Part shown: one piece after another, positions 1 to 64,000 of the stretch | How positions within the stretch are numbered: position 1 is the first letter of the stretch | Layout of the letters: every line of letters begins with the position of its first letter | DNA from: Agapetus fuscipes | Lineage: Eukaryota > Arthropoda > Insecta > Trichoptera > Glossosomatidae | Length of the DNA stretch: 64,000 bases | Direction: 5' to 3' | NCBI GenBank assembly: GCA_951799405.1 | Contig: OX637334.1 | Location: 14,880,001 to 14,944,000, forward strand | Position numbers and translations under genes: made by a program | The notes under the pieces: generated by a model | Database searches by the model: none | What the model saw: only the letters and a program-made list of their open reading frames with translations | Told to the model about the DNA's origin: nothing

Positions 1-661
1 ACTCTTAGTTTAAAAAAAAGTTTTTTTTGCAATGGCTGTCGTTGCATTGGATTTAAAAAAATGTTGTTCTGTATTTTATTGTACTATTTCAAAACTCGCT
101 AAGTTTCGTATAATTTGAGTTGTTATAATTTGAACTGTCAAATATCATAGCGACTTTTGCAAGAGTATACCGTATTAAGCCTCATTTTTTTTTGTACATA
201 TATTCCATTTATTAGTCGAAGAATTCCTAAAATTATCATTTTTGTGCCACTTTGTTTTTTAGTAGTTAGTGGAAAATATTTTTCAAGAGGCTCGATTATT
301 TCGAGTACAGCCCTGGGCGCTGTTGTCCCTTTCTTTCACACGGTAGAACACTATCTTTAAAGTAGACGCACTCTTCTAGCACGCGCCTGTCAATAATTCG
401 TACAAAATATAAATAAAACGTTAATTAGCGTATTAAAAACATAAATTTACATGTGAAATGTGATTTCATCCATGTATTTTACTTTTTCGGACCTATTTTT
501 GCGCCCTTTCACACAGAAAACCATTTTTAACGAGATGTTCACGATCCGAGCGCTGGAGAAATAATAAGAACAAAACCGAGCATTACAAATTGCACGCGGA
601 TCGAGGTTCAGCGCTTCAGTCCAAAAAAAAGGGGACATTATTTTGGCCTGGACTTCATCTC
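1..661. other. No gene recognised
   Basis: AT-rich non-coding flank of the Harbinger insertion. The only open frames are short, low in complexity and without recognisable domains. No repeat family used elsewhere in the window was recognised here. Confidence 0.6.
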
Positions 662-664
662 TAT

Positions 665-698
665 AGCAGAGCATACACGGTCAATAATACTGACAGTA
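665..698 (+). repeat. Harbinger left terminal inverted repeat
   Basis: 34 bp, perfect reverse complement of 5036-5069. A related subterminal copy follows at about 795-820. Confidence 0.93.
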
Positions 699-862
699 GG
701 TATTGATAAAAGTACTGAAGGTGCCCTTCTTCAGTATTTTCTGTGATTACACGATCATTATTACTGAAAGTATTACTGATGTTCGTTTAATTCACACGGT
801 CATTATTACTGTCAATATTATTCGTCAGTTCCCGCTTTCCATCCTTTAGTAGATAACTTAAC

Positions 863-3607
863 ATGGATAGAGCCTGTTTGGCAATAGTTATAGCTTCTGC
901 TGTTGTAAAGAAAAGAAAAAAAAGAAGAATATGGGTTAAGGATTGGCTGTTGGAAAGAGACAGGTACACCCATTTAAACCTATTGAATGAAATAGTAGTT
1001 AAAAATCCTGCAGATTTCAAAAATTATTTTCGAATGAGTGAAACAACGTTTTTAACTTTATTGGACATGGTTTCACCTCATATTAAAAAGCAAGACACTA
1101 ATATGAGACAAAGTATCAGTCCAAAAGAGCGACTCGCTGTTACTTTGCGATACCTGGCGACAGGAAGAAATTTTGCTGACCTCAAGTTCTCAGCATTGAT
1201 TTCCCCAGCAGCAATTAGTTCAATGATAATTGAAACATGTGAAACTCTCATCTATGTGCTTCGAGATTATATCAAGGTAAATTGAACAAAAAAATTCAAT
1301 TAGTAAAATATTTTATTAGTATGTATAGGCATTTATACACTTTACAAAATTTTATTTTATTCACAAAATGTATGATAGTAGTCCTTCAAGTTATTTTTTG
1401 ATGAAATGCCGTTATCATCGATTGGATCATAATTGTTATTATTGTTTAAAATCATAATTTTTTGGGGGGAAGTGGTGGTGGTAGAAGGGACACGGACTGG
1501 ACTAGGAAGGGTTCCGTTCAGTATTTGGGAAGGATTTGATGAATGGACTGGACTAGGAACGGTTCCGTTCAGTATTTGGGAAGGATTTGATGAATGGACT
1601 GGACTAGGAACGGTTCCGTTCAGTATTTGGGAAGGATTTGATGAATGGACTGGACTAGGAACGGTTCCGTTCAGTATTTGGGAAGGATTTGATGAATGGA
1701 CTGGACTAGGAACGGTTCCGTTCAGTATTTGGGAAGGATTTGATGAATGGACTGGACTAGGAACGGTTCCGTTCAGTATTTGGGAAGGATTTGATGAATG
1801 GACTGGACTAGGAACGGTTCCGTTCAGTATTTGGGAAGGATTTGATGAATGGACTGGACTAGGAAGGGTTCCGTTCAGTATTTGGGAAGGATTTGATGAA
1901 TGGACTGGACTAGGAACGGTTCCGTTCAGTATTTGGGAAGGATTTGATGAATGAATAAGCAAATTATGTTGGGCCGAATAATTTTCAGAGTTAGAGTTGG
2001 TGGTACGAAGGAAATGGATTGGACTTGGAATGGGAGTTTCGTGTTGCATTTGGGAATAATTTGAGGAATGTGTGGAAAAATTATTTTGGACTGAAAAATT
2101 TTCAGAGGGAGAGCTGGTGGTAGTAAGGAAATTGATGGTACTAGGAACGGGAGTTTGGTTTAGGATTTGAGAAGGATTTGAGGAATGTGTAGGAAAATTA
2201 TTTGGCCTTTGAGTTTTGTTAAGAAATGTTGAGGCAGACGGAGTCTGATGAATCCGGTTTGGAGATAGAGCCGGGTTTTGAAATTGTAGATCTCTTGGAA
2301 GGGTGTTAATAGGCAAAAACACTTTGTTTTGCGAATAATTTTGGGGTAAGGAAACATTTTTGGGGATGGGAGGACCATGCTGTTGTAGGTGACCAGAGCA
2401 GCGTAGGCAGGAAGATTGCGGCTCGTTGATTTTAACGGAGTTGTGATGCAGATTCCCCATTGTAGCCTCAAATAAAATGTCGTTTATGGCCTTTTCGGCA
2501 AGTATTTTTTGGGTCGCATCCAAATTTTGCAATTTTGTAGCCCAAACTTTCGCTAAGTTAAGATTGTAATCTCCTTCTTTTTCCTTGGTCAGGTACTCAC
2601 ACGCTAAATTCAGCAGCTCTGATTGTTTATTACATTTTTTTTGTTTTTTGGATTTTCTGTTGTAATTTATTGAAGTCGAAGGCTGAGTGATAACATCGTC
2701 CTCTGGAATTATGTTTGTAGTTTCTTGAGCCTAAAAAATAAAACAAGAGTTAAAAAATTCCTCGATGTTCATATTTCATGCTTTAAAAATGATTGACATT
2801 CTTTGTAACTAATTACAGCAAATTTTTATTACTACTAATAATAACAATCTTATTATTATTTAAAAATTTTTTTTTTTACAGCTTCCCTTAACAGAAGAGG
2901 AATGGTTATTAACTGCAGCAGAATTCAGCAAGAACTGCCACTTTCCTACTTGTCTCGGAGCTCTTGATGGAAAGCATATCGCCATAAAAAAACCGGCTAA
3001 TACCTCCTCTCTGTATTATAATTATAAAGGACACTTTAGCATTGTTTTAATGGCATTGGTCAATGCAAATAAGGAATTTATAATGGTGGATGTAGGAGCT
3101 AATGGTAGGATCTCCGACGGTGGGGTCCTCTTTTATACAAAATTTTGGGATTTGTTTCTAAAAAAGCAATTGCATATTCCACCTCCCACAAAGTTACCAG
3201 GTTCAGAGGATTATTTTCCTTACGTTTTTGTGGCAGATGAGGCCTTTGCTTTGCACTGCAACCTTATGAAACCATACCCTCAAAAAAAATGTACAAAGGA
3301 GCAAGATACTTTCAATAAACGACTGTCCACAGCTCGATGTGTAGTCGAAAATGCCTTTGGCATTCTCGCATCAAGATTTGGTGTGTTTCAAAAGCCAATA
3401 AATCTTGGTCCTGACAAAGCAACAAAAATTACACTAGCATGCTGCTATCTGCATAATTACTTAAAAAAGGAATCTCTAAACTTTAGTGCACAAAACGAAA
3501 TTGAAAGCATAGATGTAGGGGCTAGTCTTCGTGAAGAACATAGTAGGAATGCAAGCGACGCAAAATCCACAAGGGATAAATATTGTACATATTTTAATCT
3601 TACATAA
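863..3607 (+). CDS. PIF/Harbinger DDE transposase (two exons)
   Basis: Catalyses excision and integration of the element in the nucleus. Exon 1 is 863-1276, ending at an AAG|GTAAAT donor. Exon 2 is 2882-3607, after a pyrimidine-rich acceptor ending ACAG. The join keeps phase 0 and gives 379 residues, usual for the family. Exon 1 carries the N-terminal helical DNA-binding region. Exon 2 carries the DDE nuclease: Asp167 in GALDGKH, Asp257 in VADEAF, Glu294 in VVENAFG, and the family's conserved GRISDGG segment near residue 213. No stop or frameshift interrupts it. The start at 863 is the first ATG in the open frame. The 1.6-kb intron contains the last exon of the antisense MADF gene. Family assignment is firm; activity is inferred from intactness. 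Confidence 0.93.
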
Positions 3608-4202
3608 TAATTTGTCATAATACTTTTGCAAATGTTAATTTTTTATTTCAAAAAATTTAATACTGAAATTTATGGTAAAAACCAAACAATCAAAATCATA
3701 CCTGTTCCTCTTCCTCGTTTTCCACATCAATCGACGAGTGGGTTTCGAATGGCTGCTCGATTTTATCAAGAAATTGAAGAGCATAAAATACCCATGACGA
3801 CGGAGTGTAAATGTCTTCGGTACCACATCCAGACCTTTAATAACATAATAAATTCATTTCATATTTTCTTTTTTATATAATTATTATAAAAACAACTATA
3901 CCTAATGCCTAAATAAAATTTTACTAAGAAAATCAAAATGTTGGTATATATTCTCACCTTTTCGAAGATTCAATTTTCTTAAGTTCTTTTCGAAAATTTG
4001 ATCTTAATGTATTTATTTTTTTCCTGACATCGGAAATTTCCGCGTTAGGTTTTATTTTTTTGTACAAAGGCAATAATTTATTTAAGGCTTCCATCCTTTT
4101 ATTTTTTTTCATGTAATTTGGATCTGTGGAGCTCCACAATTCGGGCATGGATTCAAAAGTATGAATAAATAATTTAAGATCTTCGTCCATATTATCCTCC
4201 AT
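1357..4202 (-). CDS. Harbinger accessory MADF/BESS DNA-binding protein (three exons)
   Basis: The second Harbinger protein normally helps the transposase bind element ends and reach the nucleus. Exons on the minus strand are 4202-3958 (donor AAG|GTGAG), 3834-3702 (donor CAG|GTATG) and 2730-1357. Phases agree and give 583 residues. Exons 1 and 2 form a complete MADF (Myb/SANT-like) domain, with an acidic start, IRTL-like and WSS..PNY elements, then a Trp/Tyr/Phe helix and an acidic tail. Early exon 3 has a BESS-like helix ([20 protein letters not shown]). The rest is Ser/Pro/Asn-rich and holds nine exact or nearly exact 17-residue repeats. ATG 4202 is chosen because upstream of it an in-frame CAG resembles an acceptor, so a 5' UTR intron is possible. 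Exon 3 lies inside the transposase intron. Confidence 0.88.
1492..1954 (-). repeat. 51-bp coding minisatellite, nine copies
   Basis: Nine nearly identical 51-bp units, in frame on the minus strand, each encoding the 17-residue unit [17 protein letters not shown]. Only a V/L change distinguishes some units. Because 51 is a multiple of three, copy-number change keeps the MADF protein in frame. The plus-strand open frame here is a shadow. Confidence 0.95.
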
Positions 4203-4254
4203 CTGCAAATTATTTAACAAAATGTAAATGAAGTTATGATTAATATTTTCGTTA

Positions 4255-4597
4255 TTAACCCTCCGAGTACCATGGGGTCCTTTTGGGACCCAACACTTTT
4301 ACGAGAATTTAACTTTCTCTGCTGTATGACCTTTGTAAACTCCGTTTTAAAATATTGTTTCTTCAGAAAATACAAGAAAAAACAAGTTGCACCTTTTATT
4401 TATTTTTGGGCATAAGTTAAAAGATGAGTAAACTTGAAGGTAAAATTCATTATTAGCATTCAAAAACATGTGAAAGTACCAAGTTTCAACTTCCTATTCA
4501 ATAACCCAAGATTTAAAATGGAAAAAAATATTTGGGGTCCAAAAAGGACCCCTGTGGTACTTGACTTTCATGAGGACCGTGGTACCCAGAGGTTTAA
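4255..4597. mobile_element. piggyBac-type MITE
   Basis: Inverted ends start CCCTCCGAGTACCATGG and, at the other end, read ACCTCTGGGTACCACGG on the opposite strand. Both are flanked by TTAA (4255-4258 and 4594-4597), the piggyBac target. No coding capacity. Internal GGGGTCC/GGACCCC blocks repeat near both ends. It sits inside the Harbinger element, upstream of the MADF gene. Confidence 0.75.
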
Positions 4598-5035
4598 ATT
4601 CACAGTATTTTAAAAATAATCTTGTACTTACTTTGGATGCACGAGTTTTTGCACAATTTAATAACTGAGGAAGATAAATTTATCGTAATTAAACTTAATT
4701 TAACTTAATTTAAAACGTAATTTAACTTAAATTCGTAAGAAAATAAGCAGGCTTCACGTTTTCAGAGAAAATAAACGGCAACTCTACAAAAAGCAAACCA
4801 ACGTCGAACTCCAAGATTTCATCAATTAGATGGCACGTGTTTTCACAACCTAAACCCGCCTCATTACTGAAGAATGAAGCAAACCCGGCCACACGGTCAT
4901 TATTACTGTCAGTATCCCCACTACTCGGCGACCAGAACTGAGGAATGAATGGATTGAAGCATCAATCTTCAGTACCCTCTTCAGTACTTCAATACCTCGG
5001 ATTACACGATCAGTATTACTGACAATATTTTTCGA

Positions 5036-5069
5036 TACTGTCAGTATTATTGACCGTGTATGCTCTGCT
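5036..5069 (-). repeat. Harbinger right terminal inverted repeat
   Basis: 34 bp, perfect reverse complement of 665-698. Related subterminal copies lie at about 4890-4915 and 5013-5037. Confidence 0.93.
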
Positions 5070-5072
5070 TAT

Positions 5073-5655
5073 ACCTTTATAACTCTATGACTATGGCTGA
5101 CGTTTGAACCTGGTTGCTATGGAAACGGCAAATAACAGTTTGTTACCGGTCGCTTAGAAGGATAGCCCCATACAAAATTGATATTCGAAATTCAAAAATA
5201 GTTCCATTTCTGACAATGCGCATGCGCACATTTTCATTTCAACACGGTTACCCGTTGCGTAATGTAACATTACGCAACGGGTGTAGAAATGTATGTCATT
5301 GTGATTGCGGTAGCCGTTTTGTAATTAGTAAATTACCAAATGGGAGTAGAAAAAATAATATTCCAAACCTGGAGCGTTTTAAATGCGGTATTTTTTTTGT
5401 CAAATATAAAAAAATGATCTTTTGAAGTAAGAGCTATGGAAATAAAGTAAAATAAATTGCACAGAATCTGCACTCGACTTTCTTGCAAAAATTAACCCAT
5501 TGTATGACGTATGTAAAGCTAGAATCATCTACCAGCTTATGCAGTTTCAATGAAAATATAATATATCGATAATAAATCAATTTTATTCCACCGCGGTGTG
5601 TACCTGCATACTCGTACAATATGGATAAAGCCATAAAAATTATTAAGTGAATAAA
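5073..5655. other. No gene recognised; contains a perfect hairpin
   Basis: Spacer with only short open frames. It contains a 16-bp-arm palindrome at 5250-5282, separated by a single base. Nothing else was identified. Confidence 0.6.
5250..5282. repeat. Perfect hairpin, 16-bp arms
   Basis: Left arm 5250-5265 is the exact reverse complement of right arm 5267-5282 with one A between them. The arm is ACCCGTTGCGTAATGT. Function unknown. Confidence 0.85.
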
Positions 5656-5659
5656 AAAT

Positions 5660-5768
5660 ATTTGGATGATTTATTTGGTGAGCGCCGTTTTGTGTGAATC
5701 ACAACTCAAGAGCCCTCTGCAAGGTTGGTCTTCTCTGGAAAAAGCGCCAATTACACAAGAAAGATCCT
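5660..5768 (-). mobile_element. SINE-A fragment (3' half)
   Basis: Reverse-strand match to the 3' half of SINE-A: GGATGATTTATTTGGTGAGCGC, then the AGAGCCCTCTGC block and GCGCCAATT. It lacks the tRNA-like head and abuts a repeat-C-like end. Confidence 0.75.
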
Positions 5769-5823
5769 TGACTTATAGGTTGGTATGTAGCTGACCTCTG
5801 TACTGTATCCTGCCGCCGTTCCA
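5769..5823. repeat. Junction of a repeat-C-like end with an RTE 3' UTR
   Basis: Starts like the TCCTTGAC end of repeat C (TTATAGGTTGGTATG..GCTGACC) and runs directly into the reverse complement of an RTE-like 3' UTR (GGCGGCAGGATACAG on the other strand). Confidence 0.55.
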
Positions 5824-6022
5824 CTAGGGGTGGCTGGTACCTCCGCAGATGCGCCTCCACTTTTTTCTGCCCTAACAAACCACTTTCATTTCCTCAATTT
5901 TCATCACCTTTTTCATACATATACTCTTCTCTTATTCCCACTCTGCAGATTCCATTCTTTCGCAATCCCACCTATTTGGTCTAACCATTCTTTCCTCGGC
6001 CTTCCCCTTCCGCGCTTTCCTC
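5824..6022 (-). pseudogene. RTE-like LINE ORF, decayed C-terminal fragment
   Basis: Read on the minus strand it gives RGRPRKEW, AKEWNLQSGNKRR and EVPATP-stop, matching the last 65 or so residues of the intact LINE at 21909-25073 (RGRGRPRKEW, NEWNLQSGNKRR, GGTGHP-stop). A 2-base insertion near the NKRR segment and an internal stop disable it. It is a 5'-truncated LINE copy. Confidence 0.82.
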
Positions 6023-6096
6023 TGACATCCTTGAGATTTGGTTTTAATTTGTAAGTTCATAATATACAACATGTTTATTAGCTTGTAAGATCTCAT

Positions 6097-6862
6097 TTAG
6101 GGGAACACCGGGCAAGATGGGGTAGTTAAGGTTTAAATCTCCAAAAATCATAAGGGTTCATGATTTTATAATCATTTTTTTATTCTTAATCAGTATAGTA
6201 GTTATCAGTTTTACATATTAAATTTAAATCAGAAACATAGAACCATAGAATTCTTAGTAAAAAAATAAAATGTAGAAAATGACATATCACCCCATCATGC
6301 CCGATAGGTCGGGTAAGATGGGGTGGCCCTAATGGGCAAGATGGGGTATAGCCGTTCTTTTGACTATTCAGAAGTACAGAACTCGCAAATTAATGTTGCT
6401 TCGGCATCATCATCATCTACCCCTGCGCAGCCACAATGTGACCATTTACCACAAGAAGAACAAGCAATCCAACCTTCCCCGTCTTGCCCGTTAATCCGTT
6501 TTAAAATAAATAACCTAACAAAAATATACAATTAATATTTCATAACAAAACAAGTTATTACCTGTTACTGCAGTGTACTGTTGATGGGATTTACCACGAT
6601 GCCGCTTGAAATTCACCAAATACAAGTTTCATGCACTGCCAAACGTATTTATAAGAAATTTTAATGCCAACAAACGAAATCTAATTTTTGGCGATAGCTA
6701 AAACAAATGACTTGCCACCGTGTTAGTACTCGTGTGACTAAGAACTGTCATGGCGGGCAGTAGCGAAATGGCAGAGCGAACGTGATTGATCAATTCAAAT
6801 CACCTGATAGGCCTGATGACCCGTCTTGCCCGCCACCCCGTCTTGCCCGGTGTTCCCCTAAT
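6097..6862. mobile_element. TA-flanked MITE or deleted DNA transposon
   Basis: Terminal inverted repeats begin GGGGAACACCGGGCAAGA and are flanked by TA on both sides. The GGCAAGATGGGG motif recurs internally near 6305-6350. TA targets point to the Tc1/mariner/pogo group. A short open frame at 6323-6535 may be a transposase remnant but has no recognisable domain. Confidence 0.72.
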
Positions 6863-6864
6863 AT

Positions 6865-7600
6865 GAATCCTAAAAGTTATATATCTTTCCTACTTAGATT
6901 AAAACAATAAAAAAATATTACTCCCTAAACCGAGATTATGATGAAAAAATTATTATAATTATTAGATAGAACTATTATATAAATGGATTCACAAAAAATT
7001 TAAGAAAAATCGTTGGAGCTGTTTTCGAGAAAATCGCATTTAAAAATTTCAGCTCTTCGGAAGCCATCTTGAAATTTCAAAAAGTAACAAATCTTTGATT
7101 ACGAATTAAAGTGATAAACTAGTCCTTTCTATCAAATCTACAACAAATTTAAATATTTTGCATTTTAATGGGTTTTTTGTAATATTTTCGATTGAAAATT
7201 TCAGGTCGTGTAAACGGTGCTTTATATTTATTTTTTCAAAAAAAAAAAAAAAATTTGTAGAAATTTATGTTGTCTATAATATTGTAGAGCATTATATTTT
7301 TGTTACCTCTTTGACTTTCGAGAAAATAAAAATTGTTTGTTTTTTTCATATGGCAGCCCATAGACACAGATTAGCAAGAGTATTGCCATACCTAAATTAT
7401 TAAGTTAAAAATTAATTAATGACAACTCTGAAAATTTAAAAAAAATTCTTCGAGCTGTTTTTGAGAAAAATGCAATTTTATGTTTTTTTTTGTATGGCAG
7501 CCATCTTGAACTTTCAAGTTGGTGTAATGCCATGTTATGCATACTTAATTTATGTCCAAAAAAGTTGATGTAGCCAAAATTTGGTATCTCTAGGTCTTAT
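6865..7600. other. AT-rich spacer, possible decayed repeat
   Basis: Contains two similar blocks ending in GCCATCTTGAA (about 7062 and 7500) and a poly-A run near 7237. It looks like decayed repeat but has no assignable family or gene. Confidence 0.4.
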
Positions 7601-7611
7601 ACTTTGGAAAG

Positions 7612-7632
7612 TGACACACACACACACACACA
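7612..7632 (+). repeat. (CA)n microsatellite
   Basis: About ten CA units, followed by CATACAGACGGACG, a sequence type common near the ends of insect non-LTR elements. Confidence 0.85.
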
Positions 7633-7917
7633 TACAGACGGACGTTTTTGAAAGATAGTGTTTTTTGGCATGTCCTGCACCAGGACAATTTCCGTGAAAA
7701 CCTCGAAAACAAATTTTCACACCAAATCAATACATTCTTTATAGCCTTCAGCTATAGCAAGAAAGTAAAAATATAGTACGACATACGTACAGAACGATAA
7801 ACATACATACCTACTACAATTAATTTGTATTTCCAACCCTTCTCGTTCAGGAGGGAGGGGGGTAAAATGGTATTTGTACAATATATTTTATAACTCAAAA
7901 ACAACAAACAAACTATG

Positions 7918-8072
7918 ATATTGTTTATTTTATAATTTTTTGAATGAATTCAAACAAAACACTGTTTATTTTCACAATAAAATTTATTTAAAAAAATTAA
8001 AATCTTTAAAACAAATTACAAACAAACAGTGTTTTGTTTGAATTCATTCAAAAAATTATAAACTAAACAATA
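7918..8072. mobile_element. AT-rich foldback element
   Basis: Arms of about 50 bp (7918-7967 and 8024-8072) are near-perfect reverse complements around a 56-bp loop. No coding capacity. Likely a MITE; boundaries are uncertain because the flanks are AT-rich. Confidence 0.7.
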
Positions 8073-8104
8073 TGATTTTTCACAGTGATAATACACAAAC
8101 AATA

Positions 8105-8320
8105 CAAAATATAAACTACTAGCAGTACCCGGCGTGTTTCACTACGCCATTTGGGCATGTGGTATCAATTTATTTCTAGATTAAAGAGGAAACAACAGGA
8201 TAAAAAAAAAGTGTTCCAATCGGAATCAAACTTCACACAATTCATCTCTAGGTTAATCTTCACGTTTTCTAAAAAAAATGGTCTACAACTGTTGAGCGGC
8301 AGAGCCAAGCATAAGGAAAA
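8105..8320 (+). mobile_element. Fragment of an ACTAGC-type dispersed repeat
   Basis: Begins ACTAGCAGTACCCGGCG..TTCACTACGCC, resembling the start of short non-LTR-derived repeats frequent in insects, and continues to about 8320. The typical end of such a repeat occurs separately at 13855-14045. Confidence 0.45.
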
Positions 8321-8429
8321 TCGATTGCGGTGCTTCCATTTATATTTTAGATTAAAAAAACATCGGCTATGTGACGTCACTCATCTAATCTATTCTAATT
8401 TGCATGGATATTATTATTACATTTGGAAT

Positions 8430-8530
8430 TACGGCATGTGTTAGCGCGAAATAATACATGTCTGCTTGTGGGAATGCATTTAATATAAATCTTAAATGAT
8501 AAATATTTTTGCAACTTAGATTAGATAGAT
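8430..8530 (+). repeat. Repeat C fragment (TTAGAT end)
   Basis: Matches the last 100 bp of repeat C, with GGCATGTG, TGCTTGTGGGAATGCATTTAA and GCAACTTAGATTAGAT. Tail-to-tail with the next copy. Confidence 0.8.
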
Positions 8531-8536
8531 AATAAT

Positions 8537-8710
8537 TCACATTGAGTGCATGCCCACAAGCAGACACGTATAAGTTCACACTTGCACATTCTGATCTCAA
8601 ATCTCAAATGAACATACACCCTGCAACTCTTTGCTGACCTTCCCTGAAACAGGGGTGACATTGGCAGAGTGAACCATTTTCTATTTCTGGTTGGTCAGAT
8701 GCATATCGAT
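8537..8710 (-). repeat. Repeat C copy, inverted, upstream of LINE 1
   Basis: Minus-orientation copy: CCCACAAGCAGACAC, CCTGAAACAGGGGTGACATT, then a decayed TCCTTGAC end. It ends about 65 bp before the LINE 1 start codon and is the inverted counterpart of the copy at 11926-12180. Confidence 0.8.
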
Positions 8711-8774
8711 CTTTATAAGAAAAGAATATAAACAATAAATTAATTTTTATAATTATACTATTTTAATTATAGTA

Positions 8775-11700
8775 TTGTTTTTTCTGTTTATGTCTGCCGA
8801 AAATGATAGAATTTTGAAATTGCCGCATTATGGAGCGGCCGCCATTAATTTTCATCGACAGAATGAATGGGTTTTTGGGACATGGAATGTAAGGAAGATG
8901 AATGATTGCAAGGAGAAAGACATTATGAATGTAATGAAAGAGAAGCGAATAAAAGTGATGGGTGTGACTGAAACAAAAATGAAAGGGAATGGTGAGAAAG
9001 TATTAGCGAATGGTGAATTGTATATTTGGTCAGGTGTGGAAGATGGGAATGATAGGCAGGGTGTAGGTGTAATTGTGAGTGAGTGTGTGAAAGGATGCAT
9101 AACAGGATACCAAAGAGTTTCTCCCAGAATTTTAACTATCAAATTTAAAATTAAAAACTTGAGACATTTCTTGGTGACTTGTTATGCTCCTGTGGATTCA
9201 GAGTGTATGGAGGTGAGAATGAGATTCTGGAATGAATTGAATGCAATTGTTCATGAAAGAAAGAAGAATGAAAACATTATAATTTTGGGTGATATGAATG
9301 GATGGATAGGTATGCAAAGAGATGAAAGTTTGAAAATTATTGGTCCTGGTGGACGAGGTATAGTCAACGATAATGGGCGACATCTGATTGCTTTGTGTGC
9401 GGAGCACAGTCTTTTTGCATCAAATACTTGGTTTCGGCATAAGGATGTGCATCTGTACACAAGGCAGATTGTGGGAAGTCGCACAATCATTGACTACATC
9501 TGTGTGGATGAAAGATTGAGAGGAGCCGTAAGAGATAGCCGTGTATACCGTGGGCCTGAAATAGGCAGTGACCACTATCTCTTATGTGCTAAAATAATGC
9601 TTGGTGAAGTAAGAAAGAAGAAACGCAAGAAGCAAGTAAGAATGCCTAGAATAAAAATAGAAAGGCTGAATGAAGAAAATGTGAAAGAGAAGTATGTATC
9701 AGAGCTCCACAAAATTTTAAGTGTGAATGAACTTGAGAAGAACGTGTGTGGAAAAGACATTGAAAGTATGTGGAAAGATCTGAAAGAAGGAATGACTGAA
9801 TGCGCTAAAAAAGTATGTGGGGTAACGAAAGGTGGAAGATTGAAAGGAGATGCCTGGTGGAATGATAGAGTGAAAGAAGCTGTGAAAGTTAAGAAAAAGT
9901 GTTACGAAAATTGGCTGAATGATATAAATGATAGAAAGCAAGAAGACGCATATAAGATAGCTAAGAGAATGGCGAAGACTATAACTTATGAAAGCAAGAT
10001 GAATGAACAAAGAAAGATTGATGAAAGGATTAACAGAAGTTTCACCGACAGTAAGAAGGAATTTTGGAGGTGGATTAATGCGGATAGAAATAAATCTTCT
10101 GCATTGAACACTCCGGGAGTCAAAAGTGCTGCCGGTGAGATGGTATGGGAGAATGAAGAAGTATGCAAGAGATGGAAGAACTATTTTCAAGAAATTTTTG
10201 GTCAGGGTGAAAGAAGAATTTATGAACAAATAGATAAAGAGAATGAATTGAATATTTTGAAAGAAGAAATGAAAGTGTCTATTTCACGTCTGAAGAATGG
10301 GAAGTCTGCTGGGTTTGATGGTATAAATGGTGAAATGTTGAAAGCAGGAGGTGAATGTGTGATAGATTGGATGCACGAATTATGTAAGCTTTGTGTGAAT
10401 GCAGGAGTAGTACCGATGGATTGGAGGAAGGCAGTCATTGTTCCCATTTACAAAGGTAAAGGGGACAAAAAAGACTGTCAGAACTTCAGACCGATCAGTC
10501 TACTCAGTATACCAGGAAAAGTCTTTTGTAAGGTGATTATAAAAAATGTGATTCTGACTACTAGTGAAAGGATTTCCGATATACAGTCCGGCTTTATGGC
10601 CGGTAGAGGCTGTGTTGATCAGATTTTTACTCTACGACAACTTGTTGAAAAACAATTGTCGGTGAGGCGGAAGCTGTTCACGGCCTTTGTAGATCTGGAA
10701 AAGGCTTTTGACTCAGTAGACAGAGGTATGTTATGGGATGTTTTGAAAGCATACGGAGTGAATGGGGCTCTCCTAGGTGCGGTGCATGCCAACTATGAAA
10801 ATAGTAAGGCATGTGTTCGTATTGATGGTGAGTATAGTGAGTGGTTTGAAGTTTATAAGGGTGTGAGGCAAGGATGTGTGATGAGTCCTTGGCTATTTAA
10901 CATAGTCATGGACAAGTGTGTCAGAGATGCTAGACTTAATGATTGTGGATTGATGATAGGAGAGAGCAAAGTGAGTGTTCTACTGTATGCAGATGATGCA
11001 GTTCTTGTATCTGATTCTGCAGTAGAATTGCAAACAATGCTCTCTAGATTGAATGAAGCTTTGTTAGGTAACCATTTGAAGTTGAATGCAAGTAAGACGA
11101 AAGTATTGATTTTTGAAAGAGATGATGAAAGTATGAATTATGAATTTAAAATTAATGGAATGAATGTTGATGTCGTAAATGAGTTTGTATACCTGGGAAG
11201 TAAATTTGAAAAAGATGGAAGAATGATCGGTGAATTTGAAAGAAGAATAATGAAAGGCAGGTGCGTACTGGGTGTTACCGCTAGCATCGCCAAGAACCAG
11301 AATCTTTCAAAAAATGTTCGACTGGCGGTGCACGGTGGTATACTAGTACCCACTCTGATGTATGGAAGTGAAGCCTGGACGGTGAATGAAAGTGAGATTA
11401 GTAAAGTCCATACAGTAGAAATGGACTACTTAAGAAGTATGATTGGGAAAAGACGGAGTGATAAGGTGAGGAATGATTTTGTTAGAGAGGAATGTGGTGT
11501 AAGAGAAAGTGTGAAAGTAAAGATTAAAAGAAGTATACTTAGATGGTTTGGACATTTGGAGAGAATGAATGAGGAAAGACTGACGAAGAAAGTGTATGCT
11601 GCGAGAATTGATGGATGTCGTGGAAGAGGAAGACCGAGAAAGGTATGGATGGACCAAATTTTCGAAATAGCGAATGAATGGGATATCCAGAGTCATAATA

Positions 11701-11801
11701 AAAGGAGAGCTTGTATGAAAAAGGTTATGGCTCTGGATGAAATGAAAGAAGTATGCAAGGATCGAAAGAAATGGCGGTTGATCTGTAATGCTGGCGGTTA
11801 A
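8775..11801 (+). CDS. RTE-like LINE ORF (LINE 1): AP endonuclease and reverse transcriptase
   Basis: 1008 residues, uninterrupted. It nicks target DNA and copies element RNA by target-primed reverse transcription. The N-terminal AP endonuclease shows GTWNVR near residue 36, the ETKM glutamate, GDMN at 172-175 and SDH at 265-267. The reverse transcriptase shows IYKGKGDKKDCQNFRPISLL, GFMAGRGCVDQ, FVDLEKAFDSVDR, GVRQGCVMSPWLFN and YADD at 738-741. The C-terminal region contains ILRWFGHLERMNEERLTKK, RGRGRPRK and NKRRACMKK, typical of RTE-type proteins. The single ORF and its length fit the RTE group; the exact clade is not certain. The start is the first ATG in frame, and an internal ATG (MSAEND) six residues later is equally possible. 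Confidence 0.92.
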   Translation: MFFLFMSAENDRILKLPHYGAAAINFHRQNEWVFGTWNVRKMNDCKEKDIMNVMKEKRIKVMGVTETKMKGNGEKVLANGELYIWSGVEDGNDRQGVGVIVSECVKGCITGYQRVSPRILTIKFKIKNLRHFLVTCYAPVDSECMEVRMRFWNELNAIVHERKKNENIIILGDMNGWIGMQRDESLKIIGPGGRGIVNDNGRHLIALCAEHSLFASNTWFRHKDVHLYTRQIVGSRTIIDYICVDERLRGAVRDSRVYRGPEIGSDHYLLCAKIMLGEVRKKKRKKQVRMPRIKIERLNEENVKEKYVSELHKILSVNELEKNVCGKDIESMWKDLKEGMTECAKKVCGVTKGGRLKGDAWWNDRVKEAVKVKKKCYENWLNDINDRKQEDAYKIAKRMAKTITYESKMNEQRKIDERINRSFTDSKKEFWRWINADRNKSSALNTPGVKSAAGEMVWENEEVCKRWKNYFQEIFGQGERRIYEQIDKENELNILKEEMKVSISRLKNGKSAGFDGINGEMLKAGGECVIDWMHELCKLCVNAGVVPMDWRKAVIVPIYKGKGDKKDCQNFRPISLLSIPGKVFCKVIIKNVILTTSERISDIQSGFMAGRGCVDQIFTLRQLVEKQLSVRRKLFTAFVDLEKAFDSVDRGMLWDVLKAYGVNGALLGAVHANYENSKACVRIDGEYSEWFEVYKGVRQGCVMSPWLFNIVMDKCVRDARLNDCGLMIGESKVSVLLYADDAVLVSDSAVELQTMLSRLNEALLGNHLKLNASKTKVLIFERDDESMNYEFKINGMNVDVVNEFVYLGSKFEKDGRMIGEFERRIMKGRCVLGVTASIAKNQNLSKNVRLAVHGGILVPTLMYGSEAWTVNESEISKVHTVEMDYLRSMIGKRRSDKVRNDFVREECGVRESVKVKIKRSILRWFGHLERMNEERLTKKVYAARIDGCRGRGRPRKVWMDQIFEIANEWDIQSHNKRRACMKKVMALDEMKEVCKDRKKWRLICNAGG

Positions 11802-11925
11802 AGCTGAGGCTTTTAAATTTAAAAAAAATATGTTTGGTAGTTTTTTTTAATTTTTTACTGTTTAATTGTTTAGAGTTTATTTGTTTTATATACATATTTG
11901 ATTGTATTAATTGCTTGTAGATACT

Positions 11926-12180
11926 CCTTGACTGATAGGTTGGTATGCGGCTGACCACCCATACTGTAAAAAATGGTTCACTTTGCCAATGTCACCCCTG
12001 CTTCAGGGAAGGTCGGCAAGAGTTGCAGGGCTTATGTTCATTTGAGATTGGGTTTTTTATATTGTAGGTCCACATGCGGCATGTGTAAGCGCGAAATTAT
12101 GCATGTCTGCTTGTGGGAATGCATTTAATATGAATCTCAATTGATACATATCTTTGCAGCTTAGATTTAGATTTAAATTT
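11926..12180 (+). repeat. Repeat C copy downstream of LINE 1
   Basis: Full-length plus copy from CTCCTTGACTGATAGGTTGG through CACCCCTGCTTCAGGGAAGG to the TTAGATTTAGAT end. It begins about 125 bp after the LINE 1 stop, so it may be part of that element's 3' end or an independent insertion. Confidence 0.85.
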
Positions 12181-12189
12181 AGATACAAT

Positions 12190-12514
12190 TAAAAAAACAA
12201 TCTATAAAATTCACTGTACTCTCTTGGACATAGTGAATACATAAATGTATTCCAAACAATCAGGAATGTATGCAGTTGGGGAAAATGCTACATACAGTAC
12301 TATGCACTTGAGTGTCTTTTCAACTATCTCTATAAAAGTGTTTCATTTATGTTGAATTTATGACTTCCTGTCCTGTCTTTATCCCGGCCAAGTGAAATCA
12401 CATTTTTTCCTCTCATTTAAAATGTGCACTATCCATTATTTCATTAAGTGAAAGTTTTAGGTAATGCACACGGAACATTTTCCAAAAACAAAAAAAAAAT
12501 GAGTCGCACGGCCG
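12190..12514. other. No feature recognised
   Basis: AT-rich spacer between repeat C and repeat D copies. No open frame of interest. Confidence 0.6.
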
Positions 12515-12970
12515 GATTAGGGAAAAGGCAAACATTTTTTTTCTTGGTTGCTTAGGACCATTGTCACATAGAAGAAAGACGTTAACCCGCCGAGAAAAAA
12601 ACGTCTTTCAAATTAGTGGTGAGTCTAGTATTTTACAGAAAAGTTTTCAGTTTTTGTAAAAAACAACAATATTATGTACCTATACCTTAATTAAAAGTAT
12701 GAACAAAACATCTGGAAGGTTTCAATAATAATTATAATATATTATTTAAATACGGCCTTTTAGTTGTTACCAACTAACTTTTGTTTATCGTGTGTAGTAC
12801 ATAAAAGCTTTCTTACATTTCTAAAATCCTACTCACAATACGTAATTTTATGAACGGAGTCAGAACATTTTTGAATTTGGAACTTTTGTGTAGGCGAACA
12901 AACGTCAGTCTTGTACACTGCAGTCCTTAGTTACCAATAAGTTTTATTTTGTTGCATTTTCCCTAGCAAT
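12515..12970. mobile_element. Repeat D element with inverted ends
   Basis: The minus-type D block (GCACGGCCGGATTAGGGAAAAGGC) at 12515-12600 faces a plus-type block (GCGAACAAACGTCAGTCTTG..TTTTCCCTAGCAA) at 12838-12970. A similar facing pair at 20345-20762 has about the same spacing, suggesting a MITE-like element of roughly 430-460 bp with long inverted ends. Confidence 0.5.
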
Positions 12971-13132
12971 CTTATCTAATCTAATCTAATCTGCAAAGAT
13001 ATATATCATTTAAGATTTATATTACATGCATTCCCACAAACAGACATGTAAAATTTCGAGCTTACACATGCCGCATGTGGACCTACAATATAAAAACCCA
13101 ATCTCAAATGAACATAAGTCCTGCAACTCTTG
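12971..13132 (-). repeat. Repeat C fragment
   Basis: Starts with CTAATCTAATCTAATCTGC and stops in the GCAACTCTTG block, so the TCCTTGAC end is missing. Confidence 0.8.
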
Positions 13133-13331
13133 ATTATCAATAACGCTCGTTAGACATAATGTTAAGAATTAAAAATGGATTTTGCTAACAAAAGTGAAGA
13201 GAATAACGGATTTCTCAACGTTTTGTGGAAGTCACATCCAATTTCATATGGGATTTGTCTCTTCGATGACGGAGAAAAGCATTTTGTCAAGAATAATTAT
13301 AGTCGTTCGTGTTTGAAGATTGTAGGTACTT

Positions 13332-13384
13332 GAGAGGACCTTTACTATTCACTTAACGGTTAGGTGAATACTAAAGGTTCTCTC
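13332..13384. repeat. Imperfect hairpin
   Basis: About 24-bp arms (13332-13355 and 13361-13384), GAGAGGACCTTTACTATTCA against its reverse complement with roughly three mismatches. Confidence 0.65.
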
Positions 13385-13421
13385 ATAACCAATATTGATC
13401 CACCATATTTGTAAAACGTCT

Positions 13422-13630
13422 GGTCTATAGCTTAGTTGGTAGAGTAACTGCATTCCATGCCGAGATCTCGAGTTAGAATCCCATCGAAGGTGTCAGACAT
13501 TATTTCCCGTTTCAGTGTTTATTTCAAACTCAAAATAAAATACCGGCAAGGCTTACTCAGCCTTCATAAGAAATGAGTTTCAAGCTAATCAGGAGCTGAA
13601 TCACATCCATTTCAAGTTGGCGTAAGGTAA
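13422..13630 (+). mobile_element. SINE-B copy, tRNA-derived head
   Basis: The head has a pol III A box (TAGCTTAGTTGGTAGAG) and a B box (GAGTTAGAATCCC). The body has AAAATAAAATACCGGCAAGG, ACTCAGCC and AAGAAATGAG, shared with 30160-30345 and 58383-58575. Confidence 0.78.
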
Positions 13631-13644
13631 AAGTTACTGGGCTG

Positions 13645-13790
13645 TTGTTCATTTTAGATTTGGATTTTAAATTAAAAGTAGGTACACATGCAGCATTTGT
13701 AAGCGTGAACTTACATGTGTCTACTTGTGAGCATGCATTTTATATGAATCTTTAATGTAAATATATATTTGCAACTTAGATTATGTACCT
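13645..13790 (+). repeat. Repeat C fragment (TTAGAT end)
   Basis: Diverged plus copy containing TGTTCATTTTAGATTTGG, CATGCAGCATTTGTAAGCG and GCAACTTAGATTAT. Confidence 0.75.
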
Positions 13791-13854
13791 ATTGTAGATG
13801 AATATAATGGTCTTCTTCTATTGGGTGGTTTCAAAATTTACCGACCTCGTTGCT

Positions 13855-14045
13855 AAAAAATTGAGAATCGGAACCATTGTTTATTTGATCACCATAAAAC
13901 TTCACAGGATTCATCTTAAGAATATGTTACACGTTTTCTGAAAATTTCGTCAAAATCGGATGAGCAGTTTATGAGTCTATAGGGAATATACATACATACA
14001 TACATACATACATACATACACACATCCTCCTTTATAGATATAGAT
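13855..14045 (+). mobile_element. 3' end of a short non-LTR-type repeat with CATA microsatellite
   Basis: Contains AAATTTCGTCAAAATCGGATGAG, a (CATA)n tract at about 13988-14022, and the end TCCTCCTTTATAGATATAGATG. This arrangement is widespread at the 3' ends of insect RTE/CR1-type derivatives. Confidence 0.55.
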
Positions 14046-14182
14046 GATATTTTTGTAGGTCAAAAATAAGTAGGTACATTAAATTATTTACAATAATGAT
14101 CTCTTACATATTTTTGCCATCTGCTATAGTTTCAGAGAATTTTCCAAAAAAACTTTACGCTATTAAAAGACAAATTAAAATC

Positions 14183-14320
14183 CAAACCTCAAATGAACAT
14201 AAGCCCTGTACCTAACTTTTGCCGGCCTTCTTTGAAACAGAGGTGACATTAGCAAAGTGAACTATTTTTTACAGTGTGGGGGGTTAGCCTCTTACCAAAC
14301 TTTAAGTTAAGGAATAGGAG
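14183..14320 (-). repeat. Repeat C fragment (TCCTTGAC end)
   Basis: Minus copy with CAAATGAACATAAGCCC, GAGGTGACATTAGCAAAGTG and the end TTAAGTTAAGGA. The TTAGAT end is missing. Confidence 0.75.
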
Positions 14321-14870
14321 ATATTATTTTCAAAATAATACTTTTAAAAAGGCTCATTAGTAGGTACCTCCAATACTTAAGCTTCCTGTGCTTTCTTTGG
14401 TTAACGCAAAGTGTAAGCAACTATTTTTTAGTACAATAATGCAATACCCAACAGACCATGGCAGATGAACCTCCGGTAGACGTGCTTTATCGTTCGCAGC
14501 ATTAAATTAAAGCAAATTTAATGGCGGACGTAATTCATTTTATAAGGCTTTATTAATTGTTGCTTCGTTAATATTTAACTACGTAACTTACAGTTCTCAC
14601 GCACCTCGAAATGAAGAATATATGGAAATATGAATAGGTATCTGCAAATGTTGCAGATATTATGGCGTGATCGGATCACCAACGAGGAAGTTCCCCAACG
14701 CGTGATGACTATAGTGATCAACTCTTGACAACAATAAAAAATAATTAAACTATAAATGTACCTATAGGTACCTACTTTATTAGGAACGAATCATCTTATA
14801 TTGATCAACTGTAGCCACCACTACTCCAATGTCTTCTTTCTCAGTCCAATACTCCTACCTTACTCCTACC
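14321..14870. other. No gene recognised
   Basis: AT-rich spacer. The last 40 bp (CCAATACTCCTACC) resemble 43119-43140 and may be a further dispersed repeat. Confidence 0.5.
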
Positions 14871-14873
14871 TTG

Positions 14874-14995
14874 GTCAACGACGTTACCATGTTGAAAGCA
14901 CCGGTTCCCATAGATCACCGAAGTTAAGCAACATTGGGCGCGGATAGTACTTGGATGGGTTACCGCTCAGGTAGGTACACCGCGTGTCGTTGGCA
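14874..14995 (+). rRNA. 5S rRNA-like sequence, probably a pseudogene
   Basis: Clear 5S rRNA structure: start GTCAACGACGTTACCATGTTGAA, the internal promoter A box (GATCACCGAAGTTAAGCAAC), GGGCGCGG and the C box (AGTACTTGGATGGGTTACCGC), ending CGCGTGTCGTTGGCA, which pairs with the start. Two segments differ from the usual insect 5S: the loop after CCGGTTC is altered and shortened, and GGGAACACC is replaced by AGGTAGGTACACC. It is a single copy directly next to SINE-A, so a retroposed or degenerate copy is more likely than a functional gene. Confidence 0.82.
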
Positions 14996-14999
14996 TCTT

Positions 15000-15316
15000 G
15001 AACCGGTCCGTAGTCCAGTGGCAACACTTCGGACTCGTAAATGGAAGGTTGTGAATTCGGATCCCGGCGGAGCACAAAAAAATATACCATTTATATTTCG
15101 AAGGTGCTCTTCGCTGAGTTGGAAAAATCATAAACCTTGAGACCAAAGACCGGTCACTGAAAGGTCCATCCAACCTTACAACAACTGGGTCTTGCTTGAG
15201 AATTGGCGCTTTCTACATCGACGACCAAGCTCGCAGAGGGCTCTTGAGGTGTGATACACACAAAAACAGCACTCACCAAATAAATCATCGTAATATTATT
15301 ATTATTATTATTACGG
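15000..15316 (+). mobile_element. SINE-A, essentially full length
   Basis: The tRNA-like head (CCGTAGTCCAGTGGCAACAC, then GATCCCGGCGG as B box) is followed by the body blocks AAAGACCGGTCACTGAAAGG, TCCATCCAACCTTAC, TTGAGAATTGGCGCTTTCTAC, GACCAAGCTCGCAGAGGGCT and CACCAAATAAATCATC, and an ATT-repeat tail. Related copies occur throughout the window. It abuts the 5S-like sequence. Confidence 0.88.
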
Positions 15317-16158
15317 CAGTCTGCCACCACATCTTTTTCCCACTGTACTGCGCCCCTTTGAGTCCCTTCATCACAACCATATTTTCTTGCTTGGTTCTGC
15401 TTGTCAGTGTCTCGGTTTTGATGGTATATGTGAGGACGGACTCTGCTCCGACTTATCTAGCAATCATAACAGTTGATCGGGCAGTCAAATGTTCTTCGTA
15501 CATTTTGTATCGATCCCCCAAACAGCTATTTACTCACTTCTTATCACTGGCTATCGTCATCCACCGAAACTATTGCTAGCAAAATCAAGACCCTCACCCT
15601 GGCCAGTGATTATTAGTTAGTTGCTTATAGGTACCAATGTTCAGTTTTGATAATATGAGGAGAAAGCGAGGATTTTGTGGATGCAATAGGATAAGGGGAG
15701 GAATTGTTTCCCCAGCAGAGACTGGAAGATACCTACACAATAACTTGCGGAGGCAGATGTAGACAGGGGATGAAATTATGGGAAAGTCCAGAAGATCAAA
15801 CCATCTTAATCCTTCGTCAGTGTTGTTCTGTGTAGTCTTGTACATTTGGAGCGTCTGCTGCTGATCAGTGATCTGGTGGTCGTAGACCCCTGCCCGTATG
15901 TGGGGCGTGGGCTCCTCTTTCCATGCACGCGCGGCTGCACCGACTACCGTCGCGGTGACTGAACACTTCAGCGTAATTCCTCTCTCCCCGACTCGGTGAA
16001 TATCAGCGGATTATGGGCGGGGAGTCCAAGACTTTCGTGAATGTTTTTTTTTTTTGGCATCTCACCCTGAAGGATGTTACAGCCGTGGATTCATCTTTTA
16101 GTTGCAGGAAGGTTGAAGAATTAATTTTAACATATTGATTTTTATACAATTTTTAAGA
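15317..16158. other. Unassigned repeat-like sequence
   Basis: The start (CGGCAGTCTGCCACCAC, TTTGAGTCCCTTCATCACAA) is shared in diverged form with 43140-43205, so it is a dispersed repeat. The GC-richer part at 15880-16020 and the T run at 16043-16055 were not recognised. No convincing coding sequence. Confidence 0.45.
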
Positions 16159-16162
16159 ATAG

Positions 16163-16634
16163 TGTTATGTAAATATAAATATTGAAATAAGTATGGGTAG
16201 TTATAGTTATAAGAATCCTCAAAAGTATTGGTAGGTAAGATCGATAATTATGTATAAGTGTAGAATTCTCTAGGCTAAGTAGGTATTTGTTATAATTATA
16301 GGAATACTGTATTGCATTGGTAGGTAGGATTTTGGTTGTGTCTAGGTAGTACGTGAAACATCGAGAAGTAATAATTACTCTGGAACCGTCTGGCGACTTT
16401 AGTTCTGGATCATACTGCTCTGAAGAGTATAAAGGTGCGAATGGCCTGCAGAGCGGGCCAGTATCATAGAGACTTACAAACACATCGAAGTCATCTGATC
16501 AGTGAACCAAAACCAAGTGGAATAATCGAGAAAGTAGTGTGAAAATAAATTTTGTAACTGTGTAAAATAAATAACTATTGAAGAAGACCTGTGTATTTTT
16601 AATTTGAAGACAATTGAACCCTAATTTCGTAACA
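16163..16634 (+). repeat. 5' LTR
   Basis: 472 bp, TG..CA ends. Contains TATAAA at 16428-16433 and AATAAA at 16566-16571. Matches 19689-20160 with no difference noticed. Confidence 0.95.
16428..16433 (+). promoter_or_regulatory. LTR TATA box
   Basis: TATAAA within GAAGAGTATAAAGGTGCG. Transcription would start about 30 bp downstream in the LTR, near 16460. The same sequence recurs at 19954-19959 in the 3' LTR. Inferred from sequence only. Confidence 0.6.
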
Positions 16635-17309
16635 ATTGGCGTCAGGTGCGGAATTGTCAAGAAAAATTAAGATCTTCTGTCTAAAAATAAATAAAATAAA
16701 TTAAATAGTGTTAAAATGAACTTTATTCAAATTGAACTTTGTGTGAACTGACTTTTGTGAAAACAAGTGTTTAAATAAATTTTTGTTAAAAGAAAAGACG
16801 CAAAAGCAAGTTGCTTATAAATTCTGGAACATCATATGGAACATAATTCTGGACATAATTCTGGACATAACATAATGACTATTTCACCGCATTGAGAAAG
16901 TCATCAAATTGGACCATAGTTTTTTTTATTATTGTGTGTGATTAAAAAAATAAAATAAATAAATAAAAATCTTGAAAAATATTACAAAAGAACGTTCCAG
17001 ATTCATCGAGAAAAAGTTTTTGAATAACTATCCTTTGTTTACAAGTGTGTGAATGTACATGAAGTACCTACCTGTGTGTTTGAAAGACTTGAGACGAAAT
17101 AAATAATTATGTACTATCAGACATTATTATGTTAAAAATATTGGTGAATTAAAAATAAATATTAAAAGACAGTACCTACCAATCAGTGTAATCAGATAAA
17201 TTATTATTTTGCTAAAGTACGTATTCAAAACAGCTATATATATAAAACTCAAAACTTGTATTAAATAAATTTAAAAATATTTTCGTTTTGAAGTAAATTT
17301 TGAAAAAAA
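16635..17309 (+). other. LTR element leader
   Basis: 675 bp of AT-rich non-coding sequence. It starts ATTGGCGTCAGGTGCGG, the likely tRNA primer-binding site two bases after the LTR; I could not identify the tRNA. Packaging signals would be expected here. Confidence 0.6.
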
Positions 17310-19688
17310 ATGGCAACCAAAGTGAACATCAAGGACCTCAAAGTCACTGAGCTTAAAAATGAGCTTCTGGAGAGGGACCTGGAGACCTCAGGAGGGAAGG
17401 CGGCCTTACAGGCACGCCTCATGGAGGCCTTAGAACAGTCAGGCGAAGACCTGGCATATTTTGTCATGGCGTCTGGAGGGGACCGCGCCTTGGACGAGCT
17501 AAACCTCAGCATCACCGGAAACTTCACTTCCATGGAGGAAAAGCTGAAAGGGGAGATGGCTGACAACGCCAAGACCCTGAAAGTGGAGATGGCTGACAAC
17601 GCCAAGACCCTGGAGGAGAAGATGGCTGACAACGCCAGGACCCTGGAGGAGAAAATGGCTGACAATTCCAAGACCCTGAGGGAAGACCTGAAGGCGGAGA
17701 TGGCTGACAACGCCAGGACCCTGAAGGCGGAGATAGCGGATAGTCTCACAACCCTGAAAGGAGAAATAGAGGAGAAGATGACAACCAACCTCTCGGCCCT
17801 GAAGGGGGAAATGGAGACTCGGATGTCAAACCTGGAAGACCGTCTGCGTGCCGAACTGGCTGACAAGTGCCAGATGGAGTCCACCAGAATCTCCCCCAAA
17901 GGCGGCCTTCACGACGAGACCGACCAGGGATGCTCAACTCCAACCAGGATCACAAGAGGGGATGATGACCCTTCCCTAGCCAAGCACAACCTCCCAACCT
18001 TCGACGGGAAGACGTCGTGGGAGGAATACTTGACCCTCTTTGAGACGGCTGCCATGATGGGAGCCTGGAGCCAGCAGAAGAAGGCTTCGGTTCTCAGCCT
18101 GTCGCTCCGAGGAGACGCTCTCAGGGTTCTGCAGGCCATACCCCTGGACAACCGTGGTGACTTTGGGCAGCTGAAGCAGCGCTTGGATATGCGCTATGGC
18201 CACAAGTGCCTGGAGCAGCTGTACAAGTCGCAGCTGAACACAAGGGTGCAGAAGCCCAACGAGAGCCTCCAGGAGTTTGAAATGGACATCGCCCGCCTGG
18301 TACGAGACGCTTACCCGACAGCCTCCGACGACATCTGTGAGAGCTTGGCAGTGGACAAGTTCCTAAATGGATTGCGGGAATGGGAGACGCAACAAGCCGT
18401 AAAACTGGCCCATCCCAAGGCTTTGAACGAGGCGCTCAGCCAAGCTCTCGAGTTTGAGGCTGTCAAACAGTCCATCAGGGGCCACGCCAGGGTTCGTGCA
18501 GTCGAGGCAGAGGAGGTCAAGCTACCTACAACCGAGGAAATAATAGAAAAAGTGCTGCAGCAACTTGAGCCAACGAGACAGAAGGCGCACTGCTGGACGT
18601 GTGGCCAGCAAGGACACCTGAGCGCGAGGTGCCCAAAGTCTCAAGGACCGGAGAAATTGGAAGACGACCGCAAGGATGTAGAGACCACCATGGAGATGAA
18701 CAAACGGCTGAGGAAACAGCTCCAGGATGCCGAGAGAAAGGTCAAAGTCATGGAGACGGAGAACAGGCAGCTGACGAAGAACTTGGCCAGCAGTGAAAGG
18801 GTCCGGCGAACAGCGGAGGCCGAGAGGGACGAGTTGCACGAGACTGTGCTGAGCCTGGAGAGACAGAACAAGGGGCTTAAGACTAAGCTCCAGCAGCTGG
18901 AAGCTGGGCAGGGGCCCAGGACGAAGGACACCATCGCCAACCTGGAGTCCAAGAACAGCAACACCAAGGAGGCGGGAGCTCGAATGAAGGATAACCACCG
19001 GCCAACTCAAAGAGCAAAGTGGTCAAACAATGACCAGCCCGCCCAGAGAGTACAAAAATGCGTCGCATCCAAAGAAGCGCCCCTGTTTGAGACGTTCTGG
19101 AGCAAGGTGCAAGAGGGACAGAAGATTCGCCATGGGGTGACCACAGAAGTCCACAAGGACTTATTTGAGGTCACTGGGGACCACACACTGGCATGCAGTG
19201 TACCGGAAGATCTAGATATGTCTAGAGGAATTGCACGGGTCTTCCGATACAAATTCGGAGAACCGCAACCCTCGAGCAGCCCGCAAGGAAGAGCTCTGAG
19301 ACTACCGAAGGGGCGTCAACAAGCATACTGCCTGGTTGTCCCGGATTCCAGCAACCTGGAAGAGGACTACAAGGCATTGTGGGACGGCCTTGTTGAGCTG
19401 CGTGACTACATGTTGGAGGATCAGCAGGCGCGTCTGGCAATACCGAAGATGGGTGGCGGCCGCGCTAATCGAGACTGGCGGATAATCCGGAGTATGATTG
19501 AAGCAGTGTTCTCGGGAGTCGGCATCAGCGTCATGGTGTGCTGCGAGCAAGCGCAGCCGAGAGCCAGTGGGGAGAAATCCGTGGACTGCCACTTCTTCCT
19601 GACCACAGGGTGTCGACGTGGATCAGCATGCCCCTACCTACACAGAGTCAAGACTGTTCCGGGACGAAACAGTCTAGGTGGGGGGTAG
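17310..19688 (+). CDS. Gag-like protein with SAP, macrodomain and CCCH finger
   Basis: 792 residues that should form the particle and bind element RNA. Visible order: a SAP-like DNA-binding motif (about 6-40, DLKVTELKNELLERDLETSG); a coiled coil built of MADNAKTLEEK-type repeats (75-190); a Ty3/gypsy capsid (about 222-390, LPTFDGKTSWEEYLTLFE, YKSQLNTRVQKPNESLQEFE); a CCHC knuckle C428-X2-C431-X4-H436-X4-C441; a second coiled coil (450-545); a macrodomain of OARD1/TARG1 type (about 605-745, DLFE..HTLACSVPEDLDMSRGIA, LAIPKMGGG); and a CCCH finger C760-X7-C768-X5-C774-X3-H778. The position equivalent to the TARG1 catalytic Asp appears to be Ala719 and the catalytic Lys is absent, so binding without hydrolysis is possible. 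The gene is markedly GC-richer than its surroundings. No pol domain follows. Confidence 0.9.
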   Translation: MATKVNIKDLKVTELKNELLERDLETSGGKAALQARLMEALEQSGEDLAYFVMASGGDRALDELNLSITGNFTSMEEKLKGEMADNAKTLKVEMADNAKTLEEKMADNARTLEEKMADNSKTLREDLKAEMADNARTLKAEIADSLTTLKGEIEEKMTTNLSALKGEMETRMSNLEDRLRAELADKCQMESTRISPKGGLHDETDQGCSTPTRITRGDDDPSLAKHNLPTFDGKTSWEEYLTLFETAAMMGAWSQQKKASVLSLSLRGDALRVLQAIPLDNRGDFGQLKQRLDMRYGHKCLEQLYKSQLNTRVQKPNESLQEFEMDIARLVRDAYPTASDDICESLAVDKFLNGLREWETQQAVKLAHPKALNEALSQALEFEAVKQSIRGHARVRAVEAEEVKLPTTEEIIEKVLQQLEPTRQKAHCWTCGQQGHLSARCPKSQGPEKLEDDRKDVETTMEMNKRLRKQLQDAERKVKVMETENRQLTKNLASSERVRRTAEAERDELHETVLSLERQNKGLKTKLQQLEAGQGPRTKDTIANLESKNSNTKEAGARMKDNHRPTQRAKWSNNDQPAQRVQKCVASKEAPLFETFWSKVQEGQKIRHGVTTEVHKDLFEVTGDHTLACSVPEDLDMSRGIARVFRYKFGEPQPSSSPQGRALRLPKGRQQAYCLVVPDSSNLEEDYKALWDGLVELRDYMLEDQQARLAIPKMGGGRANRDWRIIRSMIEAVFSGVGISVMVCCEQAQPRASGEKSVDCHFFLTTGCRRGSACPYLHRVKTVPGRNSLGGG

Positions 19689-20160
19689 TGTTATGTAAAT
19701 ATAAATATTGAAATAAGTATGGGTAGTTATAGTTATAAGAATCCTCAAAAGTATTGGTAGGTAAGATCGATAATTATGTATAAGTGTAGAATTCTCTAGG
19801 CTAAGTAGGTATTTGTTATAATTATAGGAATACTGTATTGCATTGGTAGGTAGGATTTTGGTTGTGTCTAGGTAGTACGTGAAACATCGAGAAGTAATAA
19901 TTACTCTGGAACCGTCTGGCGACTTTAGTTCTGGATCATACTGCTCTGAAGAGTATAAAGGTGCGAATGGCCTGCAGAGCGGGCCAGTATCATAGAGACT
20001 TACAAACACATCGAAGTCATCTGATCAGTGAACCAAAACCAAGTGGAATAATCGAGAAAGTAGTGTGAAAATAAATTTTGTAACTGTGTAAAATAAATAA
20101 CTATTGAAGAAGACCTGTGTATTTTTAATTTGAAGACAATTGAACCCTAATTTCGTAACA
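19689..20160 (+). repeat. 3' LTR
   Basis: 472 bp, same sequence as 16163-16634 as far as can be read. Preceded by the purine tract GGTGGGGGG and the gag stop codon (19686-19688). Confidence 0.95.
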
Positions 20161-20344
20161 ATAGGTTTGAACGGTTTGAACAAAATGCTATTCATTTTGG
20201 AGGAATTAAATGCCAAAAGGTGTTCTATGTTTACCGGAAATTAAAACAGCACAAAAATCAAGGTAGCTAGACATACTTCTAAATTTCAAAAAAAATCTTC
20301 TCAATGTGTAAGACGTGGCACAAATTCTGTTGGCCAAAAAAATT

Positions 20345-20762
20345 AGGACGTCACACGGCCGGGGAGATAAGCGAAACGTAAACAAATATTTTGTTATTGG
20401 TCCAGAAGTAAGATGAAGAAATGAAGCAAAAAAGGATGCAGCTCTGCTTATTGCGAAACGGAGAACTGCATCGAAAGACGGCAGAGTTGAAGGTAGAAGA
20501 TAAAGGAAGCCAAGGCTCAAGTTGGGATGTAGCGCCATTACAGTTATAGCATATTGTGTCGCGAGAGTTCTCGAGGGTAGCCGTTATTGCCTGGACTTTG
20601 TAATGGACTCAGGACAAATTTAGAACGTTTTCTCGGCAAGCAAATGTCACGCTTGTATTGGGCTTTGGTCTTTAGCAACCCATATTTTTTTGGCATTTTC
20701 CCTAACAACCCTGCCGTATGACGTCACAATTTTGACTGTCAATTCATATTCGGACCTCATTA
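20345..20762. mobile_element. Repeat D element with inverted ends
   Basis: The minus block (GGACGTCACACGGCCGGGG) at 20345-20405 faces a plus block (TTTCTCGGCAAGCAAATGTCACG..CGTATGACGTCACAATTTTGACTG) at 20615-20762. Compare 12515-12970. Confidence 0.55.
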
Positions 20763-21020
20763 GTACATATACATGCATTCATCCTCCTCGCAGCAGCTCT
20801 CGACACGTGTATCAGCATCTCAAGAAAGAAATAGCAAAACACATCGCAGATTTTTCCGACCGTCCCTCGTCAGTCTTGCAGAAATGCTATGCGCACATTA
20901 TAATTCCATAATCAGATCTCGCCTTGCGCGCCTTTCGGTGTCAGCCCAGCTACACACACGCGCTCTCGTCGTTTTCCCAAGTAACAATAATGATAATCAT
21001 AATCAATCGCGGGCCTCTCG
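20763..21020. other. No gene recognised
   Basis: Spacer before the LINE 2 unit. Short open frames only. Confidence 0.5.
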
Positions 21021-21233
21021 AGCCCTACATACCCTGAATCTGCCGTTTTTGTATCTTACACTTTATGGTCTTAGCAAAAGAGTGACAGTGATGAAAAAAA
21101 TCAAGGATGTTTATTATTTTTTTATCTTAATTATTAAGTTTGAACAAAATATATAACTTAAAAATTGCCACCACAAAAAAATACTTAAAATAATACGTTT
21201 TTTTCACTTCCGTAGCCACTGTCTCGTGTGTGC
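21021..21233 (-). repeat. Inverted copy of the LINE 2 3' end
   Basis: Near-exact reverse complement of 25104-25318. Both share the outer end AGCCCTACATACCCTG and the inner end at AGCACACACGAG. It looks like a 5'-truncated LINE 2 copy in the opposite orientation, directly upstream of the full element. Confidence 0.88.
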
Positions 21234-21508
21234 TATGTTTTGGAAATATTTTTTTTCTTTCTATTTATAGAACTATAGGTACATTGTCTAGTGTAGTATC
21301 GAAACAGTTTTTTTATAATGTCAATAGTTTTTGAGTAAATGGGGAAAAACTGTGTTCTTCGATTTAATTAAAATTTAATTCATCAAGTAGTTTCAGTTTT
21401 TCCATATTTACTCAAAAACTATTGACATTATAAAAAAACTGTTTCGATACTACACTAGACAATGTATAGTTCTATAAATAGAAAGAAAAAAAATATTTCC
21501 AAAACATA
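21234..21508. mobile_element. Palindromic TA-flanked MITE
   Basis: Arms of about 118 bp (21236-21351 and 21391-21506) are near-perfect reverse complements, beginning TGTTTTGGAAATATTTTTTT, with TA on both sides. The loop is about 40 bp. Likely Tc1/mariner-type. It lies between the inverted 3'-end copy and LINE 2. Confidence 0.82.
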
Positions 21509-21908
21509 GCATAAACAGTCTTGTCGCTGGCGCCAATGGCGACGCGCTGTATCACCAGAGCTCCGCGCTTTAAAATTAATTTAAATAATATCTGCAGGCG
21601 GACTATTGTTAATCCTGTGTTTCATTTTATTTTTTGAATTTCGAAGATCATTGTAGTGTTTTAATTTTTGAATGAATTACGTGTTAGTTTTATTAAATAA
21701 AATAATATAGTGTCGAGTACCGAGTGACCAAAAGTTATTCCATTTTAAACTACCCACTGAACATAAAAATAATAATAAGTGACATTTTGTTTAAAATCAA
21801 ATATAACAAATTACGATCGAAATTTACTCGATAAAGGAACTCTCTGCACTAAAAGACTCAACATATTTAATAAGTGATTCGACTCTTAAAAATATCCGCG
21901 AGAATAAC
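21509..21908 (+). other. LINE 2 5' region
   Basis: 400 bp without a convincing ORF. The first 80 bp are GC-rich (GTCGCTGGCGCCAATGGCGACG), the rest is AT-rich. It presumably contains the element's 5' UTR and internal promoter. Confidence 0.5.
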
Positions 21909-24900
21909 TTGTGCAGAGGAATTAAACGAAGACCGAGAGGCAGACGAGGCGGCCGCAATGACCGCAGAAACCCGGGGACAGCTGCAGACAAGGAGGGGCC
22001 CGTGGAAGCTGACAATGTCCACCGCCCGGAATCGAAGGAAGTGTCAAATGGCCTCTGCGGAGGTGTCGAAGCTGACAATTCTGTCAGGAATGGAAGTGTG
22101 TGTAAAAGGAAGTATGTGAAACAAGAAGAATGGAAGTTTGCGACATGGAATGTTAGAGAATGGAATGACTGTAAAGAGAATGAAATTTCTGATATTATGG
22201 AAAAGAGAGGAATACAAGTGATGTGCGTGACTGAAATAAAAATGATCGGGGATGGAGAAAAGGTATTGAAGAATGAGGAGTATTTTATTTGGAGTGGAAT
22301 TAAGGATGGATATAAGAGACAAGGCGTGGGAGTAATTTTGAGCGAACGGGCTAAAATATGTGTAAGTAATTATGAAAGAATATGTCCTAGGATTCTGTTG
22401 GTAAGAATGAGATTAGGACGTATGAAAATCCTACTGGTAGCTTGTTATGCTCCAGTAGAATCTGATAGCAGAGAAGAAAGAGATGAATTTTGGGAGAGTG
22501 TAAATAATGTACTAAGAATGAAAGAAGAGAATGAACGAATTATTCTATTAGGAGATATGAACGGATGGATTGGTATGAAACGAGATGATTGCGGAAAGGT
22601 TGTGGGACCGAGTGGTAGAGGAATGATCAATAATAATGGACGAAAGCTTGTCAACACATGTATAGAACACAGACTTTTTGCAACAAACACCTGGTTTAAA
22701 CACCAAGACTTGCATCTCTATACATGGCAAAATAGGGCAGGCAATCGAACAATTATTGATTATATATGCGTGGATGAAAGAATGAGAGGATGTGTGAGAG
22801 ATGCAAGAGTGTACCGTGGAGCTGAACTCAGCACAGACCACTATTTGCTATGCGCGAGAATAATGGTAGGGGATTGTAAAAAAGGAAAGAAAAAATTATT
22901 GTTAAGAATGAAAAGAATAAAAGTGGAAAATTTGAAAGATGACAAGGTGCAAGATGAATATCAAAGTGAGATTGCCAAAAGATTAAATATGGATGAACTA
23001 CAAAAAATGAAAGATGAAGGATGTGTGGAAAAAGTGTGGCAAATGATGAAGAAAGAACTGACCGAATCTGCTAGAATGACATGCGGAGAAACAAATGTTG
23101 GTAAGAAAAAAGGTGATGCCTGGTGGAACGATGGAGTGAAAGAAGCAGTAGAGCAAAAGAAGGAAGCGTATAAGAAATGGTTGAAAGATAAAGGTAATTT
23201 GAATTTGGAAATGATGTATATAAGGGCAAAAATGAATACTAAAAAGCTTGTGTATGAAAGTAAGATGGAATTAGAGAAGAAAAATAATGAAAGGGCACAG
23301 CAGGACTTCCACACCAACAAAAAAATGTTCTGGAGTTGGGTTCGGAATAATAACGAAAGTGTGGGAGCAACAACTCCGGGCATAAAGAATGCGCAGGGAG
23401 TCTTGCTGTGGGATGAAGACGATGTATGTAACAGATGGAAAGAATACTTTGAAGAAATATTAGGACAGGGCGAAAGAAATTTATATGAATGTGACCCTAC
23501 AAATGAAAGTAATGAGGATATTTTGAAAGAGGAAATAAAAGCAAGCATAAAAGAGCTGAAGAATGGAAAGGCTGCAAGTATGGATGGATTGAATGCCGAG
23601 ATGTTAAAGGCAGGAGGAGAATGTGTGGTAGAGTGGATGTTTGAATTATGCAAGATGTGTATGAAAGACAGGGTAGTACCGATGGACTGGAGAAAGGCGG
23701 TCATTGTCCCTATTTACAAGGGTAAAGGGGACAAGAAAGACTGCCGTAACTTTAGGCCCATTAGTCTCCTTAGTATACCTGGGAAAGTCTTATGCAAAAT
23801 TGTCATAAAAAAAGTGAGAATGGCCACCGATCACAGGGTCTCTGATATTCAATCTGGTTTTATGCCAGGACGAGGTTGTGTGGACCAAATCTTTACTCTC
23901 AGACAGATTGTTGAAAAACATCTGGCTGTGGGGAGGGTGGTCTACGCAGCCTTCGTGGATCTCGAGAGGGCCTTTGAGTCGGTGGACAGATGTATGTTGT
24001 GGAATGTTCTCAGGAAGTACGGTGTGAATGACAACCTTCTGAATGTGATACGTGCCATCTATGAAAATAGTTCGGCATGTGTAAGAGTGGATGGGAGATA
24101 TAGTGACTGGTTTGATGTATATAAGGGAGTGAGGCAAGGCTGCGTAATGAGTCCATGGTTGTTTAATATAATCATGGACAGTTGCATAAAAGAAGCTGGA
24201 ATATCAGAGAGCGGAGTGAAAGTGGGTGAAACAAGAGTTGGAGTACTTCTTTATGCTGATGATGCTATAGTTTTAGCTGACTCGGCGGAGGAACTCCAAG
24301 CGATGTTAACCAAACTGAATGATGCATTTTGTAAAAATAGCTTGAAAGTGAATGCGAATAAGACAAAAATATTAGTTTTTGACAGGAATGAAGTATGTGA
24401 GGAACTTACAGTTAATTTGAATGGGAAAAAAGTTGAAGTAGTGAATGAGTTTGACTATTTAGGAAGCAAGTTTGAGGCGAATGGTAAGATGACGAAGGAA
24501 TTAGAGAAGCGTGCCAGCAAAGGAAGATGCGTGATAGGAGCGTTTGGTAGAATAGCGAAGAATAAAAGGATACCAAAGAAAATGAAAATGGCGGTACACA
24601 ATTGTATTTTGTTGCCGACCCTGATGTATGGAAGCGAGTCATGGACGGTGAATGAAAGAGAAGTAAATAAGGTATGCACCGTAGAAATGGCTCATTTAAG
24701 AAGTATGACAGGAAAAACACTGAAAGATAGAGTGAGAAACGAATGGGTTCTGAATGAATGCGGAGTAAAAGAAAGCGTGAAAGTGAAAGTTCAAAGAAGT
24801 GTGATGCGATGGTTTGGACATATTGAAAGGATGAATGAAGACCGACTGACAAAAAGAGTGTATAAAGGGAATGTAATAGGTAAGCGTGGAAGGGGAAGAC

Positions 24901-25073
24901 CTAGAAAAGAATGGATTGATCAGATAAGTGAGATTGCGAATGAATGGAATTTACAGAGTGGAAACAAGAGAAGAGCATGCATGAAAAGAGTGATGAAATT
25001 AGATGAGATGAAAGAAGTATGCAGGGACAGAGTCAAGTGGAGGCACTTATGTGGAGGTACTGGCCACCCCTAG
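21909..25073 (+). CDS. RTE-like LINE ORF (LINE 2): AP endonuclease and reverse transcriptase
   Basis: 1054 residues, uninterrupted, clearly homologous along its length to the ORF at 8775-11801 but diverged. Endonuclease motifs: FATWNVREWND, TEIKM, GDMN at 215-218, and TDH at 309-311 where LINE 1 has SDH. Reverse transcriptase motifs: IYKGKGDKKDCRNFRPISLL, GFMPGRGCVDQ, FVDLERAFESVDR, GVRQGCVMSPWLFN and YADD at 782-785. C-terminus: RWFGHIERMNEDRLTKR, RGRGRPRKEW, NKRRACMKR. It has about 70 extra N-terminal residues that are GC-rich and basic (RRPRGRRGGRNDRR), possibly an RNA-binding extension. If translation starts later, it is closer in length to LINE 1. It ends GGTGHP before the stop, as in fossils at 5824-6022 and 62169-62315. 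Confidence 0.92.
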   Translation: MCRGIKRRPRGRRGGRNDRRNPGTAADKEGPVEADNVHRPESKEVSNGLCGGVEADNSVRNGSVCKRKYVKQEEWKFATWNVREWNDCKENEISDIMEKRGIQVMCVTEIKMIGDGEKVLKNEEYFIWSGIKDGYKRQGVGVILSERAKICVSNYERICPRILLVRMRLGRMKILLVACYAPVESDSREERDEFWESVNNVLRMKEENERIILLGDMNGWIGMKRDDCGKVVGPSGRGMINNNGRKLVNTCIEHRLFATNTWFKHQDLHLYTWQNRAGNRTIIDYICVDERMRGCVRDARVYRGAELSTDHYLLCARIMVGDCKKGKKKLLLRMKRIKVENLKDDKVQDEYQSEIAKRLNMDELQKMKDEGCVEKVWQMMKKELTESARMTCGETNVGKKKGDAWWNDGVKEAVEQKKEAYKKWLKDKGNLNLEMMYIRAKMNTKKLVYESKMELEKKNNERAQQDFHTNKKMFWSWVRNNNESVGATTPGIKNAQGVLLWDEDDVCNRWKEYFEEILGQGERNLYECDPTNESNEDILKEEIKASIKELKNGKAASMDGLNAEMLKAGGECVVEWMFELCKMCMKDRVVPMDWRKAVIVPIYKGKGDKKDCRNFRPISLLSIPGKVLCKIVIKKVRMATDHRVSDIQSGFMPGRGCVDQIFTLRQIVEKHLAVGRVVYAAFVDLERAFESVDRCMLWNVLRKYGVNDNLLNVIRAIYENSSACVRVDGRYSDWFDVYKGVRQGCVMSPWLFNIIMDSCIKEAGISESGVKVGETRVGVLLYADDAIVLADSAEELQAMLTKLNDAFCKNSLKVNANKTKILVFDRNEVCEELTVNLNGKKVEVVNEFDYLGSKFEANGKMTKELEKRASKGRCVIGAFGRIAKNKRIPKKMKMAVHNCILLPTLMYGSESWTVNEREVNKVCTVEMAHLRSMTGKTLKDRVRNEWVLNECGVKESVKVKVQRSVMRWFGHIERMNEDRLTKRVYKGNVIGKRGRGRPRKEWIDQISEIANEWNLQSGNKRRACMKRVMKLDEMKEVCRDRVKWRHLCGGTGHP

Positions 25074-25318
25074 AGGAATGGCGGCAGGATACAAGACAAG
25101 ACAAGCACACACGAGACAGTGGCTACGGAAGTGAAAAAAACGTATTATTTTAAATATTTTTTTGTGGTGGCAATTTTTAAGTTATATATTTTGTTTAAAC
25201 TTTATAATTAAGATAAAAAATTAATAAACATCCTTAATTTTTTTCATTACTGTCACTCTTTTGCTAAGACCATAAAGTGTAAGATACAAAAACGGCAGAT
25301 TCAGGGTATGTAGGGCTC
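25074..25318 (+). other. LINE 2 3' UTR
   Basis: Begins GGAATGGCGGCAGGATACAAG, a motif also seen after two fossil copies. From 25104 on it is inverted-repeated at 21021-21233. The end is taken as TAGGGCT because both copies diverge there. Confidence 0.75.
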
Positions 25319-25580
25319 TTAATCTGAATCATTGCATTAAACATCATCAGACCCAGTGCCGGTTTTAGCACTACCAGCGCCCTGGGCGAGATTTTTTAAG
25401 TCACCCCCCCCCCTCCCCCCCCTATTCGCCATTCGAAAATTCAAATTCATACGAAAAAAAGGAATGTTAAAATTAAAAAAAGATATACAAGACAATACAG
25501 TTGACAGCTAATCAAATGGTGGAAAATATAAACTTAGAGAGGGGATTTATGTCCAAAAAACTATTTTGAAAAATAATACA

Positions 25581-25833
25581 TATCGCACGTTTAATAATAA
25601 AGAGCAATAACTCAAAAAACATTAATGTTGGGAAAACGCGTTTGAAGTTCAGACACCCAGTACAACTTGTATGCGATGAAAAAGGCGGCCGATGTTTTAT
25701 CTCGGTCATATTCGTCCAAATTGAACGGCTGTCGCATTCTACGCATTCTTCTCGCATTGTTCTTGCGTTTTATTACAAAACCTCGATTTTCCCAATTTTC
25801 GAGTTATTTCTCTTTATTATTAAACGTGCGATA
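25581..25833. mobile_element. TA-flanked MITE, copy 1
   Basis: Inverted ends start TCGCACGTTTAATAATAAAG and are flanked by TA. 253 bp including the TAs. A second copy of the same length is at 55581-55833 with only scattered substitutions. Likely Tc1/mariner-derived. Confidence 0.88.
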
Positions 25834-26404
25834 TTTTAACACATATCATCAAAAATAAGAAATGGACAAAAATGAAAATTTGACGAAAGTACAAAAAATG
25901 AAACTATGTATAAAAAATGTACGAATGTAGAATAATTTGAAATTCAATATTTAGAAAGCACAAATTAAAAAAAATAATGGAAAATACAGAAATAGTCTTA
26001 CAACATAAAAATTGAAGAAAAAAAAAGTTTTTGGAAAAAAAGAAAATGGAAAGAATATAAAACTTAAAAACGTGTACATTTACATAAAAAAAACCATTTA
26101 CGAATAACTGATTTCCATACAAAAGTCAGCTGCATAAATATAAAAATCAACTATCTTCATGCTTTTAACTTGAGGTCTAATTTTGTACAATATAATGATA
26201 TGTAAGAGGACAATCACGCCGAGTGTATATTTCGCATACCCGAAATACAAACCAAAAACTTACATCGTTCTGCACATCGATATATAGAACTGGATGTTTG
26301 ATTTCTGCGAGTTGTAGCCCTCTCCACTTTGCCCAGGATTCCTCTCTTCCCTACCATCCTTTCTGATTCCTAAATCCGAACCAGCTAGACCATTTTTAGA
26401 CCAC

Positions 26405-26628
26405 ATTTAAAGCTCTCGAATGCATGCTCACAAACAAACACGTGTAGTTCGCGCTTACAAATGCTGAATGTGTACTTACAAATAAAATCCAAACCTCAAA
26501 TCAACATAAGCGCTACAACTTTTGCCGACCTTCCCTAACACAGGGGTGACATTGGCAAAGTGAACCATTTTTTACAGTATGGGTGGTCAGCCTCATATCA
26601 ACCCATAAGTCAAGGAATACATATAATA
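26405..26628 (-). repeat. Repeat C copy
   Basis: Minus copy from CATGCTCACAAACAAACACG to CATAAGTCAAGGAAT. The TTAGAT end is missing. Confidence 0.8.
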
Positions 26629-26637
26629 AATAACGTT

Positions 26638-27244
26638 TAAGTAAAGGGGGTGACCCAAATAAGGCCTATGTCCTAATAAGGCCTATTGATGAAATTTCCC
26701 GCTTCGAGTTTTCAAATAGCCGCCAATGTTTGTAGAAGTGTGTATGGACATTAATTAACGCACACAAGCATAACAAGTGGTCCCTGGCGTGAGCATGTTG
26801 GATCCTGGAGTCCAAAACAACCAGGACGCGGAGCGCACGTTTGATTTCTTAAGGTTTTGGCAGAGTAAAAAGTAACATTTTTATTTTTATTTGTACACGG
26901 TGTGCTGTGCTTTCTCTATAGGATAATTATATGTGCAGATATTATGTCCTCTAAGATTTAATATAAGTATTGACAACGTAATGTATTTATTAAAAAAATG
27001 AAAGTTTATTTGTTTTTATGTAGGCCTTATTAAGACACAGGGTTCCCAATAAGGCCAAAATGCCATTTTAGTTATTTGTGTTCACAAAAGTGGGATTTTT
27101 GTTTATAAAGCAATTTTATTTCATTTATTACAAAGTTTAATAAATAAGTATAAGTATTTCAAATAACCATTGCATTATTATTATAAGCCCGCTAGTTATG
27201 TAATAACAAAGTTAAGGTAGGCCTTATTTGGGTCACTTACCTTA
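26638..27244. mobile_element. Inverted-repeat element (AATAAGGCCTA type)
   Basis: Outer segments both read GTGACCCAAATAAGGCCTA inward, with imperfect TAAG-containing outer ends next to TA. AATAAGGCC-type blocks recur internally. No ORF. Probably a TA-target MITE. Confidence 0.65.
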
Positions 27245-27333
27245 TAAAAAAATAACAAAACCTTAAAAAGAAATCGATACAAAAAAGTCAATAATTTCCT
27301 ATCCAAAAAATGTAACAAATTAATAAACCAATA

Positions 27334-27438
27334 TTACAAATCAACATTGCAGATTAGGCGCCACTTCTTCCTGTCCTTGCATACTTCTTTCATTTCATCG
27401 AGAGTCAAATCCTTTTTCATACAAGCCCTTCTTTTATT
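27334..27438 (-). pseudogene. RTE-like LINE C-terminal fragment (LINE 1 family)
   Basis: Minus-strand reading NKRRACMKKDLTLDEMK, EVCKDRKKWRLICN then stop; almost the same as the C-terminus of LINE 1. In frame for 34 codons, then truncated. Confidence 0.85.
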
Positions 27439-27737
27439 ATATTATGATAAGAAAAATAAATATGTTTATAAAAAATATAAATATGAAAAATAAAAATAAG
27501 CATTATTACCTGATGATGATTACTGTGTAGTTTGTGTCCAAATAATTAAAAAATAAAGAGTGAAAATAAAAACAGGGTTTTAATAACTTAAAAAAAAATA
27601 TGTTCGAGTTTTAATGCCCCAGAAAAACTTCAAATTACTAAAAAATAAAAAGGGGCGCCTGTGGCGCCCCTTCATACCTGGCGCCCCTGGGCGGTCGCCC
27701 GACCGCGCCCAACCCTAACGCCGGTACTGATCAGACC

Positions 27738-28205
27738 AGTGAACTTCGTACCTACGAGATTACACCAATATACCCTAAAATACCTTTTGATTTATAGAAT
27801 CAACTATGTGATAATGGACTCGCACGAAATTTGAAATGAGAATGTTTTTCTCGGCTGGCAAACGTCTCAGATCTTATGTGACTAGGGTCCTTAGCAACCA
27901 ATAAGAAAATATATTAGCGTAAGTAGGGTCCCCCATTACCAATAACAAAATATACTTACAATATGTTATAAAATATACAAAATTTTAATACCTCCTATTA
28001 AAATAAAATTAAAATACGTTTGACCCAGCAACTTGGTCGTGTGACGTTACATTTTTTGTTTTTGAATTTGGTGCGGAGTCCACTTTGAGAAATCAACTCA
28101 AATATCTTATTTAATTAACGTTTTTTAATTAATTAATCCTGAATGAATCGCGAGACCGAATAAGGAACTCAGAAATAAATAAAAACGTGCGCGAAACTGA
28201 GGACA
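27738..28205. other. Repeat D copy and AT-rich spacer
   Basis: Plus-type D block at about 27835-28055 (TTTCTCGGCTGGCAAACGTC, TAGCAACCAATAAGAAAATA, GTGTGACGTTACAT). The rest is AT-rich with no gene. Confidence 0.5.
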
Positions 28206-28208
28206 TCG

Positions 28209-29335
28209 TCAAATGGAGTAGGAAGAGGTGACGGCTCCGCGTGGACGTGGATAGATGACAAATGGAGTAGGAGAGGTGACGGCTCCGCGTGGACGTGGAT
28301 AGATGACAAATGGAGTAGGAAGAGGTGACGGCTCCGCGTGGACGTGGATAGATGACAAATGGAGTAAGAAGAGGAGACGGCTCTGCGTGGACGTGGATAG
28401 ATGACAAATGGAGTAGGAAGAGGTGACGGCTCCGCGTGGACGTGGATAGATGACAAATGGAGTAGGAAGAGGTGACGGCTCCGCGTGGACGTGGATAGAT
28501 GACAAATGGAGTAGGAAAAGGTGACGGCTCCGCGTGGACGTGGATAGATGACAAATGGAGTAGGAAGAGGTGACGGCTCCGCGTGGACGTGGATAGATGA
28601 CAAATGGAGTAGGAAGAGGTGACGGCTCCGCGTGGACGTGGATAGATGACAAATGGAGTAGGAAGAGGAGACGGCTCCGCGTGGACGTGGATAGATGACA
28701 AATGGAGTAGGAAGAGGTGACGGCTCCGCGTGGACGTGGATAGATGACAAATGGAGTAGGAAGAGGTGACGGCTCCGCGTGGACGTGGATAGATGACAAA
28801 TGGAGTAGGAAGAGGTGACGGCTCCGCGTGGACGTGGATAGATGACAAATGGAGTAGGAAGAGGTGACGGCTCCGCGTGGACGTGGATAGATGACAAATG
28901 GAGTAGGAAGAGGTGACGGCTCCGCGTGGACGTGGATAGATGACAAATGGAGTACGAAGAGGTGACGGCTCCGCGTGGACGTGGATAGATGACAAATGGA
29001 GTAGGAAGAGGTGACGGCTCCGCGTGGACGTGGATAGATGACAAATGGAGTAGGAAGAGGTGACGGCTCCGCGTGGACGTGGATAGATGACAAATGGAGT
29101 AGGAAGAGGTGACGGCTCCGCGTGGACGTGGATAGATGACAAATGGAGTAGGAAGAGGTGACGGCTCCGCGTGGACGTGGATAGATGACAAATGGAGTAG
29201 GAAGAGGTGACGGCTCCGCGTGGACGTGGATAGATGACAAATGGAGTAGGAAGAGGTGACGGCTCCGCGTGGACGTGGATAGATGACAAATGGAGTAGGA
29301 AGAGGTGACGGCTCCGCGTGGACGTGGATAGATGA
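28209..29335 (+). repeat. 49-bp minisatellite, about 23 copies
   Basis: Unit GTGACGGCTCCGCGTGGACG plus 29 further bases, tandem and nearly identical. Rare changes include a TCTGCG variant near 28381 and a GAGACGG variant near 28673. Because 49 is not a multiple of three and the unit has no stop on the minus strand, all three minus frames stay open for about 390 codons. These are artefacts. Confidence 0.95.
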
Positions 29336-29395
29336 CAATAAGATAACTCGGATATAAAAGTGGCACTAAAAGTAGAAATGAAAAAATATATGGAT

Positions 29396-29660
29396 ACAAA
29401 TACCTAGACATAGTGGTTAACACTTCTGACTCGTAAATAGAAGGTTGTGGACTCGAATCCCGGCGGAACACAAAAAAAATCACCATTATATTTTCAAATA
29501 TGCTCTTGGCTGGGTGGAAAAATCATCAACCTTTACCAAAGACCGGTCACTAAAGGTCCATCCAGCCTTACAGCAACTGGGTCCTACTTGAGAATCGTCG
29601 CTTTCTACAGCGACGACCAAGCTCGCAGAGGGCTCTTGAGGTGTGACACACATCCTAATA
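29396..29660 (+). mobile_element. SINE-A copy
   Basis: The head is truncated at ACATAGTGGTTAACACTTC, with B box GGACTCGAATCCCGGCGG. The body (CCAAAGACCGGTCACTAAAGG, GACCAAGCTCGCAGAGGGCT) follows. It ends in GTGTGACACACATCCTAATA. Confidence 0.85.
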
Positions 29661-30159
29661 TGATTGTACGATTAGAAACCTTCATCATCGTCCCCTTTGG
29701 CGCTACAGCCCGGTGTGGGTCTTGGCCTGTTCGAGTAGTTACCTCCACTTTAGGCCCAGAGCTCGTACCTAAGTCCCTTCCCGCCCCATCGCTTCATCTC
29801 AGGTTTGGCCTTCCCTCATTTCTTCTGCCACTGTTTTGTGGAGCAAATCCTTTTCTTTACATTACAATTTATTACTTATTGTAAGTTGTTCTTACAAATT
29901 CAAAATGAAAGTTGCTCGAATGTAAATACTTTAATTAAGAATTAGCATGCTTCTATAGAATAATTGCTACCTGAAATTAAGCATTTGTTAACGCGCCGTT
30001 ACAGACCAAATAATTGTACAATTTATTTTGTTCTAGGTAATACAATTATAAAAATATTAAGGATCAACGTTTACCAGAAGATAAGTACAAGATGAGTTGA
30101 TTCATCTTAAATCCTAATCCATCTACATTTTCTTTGAAAACTGCGGAATTTCAAATAAT
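29661..30159. other. Unassigned
   Basis: 29690-29880 (CGCTACAGCCCGGTGTGGGTCTTGGCC) resembles part of 41825-41860 and may be a LINE-derived repeat. The rest is AT-rich with no gene. Confidence 0.4.
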
Positions 30160-30345
30160 AACAATGAAAATACCGGCAAGGTTTACTCAGCCTTCACAAG
30201 AAATGAGTACCAGCCCTCTCGGGAGCTGGGAAACCCCCACTTCATCTGAAGTGGTTGGCGTAAGGCCGGCCCCCTTACCTGTAAAAATAAATAGGTTCAA
30301 CTCGCCACATGCGACCCCCTTCGGGGATAACGCGGCAAGAAGTTA
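30160..30345 (+). mobile_element. SINE-B body
   Basis: Contains AAAATACCGGCAAGGTTTACTCAGCC, AAGAAATGAGTACCAGCC, GTTGGCGTAAGGCCGG and CCCCTTCGGGGATAACGCGG. The tRNA-like head is missing. Confidence 0.7.
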
Positions 30346-30471
30346 CACTATGTGTGTAGCTTAGTTGCGTAGTTGCGTTGCGTAACACGATGATTTCATG
30401 GTAGTATGATCCATTACTTCATAATTGAGTTCTGTAAATATCGGATTCTCATAAGATTGTAGACCTGTGTA

Positions 30472-30682
30472 ATCTATAATCTATGTAAGTTGCAAAGATA
30501 TATTAACATTTAAAGCTCATATCAAATGCATGCCCACAAACAAACACGTGTAGTTCGCGCTTACAAATGCTGAATGTGTACTTACAAATAAAATCCAAAC
30601 CTCAAATGAACATAAACCTTACAAATTTTGCCGAATTCAAATTTTGGCAAAGTGAACCAATTTTTACAGTATGTATTTACTC
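30472..30682 (-). repeat. Repeat C copy
   Basis: Runs from the TTAGAT end (AATCTATGTAAGTTGC) to AATTTTTACAGTATG. About 40 bp of the TCCTTGAC end are missing. Confidence 0.78.
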
Positions 30683-30696
30683 ATCTAGAGTTTAAA

Positions 30697-31545
30697 TTTT
30701 TTTTTTTTTTTTTAAGGAATTCTGTGCGGGAGACTCCCCAATTCTTGTGAGTCTTGGGGGTCTATGTCACCCTGGAAGGGTGCCGCAGAGGTGTTGCTTG
30801 AGTTCTTGGTTCTGTCGTGAGGCGCTGCAAGGAAGTGGTGATTGATGTTGGTTTTGAATAAAACCGGATTAAATTGGGAAGGGAACACAGATACAGGTAG
30901 ACCATTCCATAAACGTGCAGTTTGGCAAAGGAATGAGTCATGAAAACGCCAAGTTCTCATAGTTTTGAGATCGACTGCAAAGAGATGAATGAGAGTCGTA
31001 CTACGAGTTTCCCTTTCTGAAATGCGAGGGGGAGGGATAAATGAATGGAGCTCATTAGAACAAGCTCCGTGGTAATATCGATAAAAAAAGACTGAGCATT
31101 CCAACTTTTCTTCTGTGCTAGAGCGGCTGCAGATCGGATGTCAGAGAAGGATCATTGATCAACCTCACTGCCCTCCTTTGCACAGAATCAAGTTGGTCAC
31201 TCAACTTCTTGGACATACCACACCAGAGATGGCTGCCATACTCGATAATGGGGCGGATTTGGGATTTATACAGAGTCAATAACTGGGCTGAAGTAAAAAA
31301 CCTACGGGCTCTGTATAATATGCCGAGTCGCCGGAAAGCGGAAGTTGTGCGAGACTCAATAGCATCATGGTATTTTAACTCTGATGACAGAGAAACACCA
31401 AGAAGATTTAAGTGTTCATGGTTAGAGAGGGAGACATTGTCGAAAGTTGGGAGATAGTTGTTTGGAATCCTCTTTAAGAATATCAGACATGCTTGAGTCT
31501 TTTTGATGTTGAACTCTACAAGGTTGTCAGTGCCCCAACGGCTGA
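30697..31545 (-). pseudogene. Jockey/CR1-like LINE, reverse transcriptase C-terminal part, with poly(A) tail
   Basis: On the minus strand the translation shows NIKKTQACLIFLKR, LGVSLSSELKYHDAIESR, RRLGILYRARRFFTSAQL, YKSQIRPIIEYGSHLWCGM, LDSVQRRAVRLI and, further on, FLCQTARLWNGLPVSVFP. These are the late reverse transcriptase and C-terminal motifs of Jockey/CR1-type LINEs. One in-frame stop follows LQPL, and a frameshift sits at the T run near 31085. A poly(T) tract at about 30700-30715 is the element's poly(A) tail. A 5'-truncated dead copy. Confidence 0.85.
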
Positions 31546-31609
31546 CAGAATTTATTTTCTATCGTATTGAACATTATGAATGGAATGAGGTAGGAACGTT
31601 TTTTATTCT

Positions 31610-31775
31610 GGTTATTTTTTCTCGGCGAGCAAACATCAGTCTTGTATTGGATTACTGTCCTTAGCAACCAATAACAAAATACTTGGATGTCTTTACCTAG
31701 CAACCCGGCCAAGTGACAGCAAAATAGGCCAGTTCACGTGCACACCTCGGTGACATGTTATAAATATTATTTTAG
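31610..31775 (+). repeat. Repeat D copy
   Basis: TTTCTCGGCGAGCAAACATCAGTCTTG, TTAGCAACCAATAACAAAATA, CCTAGCAACCCGGCCAAGTGAC, CAGTTCACGTGCACACCTCGG. Confidence 0.75.
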
Positions 31776-33009
31776 GAGACGCATTTTACGGTCAAATGAA
31801 TTTAGGTTTTTATTTAAATTTTAACGTTAGTTTTATTTTTTCTGCCTAGTTTGAAAAATTCTTTAGACTTGTATTTTCATGGTTTTCACAAACCTAAAGT
31901 AGGTACTTCGTTGGACCTTAAAATATTGTTGCAAACTAGTGTCCAAGCTTAACGTTTCGGAAAATTAAACTCGTAATCAACTTGATGCAAATAAATTCTC
32001 AGTATCATTTGCAAAACATGGTGAAAAGATTTTAGCTCATCGGGAAGTATGCAAATATAGCGGCAGATAGGTGCACTTCTACGATCTCGGTGGTTAAAGC
32101 TGTTCAGTAATAGCAATCCTGCTTCTTCAGTCTATTGCGTATCATCTATCATACATTCATACCCACAAATTCCCCTTATTCCTTCTTTATCTCATCACCG
32201 AGTAGATGCCGGTATTAGCAACAAGCCACTACCATACTAGCAGAATAAACCATGCCGGTATGCAGGCTGTATGATTATGGGTTGGAAAATACATCGAAAC
32301 GAGAAGCCATTTCCGACACCCAAACGCAAACGCTTTACCATAATATTAACTAAGCCACCAACCGGGCATTTTTTACATTTTACAATCAAATGCGAATTCA
32401 TAGTGAAATTGAATATTTTTAATGGACTGTGGTCACATTGTAGTTATCATATTATTAATTAATATTACTTATCTGATTCTCTGGGGGTAATTAGTTGTTT
32501 TCCTTCATCATGAGTCATGACACGGCTAAATACATCACGAACATGTTGATTTTCTTTGCGGAAAGTTGACGCCATGATGGATCCACTTTTTCATGCATCT
32601 TTGCCCAAAAATAACAATTAATAAAGCCAGCAATCAGCTGCCACGTTATGTCTGCCTCTTTTAACTGACCACTCATTTCATAATTAACTATCGCATGTTA
32701 TCAAGACTTTATAAGTTGCTGAATGGACACGTTACGAGTAAAGTAAAATACTTCATACAGTCTACTCTTTTTTATCATTCAAGTAAAGAACATCGAAGGG
32801 CAACGTGGCCGTAGGATTTTTAGACGATTGAACGCAACTTCGGATTGGCGGCTTTGATATCATATGTAGTAGCTTTGTAAATCTTGGAGTTCTGATGGAC
32901 GAGGACAACACAAATGATACTCAGACGACTGAAGAAATTAAACGGATAATATTGTCAGCTAATTGTACCTACATATCTACCTATACTTTTTTTTCTATGA
33001 TACTTGTTG
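31776..33009. other. No gene recognised
   Basis: 1.2 kb with short open frames only. No repeat family or conserved motif was identified on either strand. Confidence 0.5.
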
Positions 33010-33257
33010 TAGTGCCGCAGAGGTGTAAGAGCTTGGTCGTCGCTACAAAGCGCAAATACTCAAGCAAGGCCCAGTTGCTGTAAGGCTGGATGAACATTTG
33101 GTGACCGGTCATTGGTAAAGGTTTATGATTTTTTCAAACCAGCGAAACCCAAATTTGAAAATATAAATGGTACATTTTTTGTGCTCCGCCGGGATTCGAA
33201 CCCACAACCTTCCCATTCAGATTCCGCAGTGTTACCACTGAGCTACGCACCGGTCTA
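33010..33257 (-). mobile_element. SINE-A copy
   Basis: Minus copy. Reading the opposite strand: head CCGGTGCGTAGCTCAGTGGTAAC, B box GGTTCGAATCCCGGCGG, body to GCGACGACCAAGCTC. The B box is the best preserved in the window. Confidence 0.85.
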
Positions 33258-33579
33258 CTTTGGCTACTTCAGCCTCATAATAAGGTTTTAGACACGGAGT
33301 TGTAAGGCCACATTCCACAAAACACTGTCCTCACATTTGCCTTCGAAATCTGGACACTGATTAATCGGGACCGAAGCTCTCTCAATATCATTAAAAAAGA
33401 GATAATTATTTCATGTTTAATAAAGGATGCGAACGTAGTTGATTGAACTTGGAAGATGTCTCAAGACGTTGATGTGGTCTGGTCAATAAGTATTGGTTTG
33501 GTTCCATCCAGATTATTGACCATCAGAACCTGAAAAGCTGTAGTGACGGCTCCTGAAGGACACAGGACAGTGGAAATAC
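33258..33579. other. No feature recognised
   Basis: Spacer before the large minisatellite. Confidence 0.5.
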
Positions 33580-33582
33580 AGG

Positions 33583-36312
33583 AAAGTGAGTATGGGACAA
33601 AGGAGTATGGGACAGAGCCCAGAGGAGTATGGGACAGAGAAGTATGGGACAGAAGAGTATGAGACAGAGCCCAGAGGAGTATGAGACAGAGGAGTATGAG
33701 ACAGAGCCCAGAGGAGTATGAGACAGAGCCCAGAGGAGTATGGGACAGAGGAGTATGAGACAGAGCCCAGAGGAGTATGAGACAGAGCCCAGAGGAGTAT
33801 GGGACAGAGGAGTATGAGACAGAGCCCAGAGGAGTATGAGACAGAGCCCAGAGGAGTATGGGACAGAGGAGTATGAGACAGAGCCCAGAGGAGTATGAGA
33901 CAGAGCCCAGAGGAGTATGGGACAGAGGAGTATGAGACAGAGCCCAGAGGAGTATGGGACAGAGCCCAGAGGAGTATGGGACAGAGGAGTATGAGACAGA
34001 GCCCAGAGGATTATGGGACAGAGCAGTATGGGACAGAGTCCAGAGGAGTATGGGACAGAGCCCAGAGGATTATGGGACAGAGCAGTATGGGACAGAGTCC
34101 AGAGGAGTATGGGACAGAGCCCAGAGGATTATGGGACAGAGCAGTATGGGACAGAGCCCAGAGGATTATGGGACAGAGCAGTATGGGACAGAGCCCAGAG
34201 GAGTATGGGACAGAGCCCAGAGGAGTATGGGACAGAGAAGTATGGGACAGAGGAGTATGAGACAGAGCCCAGAGGAGTATGAGACAGAGCCCAGAGGAGT
34301 ATGGGACAGAGGAGTATGAGACAGAGCCCAGAGGAGTATGGGACAGAGCCCAGAGGAGTATGGGACAGAGGAGTATGAGACAGAGCCCAGAGGAGTATGG
34401 GACAGAGCCCAGAGGAGTATGAGACAGAGAAGTATGGGACAGAGGAGTATGAGACAGAGCCCAGAGGAGTATGGGACAGAGCCCAGAGGAGTATGGGACA
34501 GAGGAGTATGAGACAGAGCCCAGAGGAGTATGGGACAGAGCCCAGAGGAGTATGGGACAGAGGAGTATGAGACAGAGCCCAGAGGATTATGGGACAGAGC
34601 CCAGAGGAGTATGGGACAGAGCCCAGAGGAGTATGGGACAGAGGAGTATGAGACAGAGCCCAGAGGATTATGGGACAGAGCAGTATGGGACAGAGTCCAG
34701 AGGAGTATGGGACAGAGCCCAGAGGAGTATGGGACAGAGGAGTATGAGACAGAGCCCAGAGGATTATGGGACAGAGCAGTATGGGACAGAGTCCAGAGGA
34801 GTATGGGACAGAGCCCAGAGGAGTATGGGACAGAGCCCAGAGGAGTATGAGACAGAGCCCAGAGGAGTATGGGACAGAGAAGTATGGGACAGAGGAGTAT
34901 GAGACAGAGCCCAGAGGAGTATGAGACAGAGCCCAGAGGAGTATGGGACAGAGGAGTATGAGACAGAGCCCAGAGGAGTATGGGACAGAGCCCAGAGGAG
35001 TATGGGACAGAGGAGTATGAGACAGAGCCCAGAGGAGTATGAGACAGAGCCCAGAGGAGTATGGGACAGAGGAGTATGAGACAGAGCCCAGAGGAGTATG
35101 AGACAGAGCCCAGAGGAGTATGGGACAGAGGAGTATGAGACAGAGCCCAGAGGAGTATGAGACAGAGCCCAGAGGAGTATGGGACAGAGGAGTATGAGAC
35201 AGAGCCCAGAGGAGTATGAGACAGAGCCCAGAGGAGTATGGGACAGAGGAGTATGAGACAGAGCCCAGAGGAGTATGAGACAGAGCCCAGAGGAGTATGG
35301 GACAGAGGAGTATGAGACAGAGCCCAGAGGAGTATGGGACAGAGCCCAGAGGAGTATGGGACAGAGGAGTATGAGACAGAGCCCAGAGGATTATGGGACA
35401 GAGCAGTATGGGACAGAGTCCAGAGGAGTATGGGACAGAGCCCAGAGGATTATGGGACAGAGCAGTATGGGACAGAGTCCAGAGGAGTATGGGACAGAGC
35501 CCAGAGGATTATGGGACAGAGCAGTATGGGACAGAGCCCAGAGGATTATGGGACAGAGCAGTATGGGACAGAGCCCAGAGGAGTATGGGACAGAGCCCAG
35601 AGGAGTATGGGACAGAGAAGTATGGGACAGAGGAGTATGAGACAGAGCCCAGAGGAGTATGACACAGAGCCCAGAGGAGTATGGGACAGAGGAGTATGAG
35701 ACAGAGCCCAGAGGAGTATGGGACAGAGCCCAGAGGAGTATGGGACAGAGGAGTATGAGACAGAGCCCAGAGGATTATGGGACAGAGCCCAGAGGAGTAT
35801 GGGACAGAGCCCAGAGGAGTATGGGACAGAGGAGTATGAGACAGAGCCCAGAGGATTATGGGACAGAGCAGTATGGGACAGAGTCCAGAGGAGTATGGGA
35901 CAGAGCCCAGAGGAGTATGGGACAGAGGAGTATGAGACAGAGCCCAGAGGATTATGGGACAGAGCAGTATGGGACAGAGTCCAGAGGAGTATGGGACAGA
36001 GCCCAGAGGATTATGGGACAGAGCAGTATGGGACAGAGTCCAGAGGAGTATGGGACAGAGCCCAGAGGAGTATGGGACAGAGGAGTATGAGACAGAGCCC
36101 AGAGGATTATGGGACAGAGCAGTATGGGACAGAGTCCAGAGGAGTATGGGACAGAGCCCAGAGGAGTATGGGACAGAGGAGTATGAGACAGAGCCCAGAG
36201 GATTATGGGACAGAGCAGTATGGGACAGAGTCCAGAGGAGTATGGGACAGAGCCCAGAGGAGTATGGGACAGAGGAGTATGAGACAGAGCCCAGAGGAGT
36301 ATGGGACTGGAT
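33583..36312 (+). repeat. Large purine-rich minisatellite with higher-order structure
   Basis: About 2.7 kb of 22-bp units (GGAGTATGAGACAGAGCCCAGA) alternating with 15-bp units lacking the CCCAGAG part, plus GATTATGGGACAGAGCAGTATG variants. Long blocks are duplicated: 33895-34282 matches 35275-35662 at a 1380-bp offset, and about 34471-34810 matches 35659-36000 at a 1188-bp offset. Frames are open on several strands only because the unit lacks stops; no protein is proposed. Confidence 0.95.
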
Positions 36313-37048
36313 AAGAAAGGTGGTGGACAAGCAGTTTCAGCTGCGGCTGATCAAGGATACCAATGCTTCTCCCGGGTTGGCGCGCCAATGACGATGGTTA
36401 TGGTTTCTATAATTTACCGTTTAAATATCCCTATGTATATAACGTGTAAAAAATAATTGTATCCATTATTAATAAACATCGTAACTGATATTAGAGTGGG
36501 TGATTTATATTTTTTATGTAAAATAACCCACCCAGAGCACGCCTTGGGAGTGTAGCCATATTTCATCGTCCGACACTTCCGCTTTATCTGAATTTTGCGT
36601 AAATAATACATGTAATTAAAAATATGCTTTTTACATTCGCATAATTTTAAGATCAGTTACCTGTAAAACGTATAAAATATAAGTGGGTATTGAAGACAGA
36701 ACGCGTGTTAAATCCAGCTAGGAGAAGTCGTAAGAATTTTCTCGAAGAAGTAGTCGCTTGTGGAGAGCCTTTTTGGCACACCTGCACCAGTGTGTTATAT
36801 AATAAAGAGTATAGACATCGTAGATGAGTTCATGCATTTAGTGTAACTTCTCGAAGAATTCCCAGCTGTTGTAAGACAGAGGAGAGCCTCTCAAGGCATA
36901 CGCTATAACATTTTCTTTCATCTGTTATTTGACTGACTAAAATGTAATATGTATTATGTGAGATATTTGACAGGTCGACAGTCATCAATTTATTTGGGCG
37001 CAGTCGTTGTGTGAATCATACGTCATGATTTTTTTGAGCTTGATAAGC
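36313..37048. other. No gene recognised
   Basis: Contains a short open tail beyond the minisatellite and AT-rich spacer. Nothing assignable. Confidence 0.5.
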
Positions 37049-37203
37049 AAAATGATATATTTGGTGAGCGCTGTTTTTGTTTGTATCACACCTTAACAGC
37101 TCTCTGCGATCTTGATTATCGCTATAAAAAACGCTTATTTGCAGGAAAGACCTAGTTACTGTAATGTTGGATGGACCATGGACCTTTGGTGACCGGTCTT
37201 TGC
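37049..37203 (-). mobile_element. SINE-A fragment
   Basis: Minus copy: ATATTTGGTGAGCGCTG, AGCTCTCTGCGATCTTG, GTAATGTTGGATGGACC, GGTGACCGGTCTTTG. The head is missing. Confidence 0.75.
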
Positions 37204-37718
37204 CAGATAATACAGCAAGACTGCGTTTTTGAAAATCCTTTAACGATAGGTCATATTAAAAACCCATATTTGATTTGAGAATAGAAGAAAACAGTGCTCT
37301 TTCTTAAACAAAGATAATAAGATACTGAATTATAAAGCCTGACTCTTTTTTGAAGGCCAGAACCTTCACAGGTTTTTACTTTTCCTCTTTCATTTCCAAG
37401 TTTCTAACCAAACACTTCTGGCTCTAAAAGCTTAAACTCTTCCTACTCAACTATCAGCGAGACAACTGTTAAATGTAAATGTAAAAGTGTAGATTATGTG
37501 CGTATACATATAAACTAGGTAAAAGTCGAGTCACTCGAAAGTTATTCGCTTTAATTTCTAATTTGATGGCATTAAAATTTAAATGCCCATAATTGTGAAT
37601 TGCAAGATTTTAAATGCTGTACAGACGAGTTTAACGAAACATATGTATAGTGAAATTTAAGTATCAAATATACTATTTTATGTCACCAGGTAGTTAAATG
37701 GTTTTTGATTGTGTAGGT
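37204..37718. other. No gene recognised
   Basis: AT-rich spacer. Confidence 0.5.
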
Positions 37719-37719
37719 T

Positions 37720-37980
37720 GTTCCTTGACTTATAGGTTGGTATGCGGCTGACCACCCATACTGTAAAAAATGGTTCACTTTGCCAATGTCACCCCTGTTT
37801 CAGGGAAGGACGGCAAGAGTTGAAGGGCTTATGTTCATTTGAGATTGGGTTTTTATATTGTAGGTCCACATGCGGCATGTGTTAGCGCGAAATTATACAT
37901 GTCTGCTTGTGGGAATGCATTTAATATAAATCTTAAATGATATATATCTTTGCAGCTTAGATTAGATTAGATTAGATACT
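37720..37980 (+). repeat. Repeat C, full-length copy
   Basis: One of the cleanest copies: TCCTTGACTTATAGGTTGG, AAAATGGTTCACTTTGCC, CACCCCTGTTTCAGGGAAGG, CATGCGGCATGTGTTAGCG, then GCAGCTTAGATTAGATTAGAT. Confidence 0.9.
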
Positions 37981-38031
37981 TTAAAAAATATCCAACAACT
38001 CAGCGATCTATAGTACATAAAAATATAAATT

Positions 38032-38322
38032 TATGTTCCGTAGACTATTTCTTAATATTCAGGACTCTTCATTGGATAGTTCTGGATTTGATTCCCGGCA
38101 GAACATATTTTTTAAATTTTTAATTTCCTGTCAAGCTTTTTGCTGCGTTGAAAAATTCATCAGCCTTTGCCAAAGACCGGTCATACGAGGTCCAAACAGC
38201 CTTACAATTACTGGGTCTTGCCTGAGAATTGACACTCTTTACAGCGACCACAACAATCAAGCTCACAGCGGGCTCGTGAGGTGTGATTCAAACAGCCCTC
38301 ACCAAATCAATTTATTCCTAGG
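38032..38322 (+). mobile_element. SINE-A copy interrupted by a hAT element
   Basis: Diverged head (GGATTTGATTCCCGGCAG), then CCAAAGACCGGTCATACGAGG, ACTGGGTCTTGCCTGAGAATTG and CCCTCACCAAATCAATTTATTCC. The hAT remnant at 38323-39162 inserted in its tail. Confidence 0.82.
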
Positions 38323-39162
38323 CAGTGCCAGTTTAAGGGGGGTCCGCAGTACCCGCAGCGGACAGGGCCCCAAGGCCCAAGGGGCCCCGCAGGACCCCCG
38401 GAGGGGGCCCCGCGGGGGCCCTTTGGGTTATTTTTTTTACAGTATTTAGCCCTCTTGAAAAAAATAATTAAAAAACATGAGAAATAATTCTTCACTATAA
38501 AAAAATTTTAGGTAGGTATGTACTTTTGAAAGAAATTACAAAAAAAATTAAACCGATTGCAAAAAATTGTTATAAATAATAAAACAATGTTTTTACGTGC
38601 CAAGCCGTGCCACGCTGCACGCCAAACCAAACCAATAACAAACCAGCCTAGCATTTTTGCGTAGGTATTTCGATTGTCATTAAATTGTGTTTAAAAAAAT
38701 GTCATTACCTTCTTATTTGGAGGGGGGGGGGGGGCATGAGCAGCGTTGGACCCTACCCAAAATAGCTTAAAATGCCCCTGAGTAACGCAACGGGAGAAAG
38801 GGCGTTTTCAAAATTAAAATTGACAAAAAATGACCTCAGGACTACAATTTCCCAGCACAAACTGAATCACCTGTCAGTGATGAACATAAATTACGACACC
38901 TTACAGAATTTAGATTTTTCGACCATACTAGAAAAATTTGTGACTGCGAAATTACGAAAAAAAATGTTTTGAACCGTTACGTTGTGCCTAGCTACCTAAT
39001 GTAGGTAGCTACCTATAATAATGTACCTACCTACTTTTCTAAAAAATTGTCATTAAATTGTGTTTCAAAAAATGTCCTACAAAATTACCTACTCATTTTG
39101 GGGGGGGGGGGGGGGCCATGAGCAGCGTTGGACCCTACCCAAAATAGCTTAAAATGCCCCTG
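38323..39162 (+). mobile_element. Internally deleted hAT element
   Basis: Ends CAGTGCCAGTTTAAG and, on the opposite strand at the right, CAGGGGCATTTTAAG. Flanked by an exact 8-bp duplication TTCCTAGG (38315-38322 and 39163-39170). Carries the 3' end of a hAT transposase gene and, unexpectedly, a second internal copy of its own last 110 bp (about 38672-38780 against 39049-39162). A GC-rich block with GGGGCCCC motifs lies at 38340-38430. Confidence 0.9.
38772..38975 (+). pseudogene. hAT transposase C-terminal dimerisation domain remnant
   Basis: 67 codons reading PLSNATGERAFSKLKLTKND, LRTTISQHKLNHLSVMNI and LDFSTILEKFVTAKLRKK. This is the hAT C-terminal dimerisation region (SNxxxERxFSKLK, LNxLxxxxI, DFxxIxxxF). 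Everything upstream, including the catalytic core, is missing, so it cannot transpose. The domain starts exactly where the internal copy of the element's 3' end stops, sharing CCCCTG. Confidence 0.88.
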
Positions 39163-39170
39163 TTCCTAGG

Positions 39171-39688
39171 TATATGTTTTTGATTTATTTATTTGTATTT
39201 TTACTAACGGTGGCATTTACATGTACATAGTGATCATATTACGTATTGCTTACATGACAAATCTGTATGGGAACTGAGAAAAAAGTAAGAAAAACTATAA
39301 CTATGTAAGCTGCACATGTAGAGAGGTGCATTGTCTCGAAAATGGGTCGCATTTATGGCGAGTAGAATCTTCTAATAGCGTTCATTGTTAAGTCGGTAGC
39401 TATCACCTTAGCCTCGGTATATTATAAAAAGGTATCATTGAATAGAATTTCCAGTAATCCAATTCAGATTGATCCCGAATCAGCAGCCTGGCCTACTGAC
39501 TTGTCAGGACACATCAACCAACTTACCACTTACCAGCTGTCCTAAATGACTTGCGCTGTCTCCGTCTGAATGAGATTTTACCGCTGAAATAATAAAATAT
39601 GGTGAATTCCAGTCCGCTGTGATCGTAACGTGTAAAGTGATCTCTTCTCTAACAATGTACGGCCCCATATATTATGTGGATACGCGTA
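39171..39688. other. No gene recognised
   Basis: Spacer. No repeat family identified. Confidence 0.5.
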
Positions 39689-40262
39689 CAGAGATGTTCT
39701 GACTTTTTTGACTCGTTAATCGTTCATTAATTCGATTAACGAAGCGTTTGATCGATCTGAAACGAATAAAATCCCACTATTTTGCATTCGATTTGTTGAT
39801 GCTATAATAATGTAACCTGTAATCTAAGTTGCAAGGATATGTTAAAATTTAATATAGGTACGTGTTTGATGCACGTCCACAAGCAGACACATGCCGTATG
39901 TGTAAAATTAGCAACAGTAAACATTTTTTTACAGTATGTGTGATCAGTCTCATACCAAACTATAAGTCTATAAATAATAATGTTCAAGGATCTATGTATA
40001 TAAAAACAATAACAAATTCAACAAAACTATGAATATTAGGATATTAAATACTCCTAAAAATATTTCGAATTTAAGAAACTTATAAATGAAGATTTACTAT
40101 TAAGTTGAATAAAAAACATAATTGAATCATCAATTTTTCAGGTTAAAAATAAGTGCTCTTAACATCGTTAATCATTTATGAAATTGAGGGATTAACTTCC
40201 AAAATACTCTGTCGATTAACCTAGTTAATCAAGGTTTTGATTAACGGAATAAAACATCTCTA
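39689..40262. mobile_element. Possible hAT-like MITE
   Basis: Left end CAGAGATGTTCTGAC and right end, opposite strand, TAGAGATGTTTTATTCC. GATTAACG-type motifs recur near both ends. I found no 8-bp duplication. A decayed repeat C copy (39806-39975) lies inside. Confidence 0.4.
39806..39975 (-). repeat. Decayed repeat C copy
   Basis: GTAATCTAAGTTGCAAGGATATGTTA, CCACAAGCAGACACATG, TTTTTTACAGTATGTGTG and CATACCAAACTATAAGTC remain. The middle is deleted. Confidence 0.65.
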
Positions 40263-40559
40263 CTTTGCACATATCATATCGGCGAATGCAAGAGCAATGA
40301 AATTTTCAATTAAACATTTTTACAATGCAATTTAATTAAGAGTACAATGGAGCCGACATTCTCTGCTCTGTATTACTGAACCTCACAATCCACGGACACT
40401 GTTATTCTATCATTAAAATTACTGGTGAATCTATGCCGAAGGAAATCCTACTGCGAGATGGGAACCAAGAAAATACAAATCAGAATTAATAAATTTATTT
40501 AAAAATAGATTAGAAATAAAGGAATTGAAAGCAGCTTGGACACCCTCAATGGACACGGC

Positions 40560-40834
40560 GAAGAAAAATACTATTGCTCAGAGCAACAAAGATGAAAACC
40601 GTGGGTAGAACCTTGAGGGACAGGATAGCAAATGAGGAATACAAGGTATCTGGAGCGTGGAGGCATTGCGAGATGGTGCTGAAAATAACGATTCAGGATG
40701 TAAACATAATGGACCCCGAAAGGCTTCAAAAAATACAATGTACCAAGTTCCAGAGGGTTGCCGACCATCGGGAAAAAATTGAGGAGAGAGTTGGACGTCC
40801 TCGTCACAAGATAAACACCAAGTTCCGTCTGTAG
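40560..40834 (+). pseudogene. Possible RTE-type protein fragment
   Basis: An 86-codon frame with LRATKMKTVGRTLRDRIANEE resembles the region before the RWFGH segment of RTE-type ORFs, which in the intact copies here reads as a DRVRNEW stretch. The remainder does not match. Low confidence; it could be chance. Confidence 0.25.
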
Positions 40835-40925
40835 ACCAATGAATAATAAGTCTTACGTCGCATTCGGTAAAAAATACATTTTGACCAACGCAACGGTACT
40901 TGTTTTTTCTTAACTTATAGGTCGG

Positions 40926-41210
40926 TATGAGGCTAACCACCCATCTAATCTAATCTAATCTAAGTTGCAAAGATATGTTACATTAGAGATTAATATTACA
41001 TACATTCCCACAACCAGACACGTACAAGTTCGCGCTTGCACATGCCTCATGTGAACCTACAACATAAAAAAACAAATCTCAAATGGATATATACCTACAC
41101 CCTGCAACTCTTGCCGTCGTTCCCTGAAACAGGGGTGACATTGGCAAAGTGAACCATTTTTACGGCATGGGTGGTCAGCCGCATACCAACCTATAAGTTA
41201 AGGAACTCAT
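40926..41210 (-). repeat. Repeat C, full-length copy
   Basis: ATCTAATCTAATCTAAGTTGC to ACCAACCTATAAGTTAAGGA, with the intact CCCTGAAACAGGGGTGACATTGG block. Confidence 0.88.
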
Positions 41211-41214
41211 ACTG

Positions 41215-42069
41215 TGACAATTTCTTCATTCTTGTCAATGTCAACCCGTTCGGTGTGAGTTTGTGATTTTCGATACGAGTTGCCTCTCCTCTTCATCACC
41301 TCTCATCGCCAATAATTTGGTCACGCCCAGAGCCATAAAGTATCCCCATATTTTTATATTTCCTATGGCTATATTTCCACTGGGTTTTTGGAGTAAATTC
41401 CTTTAAAAAATATATTGTATATGTGACATTTGGCAAATTACTTTTTCTGACATCTGTTTGCCTCTATGCAGTGCCGGCGCCTGAATAAGACGCTATGTTT
41501 TTTGTGAGTCGCTCTACATTGTGTGTTATACTTAATCTGCATTATGAGATTAGAAATTGTTGACGAGTATTCTGCTAATGTAGGCGCAATAAGTAAATTC
41601 TTGGCGATATATGTACCGACTACCGACGCACAGACTTACCTAGTTCAGGTATTCTGAAAGGAAAATGCTATGCTGAGAACGACTGACTGTACATAGAAAT
41701 GTACCCACATACTTATATATGAGGATTGATCAGTAAACTAAAAGATTACTGCTAATATTTCGCGCATCCTTTTTTATAGTGGCCTTTTTTAAATTCACTT
41801 TATAATGAAGATCATAATCAATTGCACGACAGCCCAAAGTGGGTCTAGGCCTCCTTGATCAACCACATACACAGTTGTCTGTCCAACACCCTATTTGAAT
41901 CGCTTGCATTTGTTTCTTCTAGTTTGATTCATAATGCATTTGTGTTATGATCTATATATAATTTAAGTTGCTAATTAACTTACCATGCTGCACTTTATAA
42001 TTCGCGAACACATGCTAACATACTACATACAAACCTCATATACATATTTGGCCGTCTTTCTTCGTAATA
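41215..42069. other. No gene recognised
   Basis: A CAGTGCCGGCGCC string at 41469 resembles a hAT end, but no partner was found. 41825-41860 resembles a dispersed LINE-derived repeat. Otherwise unassigned. Confidence 0.45.
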
Positions 42070-42368
42070 ATAATAATATTAGGATGATTTATTTGGTGAG
42101 CGCGGTTTTTGTGTGTAACACACTTCAAGAGCCCTCTGCGAGCTTGGTCCTCGCTGAAGAAAGCGCCAATTCTCAAGCAAGACCCAGTTGTGGTAAGGTT
42201 GGATGGACCTTTCAGTGACCGGTCTTTGGTAAAGGTTTATGAATTTTTCAACTCAGCGAAGAGCACATTCGAAATATAAATGGTATATTTTTGTGCTCCG
42301 CCGGGATTCGAATCCACAACCTTCCATTTACGAGTCCGAAGTGTTGCCACTGGACTACGGACCGGTCC
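42065..42368 (-). mobile_element. SINE-A, full-length copy
   Basis: Minus copy with the AAT-repeat tail (42066-42078), CACCAAATAAATCATCC on the opposite strand, body, B box GGATTCGAATCCCGGCGG and head GGACCGGTCCGTAGTCCAGTGG. Confidence 0.9.
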
Positions 42369-42404
42369 AAGACTATTGAAGTATGGGTGAAATAATAAAA
42401 GTGA

Positions 42405-42482
42405 ACCATTTCTTACAGAGCATGAAGTCAGCCTCTTACCAACCTATTACTAATAGGTTAGTAAGAGACTGACTTCATGCTA
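42405..42482. repeat. Inverted duplication of a repeat C end
   Basis: Arms of about 31 bp: 42419-42450 (AGCATGAAGTCAGCCTCTTA) and 42452-42482 are reverse complements with one or two changes, both derived from the GTCAGCC..ACCAACCTATAA end of repeat C. Confidence 0.75.
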
Positions 42483-44317
42483 TTAGTATAAGAAATTGCA
42501 GCCCTTGTTTTTTTTACTTCGAATCGTTCTTGTTCCACATATTTTCTCAATGTATTTTTTTTAAACAAAAAATATGTTGGAGAATTTTTTGTTCGCCACT
42601 CACGTGTATTTTCTTACACACATCGCTCTTACACATACAGTACAGTAGTTTCTAATATTCTTTTGTTAGCAGCTATAGGCAGATGAAAAAGCCGGCTTTC
42701 TAGACGTTGTGAATGAGTAAATCTCGGCTGGCATGAGTTGCACTGTCGTGCGATAAAAATGCAGACAAGTTCTCCAAGTAAATAACACGCTACGTTTAAA
42801 CACAAACAACTCGAACCGAAAATGTGTGGAAACTAAAACAGCGCGTCCAAGTGAATGTGTAAGTTTCCGTGTGTTTTTGGTAAAACGCTATGGTTGAGCT
42901 TAAGCTCAAGCAACCACTTGGCGTAAAGAATGCGTCCTCCTGAATTCTAGATGACATGATATGGTCGCGGAGAAAGCATGTCCGGCAAACGAAAAAAAAT
43001 ACATTTATTAATAAAACGTGTGAAATGTGTAATCACAACTCACATAAAGCGAATGGACCATCGGAGTCTGGAGAGGATAATTTGGATCATCATCATCAAC
43101 TCTAGCGCCTTCCTCCTCCAGTTCCATACTCCTACCGTACGGCATTCTGCCACCACTCCGTCCAGCCACTGCTCTGCGTCTTTTTGAGTCCGTCTTCACA
43201 AACATATTTTCCAGGCTCAGATGGACCGTTTGTTGATTGTTTAATGAGACGGATTGATCCGCAGAGACTATTTTACTTCATCCCTCCCCTGCAGGTAAGC
43301 CTGGCGACCATTTCCCTATCCGCCACCTTCGAGACTGGATGTCTAGGGGCTACAGGCTCCTCTGCCAGTTCTGTTGCGCTGTTACTTTGAGTTTATTTGA
43401 TGAATTAAAAACTGTACTTTTCACTTTATTTAGAAATTTTCTTTTTATAATTAAAAAGAATATATTTGTGAAGAGGAATGCAATTCACCAAACTAATCTG
43501 CCTGGCCAGAAACAGGTATTAATATCATCAATTATAGTTTATTGTTTATTTTTTAATGAATTATTAATTAATAATTACCCAATTACATCTGTTGAACCAG
43601 GGTCAAAGTAATGGTCAAATGACCCAGGTGGGGATCTAACCAACGTTATTCTATTCCAAACACGCTAAAAAGATCAGCCCACTTTGCCCCCTCGGCCATA
43701 ATACCGACTTAATCGGATGTCTCTAGTTGTAGCTGTCGTCGTGACAAGGTGTTGCCTTTGTGTGATGACGATGATGATGATGGTGGTGGTAATGATGTCG
43801 ATGATGTGATCTGAACAGTTTCAGCTTTATTGTTATCGGATAACATGGAATGGCAAGATGCATGAAGCAATTATAAAGCAAGTGCAGCCACGAACACACA
43901 TCAAGTGCCTGATAGGAACATCTCTGTTGTAGCGAACTGACCGAGACAGTGTATGAAGGTTAGTATTGATTTGATGTGGATTTCCAAAACGAATGGATTC
44001 CACACTAAGTTTATCTTTCGCGCCATTGCCGTGTAGTGGCGCCTATGCCTCTCTGCCTATCGGTGTCAAACGAATTGGACAACATCATCCCATCCTCAAA
44101 CACTTACCTTTTTTTAATGAAATATACTTAACATTTGAAAAATGCCTGTTTTTTCTGTTCCTTCACATATTTTTTTGTTTATAAATTTTACATCATGCAC
44201 TACAGATAAACCAACGTTGTTTAATAAGTTTTGTTACATTTTTTTGCATCGGAAATCACATGAATAATTTCGATAACTTACATCTTTTCATATCCTAGAT
44301 AATTATTAAAATAATGT
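42483..44317. other. No gene recognised; one dispersed repeat block
   Basis: 1.8 kb. 43095-43205 (CTCCTACCGTACGGCATTCTGCC) is shared with 15317-15390. A GAT/GGT microsatellite lies at 43766-43805. Short open frames have no recognisable domains. Confidence 0.45.
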
Positions 44318-44450
44318 TAGTATGATTAATTTGGTAAGCGATGCTTTTGTATGAATCATACCTCAAGGTAGAGAGAGCTTGGTCGTCGCTAGAAAGCCCC
44401 AATTTCCAAACAACATCCAGCCTCTGTAAGGCTTTTCGTAAAAGCAATGA
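44318..44450 (-). mobile_element. Decayed SINE-A fragment
   Basis: Minus copy: ATGATTAATTTGGTAAGCGATGC, AGCTTGGTCGTCGCTAGAAAG, CCTCTGTAAGGCTT. Confidence 0.65.
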
Positions 44451-45025
44451 ATTTTCAATCCTGCGAAGAGTAGGTACACATTTGTTTTATTCTATATTTC
44501 GCGAGAGAATTGAACTTGTCTTGGTCTTTCTGTCCATGATCTTTTTAAAGCGCCTGTAACTCTCCGGGAAGCACGGATTTACCAGAAGAAATCTTCTCAG
44601 ATAACTTACCTGAACACTATCTCTATCTGTTGCAGGCAGATGTAGTACAGTTGTGAACACAAGTACGATTGGTACATTTAAAAATAAACCATATAATTAT
44701 TTAATTTGTTGCTGGCATGCGTTTTAAATTAATAATCCGTATTAACTTACAGCTAACTGTAAATTATTAAGAGTAATTTATACGTGCTGTGAGTAAAAAC
44801 CCAATTGCCATCCGTACATACATACATAGGTACCTCAAGCACACAGCTTTACGTTGTAACTCAACCATAGCGTTTTGCCAAAACATATTGTATGCACACC
44901 AAAACGCCGCTCCAGGTAGCGAGCGATACAGTGGTAGACGGCTCGTTATGTATTTGGAAAAAACTAAGTTCCGGTGCCTAGTGGTTTGCTAGTGGTTCGT
45001 GTTTTCATTTTCATTTAAAAACACC
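44451..45025. other. No gene recognised
   Basis: Contains ACTCAACCATAGCGTTTTG at about 44858-44880, an inverted match to 46003-46025 and 42884-42905. Confidence 0.45.
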
Positions 45026-45208
45026 TTAAAGGCCTCGTCAAACAGGAAGCGTTCTTAGCGCGCGCGAAGGCGGCAGCGCTAAAGCGCCGTAACGTCGCGT
45101 CGCTTAATTCAGTCCCTACAACATAGTGGCAATAGCGTGACGATAGTCTGTGATGCTTTAGCGCCTTAACGCGCGCTAAAAACGCTTTCTGTTTGACAAA
45201 GCCTTATA
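45026..45208. mobile_element. GC-rich inverted-repeat MITE
   Basis: Outer repeats of about 30 bp: GGCCTCGTCAAACAGGAAGCG at the left, and GGCTTTGTCAAACAGAAAGCG on the opposite strand at the right. Both are followed by TTAGCGCGCG. The interior is GC-rich (GCGC, GTAACGTCGCG). Target duplication unclear, TTA/TA-like. Confidence 0.75.
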
Positions 45209-45700
45209 TTATGAGAAGTGCCATGGAGATTGTGTTATAAATGAAGGAGTGTTTGTTATAAAAATATATTTACGCCCTTTAATTTTATTAGTTGATAGCC
45301 CCAAATATCACAGCTACGTTCTGCCACTACAATCCTTGTATAGACCGTTTTATTTATCAACGATCCTAGTGGTGTTAGATCTGTTCACGGTAAGCGATCC
45401 TGCCCCCGAAAGCAAAATATTCTTCATTAGCCTCCTAATATCCTCATAACCGATCAGTTATGTTATAAGCAACTAACCAGTAAGGTCACCCCCAGCAGTC
45501 TAAACATACCCACCTATCATATACCTAGATATAGGAAGATACCCACAAAGCAATAAAATATGGCCGCCTATACACAGCTGATCACACTGCCAAACGATCT
45601 CCATACTAATTGAATAAAAAGAGCAAAGAGAACATTTATCGGTATTAGCAACGCAACTAAAAAAAAAAAAAACGAACCAGTAATAGTTGACCAGATGAGC
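45209..45700. other. No gene recognised
   Basis: Spacer with short frames and an A run at 45658-45672. Confidence 0.5.
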
Positions 45701-45825
45701 TATTCTGCTAAATTCCTTAAAAAAAAAAGGTGTACTGTATTTTTTTTATCTATGGAGCTCTTTCGCAAGCGCTAGCAGCCTCCGATTTGGATTGATATCC
45801 AAAGTGTAAGAAATTTAGCAGAATA
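45701..45825. mobile_element. Short TA-flanked MITE
   Basis: Inverted ends TTCTGCTAAATT, flanked by TA on both sides, 125 bp in total. Confidence 0.7.
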
Positions 45826-46654
45826 GCGCTTCAGGGTACCCTCTTTCTCCGAACGAGGATGAACAGATTTAAAGGATGGTCAGCGGCATAGGATCGGGAG
45901 GGACAAGAGAATATGTTTTTTTTTTTAATAGCCATGTTGATCGCCATTCTTCGATAGAAAGAAGTGTGAGGAAGAAGAGCTGCTATTTGAGGTTCAATTT
46001 TTTGGTAAAACGCTATGGTTGAGTTTCCAGCGTAAAGTTTGTACTCGGACACGGATTTGCATAGCGAGGTGTAACGGAGAGACGCGACGATCGAAAAATA
46101 AATATTAAACGTAAAAATCATACGCCCCAGTTGTTTAGGCAAATAATATCTCTAAAAATAGTACATTTACCGTTTTTTCTCTTTCCTCGTCTTCTGCAAC
46201 TGTAACTCTGATGCGATTCATTTAGGGGTGACCAGAGCCTTTGCACACTTGCCTCCGCATCTTTCTTGGCTTCCCTTTTGGAAATGCACTCGGCACATAT
46301 TTGAATTAAGAACTTTATTCTCGGAGTTGTATGAGACAACGGTGCTTGGCAACTTCTCATAAAATATTGGTTTGCCTTTTCTCTAGCAACTCGGCCGTGT
46401 GACGTCACATTTTTGTGTAGGTATGTCAATTCATGTGCGGATCTCATTGAAGCAATTTATAGTAGTTTTTGTTAATTATTGTTATTTAACCATTTTCCAT
46501 ATCTAAAATACGTGACGTAATTTATTAATAGGTATTACTGATGTACCTTTCATTTTTTCACAATCGAGTTTTGTATACTTATTTACTTTTTTGTGTAGAT
46601 TTATTTTAAAGGTTCTGTTGTTCACATACCTCATAGTTATTTATTATTTGTATT
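45826..46654. other. Repeat D copy and spacer
   Basis: The D block at 46375-46450 reads CTCTAGCAACTCGGCCGTGTGACGTCACATTTTTG and GTCAATTCATGTGCGGATCTCATT. The rest is unassigned. Confidence 0.55.
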
Positions 46655-46862
46655 CCTTGACTTATATAGCTTGGTATGAGGCTGACCACCAATACTGTGA
46701 ATAATGCAAAACTTGCAGGGTTTGTGTTCATTTGAGGTTTGAAATTTAATTTGTAAGTAAACTTGCAGCATTAAATGCTGCCCACGCTTACACGTGTCTG
46801 TTGTGGACATGTATTTAATATGAATCTGAAATGTTCACATAGCTTTGCAATTTAGATTATAG
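46655..46862 (+). repeat. Repeat C copy with internal deletion
   Basis: TTCCTTGACTTATATAGCTTGG, GGCTGACCACC, then a gap to AACTTGCAGGG, GTTCATTTGAGGTTTG and GCAATTTAGATTATAG. The AGGGGTGACATT block is missing. Confidence 0.75.
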
Positions 46863-47114
46863 ATTTAATAATCTATAATCTAATAGATTTAATAATAATT
46901 TATTATAGAGTAGGAATAAAAAACATTGGGTGATAAGATTGTAACGTTACCCCGCCGGATTACTAGGCGGTATTTTTTTGTATTTCTAAGCAAGTATTAT
47001 AATAAAGGTACATAAGACTTCAAGACCTTTGACGTCGTCACTGTACCAAGAGAAATTTAGAATTTTCCGACTCTTTTTGTTAAAAATATTTACTTCGACA
47101 AATAAATAGATTTG

Positions 47115-47278
47115 TAAATATTTAAAAAAAATTGAAATGGTAAAACCATTGATGTAAATAAATTTATATCGATGGCTCCTGAAGATGCCTCATTAGGCGA
47201 AAATATTCGAACAAAAACGAAAAGAACAAAGTGAATTAAAACCATGTTTTACCATTTCAATTTTTTTTTAATATTTAA
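47115..47278. repeat. Inverted repeat around a hammerhead-like core
   Basis: Arms of about 32 bp (47115-47146 and 47246-47278), TTGAAATGGTAAAAC against its reverse complement. Between them is CTGAAGA, a GCCT/AGGC stem with CATT loop, and GAAA (47179-47202), matching the conserved core of hammerhead ribozymes. Stems I and III are not convincing. Confidence 0.4.
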
Positions 47279-47940
47279 AAAATGGACTTTCACTGTGTTA
47301 ACAGTTCAACACTAAAAAAAAAAAATTGTTATTGGGCTCAATCACATTAACCTGTAACGTTTGCCCGCCGAGAACAAATCTAATTTCGAATTTTTAGCCA
47401 ATTGCATTATTTTCAACATTCAAGATGACGTCGTTTCTATCGACAACTCCTTGATGTATTAACAAAAAGACCACACTAAACTTGCTGAGATGTTTTATTT
47501 TCGGGCGTGCTCATCGGATTTGCGAAGACGATTCTTGTCTTGTTGGAGAAAGAGGCCGCTGAGGCAGCAGACGTCACGCTAGGATGGTCTGCAAGATGTT
47601 CGCACGAAGCGGCAGAGAAATGCCATGATGGATCTGTGCGCTGGACGATGTGGAAGCGCTGCAAACATCCCAGAGATGCATAAATTAGATGGAGTCTACC
47701 ATATTACTGACAGACATTGTATCTTTGTATCTATTTTTAATGCTGGTAATTCAAAGATTCAAATATGATTCGTTTAAAACCAAAAGTCGTTTAATAATTT
47801 AAAAAGGCAGTTTACTATTTGTAACTGAAAGATATTGCACACAAGTTTTTATTTAAAATATAGTGAGGTTCACACATTTGACATATACAATAAAGTTGTG
47901 ACGCCACACGGATGATTGGCTAGCTAATATTTTTCTGGTT
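47279..47940. other. No gene recognised
   Basis: Contains decayed repeat D traces at about 47355-47385 (AACGTTTGCCCGCCGAGAA) and 47893-47935. Confidence 0.45.
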
Positions 47941-47949
47941 GATCTAGAC

Positions 47950-48148
47950 CAGTGGTGGGCAAACTTTCTTAATGGGGGGTCAGAAGGTTTAAGATATTTC
48001 AGAGGAGGGTCAGAATTATGGGAAAAATGCTACTTTATACTTCTGGACCGTCAAAATATAATTATCGCGGGCTATATACCTACTATTCTTGTCGAAGAAC
48101 CTGCGACGAGCCGGATTTAATATTAACTCCGTACTTAGCCCATCACTG
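47950..48148. mobile_element. hAT MITE
   Basis: Ends CAGTGGTGGGC and, opposite strand at the right, CAGTGATGGGC. Flanked by ATCTAGAC (47942-47949) and ATCTATAC (48149-48156), an 8-bp duplication with one change. 199 bp, non-coding. Confidence 0.85.
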
Positions 48149-48321
48149 ATCTATACCCTTGTAAAAAAAAAAGAAGAAAAAGATGTTTGACTTTTGAAAA
48201 AATAAATTCGGAACATGCGTGCTGAAAATGTTCAGAATCCATTCAAGCATTTTTGTACACGATTGGTTTTGATACACATAGATCAGTGGTTTCCAAGCTT
48301 TCTGCTACCACGCCTCCCTAA

Positions 48322-48725
48322 CCCACGCTTTGACAAACTAATGATGCATTTGTATGAAGACCTGTCAATCCAAGATGGCCGCAAGTGAACAGCTGATTTG
48401 TCTTCATACAAATATTACCAAAATTCGCTAGGTAAGAATGACCGTGCTGATGAAACTTCCAACTCAGGCACCATTAGTTTGTCAAAGCGTGAGCTCAACC
48501 GACGACTAAAATGTCTAACGGGGCTATTCTTAGACATTTTAGTCGTCGGTTGAGCCCACGCTTTGACAAACTAATGATGCCTGGGCTGGAAGTTTCATCA
48601 CCCCGGTCATTCTTACCTACCAAATTTGGTAATATTTGTATGAAGACAAATCAGCTGTTCACTTGCGGCCATCTTGGATTGACAGGTCTTTATAAAAATG
48701 AATCATTTGTTTGTCAAAGCGTGGG
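48322..48725. mobile_element. Large foldback element
   Basis: Arms 48322-48518 and 48530-48725 are nearly perfect reverse complements around an 11-bp loop (CGGGGCTATTC). CACGCTTTGACAAACTAATG occurs in direct or inverted form at both ends and again near the centre, so each arm is itself bounded by it. The centre sequence ACCGACGACTAAATGTC recurs inverted just outside at 48726-48765. Confidence 0.88.
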
Positions 48726-48769
48726 ACCGACGACTAAATGTCTAAGAATAGCCCCGTTAGAGTTTGAAA

Positions 48770-50606
48770 TTAAAATAACAATTATTTAAGTACTATTTAC
48801 AAGTAAAACAAGATATCCAACTATTATTTACGTAGGTACTTAATCGTTAGCTTTCCTTTTGTAAGAAAGATCAAAATATGTAGAAGATCAAGTCAATGAT
48901 GAACCCTGATGTAATTGGGTTCTAAAATGAAATTGGATTGGACAAAATACGAAAAACAATGCAATGATAAAATTATCACGAAAATCTGTAATTCAAGAAT
49001 CACGGCAAAAAGAAGTAGGTACTGCTTGATGTAAGCTATTATATTATACTGGGTAAAAATAAAATAATTTTCTCAAATCGTACTTAAAAATTAAAAATTC
49101 CAAGCGTGAACTCGCAATCACTCAACGTGACATTCTAAAATACAAGCACGTCCACCGATGTGACAGGCTGGAAGAGTTTGTTAATTCGCTAATTTCACGA
49201 AGAATAAATAAAATTTCCATTGTAAATGGTAAAATGATAAAAAGCATGAAAAATATTCAAACATCGCCGCGAACAGGCCTAGATGTCTTCCGGAGCAGGA
49301 CAATCAGTGAAGCCGATCGGTATTTCACGTCTGCTCATACTTACAACATTCGATAAAATTAAGTTTTATAAAGCATTTAAAAAAGTATTCAAAGTTACAT
49401 ATGTGTACAGAGCTTTTCTGTTTATCTGGCATAGCAGCAGATGTTTCTCAAGATGGCGTCTCTCGCTAGTGTCTGATTGGCTGACAGTAAGGTGCTGCCA
49501 ACTTCAGGGCGCAAGATTCGGCGCACTCTTCAATCAGTCAATTTTCAAACACCGCGCTGGGGTGACGTCGGTTGGCACCGTGATTTGTTTTTCTATAAAT
49601 GTGTGCCCTGTACCCACGAAAATACCGACCCGAAAAGCAATCAGAATAAAAGAAACAGTGCCATTTTGTTACACTTACTACACCAGTGAACTGTATTGAA
49701 TCGTAAATCAACAAAATTGTTACATTTCTCTGTGATAGTTCACGGAAATTCGCAGTGTTTTTGTTGTCGAGGATTTTTGCCCAAATTGCAGTATTACAAA
49801 ATAGTTTTCGCTGCATTTTCTGAAGGATATTTTGAAGTGCTGTGCTATATATTGACTCCGTAAATTGCTGTTGATTTCCTTGCACACCTGAGGTATGTTT
49901 TTGCACCATTACTGCTTTTTGCATGTACTGTTATTCCTCAGTCTCGACTGGATGCACACACAGATCTTATTACAACGGTACAACACGAGCGTACCATGGC
50001 TGCTAAAGCACTAACCGCCGTCGTATATTGATCATTTTTCCTTATTCTATCGCAGCACATTCATTTAGTTTTTAAAATTCAGCCCAGCCCTCTCAGATCG
50101 ATAAAATGTGGAATGCGAAGAAGAAGAAGAATACCGGGGGTTGGTTTATATTTACGTACCGGTGTACACACCCCCTTCAATGGGAAAGTACACCTGTGTT
50201 ATTACATTATATCTCCCCTATCGTATTGCAAATTTAACAGAATTAACATTCAATTGAATTTTGATGTAAGTACCTACATATGTATTGGTGTACTGAACTT
50301 TCTAATGCACTCATTATTTATCTAGATTTTTGTTCCATATACCTGAGTTGCAAAGATATGACATTTGAACAAAGTGCAAAAATTTTAATCTAGTGAGTGT
50401 ACTAATTTCGAAAAAGTATTTTTTCTTATTGTCACAAACAAAACAATTTCCTAATCTTAATTGCAAAGGCTCAAGACCTTTAGATTTGTGTAAAATATAG
50501 GTACTTAGGTATAATTGTTTATTTCAATATTTATTTTTATTGGTGCCCAGAAAAATTGCTGTACTTTTTTCTGTACTGCCCATGTACTGCCGCAAAAAAG
50601 GTTTGA
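48770..50606. other. No gene recognised
   Basis: 1.8 kb. The frame at 49283-49699 (138 codons) has no recognisable domain and is not supported by anything else. A GC-richer stretch at 49430-49640 with ATTGG could be an old promoter, but this is speculation. Confidence 0.4.
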
Positions 50607-50871
50607 TAATTCGCTCCCCCAGTTCTTGTTTATCGTATACGCCAATCTTGTCAAATACGACTTTTTCATGCAGTTGTCTTATGAATCAAATTCTACACAA
50701 TCTGAGCAAAGAAAACCCGTAAAACTTGACAATGTGAGAGTTCTTTTAAATATTTTTTAAATCAATTTCTTGTTTTCATAAGACACATTGGTCCAGTACA
50801 CATGCAAACATTGCTCATGTAAAAAAATTTCAATGGCGTATACGATAAACAAGAACTAAGGCAGCGAATTG
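50607..50871. repeat. Inverted repeat pair
   Basis: AGTTCTTGTTTATCGTATAC at 50621 is repeated inverted at 50835-50858. The similarity extends out to AATTCGCT on both sides. Possible old MITE. Confidence 0.55.
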
Positions 50872-50884
50872 GTAGACATATTTT

Positions 50885-51000
50885 AATTTGATCAAGCCAT
50901 TCCTTTCTCGTTCTTCTCCATCCCTCTCGCCTTTTACATAATATCCTCTGTAAATGCTCTTCTTCATTTATCATCAAATCTTTCCAAATGCCCAACTCAT
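50885..51000 (-). pseudogene. RTE-like LINE C-terminal fossil
   Basis: Minus strand: one frame gives HLERFDDK and the next gives GWRRTRKEWLDQIK, matching GHIERMNED..RGRGRPRKEWIDQI of LINE 2 across a frameshift. Confidence 0.7.
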
Positions 51001-51135
51001 CTCATGATACTCGTATTTTTTTCGTACCTTTGTCCTCTCGATAGGTCTTGTCGCCTTTGGTTCTATAGGAATCATTTAAACCAAATATGATCAAAGTATC
51101 ATCGTTTTTTATGAAAATTCACTTAAATCAGCAGA

Positions 51136-51230
51136 TGATCGGAGAGGACCCTTGAGGTGTGACACACAAAAACGGCGCTCTCTTATCATATGTAATTTAA
51201 AATAAATTAGCCTGTAATAATAATAATAAT
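51136..51230 (+). mobile_element. SINE-A 3' fragment
   Basis: GAGGACCCTTGAGGTGTGAC, ACACAAAAACGGCGCTC and an AAT-repeat tail at 51210-51230. Confidence 0.7.
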
Positions 51231-52239
51231 GATCCACGGATTTGATGTCTCTGAATAAATAGCCCGACAAGTAATTATTATACTGAAAATAAGTAGACAT
51301 TTGCATGAGTCACCATTTTTCTTGAAAGCCATGTGTTGGGCTGGCTGACGCCACTACCCTTTTTGTTTTTTTATCTACCCACCTATATAAAAAACAAACA
51401 TTATCATAATATATTTGCACATGTGGGTTTTTTGCAACACTACACTAGTTAGGCTGATAATCGCATTATTATGTAGGGAACTAGGTACCCACTGTAACTG
51501 TTACTCTGTCACCATTCTACTTAGGGGTTTGTTTAATCGTTAGTACTTAAATGATTTCTGTCTTGTTATGTATCTTTTATTCCGTGAATATGGTATTATT
51601 TCAATTTACGCGGTCTGAACATTTCAAAACGACAAAAAAGCTGTGATGACAAAGCCGGGTTGATACGGCAAAGGCTAACTAATATTTCATTATTGTTTGC
51701 TAAGGATCCTAGTTACATAGACATGTGTCGTTTGCCTCCATTCTTTATTAATTTATAATCTGTTTACATTTGATCCATTTGGAACTATGTACTTAGACGT
51801 TTTTTTTAAATAAGACAATATATTTTTTTCTCCGTGTTTCATTTTTTCATTTTTGACAAAACAACGATTCATATTTTACCTACTTTATATGTTCCTGTGT
51901 CTGTACGGGATGGTGTCTTCTTTTTAACGGCCTATTATTCTCCAAATAAAACAATAGACATTTTCAACGTAATCTTAGATGTAAGTAACTTTATTGCTTA
52001 TTCTCCAACAGCCCTACATGGCGTATAGTTTATTTGATATGTTGAGTATGTGGGCGGATGTCCCTCCCGACCTTGAGTCTTGGTATCCCAGGTGCGCCGC
52101 ATCCGTTCTTTGTTAGCTCCTCGACCATTCCTCATTCATGTTCTTCCATTATTCACATCTCGTGTCACATCGCTACTATACATATTCATTTACTTTATTT
52201 ATAGATACAATATTAGATACATACATAAGTTGTGGAAAT
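51231..52239. other. Repeat D trace and spacer
   Basis: Minus-type D block at about 51648-51735 (AAAGCCGGGTTGATACGGCAAAGGC, TTGTTTGCTAAGGATCC). No gene. Confidence 0.45.
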
Positions 52240-52299
52240 GAAGCATTTGATATGTATGAAAAGAAAAACCATAGGAATGAATGGACAGAAGAGAAATGC

Positions 52300-52430
52300 T
52301 AACTGAAAGAGGATATAAAAGTACCTAAAGGTACAAAATAATTTCATGAGATGATTTAGACATGTAGAAAAAATGGATGATGAAAGACTGACAAAGTGAA
52401 ACGGAAAGGAAAAAGAGGAAAACACATGCA
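52300..52430 (+). pseudogene. RTE-like LINE C-terminal fossil
   Basis: Reads RHVEKMDDERLTK then a stop, then GKEKEE, matching GHLERMNEERLTKK of LINE 1. Badly decayed. Confidence 0.65.
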
Positions 52431-52434
52431 AGAC

Positions 52435-52570
52435 TGCGCTTACACAATATGTAATTCTCTCACAAAATATGTAGGACCTTAAATGATTTAACCCTCCTAG
52501 CCCTTGCTTACTTTCCCTGAAACACGGGGGAAATTGACAAAGTGAACCAAAAGTATGAATGGTTAAAGTC
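52435..52570 (-). repeat. Decayed repeat C copy
   Basis: GCGCTTACACAATATG, CCCTGAAACACGGGGGAAATTG and AAGTGAACCAAAAGTATGAATGG remain. Confidence 0.6.
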
Positions 52571-52942
52571 AATTTGAAAAATTGGCTCACCTAGGTTAAT
52601 TTTTTCCGTATAACCAGCTAAGTTATTGATGAGTGTATAAAAGTGCATAAAAATCGTGTGTTTGAAATTCAATATCTCTTGAGTAGCAATATGTATCTTA
52701 TATCAATTTAATCTACAGAATGAACCCATAAAACCCAATAAATGTCATAACAGATAATGCTTTATTGCACCGTCCGATAGAGATATATTTCCGTAGATAA
52801 TGATGAAGCCATAAAGCACAATTAAGTATTTTTTAGGATCACGTGAATTACCGTGAATGTCACAAACAGCTGTTGGGCGGCCGCGATTTTAAAATGTGGT
52901 CCGTCAAGCGCGAATAATCCACAACATGGAACTAAGTATGAA

Positions 52943-53539
52943 CTAAGTACAAAATACCGTTAAATAATTTAAACCTTGTGATAATGACGGAATCCCATGA
53001 TAAAACCGTTTAGAAAAATCTTGCCCTTTTGTGTCGTGCTTATGTCTCGTCTCGTTAATAACATTTTGGAATGCTTTATTTTTTGACTCATTACTGAGGT
53101 CCGTAATCACTGCATTAAATGGGGTTCTTCTCGAAGCTGTTTCTCGGGTTCTGCAACCAAAATGGTTTCTTTCGACCTGGTGCTCTTTGCCCGTCCATTT
53201 TTTCCTGGAAGATGAGATGTAGGATCCAGGATTTCTCATTATGTGACCGTAAAAAAGCATTTTTTGCCTTTTGGCGGACATCAAGAGTTCAGCTTTGGAA
53301 GGTATTCGGCAATGAACCTTGGCATTGGTGACTCTATCCTGCAGCATTTGACGGTAAAACCGCGTTTCAAAAGCAGGGATTTTATTCTCGAGGGATTGGA
53401 ATATGGTCCATCCTTCTATATACCATAGAGTCATCGATCTAAAAGGCCTGTTTAGATCGATGCATAGAGTACAATTGGAGAGATTTAGAATCTCACCATT
53501 CATAGACGTAATTGCAATTTTAAGATTATATTTATTCAT
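52943..53539 (-). pseudogene. Fragment of a second RTE-type LINE lineage
   Basis: A 198-codon minus frame. IPAFETRFYRQMLQDRVTNA, RQKMLFYGHIMRNP and KNKAFQNVINE match the C-terminal region of BovB/RTE-type endonuclease-reverse transcriptases (FE..YRRML..DRVTNEEV, YFGHIMR). The catalytic endonuclease and reverse transcriptase parts are absent. It differs from the LINE 1/LINE 2 type, which has RWFGHLERM, so it represents another lineage. No known domain covers its first 45 residues, which may be unrelated readthrough. Confidence 0.75.
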
Positions 53540-54489
53540 ATTTTTTACCGTAATGAATGCTCTTCACGCCAGTTCTTTGTTTCATTGCAAGCTTTAAAAA
53601 CAGATTTATTGGTACATATTTTTGCATTGCCATAAAACAACATAAATATATCTGGAGAGCCAGAGCAATTATTCAGTGAATCCTTAGGGAGACTTAAAAT
53701 AAGAATTCGCAACAGCTTCTTGTAGACTGTGGACATTTTTACGATGTCTGGGTTCATGAATACGTAAGGAATGTGTCGCCAATTATTTCTGTCATTCAGA
53801 GCATGCGAATCCTGGAAAATTGATGATTCCAGAATGCAGTTCATCATCAACGGATTAATTCTCCGGTCAACAGCTCAGTTGTTTGCATTCAAATCCAAAT
53901 GGCTCGAAAATTCATGATTATTTTCTTGTTTTCTACTATCTGGAGAATTTGGAACTAAATACTCATAGTTAAAAACCGGCCATGCTTCACACGTTTTCAG
54001 CTGTTAGTTAGGTATCATATGAAGTGTCCGTGCGCAATTAAACTCTATAACAAATCCCCGTTATGTTTCTAATTGCTTGTAAATTAGCGTGCTGTCTAAT
54101 AATTAATTAAAAACTAGAAAAAAATGGCGGATAGCTCACCTGGCGGAGCACATGACCGACGATTTGTGTAAAACGAGTCGTGTAGGACCGAGGGCGGCAA
54201 TGTAGAAAGTAGAAACCTCTCCGGAATGTGATAACTATTTGGAATAATGTTTGCTGTGTTTTCATATACTTATCCCATTATCGAAAAAATACAAGATCGT
54301 CGCCTTTCCTTTTCTATACTACTCGAAACATTGATTTTTTTTTTAAACTCATCATACTGTGGTCCACATTATCTATTTTGCACTGAATTCGGGGCTTCCA
54401 TGTATTGATCTACTGTTCAAAATATGACCCTCAAATGGAAAACGTCTACGGGAAAGAGGGGGTGGGGTAAAAACGCACTCACTTTTAGT
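53540..54489. other. No gene recognised
   Basis: Short frames only. Confidence 0.5.
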
Positions 54490-54494
54490 TTGAA

Positions 54495-54967
54495 GACCCA
54501 TCTATAATCTAAGTTGCAAAGATATATTACATTTAAGATTCATATTACATGCATTCCCATAAGCAGACACGGATATCTAATCTAAGTTGCAAAGATATGT
54601 TACATTGGAGATTCACATTACATGCATTCTCACAACCAGACACGTACAAGTTCGCGCTTGCACATGCCTCATGTGAACCTACAACATAAAAACCAAATCT
54701 CAAATGGACATACACCCTGCAACTCTTGCCGTCCTTCCCTGAGACAGGGGTGACATTGGCAAAGTGAACCATTTTTACAGCATGGGTGGTCAGCCGCATA
54801 CCAACCTATAAGTCAAGGAGATAAGTTCGCGCTTACACAAAACACATACCGCATGTAGAATAAGAATGGAAAAAACCAATCTCAAATGAACGAATAAGCT
54901 TTGCAACTCGTCGACCTGCGACCTTCCCTGCGGGGTGACATTAGCTAAGTGAACCATTTTTTTTAAC
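54495..54967 (-). repeat. Repeat C copy split by a second repeat C copy
   Basis: The outer copy runs 54495-54573, then resumes at 54826 (AAGTTCGCGCTTACAC) to 54967. The inner copy, 54575-54825, is full length (TCTAATCTAAGTTGC to AACCTATAAGTCAAGGA). GATA occurs on both sides of the inner copy and looks like a 4-bp target duplication. Confidence 0.85.
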
Positions 54968-55580
54968 AGTTAACTAGTTTCAATTATTTTATAATGTATT
55001 TATTCGATAAAGTGACATGCGCCTGACGTAATATAACATCATTAGTAAATCCTTAGGGAACATAATATGTCCACTCATCCATTGAAACATCAGCTCTCTT
55101 ACCTACATACGGTTAATATTAATCTAAGTGTTGATGTATGACAATGATTAATGCAGATATTGACAGAGATTGATTAACCCGAAGCGTTAATCTGAGGATG
55201 TTACTCCTTAATCGATTATTTAGCTAAGCAGACTAAAGTTAACCAGTTTTTTCAGTAAAATATTATTACTCAAAATTAGTATAATATGTTCGTACTATTC
55301 TTCAAGAAAAAGCGTCTTTATACATAGTACTAATGTAAAGGAGGTCTGGAAAAAATCGAAGTGATTGTCAACTTGGAAGTCAATAATGCCATGTTGAGTA
55401 CAAATTATCATGTGCTATGTATGTGTTATTTGTAGGTACTCATATAATTATCCGTTCCTCGTTTGAAAAGAGAACAGCGCGAAGTTATCGCGGGTGGTTG
55501 CACTGAGAGCGTTCTATTTTTAAACGTGGCGCCATTTTTGCAGCGATGCGTTTTATTTGTATAAAAAGTTACTGTACAGA
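54968..55580. other. No gene recognised
   Basis: AT-rich spacer. Confidence 0.5.
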
Positions 55581-55833
55581 TATCGCACGTTTAATAATAA
55601 AGAGCAATAACTCAAAAATCATGAATGTTGGGAAATCACGTTTGAAGTTCAGACATCCAGTACAACTTGTATGGGATGAAAAAGGCGGCCGATGTTTTAT
55701 CTCGGTCATATTCGTCCAAATTGAACGGCTGTCGAATTCTACCTATTCTTCTCGCACTGTTCTTGCGTGTTATTACAAAATCTCGATTTTCCCAATTTTC
55801 GAGTTATTTCTCTTTATTATTAAACGTGCGATA
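55581..55833. mobile_element. TA-flanked MITE, copy 2
   Basis: Same ends, same 253-bp length and nearly the same sequence as 25581-25833. Confidence 0.88.
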
Positions 55834-55905
55834 TATTGTACAATAATTATTTTACCAGTTTTTTTGGGTTTCAATGGCGTTTATTTTAATTAATTTGGTT
55901 ATTTC

Positions 55906-56165
55906 TAGGGATGGGCCGAAATTCGTTTTACATTCGGTGTAAGAAAACAAAAACCTACTTGCACCATTTTGACTGTTATAATTGGATGTCATACTTAGTA
56001 TCTTTTAAAATCGTAAAATAAAAATTAGGCCTTTATGTACTCACTCATGGTCATGTATGTATTTTAGTAGGAACAGTAAACATTTAAGTAAGTACTTACA
56101 ATTTGCTTACTTGCAATTTCGGCCGAAGTTCGTATTCGGTTCAAACCACATTCGGCCCATCCTTA
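55906..56165. mobile_element. hAT MITE
   Basis: Ends TAGGGATGGGCCGAA and, opposite strand, TAAGGATGGGCCGAA. Flanked by an exact 8-bp duplication GTTATTTC (55898-55905 and 56166-56173). 260 bp, non-coding, with internal ATTCGG motifs. Confidence 0.92.
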
Positions 56166-56329
56166 GTTATTTCCAAACAAATTGGTCCAGTATTCTATGT
56201 AGTATTGTAACGGACTCGGCAAGAATCTGTATAAACCTAAATTGTGACGTTTACGACCAGATTTCTAGGGAAAAGGCAAACATTCGCACAATCGTGATGA
56301 TGATGATTTTTATAGCGCCGTTTCGTGAC

Positions 56330-56640
56330 TACTGTCACTGCAAGGGCGCTTTCAGGCTTGACGCGGCGGTGAAGAAATGGGTCTTCATTCCCTTCTTGAA
56401 GCTCTCGATCCCTTCCTTGGCACGCACTTCAGGAGGCAGCTGGTTCCAAGTGGACGGTCCCGCAACGGCGAAAGCGCGGTCTCCGAACACTGTAGGTACA
56501 TCTTTTTCTGTGTTGAGTGCTGACAGATGTAAGAGCACTGTCGGCAGATCGCAGAGTGAGCCCCCTCTCGCTCAGACTCCTCGGTAGTATTGACAGAAAA
56601 CATCTTTGATATGTCGAGAATGGTGACAGTTCAGAGCGGC
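56330..56640 (-). pseudogene. L2/CR1-type LINE C-terminal fragment
   Basis: Minus-strand reading VPTVFGDRAFAVAGPSTWNQ, LPPEVRAKEGIESFKKGMKTHFF, the standard C-terminus of L2/CR1-like LINE ORFs (GDRAFSVAGPxLWNxLP..SFKxxLKTHLF). Upstream, LLHLSALNTEK continues in the same frame. The reverse transcriptase core is absent. A 5'-truncated fossil. Confidence 0.82.
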
Positions 56641-57090
56641 ACAGTGACAAAACGACACATGACATAAGGATACACGACAGTATATCACATGACAAAACAT
56701 CACTATGACAAAACTACACAAACATTTATTTTGCTTCCACACACCATATGTGACTCCTTCAGGTATAACGCGGAAAGAAATTGCTGTTTATGTGCAGCTA
56801 AGTTAGGTGTTTTTATCTACCAAATAATATATGCATGAGTTCCATATTCTCATGTTTCTCATGCATCACTCTTTGCCATGCCGTTGATGGTGTTTTCTGT
56901 TTTGTGATATTTTGTGATGTTTCGTCATGTGCCGTTTAAGTATGGTATGTTCTGTTTTAGGTATGCGATGTGTTGTCATGTACTGTTTTGCCATTGTGAT
57001 GTACTTTCCTGTGATATTTTGTCATGTGATATAATATCAATGTGAGGTTCTGTCGTGTGTTGTTCTGTCATATTTCAGTATATCCTGTGA
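56641..57090. repeat. Degenerate TTTTGTCATGTG-type tandem region
   Basis: Irregular repeats of TGTCATGTG / TTTTGTGATG on the plus strand at 56880-57090, with the complementary CACATGACAAAAC type at 56645-56715, so the region is partly inverted. Confidence 0.55.
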
Positions 57091-57308
57091 CGTTTTGTCA
57101 TGTGTTGTTCTGTAATGTGTCGTTTCGTCAACAATCCTTACAGGTCAGTAGCAGCCAGAAACTAGTTGGATAGTGTAACTGACCTATCACATGCCATATC
57201 GTTTTGTCATGTGTTGTTCTGTAATGTGTCGTTTCGTCAACAATCCTTACAGGTCAGTAGCAGCCAGAAACTAGTTGGATAGTGTAACTGACCTATCACA
57301 TGCCATAT
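57091..57308 (+). repeat. 109-bp tandem duplication
   Basis: 57091-57199 is repeated exactly as 57200-57308, starting CGTTTTGTCATGTGTTGTTC. Confidence 0.92.
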
Positions 57309-57519
57309 CGTTTTGGTTTTGTTTGTCTTCATTATTATCAGAGAACGCATTTAAATAAACTATTTATGTCATATTTTATCTAAACTGACGGAAATGGATC
57401 ATGCGTCGTGCATTTATTTAAAATATTTATGTGTATTCATTATTTCCATTTTAAATCATGCCTATTTGTTAAAGCCAAATTTGGCCGTGTAGTATAACAG
57501 TTTTTCGTATCCTATAACA

Positions 57520-57625
57520 ATCTGTTATATAAGTTGCAAAGATATGTTGACATTTAAGGCTTATATTTAATGCGCGCCCACAAGCAGACACATGTTAGTT
57601 CGTGCTTACACATGCTGCACGTAAA
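57520..57625 (-). repeat. Repeat C fragment (TTAGAT side)
   Basis: AAGTTGCAAAGATATGTTGAC, CCCACAAGCAGACACATG, TTACACATGCTGCACG. Confidence 0.75.
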
Positions 57626-57772
57626 CTTACAAAAACATTGTGTTTAATTTTTCACCGCTAGCGTTCTCCGCCTTCCCCAATAATGAATGTCTCGCACCCC
57701 TCTAAAGTTACATTGCCATAGCCACCCCTGTCCACTGACAACATATCGGAAATGGAAATTTGTGCAAGCAAT

Positions 57773-58020
57773 TCCTTGACTTATAGGTTGGTATGAGGCT
57801 GACCACCCATACTGTAAAAAATGGTTCACTTTGCCAATGTCACCTCTGTTTCAGGGAAGGTCGGCAAATGTTGTGGGGCTTATGTTCATTTGAGGTTTGG
57901 ATTTTATTTGTAAGTACACATTCAGCATTTGTTAGCGCGAACTACACTTGTTGGTTTGTGGGCATACATCTGAGAGCTTTAAATGAATATATCCTTGCAA
58001 CTAAGATTATAGATTATAGA
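57773..58020 (+). repeat. Repeat C, full-length copy
   Basis: TCCTTGACTTATAGGTTGG to GCAACTAAGATTATAGATTATAG, with CACCTCTGTTTCAGGGAAGG. Confidence 0.88.
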
Positions 58021-58382
58021 TTGCCTGAGTAATAATTCAATACGTCATTTTTGTATGATCGTAGTCCAGCTGAGAAAATGAGGAAGTTTAGAATTTTTTA
58101 TCCGATTTATTTTCAAAAAACATCAGATATTTTTGTTGCGCAGCATTCACGACACCATGCATTTTGGTAAAATCCACAGATCACGGCATAGTAAAATCTG
58201 CCGTTCACCGTGCGTGATATTCAGTTTTTTTTTTATTTCCAACTTACCGAGCGTAAAACATTTTTTTACAATAAAAATAAGAATACATTGGTAAGGCATT
58301 TATTTTGTAACCCAAGTTTTTTTACCTTGGCATACATGTAGAACCAAACTGAAAAAAACATCTGAAAATGAATATTTTGGTG
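58021..58382. other. No gene recognised
   Basis: AT-rich spacer. Confidence 0.5.
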
Positions 58383-58575
58383 TTCGGACGTTAGTTCAGT
58401 TGGAAGAACGCTCACATTACAAGCCGAGGGCTAGGGTTCGATCCCCACCAACGGTACCTATTTGAAATAATTTTCAGTTTCGTTGATTATTTCAAACCCA
58501 AAATAAAATACCGGCGAGGTTCACTCAGCCATCACAAGAAATGAAAACCAGCCTTGTGCAGATTAGTTGCGTTTC
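58383..58575 (+). mobile_element. SINE-B, full-length copy
   Basis: The tRNA-like head has A box TTAGTTCAGTTGGAAGA and a textbook B box GGTTCGATCCC. The body has CAAACCCAAAATAAAATACC, GGCGAGGTTCACTCAGCC and CAAGAAATGAAAACCAGCC. The head could be mistaken for a tRNA gene. Confidence 0.82.
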
Positions 58576-59364
58576 CGTAACATTATTTGAATCAACTCTT
58601 TAAATCGGTCGGTGTTATGGCCGTTACGTGCACACAAGCTTCTGCTTTCGCATGAAGACAACTGGCGAGGCAAAATAGGTTGGTGAATTGTATTCCTCTT
58701 CACTAATCTAATTTATAAAAAAATGAAGGTCATTTAATGAATTCTCAGAAAATAATTTTGAAATCGGACTGTATTCTTGAAACAGTGCCCCGCGTGCCTA
58801 TATAAATGGACCTCTTTTTGCATGCCTTGCGTTATCAGTACACTTTGGTAATAATTGACGTCTGTTAGGGGGCCAGACCGCTAGGGATGTGCTGTGGGGA
58901 CTGGGGAGTGACCCTCGCCGTTTCCAGCACTAGACACGTGCCTGGCTAGGGATGGGACAGACGGGAGGTAGAGGGATCGATACAGGCATGGCTGAGCCAG
59001 ACACCACGTGGATAAAATACCACACAACACAACACTAGTGCGTACAGTGTATAAGTCTAACTTTTTGGCTAGTGAACATCCTAGTCAACTTCCTCAGCCT
59101 GCCCTTTCCACTTCTCCACTTCTGGATGTAGGCTTCTTCCAACTATGTCCACTGGAGAAAGTTGTAGTATTTAGTTATACCGCTCCCTATTGGATACCTT
59201 GATCAGCCACCTCCTCCTTACAGTCCGCTGAACATTATCCAGCCATCACAGCTGTGGTCTCCACAAAATAAAAACAATGCAATAAGTCAAATAAACACCC
59301 TACTTACATAAAAGTGTGACGTTTTCCCGTCGAGAAAAACTTAATTTTTTGAGGATCATTGCTG
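58576..59364. other. No gene recognised
   Basis: Includes an unusual GC-rich stretch at 58868-59000 with no assignment, and a repeat D trace at 59320-59345. Confidence 0.45.
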
Positions 59365-59575
59365 GAGCACAAAAAATATAATTGAATTGCCAAAAAATAC
59401 TCTTCATAATATACCTTTACCAAAAATCGGTCACCGAAGATCCATCTTCACATAAAGCAACTGGGTCTTTCTTGTGTAATTGGCGCTTTCTATAGCGACG
59501 ACCAAACTTGCACAGAGCTCTTGATGTGTGATTTACACAAAAACAACGCTCACGTTATAAATCATCCCTAGATTT
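59365..59575 (+). mobile_element. SINE-A fragment
   Basis: GGAGCACAAAAAATATAATTG, CCAAAAATCGGTCACCGAAG, GACGACCAAACTTGCACAGAGC. The head is missing. Confidence 0.75.
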
Positions 59576-59791
59576 TCATACCCGTGCAAAACCGTTCAGA
59601 TTTCATTAGACTTTGTGTTTTTAGTAAAAAAAATCAGTGTCACAGAACCGGAAGTTAATAAATGTTTGGTTTGCATTTTTTTACCGCAATTATTGTTTAA
59701 TGCTTGACTTATCTCACATTTTGTGGTTGTAAGGTTGAATACAATTTCTATATAAAAATATAAGTGCATGTTAATTTGTTGTTCCCTGTGT

Positions 59792-60175
59792 AAACTGGCC
59801 CGTAGTCTAGTGGTTTACGCTACCCACTCGTATAGTTTGGAAGGTTCGATTTTCGCTGGGTTGAAAAAAACGACCGGCAAGATCCATCCAGCCTTAGGCC
59901 GTTTGTCCACCGCACGCCGTCACCGTCACGTCACCGAGAACGAGATTATTTCGGGCCGGGTTTAATTGATGTGACGGCGATCGTTTGTCCACCGCGACCT
60001 ATAACCAGCGAAATCGGTCGCGGTGGACAAACGATCGCCGTCACATTAATTAAACTCGGCCCAAAATAATCTCGTTCTCGGTGACGTGACGGTGACGGCG
60101 TGCGGTGGACAAACGGCCTTACAGTAACAGTGTCTTGCTTGAGAATTGGCGCTTTATAAAGCGATGGCTGACGTC
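59792..60175 (+). mobile_element. SINE-A copy split by a MITE
   Basis: Head GCCCGTAGTCTAGTGGTTTAC and B box GGTTCGATTTTCGCTGG, body to TCCATCCAGCCTTA, then the MITE, then TTACAGTAACAGTGTCTTGC and GAGAATTGGCGCTTTATAAAGCG. Confidence 0.85.
59897..60118. mobile_element. Harbinger-type foldback MITE in SINE-A
   Basis: Arms of about 105 bp are nearly perfect reverse complements, starting GGCCGTTTGTCCACCGC. Flanked by TTA on both sides (59894-59896 and 60119-60121), the 3-bp target of PIF/Harbinger. The uninterrupted SINE reads GCCTTACAG, so the empty site is known. 222 bp. Confidence 0.92.
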
Positions 60176-60179
60176 TAAA

Positions 60180-61110
60180 AATATACGTACAAACTGGAGA
60201 GAAAATTCAAGAATTTTGACTAAATAGAAGGATATGCAAATAGTGTTGTTTTTTTGTTACATCTTGTACATTGCACAGTTTATTTCTAAATATTTTTTTG
60301 GGCGTTGAAAAATATAAGTAAGACCGTCTGGTGTTTCGTACTATAATTACTTTGAAAGGGGGAATGCAGGTTGCAGGGTTAGCCACTAACGTTCAAGGAT
60401 TTTGCTCGAATCCCGGTAAGTAAATGTAGAAAAAATGGTGGAGGAATCAAGAGGCAAGGACTAAAGATAACGTAAAAAGAGTTTAATACTAGAAGTAATT
60501 AATTGTTACCTTTCGATAGGTAGAATAATACCGACAGATGATATTATATTGCTACGCGAATCATATTGACCGCGAAAAAAATCGTAACTGCAGCCGCGCC
60601 ATCGTGTAAAGTGACACTTTTATTAGTTCAACGTGAAGTTAGTTCAAGAAAAGCAAAACAAAAACCATTTATTGCAGCACTTCAATTGAGACAAACGAAT
60701 TTCTTATTGAAAATGAATCAAGTTCTCGATTCTTGTGCAAGCTAAAAAAATAAGTAGGAATTTATGTTTCTCGTCCTTTCCTTCGTGGGATACTAACACT
60801 TTTTTCAATCTAGCTTTCACTTTTTCAATTCGAGTTTTTTTTTTTACTTATTATTGCGTTCATTCTGTACTTCAACAAACTTCGGAAGTGATGACTCAAG
60901 ATATTTTCCGGAACAAACTTAGATTGATATTCTCGTTTTGACAACCCTGTTACCATTATGGCAGGGCACGAACGCGACAAAAACATGTCTAAAAATAAAT
61001 AAATATAAGAGAAAGAAAGAAACCTTTTCAATGTCACCAAGTAACGAATGCTGTGCACGCTGACAAACACCGCACCACCGAAGTCGAGACTGAAGATATG
61101 TTCCAGAAAA
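60180..61110. other. No gene recognised
   Basis: Spacer with short frames. Confidence 0.5.
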
Positions 61111-61114
61111 ATGC

Positions 61115-61375
61115 TATATATATTTGGTGAGCGCTGTTTTCGTGTCCATAAATAACACCTCAGGAGCTCCCTGCGGGTTTGGTCGTCGCTATAAAAAACG
61201 CATATTCTTAAGAAAGATTTAGTTGCTGTAAGGCTGGATAGATCGTTGCTGACATATTTGCGTAAACCCAACGAAAAACGTAATTGTAAATTAATTGATC
61301 ATTTATTTGTGCTCCTCCGGGAATCGACCGCATAACCTTCCTATAGCAATTCCTTAGCGTTAACCGCAACTGCAG
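61115..61375 (-). mobile_element. Diverged SINE-A copy
   Basis: TATTTGGTGAGCGCTGTTTTC, TTGGTCGTCGCTATAAAAAACG, GTTGCTGTAAGGCTGG, GTGCTCCTCCGGGAATCG. Confidence 0.75.
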
Positions 61376-61449
61376 GCTATATTTAGAAATATACAAACAA
61401 GTGTAAAATTAGTGCAGTCGAATTTAAGATTGCCTTCATTTCAAAATTC

Positions 61450-61600
61450 TAGAGATGAAACATATTGTTCATTTGCGGTTTGGGTTTCTTTTTAACGTGC
61501 GATATACATGCGCGCCATACGCGAACTTGCAAGTGTTTGTATGCTGGCGGGCGTGCTCGAATATGTATTTGCAACTTTGATTATAGATGCAGATTGACTA
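61450..61600 (+). repeat. Decayed repeat C copy
   Basis: TGTTCATTTGCGGTTTGGGT, CGCGAACTTGCAAGTGTTTG, ATTTGCAACTTTGATTATAG. Confidence 0.55.
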
Positions 61601-62039
61601 GTCGAAAATCAAAATCTTCCACTTCCAAGTTAAAAATCAACGAACTTTTTTTCCAATGGGTAGGTACATTAGTACAATGGGAAATAGTCAATAATCCCAA
61701 GTTGGGAATAAATATACCTACACTGGTTTGACCAAGCATCATTGCGTGGCCAAACAAGAGAGACGGCAAACTACGGTTTCTTAGAAAATAAGATTAATTT
61801 ATGGAAACGTTGAGAAAATGACTTGCAGTGTTTCCACATATTTATCTAATATTCGTAAAAAATCCTAGATTGCCGCCTTTGGTTCTATACTACTTACTTA
61901 TAAGTACAAATCTAGTTCCCGTTTAGAGTAAATACTACTGAATGCCGTATTTGTTGTTCTGTTAGACTTCTCTCGTGTTTATTTAACGCATTTTTTACGT
62001 TAACGCTGTGAGTGAGTCATTTAAACTCTTGCGAGGTCA

Positions 62040-62102
62040 TATTCAGAGGGCTCTTGAGGTGTGATTCACACAAAAACAGCGCTAACCAAGTAAATCATCC
62101 TA
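62040..62102 (+). mobile_element. SINE-A 3' end
   Basis: CAGAGGGCTCTTGAGGTGTG, CACACAAAAACAGCGCTAACC, AAGTAAATCATCCTATTG. Confidence 0.7.
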
Positions 62103-62168
62103 TTGTTTTGTTAAAATGTGACTGTAACTAACCAACCATTTGATTAAACGGGTGGTCGACATACTGCT

Positions 62169-62315
62169 GGTGAGATTGCGAAAGAATGGAACCTGCAGAG
62201 TGCGAATAAGAGACGAGTATGTATGAGGAAGGTGATGAATATTGAGGAAATGAAAGTGATTTGTATGGACAGAAAAAAGTGGAGGCGCATCTGCGGAGGT
62301 ACCGGCCACCCCTAG
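62169..62315 (+). pseudogene. RTE-like LINE C-terminal fragment (LINE 2 family)
   Basis: 49 codons still in frame: EIAKEWNLQSANKRRVCM, EEMKVICMDRKKWRRICGG, TGHP then stop, and then GCGGCAGGATACAGAC as in the LINE 2 3' UTR. Truncated just upstream. Confidence 0.88.
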
Positions 62316-62399
62316 TGAAACGGCGGCAGGATACAGACAGACAGAGAGACATGCCTTCGACTTACCTTACATTATACTTGTTGAAGACCTTAGTAAGAC

Positions 62400-62590
62400 C
62401 TGTGACGTTTGCTTTAAGTACAAGGAGAAAATCTAATTTAGAATGAGATCCGCACGTGAATTGGCATAGACAATATTGTGTCGTCATCCAGCCGGGTTGC
62501 TAGGGAAAAGACGTAAAAATATTTCGTTATTGGTTGGTAATTGACTGGCGTTTGCTCGTCGAAAAAACAAGTTCCAAATTCAAAAATGTT
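62400..62590 (-). repeat. Repeat D copy
   Basis: Minus-type D: AATGAGATCCGCACGTGAATTGG, CAGCCGGGTTGCTAGGGAAAAG, TTATTGGTTGGTAATTG, GGCGTTTGCTCGTCGAAAAAAC. One of the fuller copies. Confidence 0.75.
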
Positions 62591-63035
62591 CCATCCTCAT
62601 TTTGCGTGAATAACATCTATACATGATTATCTCGGTTTTCAGTTTCTTTTGTCCCTCGTTGCCTTTATGGACAGAGATATCAGTACTTGAAAAATAGTAT
62701 AAATATGTAGAATTATTATTTTTTGTTTTATAATTCCTATGCACAATGAAGCATTGTTAAAAATACATGTGTTATTTTTTTCTGTCAAACATCCTTTTCC
62801 GGTTTTGTTGATTATTATTTTAATTTTGTATTATTGTGACAGGTGTAAAAAAATACAATTTGTCAACGTCTATCTGGTTAATGGCACCGACTTTCAATCG
62901 GAAAGTACCCGATTCAAATTAGATTAGTCATTTAATTTCAATCATAAGTTTTTCATCAATTCTTTGAGATGAATAATCTTGATATCTATAATCATAGCTT
63001 CAATGATTTATGAACGTTTCAGATTTATATTTCGC
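62591..63035. other. No gene recognised
   Basis: AT-rich spacer. Confidence 0.5.
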
Positions 63036-63039
63036 GCAT

Positions 63040-63455
63040 GTCCACAAACCAACGCTGGTAAGTTGGCGCTCACACATGCTGCATGTGTCTATAATCTGTA
63101 GGTAATCTAAGTTGTAAAGATATATTATCAATTTATTTGTTCGCGTTTACACATGCTGCATGTGTACACACAAAATAAACCAAACCACACATGAACGTAA
63201 ACTTTGCAACTACTGCCGCCTTTCCCTGGAATAGGGAGTAGCACTGGCAAAAGTGAACCCGGCTTTTACAGGATGGGGTGGCAGCCTCATACCAACCTAT
63301 CTAGGAAGTCAAGTAGGTACATATTTACGAAATAAGACCCAAACCTCATTATATGGGCGTACACCCTGCAAATCTGGCTGGCTTTCCCTAAAACAGGGGC
63401 TACATCGCCAAAACTGAACGTTTTTTACAGCCTCATGCCAACCATGAAATATAAA
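63040..63455 (-). repeat. Three successive diverged repeat C copies
   Basis: A short fragment at 63040-63095, a nearly full copy at 63100-63320 (AATCTAAGTTGTAAAGATAT to CCTATCTAGGAAGTCAAG), and a partial copy at 63345-63455 (CCCTAAAACAGGGGCTACATCG). Confidence 0.7.
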
Positions 63456-63483
63456 TGAGTAATCATACCTACTCCATCAGGCA

Positions 63484-63736
63484 TCTAATCTAATCTAAGT
63501 TGTAAACATATGTTAATTGGGGATTCGCATTATATGCATTCTCACTAGCAGACACGTACAAGTTCGAGCTTGCACATGCCGCATGTGAACCTACAACATA
63601 AAAACCCAAATCGTAAGTGGGCATACACCCTGCAACTCTTGCCGTCCTTCCCTGAAACAGGGGTGACATTGGCAAAGTGAACCATTTTTTACAGCGTGGG
63701 GGGGCAGCCGCATACCAACCTTTAAGTCAAGGAATT
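63484..63736 (-). repeat. Repeat C, full-length copy
   Basis: ATCTAATCTAATCTAAGTTG to CAACCTTTAAGTCAAGGAATT, with CCCTGAAACAGGGGTGACATTGG intact. Confidence 0.9.
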
Positions 63737-64000
63737 CGATTTAAATAAAGTATTTGTTTTATATCGATGCCATCAGGGCTCAGTAATAGTGTGGTTAAAG
63801 ATCCTATGACAATTATTGTACAAAAGCGCCGAATCCCTATTTAGAGTGGTTGCAACTTATCCAGAAGTGGCACTAAAAAAAGAAGATGAATTATCGAGAT
63901 ATCGAAACGAACAAAATCGTTTTCTCTCATAAATTGAATCTAGCAAACAACGGTACTCTTGCTTTATGGTGTTCGAGAACGGTATATTGATTTCACAGCT
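63737..64000. other. No gene recognised
   Basis: End of window. AT-rich, short frames only. Confidence 0.5.

What the first reader, a model, noticed from the sequence alone, without database searches (positions are those of the whole stretch)
17310..19688. Retrotransposon Gag fused to a macrodomain and a CCCH zinc finger
Seen: one 792-codon ORF between two LTRs with SAP, coiled coil, capsid, CCHC, coiled coil, a block resembling OARD1/TARG1 macrodomains (DLFE..HTLACSVPEDLDMSRGIA, KFG, YCLVV, LAIPKMGGG, W723, MIEAVF), then C-X7-C-X5-C-X3-H. Known: macrodomains bind or remove ADP-ribose, and some RNA viruses use them against PARP-based defence. Inference: the element may use ADP-ribose recognition to evade host silencing or to localise its particles. 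I am not aware of this domain order in a gag-only element.
Basis: partly seen in the sequence, partly recalled or inferred. Interest (0 to 1): 0.92.

Follow-up and report, generated by a model that had tools for sequence, protein, structure and literature searches.

The report
Gag-only retrotransposon keeping a macrodomain tail
A very young jumping element, probably of an insect, makes one protein that joins a virus-like shell protein to an ADP-ribose-type (macrodomain) and zinc-finger tail, a tail that a related complete element carries behind the enzyme that inserts DNA into chromosomes.

Summary

The reading changes. At least 150 places in the genome carry the same tail joined to the end of an integrase, 106 of them in a 1422-aa open frame; the window's last 512 coding bases are identical to 7 of 10 such tails. 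Gene models of a longhorn beetle (Molorchus minor) carry a related tail. The window element is a non-autonomous, TR-GAG-like derivative with a private core; its two ends match the complete partner.

Both catalytic residues of TARG1 (recalled) are replaced here (P678, A719) but kept in the beetle; tested ADP-ribose-pocket residues are kept. Binding, not hydrolysis, is the likelier shared function; passive retention is a serious rival. Evasion of host silencing is untested. My paper searches listed no integrase-macrodomain-CCCH tail in Ty3/gypsy elements; macro domain ORFs in fish retroviruses are known.

The parts
16159..16162 (.). target-site duplication ATAG, left copy
16163..16634 (+). 5' LTR, 472 bp, TG...CA
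   Evidence: identical to the 3' LTR
16637..16656 (+). primer-binding site, two bases after the LTR; a variant in copy L021 resembles the tRNA-Leu 3' end (recalled match, not tested)
17310..19688 (+). single ORF, 792 codons: Gag joined to the Pol tail
17328..17435 (+). SAP domain (aa 7-42)
17445..17894 (+). coiled coil 1, with 33-nt (11-aa) repeats; its length varies between copies
17982..18539 (+). capsid (aa 225-410); in the window copy codons 301-410 differ at 1 base from the partner's gag (L066)
18540..19136 (+). private core of the non-autonomous family: divergent CCHC, coiled coil 2, diverged pre-macro linker (bounds approximate)
18591..18632 (+). CCHC knuckle (aa 428-441)
19030..19688 (+). 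stretch homologous to the partner's Pol C-terminal tail; 19177-19688 identical to 7 of 10 partner tails
19143..19538 (+). TARG1/OARD1-like macrodomain (aa 612-743)
19587..19643 (+). CCCH zinc finger, C-x7-C-x5-C-x3-H (aa 760-778)
19677..19688 (+). probable polypurine tract GGTGGGGGGTAG, overlapping the last codons and the stop
   Evidence: sequence
19689..20160 (+). 3' LTR
20161..20164 (.). target-site duplication ATAG, right copy

Best explanation
A young, non-autonomous Ty3/gypsy LTR element whose single ORF joins the SAP-coiled coil-capsid part of Gag, a private nucleocapsid plus coiled-coil core, and the macrodomain-CCCH tail that the complete partner carries at the end of Pol behind integrase. 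It encodes no protease, RT, RNase H or integrase, so the partner must supply them (inferred). Its capsid is close to or the same as the partner's, so its protein most likely co-assembles with partner Gag; its RNA would be reverse transcribed and integrated by partner enzymes at the same RTAY targets. Because it needs no frameshift, it would load particles with more tail than Gag-Pol does (inferred). Both ends match the partner, probably through template switching in shared particles (inferred). The tail most likely works as a binding module, an ADP-ribose and/or RNA reader and not a hydrolase, in the place where chromoviruses have a chromodomain (function inferred).
For: Identical LTRs, TSD, PBS, PPT, one ORF. 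57 scored copies, 56 without stops. Partner: 150 scored places with the integrase end joined to the tail, 106 in a 1422-aa open frame; one frame runs RNase H end-integrase-macrodomain-CCCH; a gag piece shows Gag, then retropepsin in the -1 frame. Tail DNA exact in 7 of 10 partner tails. Gag codons 1-60: diversity 0.056 in 7 partner gags, 0.042 in 40 non-autonomous copies, 0.048 between them; the other blocks up to codon 300 likewise; codons 411-450 differ by 37%. TSD in 36 of 39 copies, RTAY in 31 of 36 against 2.1% of window positions; partner right flanks RTAY in 8 of 9. Beetle proteins with a related tail. TARG1 binds RNA even with pocket mutations G123E and G43E (PMC5928194, passages).
Against: No expression, particle or mobilisation data. 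The RT stretch of the partner was not read. Shared ancestral variation could explain part of the gag similarity instead of exchange. Within the young family the macrodomain shows no purifying selection (3 synonymous, 12 nonsynonymous variant codons; dN/dS 2.2 on tiny numbers), so its retention could be a by-product of recombination and of cis needs at the 3' end. ADP-ribose binding is inferred from residues and fold only; the model's confidence is modest.
Confidence: 0.72

Rival explanations
1. The macrodomain-CCCH tail is passive in the Gag-only element: the 3' kilobase is kept because the PPT, LTR and recombination homology lie there, and the open frame is a leftover of a young family.
For: Copies are very young (0-4 LTR substitutions, 18 of 38 with none). 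Variant codons in the macrodomain look neutral (3 syn, 12 nonsyn). The last codons overlap the probable PPT. The tail is DNA-identical to 7 of 10 partner tails.
Against: The part of the joint that is not identical to the partner differs at dS 0.71 but dN 0.21 (40 codons), suggesting coding constraint, although part of that may have acted on the partner's side and the numbers are small. 56 of 57 copies have no stop, in open frames of 765-825 aa.
Confidence: 0.35
2. Counter-defence: the tail removes or masks ADP-ribose placed by host PARPs on element RNA or Gag, as viral macrodomains do.
For: Binding-pocket residues are kept; the two beetle proteins keep both recalled catalytic residues; RNA-virus macrodomains are structural neighbours.
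Against: K84 and D125 equivalents are P678 and A719 in this lineage, also in the 10 partner tails examined, so hydrolysis is unlikely. Nothing here links the element to PARP defence.
Confidence: 0.15
3. A domesticated host gene that happens to lie between LTRs.
For: Long open frame with host-like domains.
Against: 57 scored dispersed copies; 38 of 41 examined have two full LTRs and 36 of 39 have TSDs.
Confidence: 0.02

Closest known systems
TR-GAG elements (terminal-repeat retrotransposons with GAG), plants
   Same: Two LTRs, one Gag ORF, no pol, close relation to a complete element (PMC8704663, abstract and passages).
   Different: Ty3/gypsy element of an animal, probably an insect; the ORF ends in the partner's Pol tail and carries a private core.
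Chromoviruses (Ty3/gypsy with a chromodomain at the integrase C-terminus)
   Same: A domain of reader type fused behind integrase, here in the partner (PMC3605345, abstract and passages).
   Different: Macrodomain plus CCCH finger instead of a chromodomain.
Fish epsilon-like endogenous retroviruses with macro domain ORFs
   Same: Macrodomain carried by a retroelement (one passage of the review PMC4977317, citing Basta et al. 2009).
   Different: There described as additional ORFs of retroviruses; here a Pol tail, and a Gag fusion, of a Ty3/gypsy element. Those sequences were not compared.
TARG1/OARD1 macrodomain
   Same: Fold; D20, G43, I44, G123 and W129 equivalents.
   Different: Recalled catalytic K84 and D125 replaced; MSRGIA in place of MGAGIA, shared with beetle protein P0009.
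Molorchus minor NQ317_006004 (P0009) and NQ317_009071 (P0010)
   Same: Ty3/gypsy gag-pol gene models with a related tail: integrase C-terminus then macrodomain in the first, macrodomain then CCCH in the second.
   Different: Recalled catalytic residues kept; the gene models look chimeric; 34-36% identical.

Membership tests
TR-GAG-like non-autonomous LTR element | two LTRs, PBS, PPT, TSD | tested here: met
TR-GAG-like non-autonomous LTR element | single ORF with Gag, no pol enzymes | tested here: met
   no protease, RT, RNase H or integrase family at E<=1; but a Pol-derived tail is present
TR-GAG-like non-autonomous LTR element | transposes using a partner's enzymes | not testable with these tools
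   indirect only: matching LTRs and target motif
Ty3/gypsy (partner) | order PR-RT-RNase H-INT | tested here: inconclusive
   protease after gag, and RNase H end-INT-tail in one frame; RT stretch not read; 1422-aa open frame in 106 of 150 places
Ty3/gypsy (partner) | capsid of the retroviral/Arc type | tested here: met
   Foldseek PNMA2, Arc, MLV with low TM-scores; Gag relatives P0003-P0006 reach Pfam Retrotrans_gag
TARG1-like macrodomain | macrodomain fold nearest to TARG1 | tested here: met
   Pfam Macro itself does not hit
TARG1-like macrodomain | ADP-ribose pocket residues G43, I44, G123 | tested here: met
   G640, I641, G717 in 40 of 40 copies; importance from PMC5928194
TARG1-like ADP-ribosyl hydrolase | catalytic K84 and D125 (recalled) | tested here: not met
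   P678 in 40 of 40; A719 in 39 and T in 1 of 40
Chromovirus | chromodomain at the integrase C-terminus | tested here: not met
   Pfam on the L057 piece lists no chromodomain at E<=0.1; macrodomain and CCCH lie in that place
Fish retroviruses with macro ORFs | common descent of the macrodomain | not tested
   no sequences of these were compared

The most novel reading that the evidence does not exclude
The enzyme has become a pure reader in one lineage while a beetle lineage keeps an apparently active site.
Probability: 0.28. Interest if true: 0.85.

Novelty: new variant of a known kind. Interest (0 to 1): 0.62.

Why it matters
It shows a retroelement integrase tail made of an ADP-ribose-type domain and an RNA-type zinc finger, found in this genome and in a beetle, and a satellite that joins this tail to Gag and shares both ends with its partner. 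If the tail reads ADP-ribose, it would link PARP signalling to integration or particle fate and give a direct test of how accessory domains direct retroelements. The young matched pair is also a clean natural case for studying how a Gag-coding satellite lives off its partner.

Tried and rejected
Gag-only capture of a macrodomain: rejected once the partner's Pol tail was found.

Apparent lack of a TSD in eight copies with flank TATAG: in seven, an LTR variant with a tandem duplication at its 5' end explains it and the TSD is found. L046 stayed without one, as did L039 and L044. L016 and L054 were left out of the TSD count because only one full LTR was found.

Purifying selection on the macrodomain within the family: looked for and not found.

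Relatives in viral contigs: none with the window protein, P0009, P0001 or a Gag alignment; none in prokaryote genome contigs with the Gag alignment. A protein search with residues 595-792 of the whole protein found none. NCBIfam gave only a weak DarG match, E 2.1e-4, far under its cut-off. Prokaryotic macrodomain proteins were found by tblastn in phage and plasmid records and used only for comparison.

Host OARD1 gene and origin of coiled coil 2: not answered, because the genome search machine did not reply (PF01661; coiled coil). P0009 against the own genome also did not complete.

Papers on K84/D125 of TARG1: not found by term search in PMC7139919, PMC8003356, PMC8053099 or PMC5928194, so those two residues rest on recall. 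PMC2684134 holds no macro domain term.

Searches searched partner loci in one orientation only; their partner counts are replaced.

Full report
What is there. The ORF 17310-19688 encodes 792 residues. It lies between LTRs 16163-16634 and 19689-20160, which are identical, with ATAG on both sides. A primer-binding site starts two bases after the 5' LTR, and a probable polypurine tract overlaps the last codons. The element is 3,998 bp. Pfam gives SAP 7-42, and CCHC 428-443 and CCCH 756-778 slightly below their cut-offs. The capsid rests on a weak PNMA match and a structure model (mean pLDDT 80, pTM 0.48) whose best Foldseek matches are PNMA2, Arc and MLV capsid, E 2.8e-4 to 1.1e-3, with low TM-scores.

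Copies. The window's own genome (618 Mb, 148 contigs, unnamed) gave 57 scored copies of this ORF at 93-100% identity, the window's included; 56 have no internal stop, and 11 of the 57 match in two pieces split in the first coiled-coil part. Only 57 of 2,452 first-look candidates were scored, so this is a lower bound. I fetched 40 of the other 56; with the window this makes 41. Of these, 40 have an ORF of at least 760 codons (L042 has the stop), 38 have two full LTRs, and 18 of the 38 have no LTR substitution, the highest count being 4. Thirty-six of 39 examined have a 4-bp TSD; 31 of those 36 are RTAY, a motif at 2.1% of window positions. The family is young and was inserted by an integrase.

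The partner. A 232-aa protein from a public 996-bp contig, P0001, is 95% identical over the macrodomain query; its start matches the integrase end seen in L057. In the own genome it gives 150 scored places of 1,416 candidates, each 99% identical over all 232 residues; 106 lie in an open frame of exactly 1422 aa and 44 in frames of other lengths, 266-1861 aa (my count). One such piece, L057, reads RNase H end, integrase zinc finger, core and C-terminal domain, then macrodomain and CCCH in one frame. The gag piece of another copy, L066, has a 453-aa Gag (SAP, coiled coil, capsid, CCHC), then a retropepsin in the -1 frame. I did not read the RT stretch. Over the last 512 coding bases the window is identical to 7 of 10 partner tails; the other three differ at one or two bases. 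The 3' LTR of L057 is 98.9% identical to the window's. Right flanks of 9 partner LTRs are RTAY in 8. The macrodomain-CCCH is therefore a Pol tail, shared at the DNA level with the Gag-only element.

Mosaic structure. Mean synonymous divergence among the 40 copies is 0.14 in SAP, 0.20 in coiled coil 1 and 0.10 in linker plus capsid, but 0.002-0.007 from the CCHC on, except 0.027 in the 34-residue pre-macro linker. Seven partner gags set against the 40 copies show no clear separation over codons 1-300 (codons 1-60: 0.056 and 0.042 within, 0.048 between), partial separation over 301-410, and 37% difference over 411-450. Over codons 181-410, 12 of 40 copies lie within 16 differences of one of the 7 partner gags; the other 28 are 29-59 away. 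In the window copy codons 301-410 differ at one base from L066. At the other joint, window 19030-19136 is diverged from the partner and 19177-19688 is identical to L057. So a private core, about 18540-19136, is flanked by ends matching the partner. The core is old relative to the copies: pre-macro linker dS 0.71, dN 0.21; CCHC dS saturated, dN 0.30 (39-40 codons each, so rough). Template switching in shared particles is the simplest cause; this is inference, and shared ancestral variation could account for part of the gag pattern.

Other species. The full-length protein search returned ten proteins. Seven (P0002-P0008) are SAP-type Gags of 435-557 aa without a macrodomain; their contigs were not read, so their Pol ends are unknown. 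P0011 is a distant Gag. P0009 and P0010 are gene models from the beetle Molorchus minor: in P0009 the macrodomain follows the integrase C-terminal domain, in P0010 it ends in a CCCH finger of the same spacing. Both keep lysine and aspartate at the positions of K84 and D125, and P0009 shares MSRGIA where TARG1 has MGAGIA (P0010 reads RRGIA), which hints at one capture. The models look chimeric, so the order there is less certain than in this genome. A retroelement filed as a Wolbachia plasmid from a moth (L001) has a related capsid, and I saw no tail in the stretch after its integrase. That the window's host is an insect is inferred from these relatives, not tested.

How it works. Shown: the anatomy, the shared ends, the shared target motif, the youth, and the loss of the recalled catalytic pair. 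Inferred: partner enzymes mobilise it; its protein mixes with partner Gag; the tail binds ADP-ribose, PAR or RNA. Since the beetle proteins keep the catalytic pair and this lineage has lost it, while fold, pocket and CCCH persist, binding is the better guess for a common function. The nearest mechanical parallel is the chromodomain behind chromovirus integrase (PMC3605345, abstract and passages). Against a function in the Gag fusion, variant codons in the macrodomain look neutral (3 synonymous, 12 nonsynonymous), so passive retention is a serious rival.

Novelty. Gag-only LTR elements are known in plants (PMC8704663, abstract and passages). Macro domain ORFs are reported for fish epsilon-like retroviruses (one passage of PMC4977317). 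My searches of the held library for macrodomain or macro domain with retrotransposon, transposable element, gag, integrase, gypsy, Ty3 or retroelement, and for A1pp and Appr-1-p processing listed no paper whose title or abstract start names such a tail; three of these lists showed 10 of 62, 112 and 113 papers, and subscription papers are not held, so it may be in print.

Noticed in passing
window 14874-14995 (+): A full-length 5S rRNA gene match (81.7 bits) about 1.2 kb upstream of the element.
   Followed up: no
window 8775-11801 and 21909-25073 (+): Two long ORFs that read like endonuclease-plus-RT non-LTR retrotransposon proteins (by reading only).
   Followed up: no
window 21280-21352 and 21394-21466: Inverted repeat with 73-nt arms, 97% complementary, 41 nt between them.
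   Followed up: no
window 1357-2532, 28129-29486, 35509-36330: Repetitive ORFs that look like products of tandem-repeat arrays (by reading only).
   Followed up: no
window 17445-17894 and L016-L055: The first coiled coil holds 33-nt repeats encoding 11-residue units; ORF length varies between copies (766-806 codons among the 40 intact ones).
   Followed up: partly
L001 (NZ_CP087956.1, 5332 bp): A record filed as Wolbachia plasmid unnamed3 from the moth Corcyra cephalonica encodes retropepsin, RT, RNase H and integrase: probably a host retroelement.
   Followed up: partly
L021, L024, L026, L029, L031, L048, L050: LTR variants with a tandem duplication at the 5' end of the LTR.
   Followed up: partly
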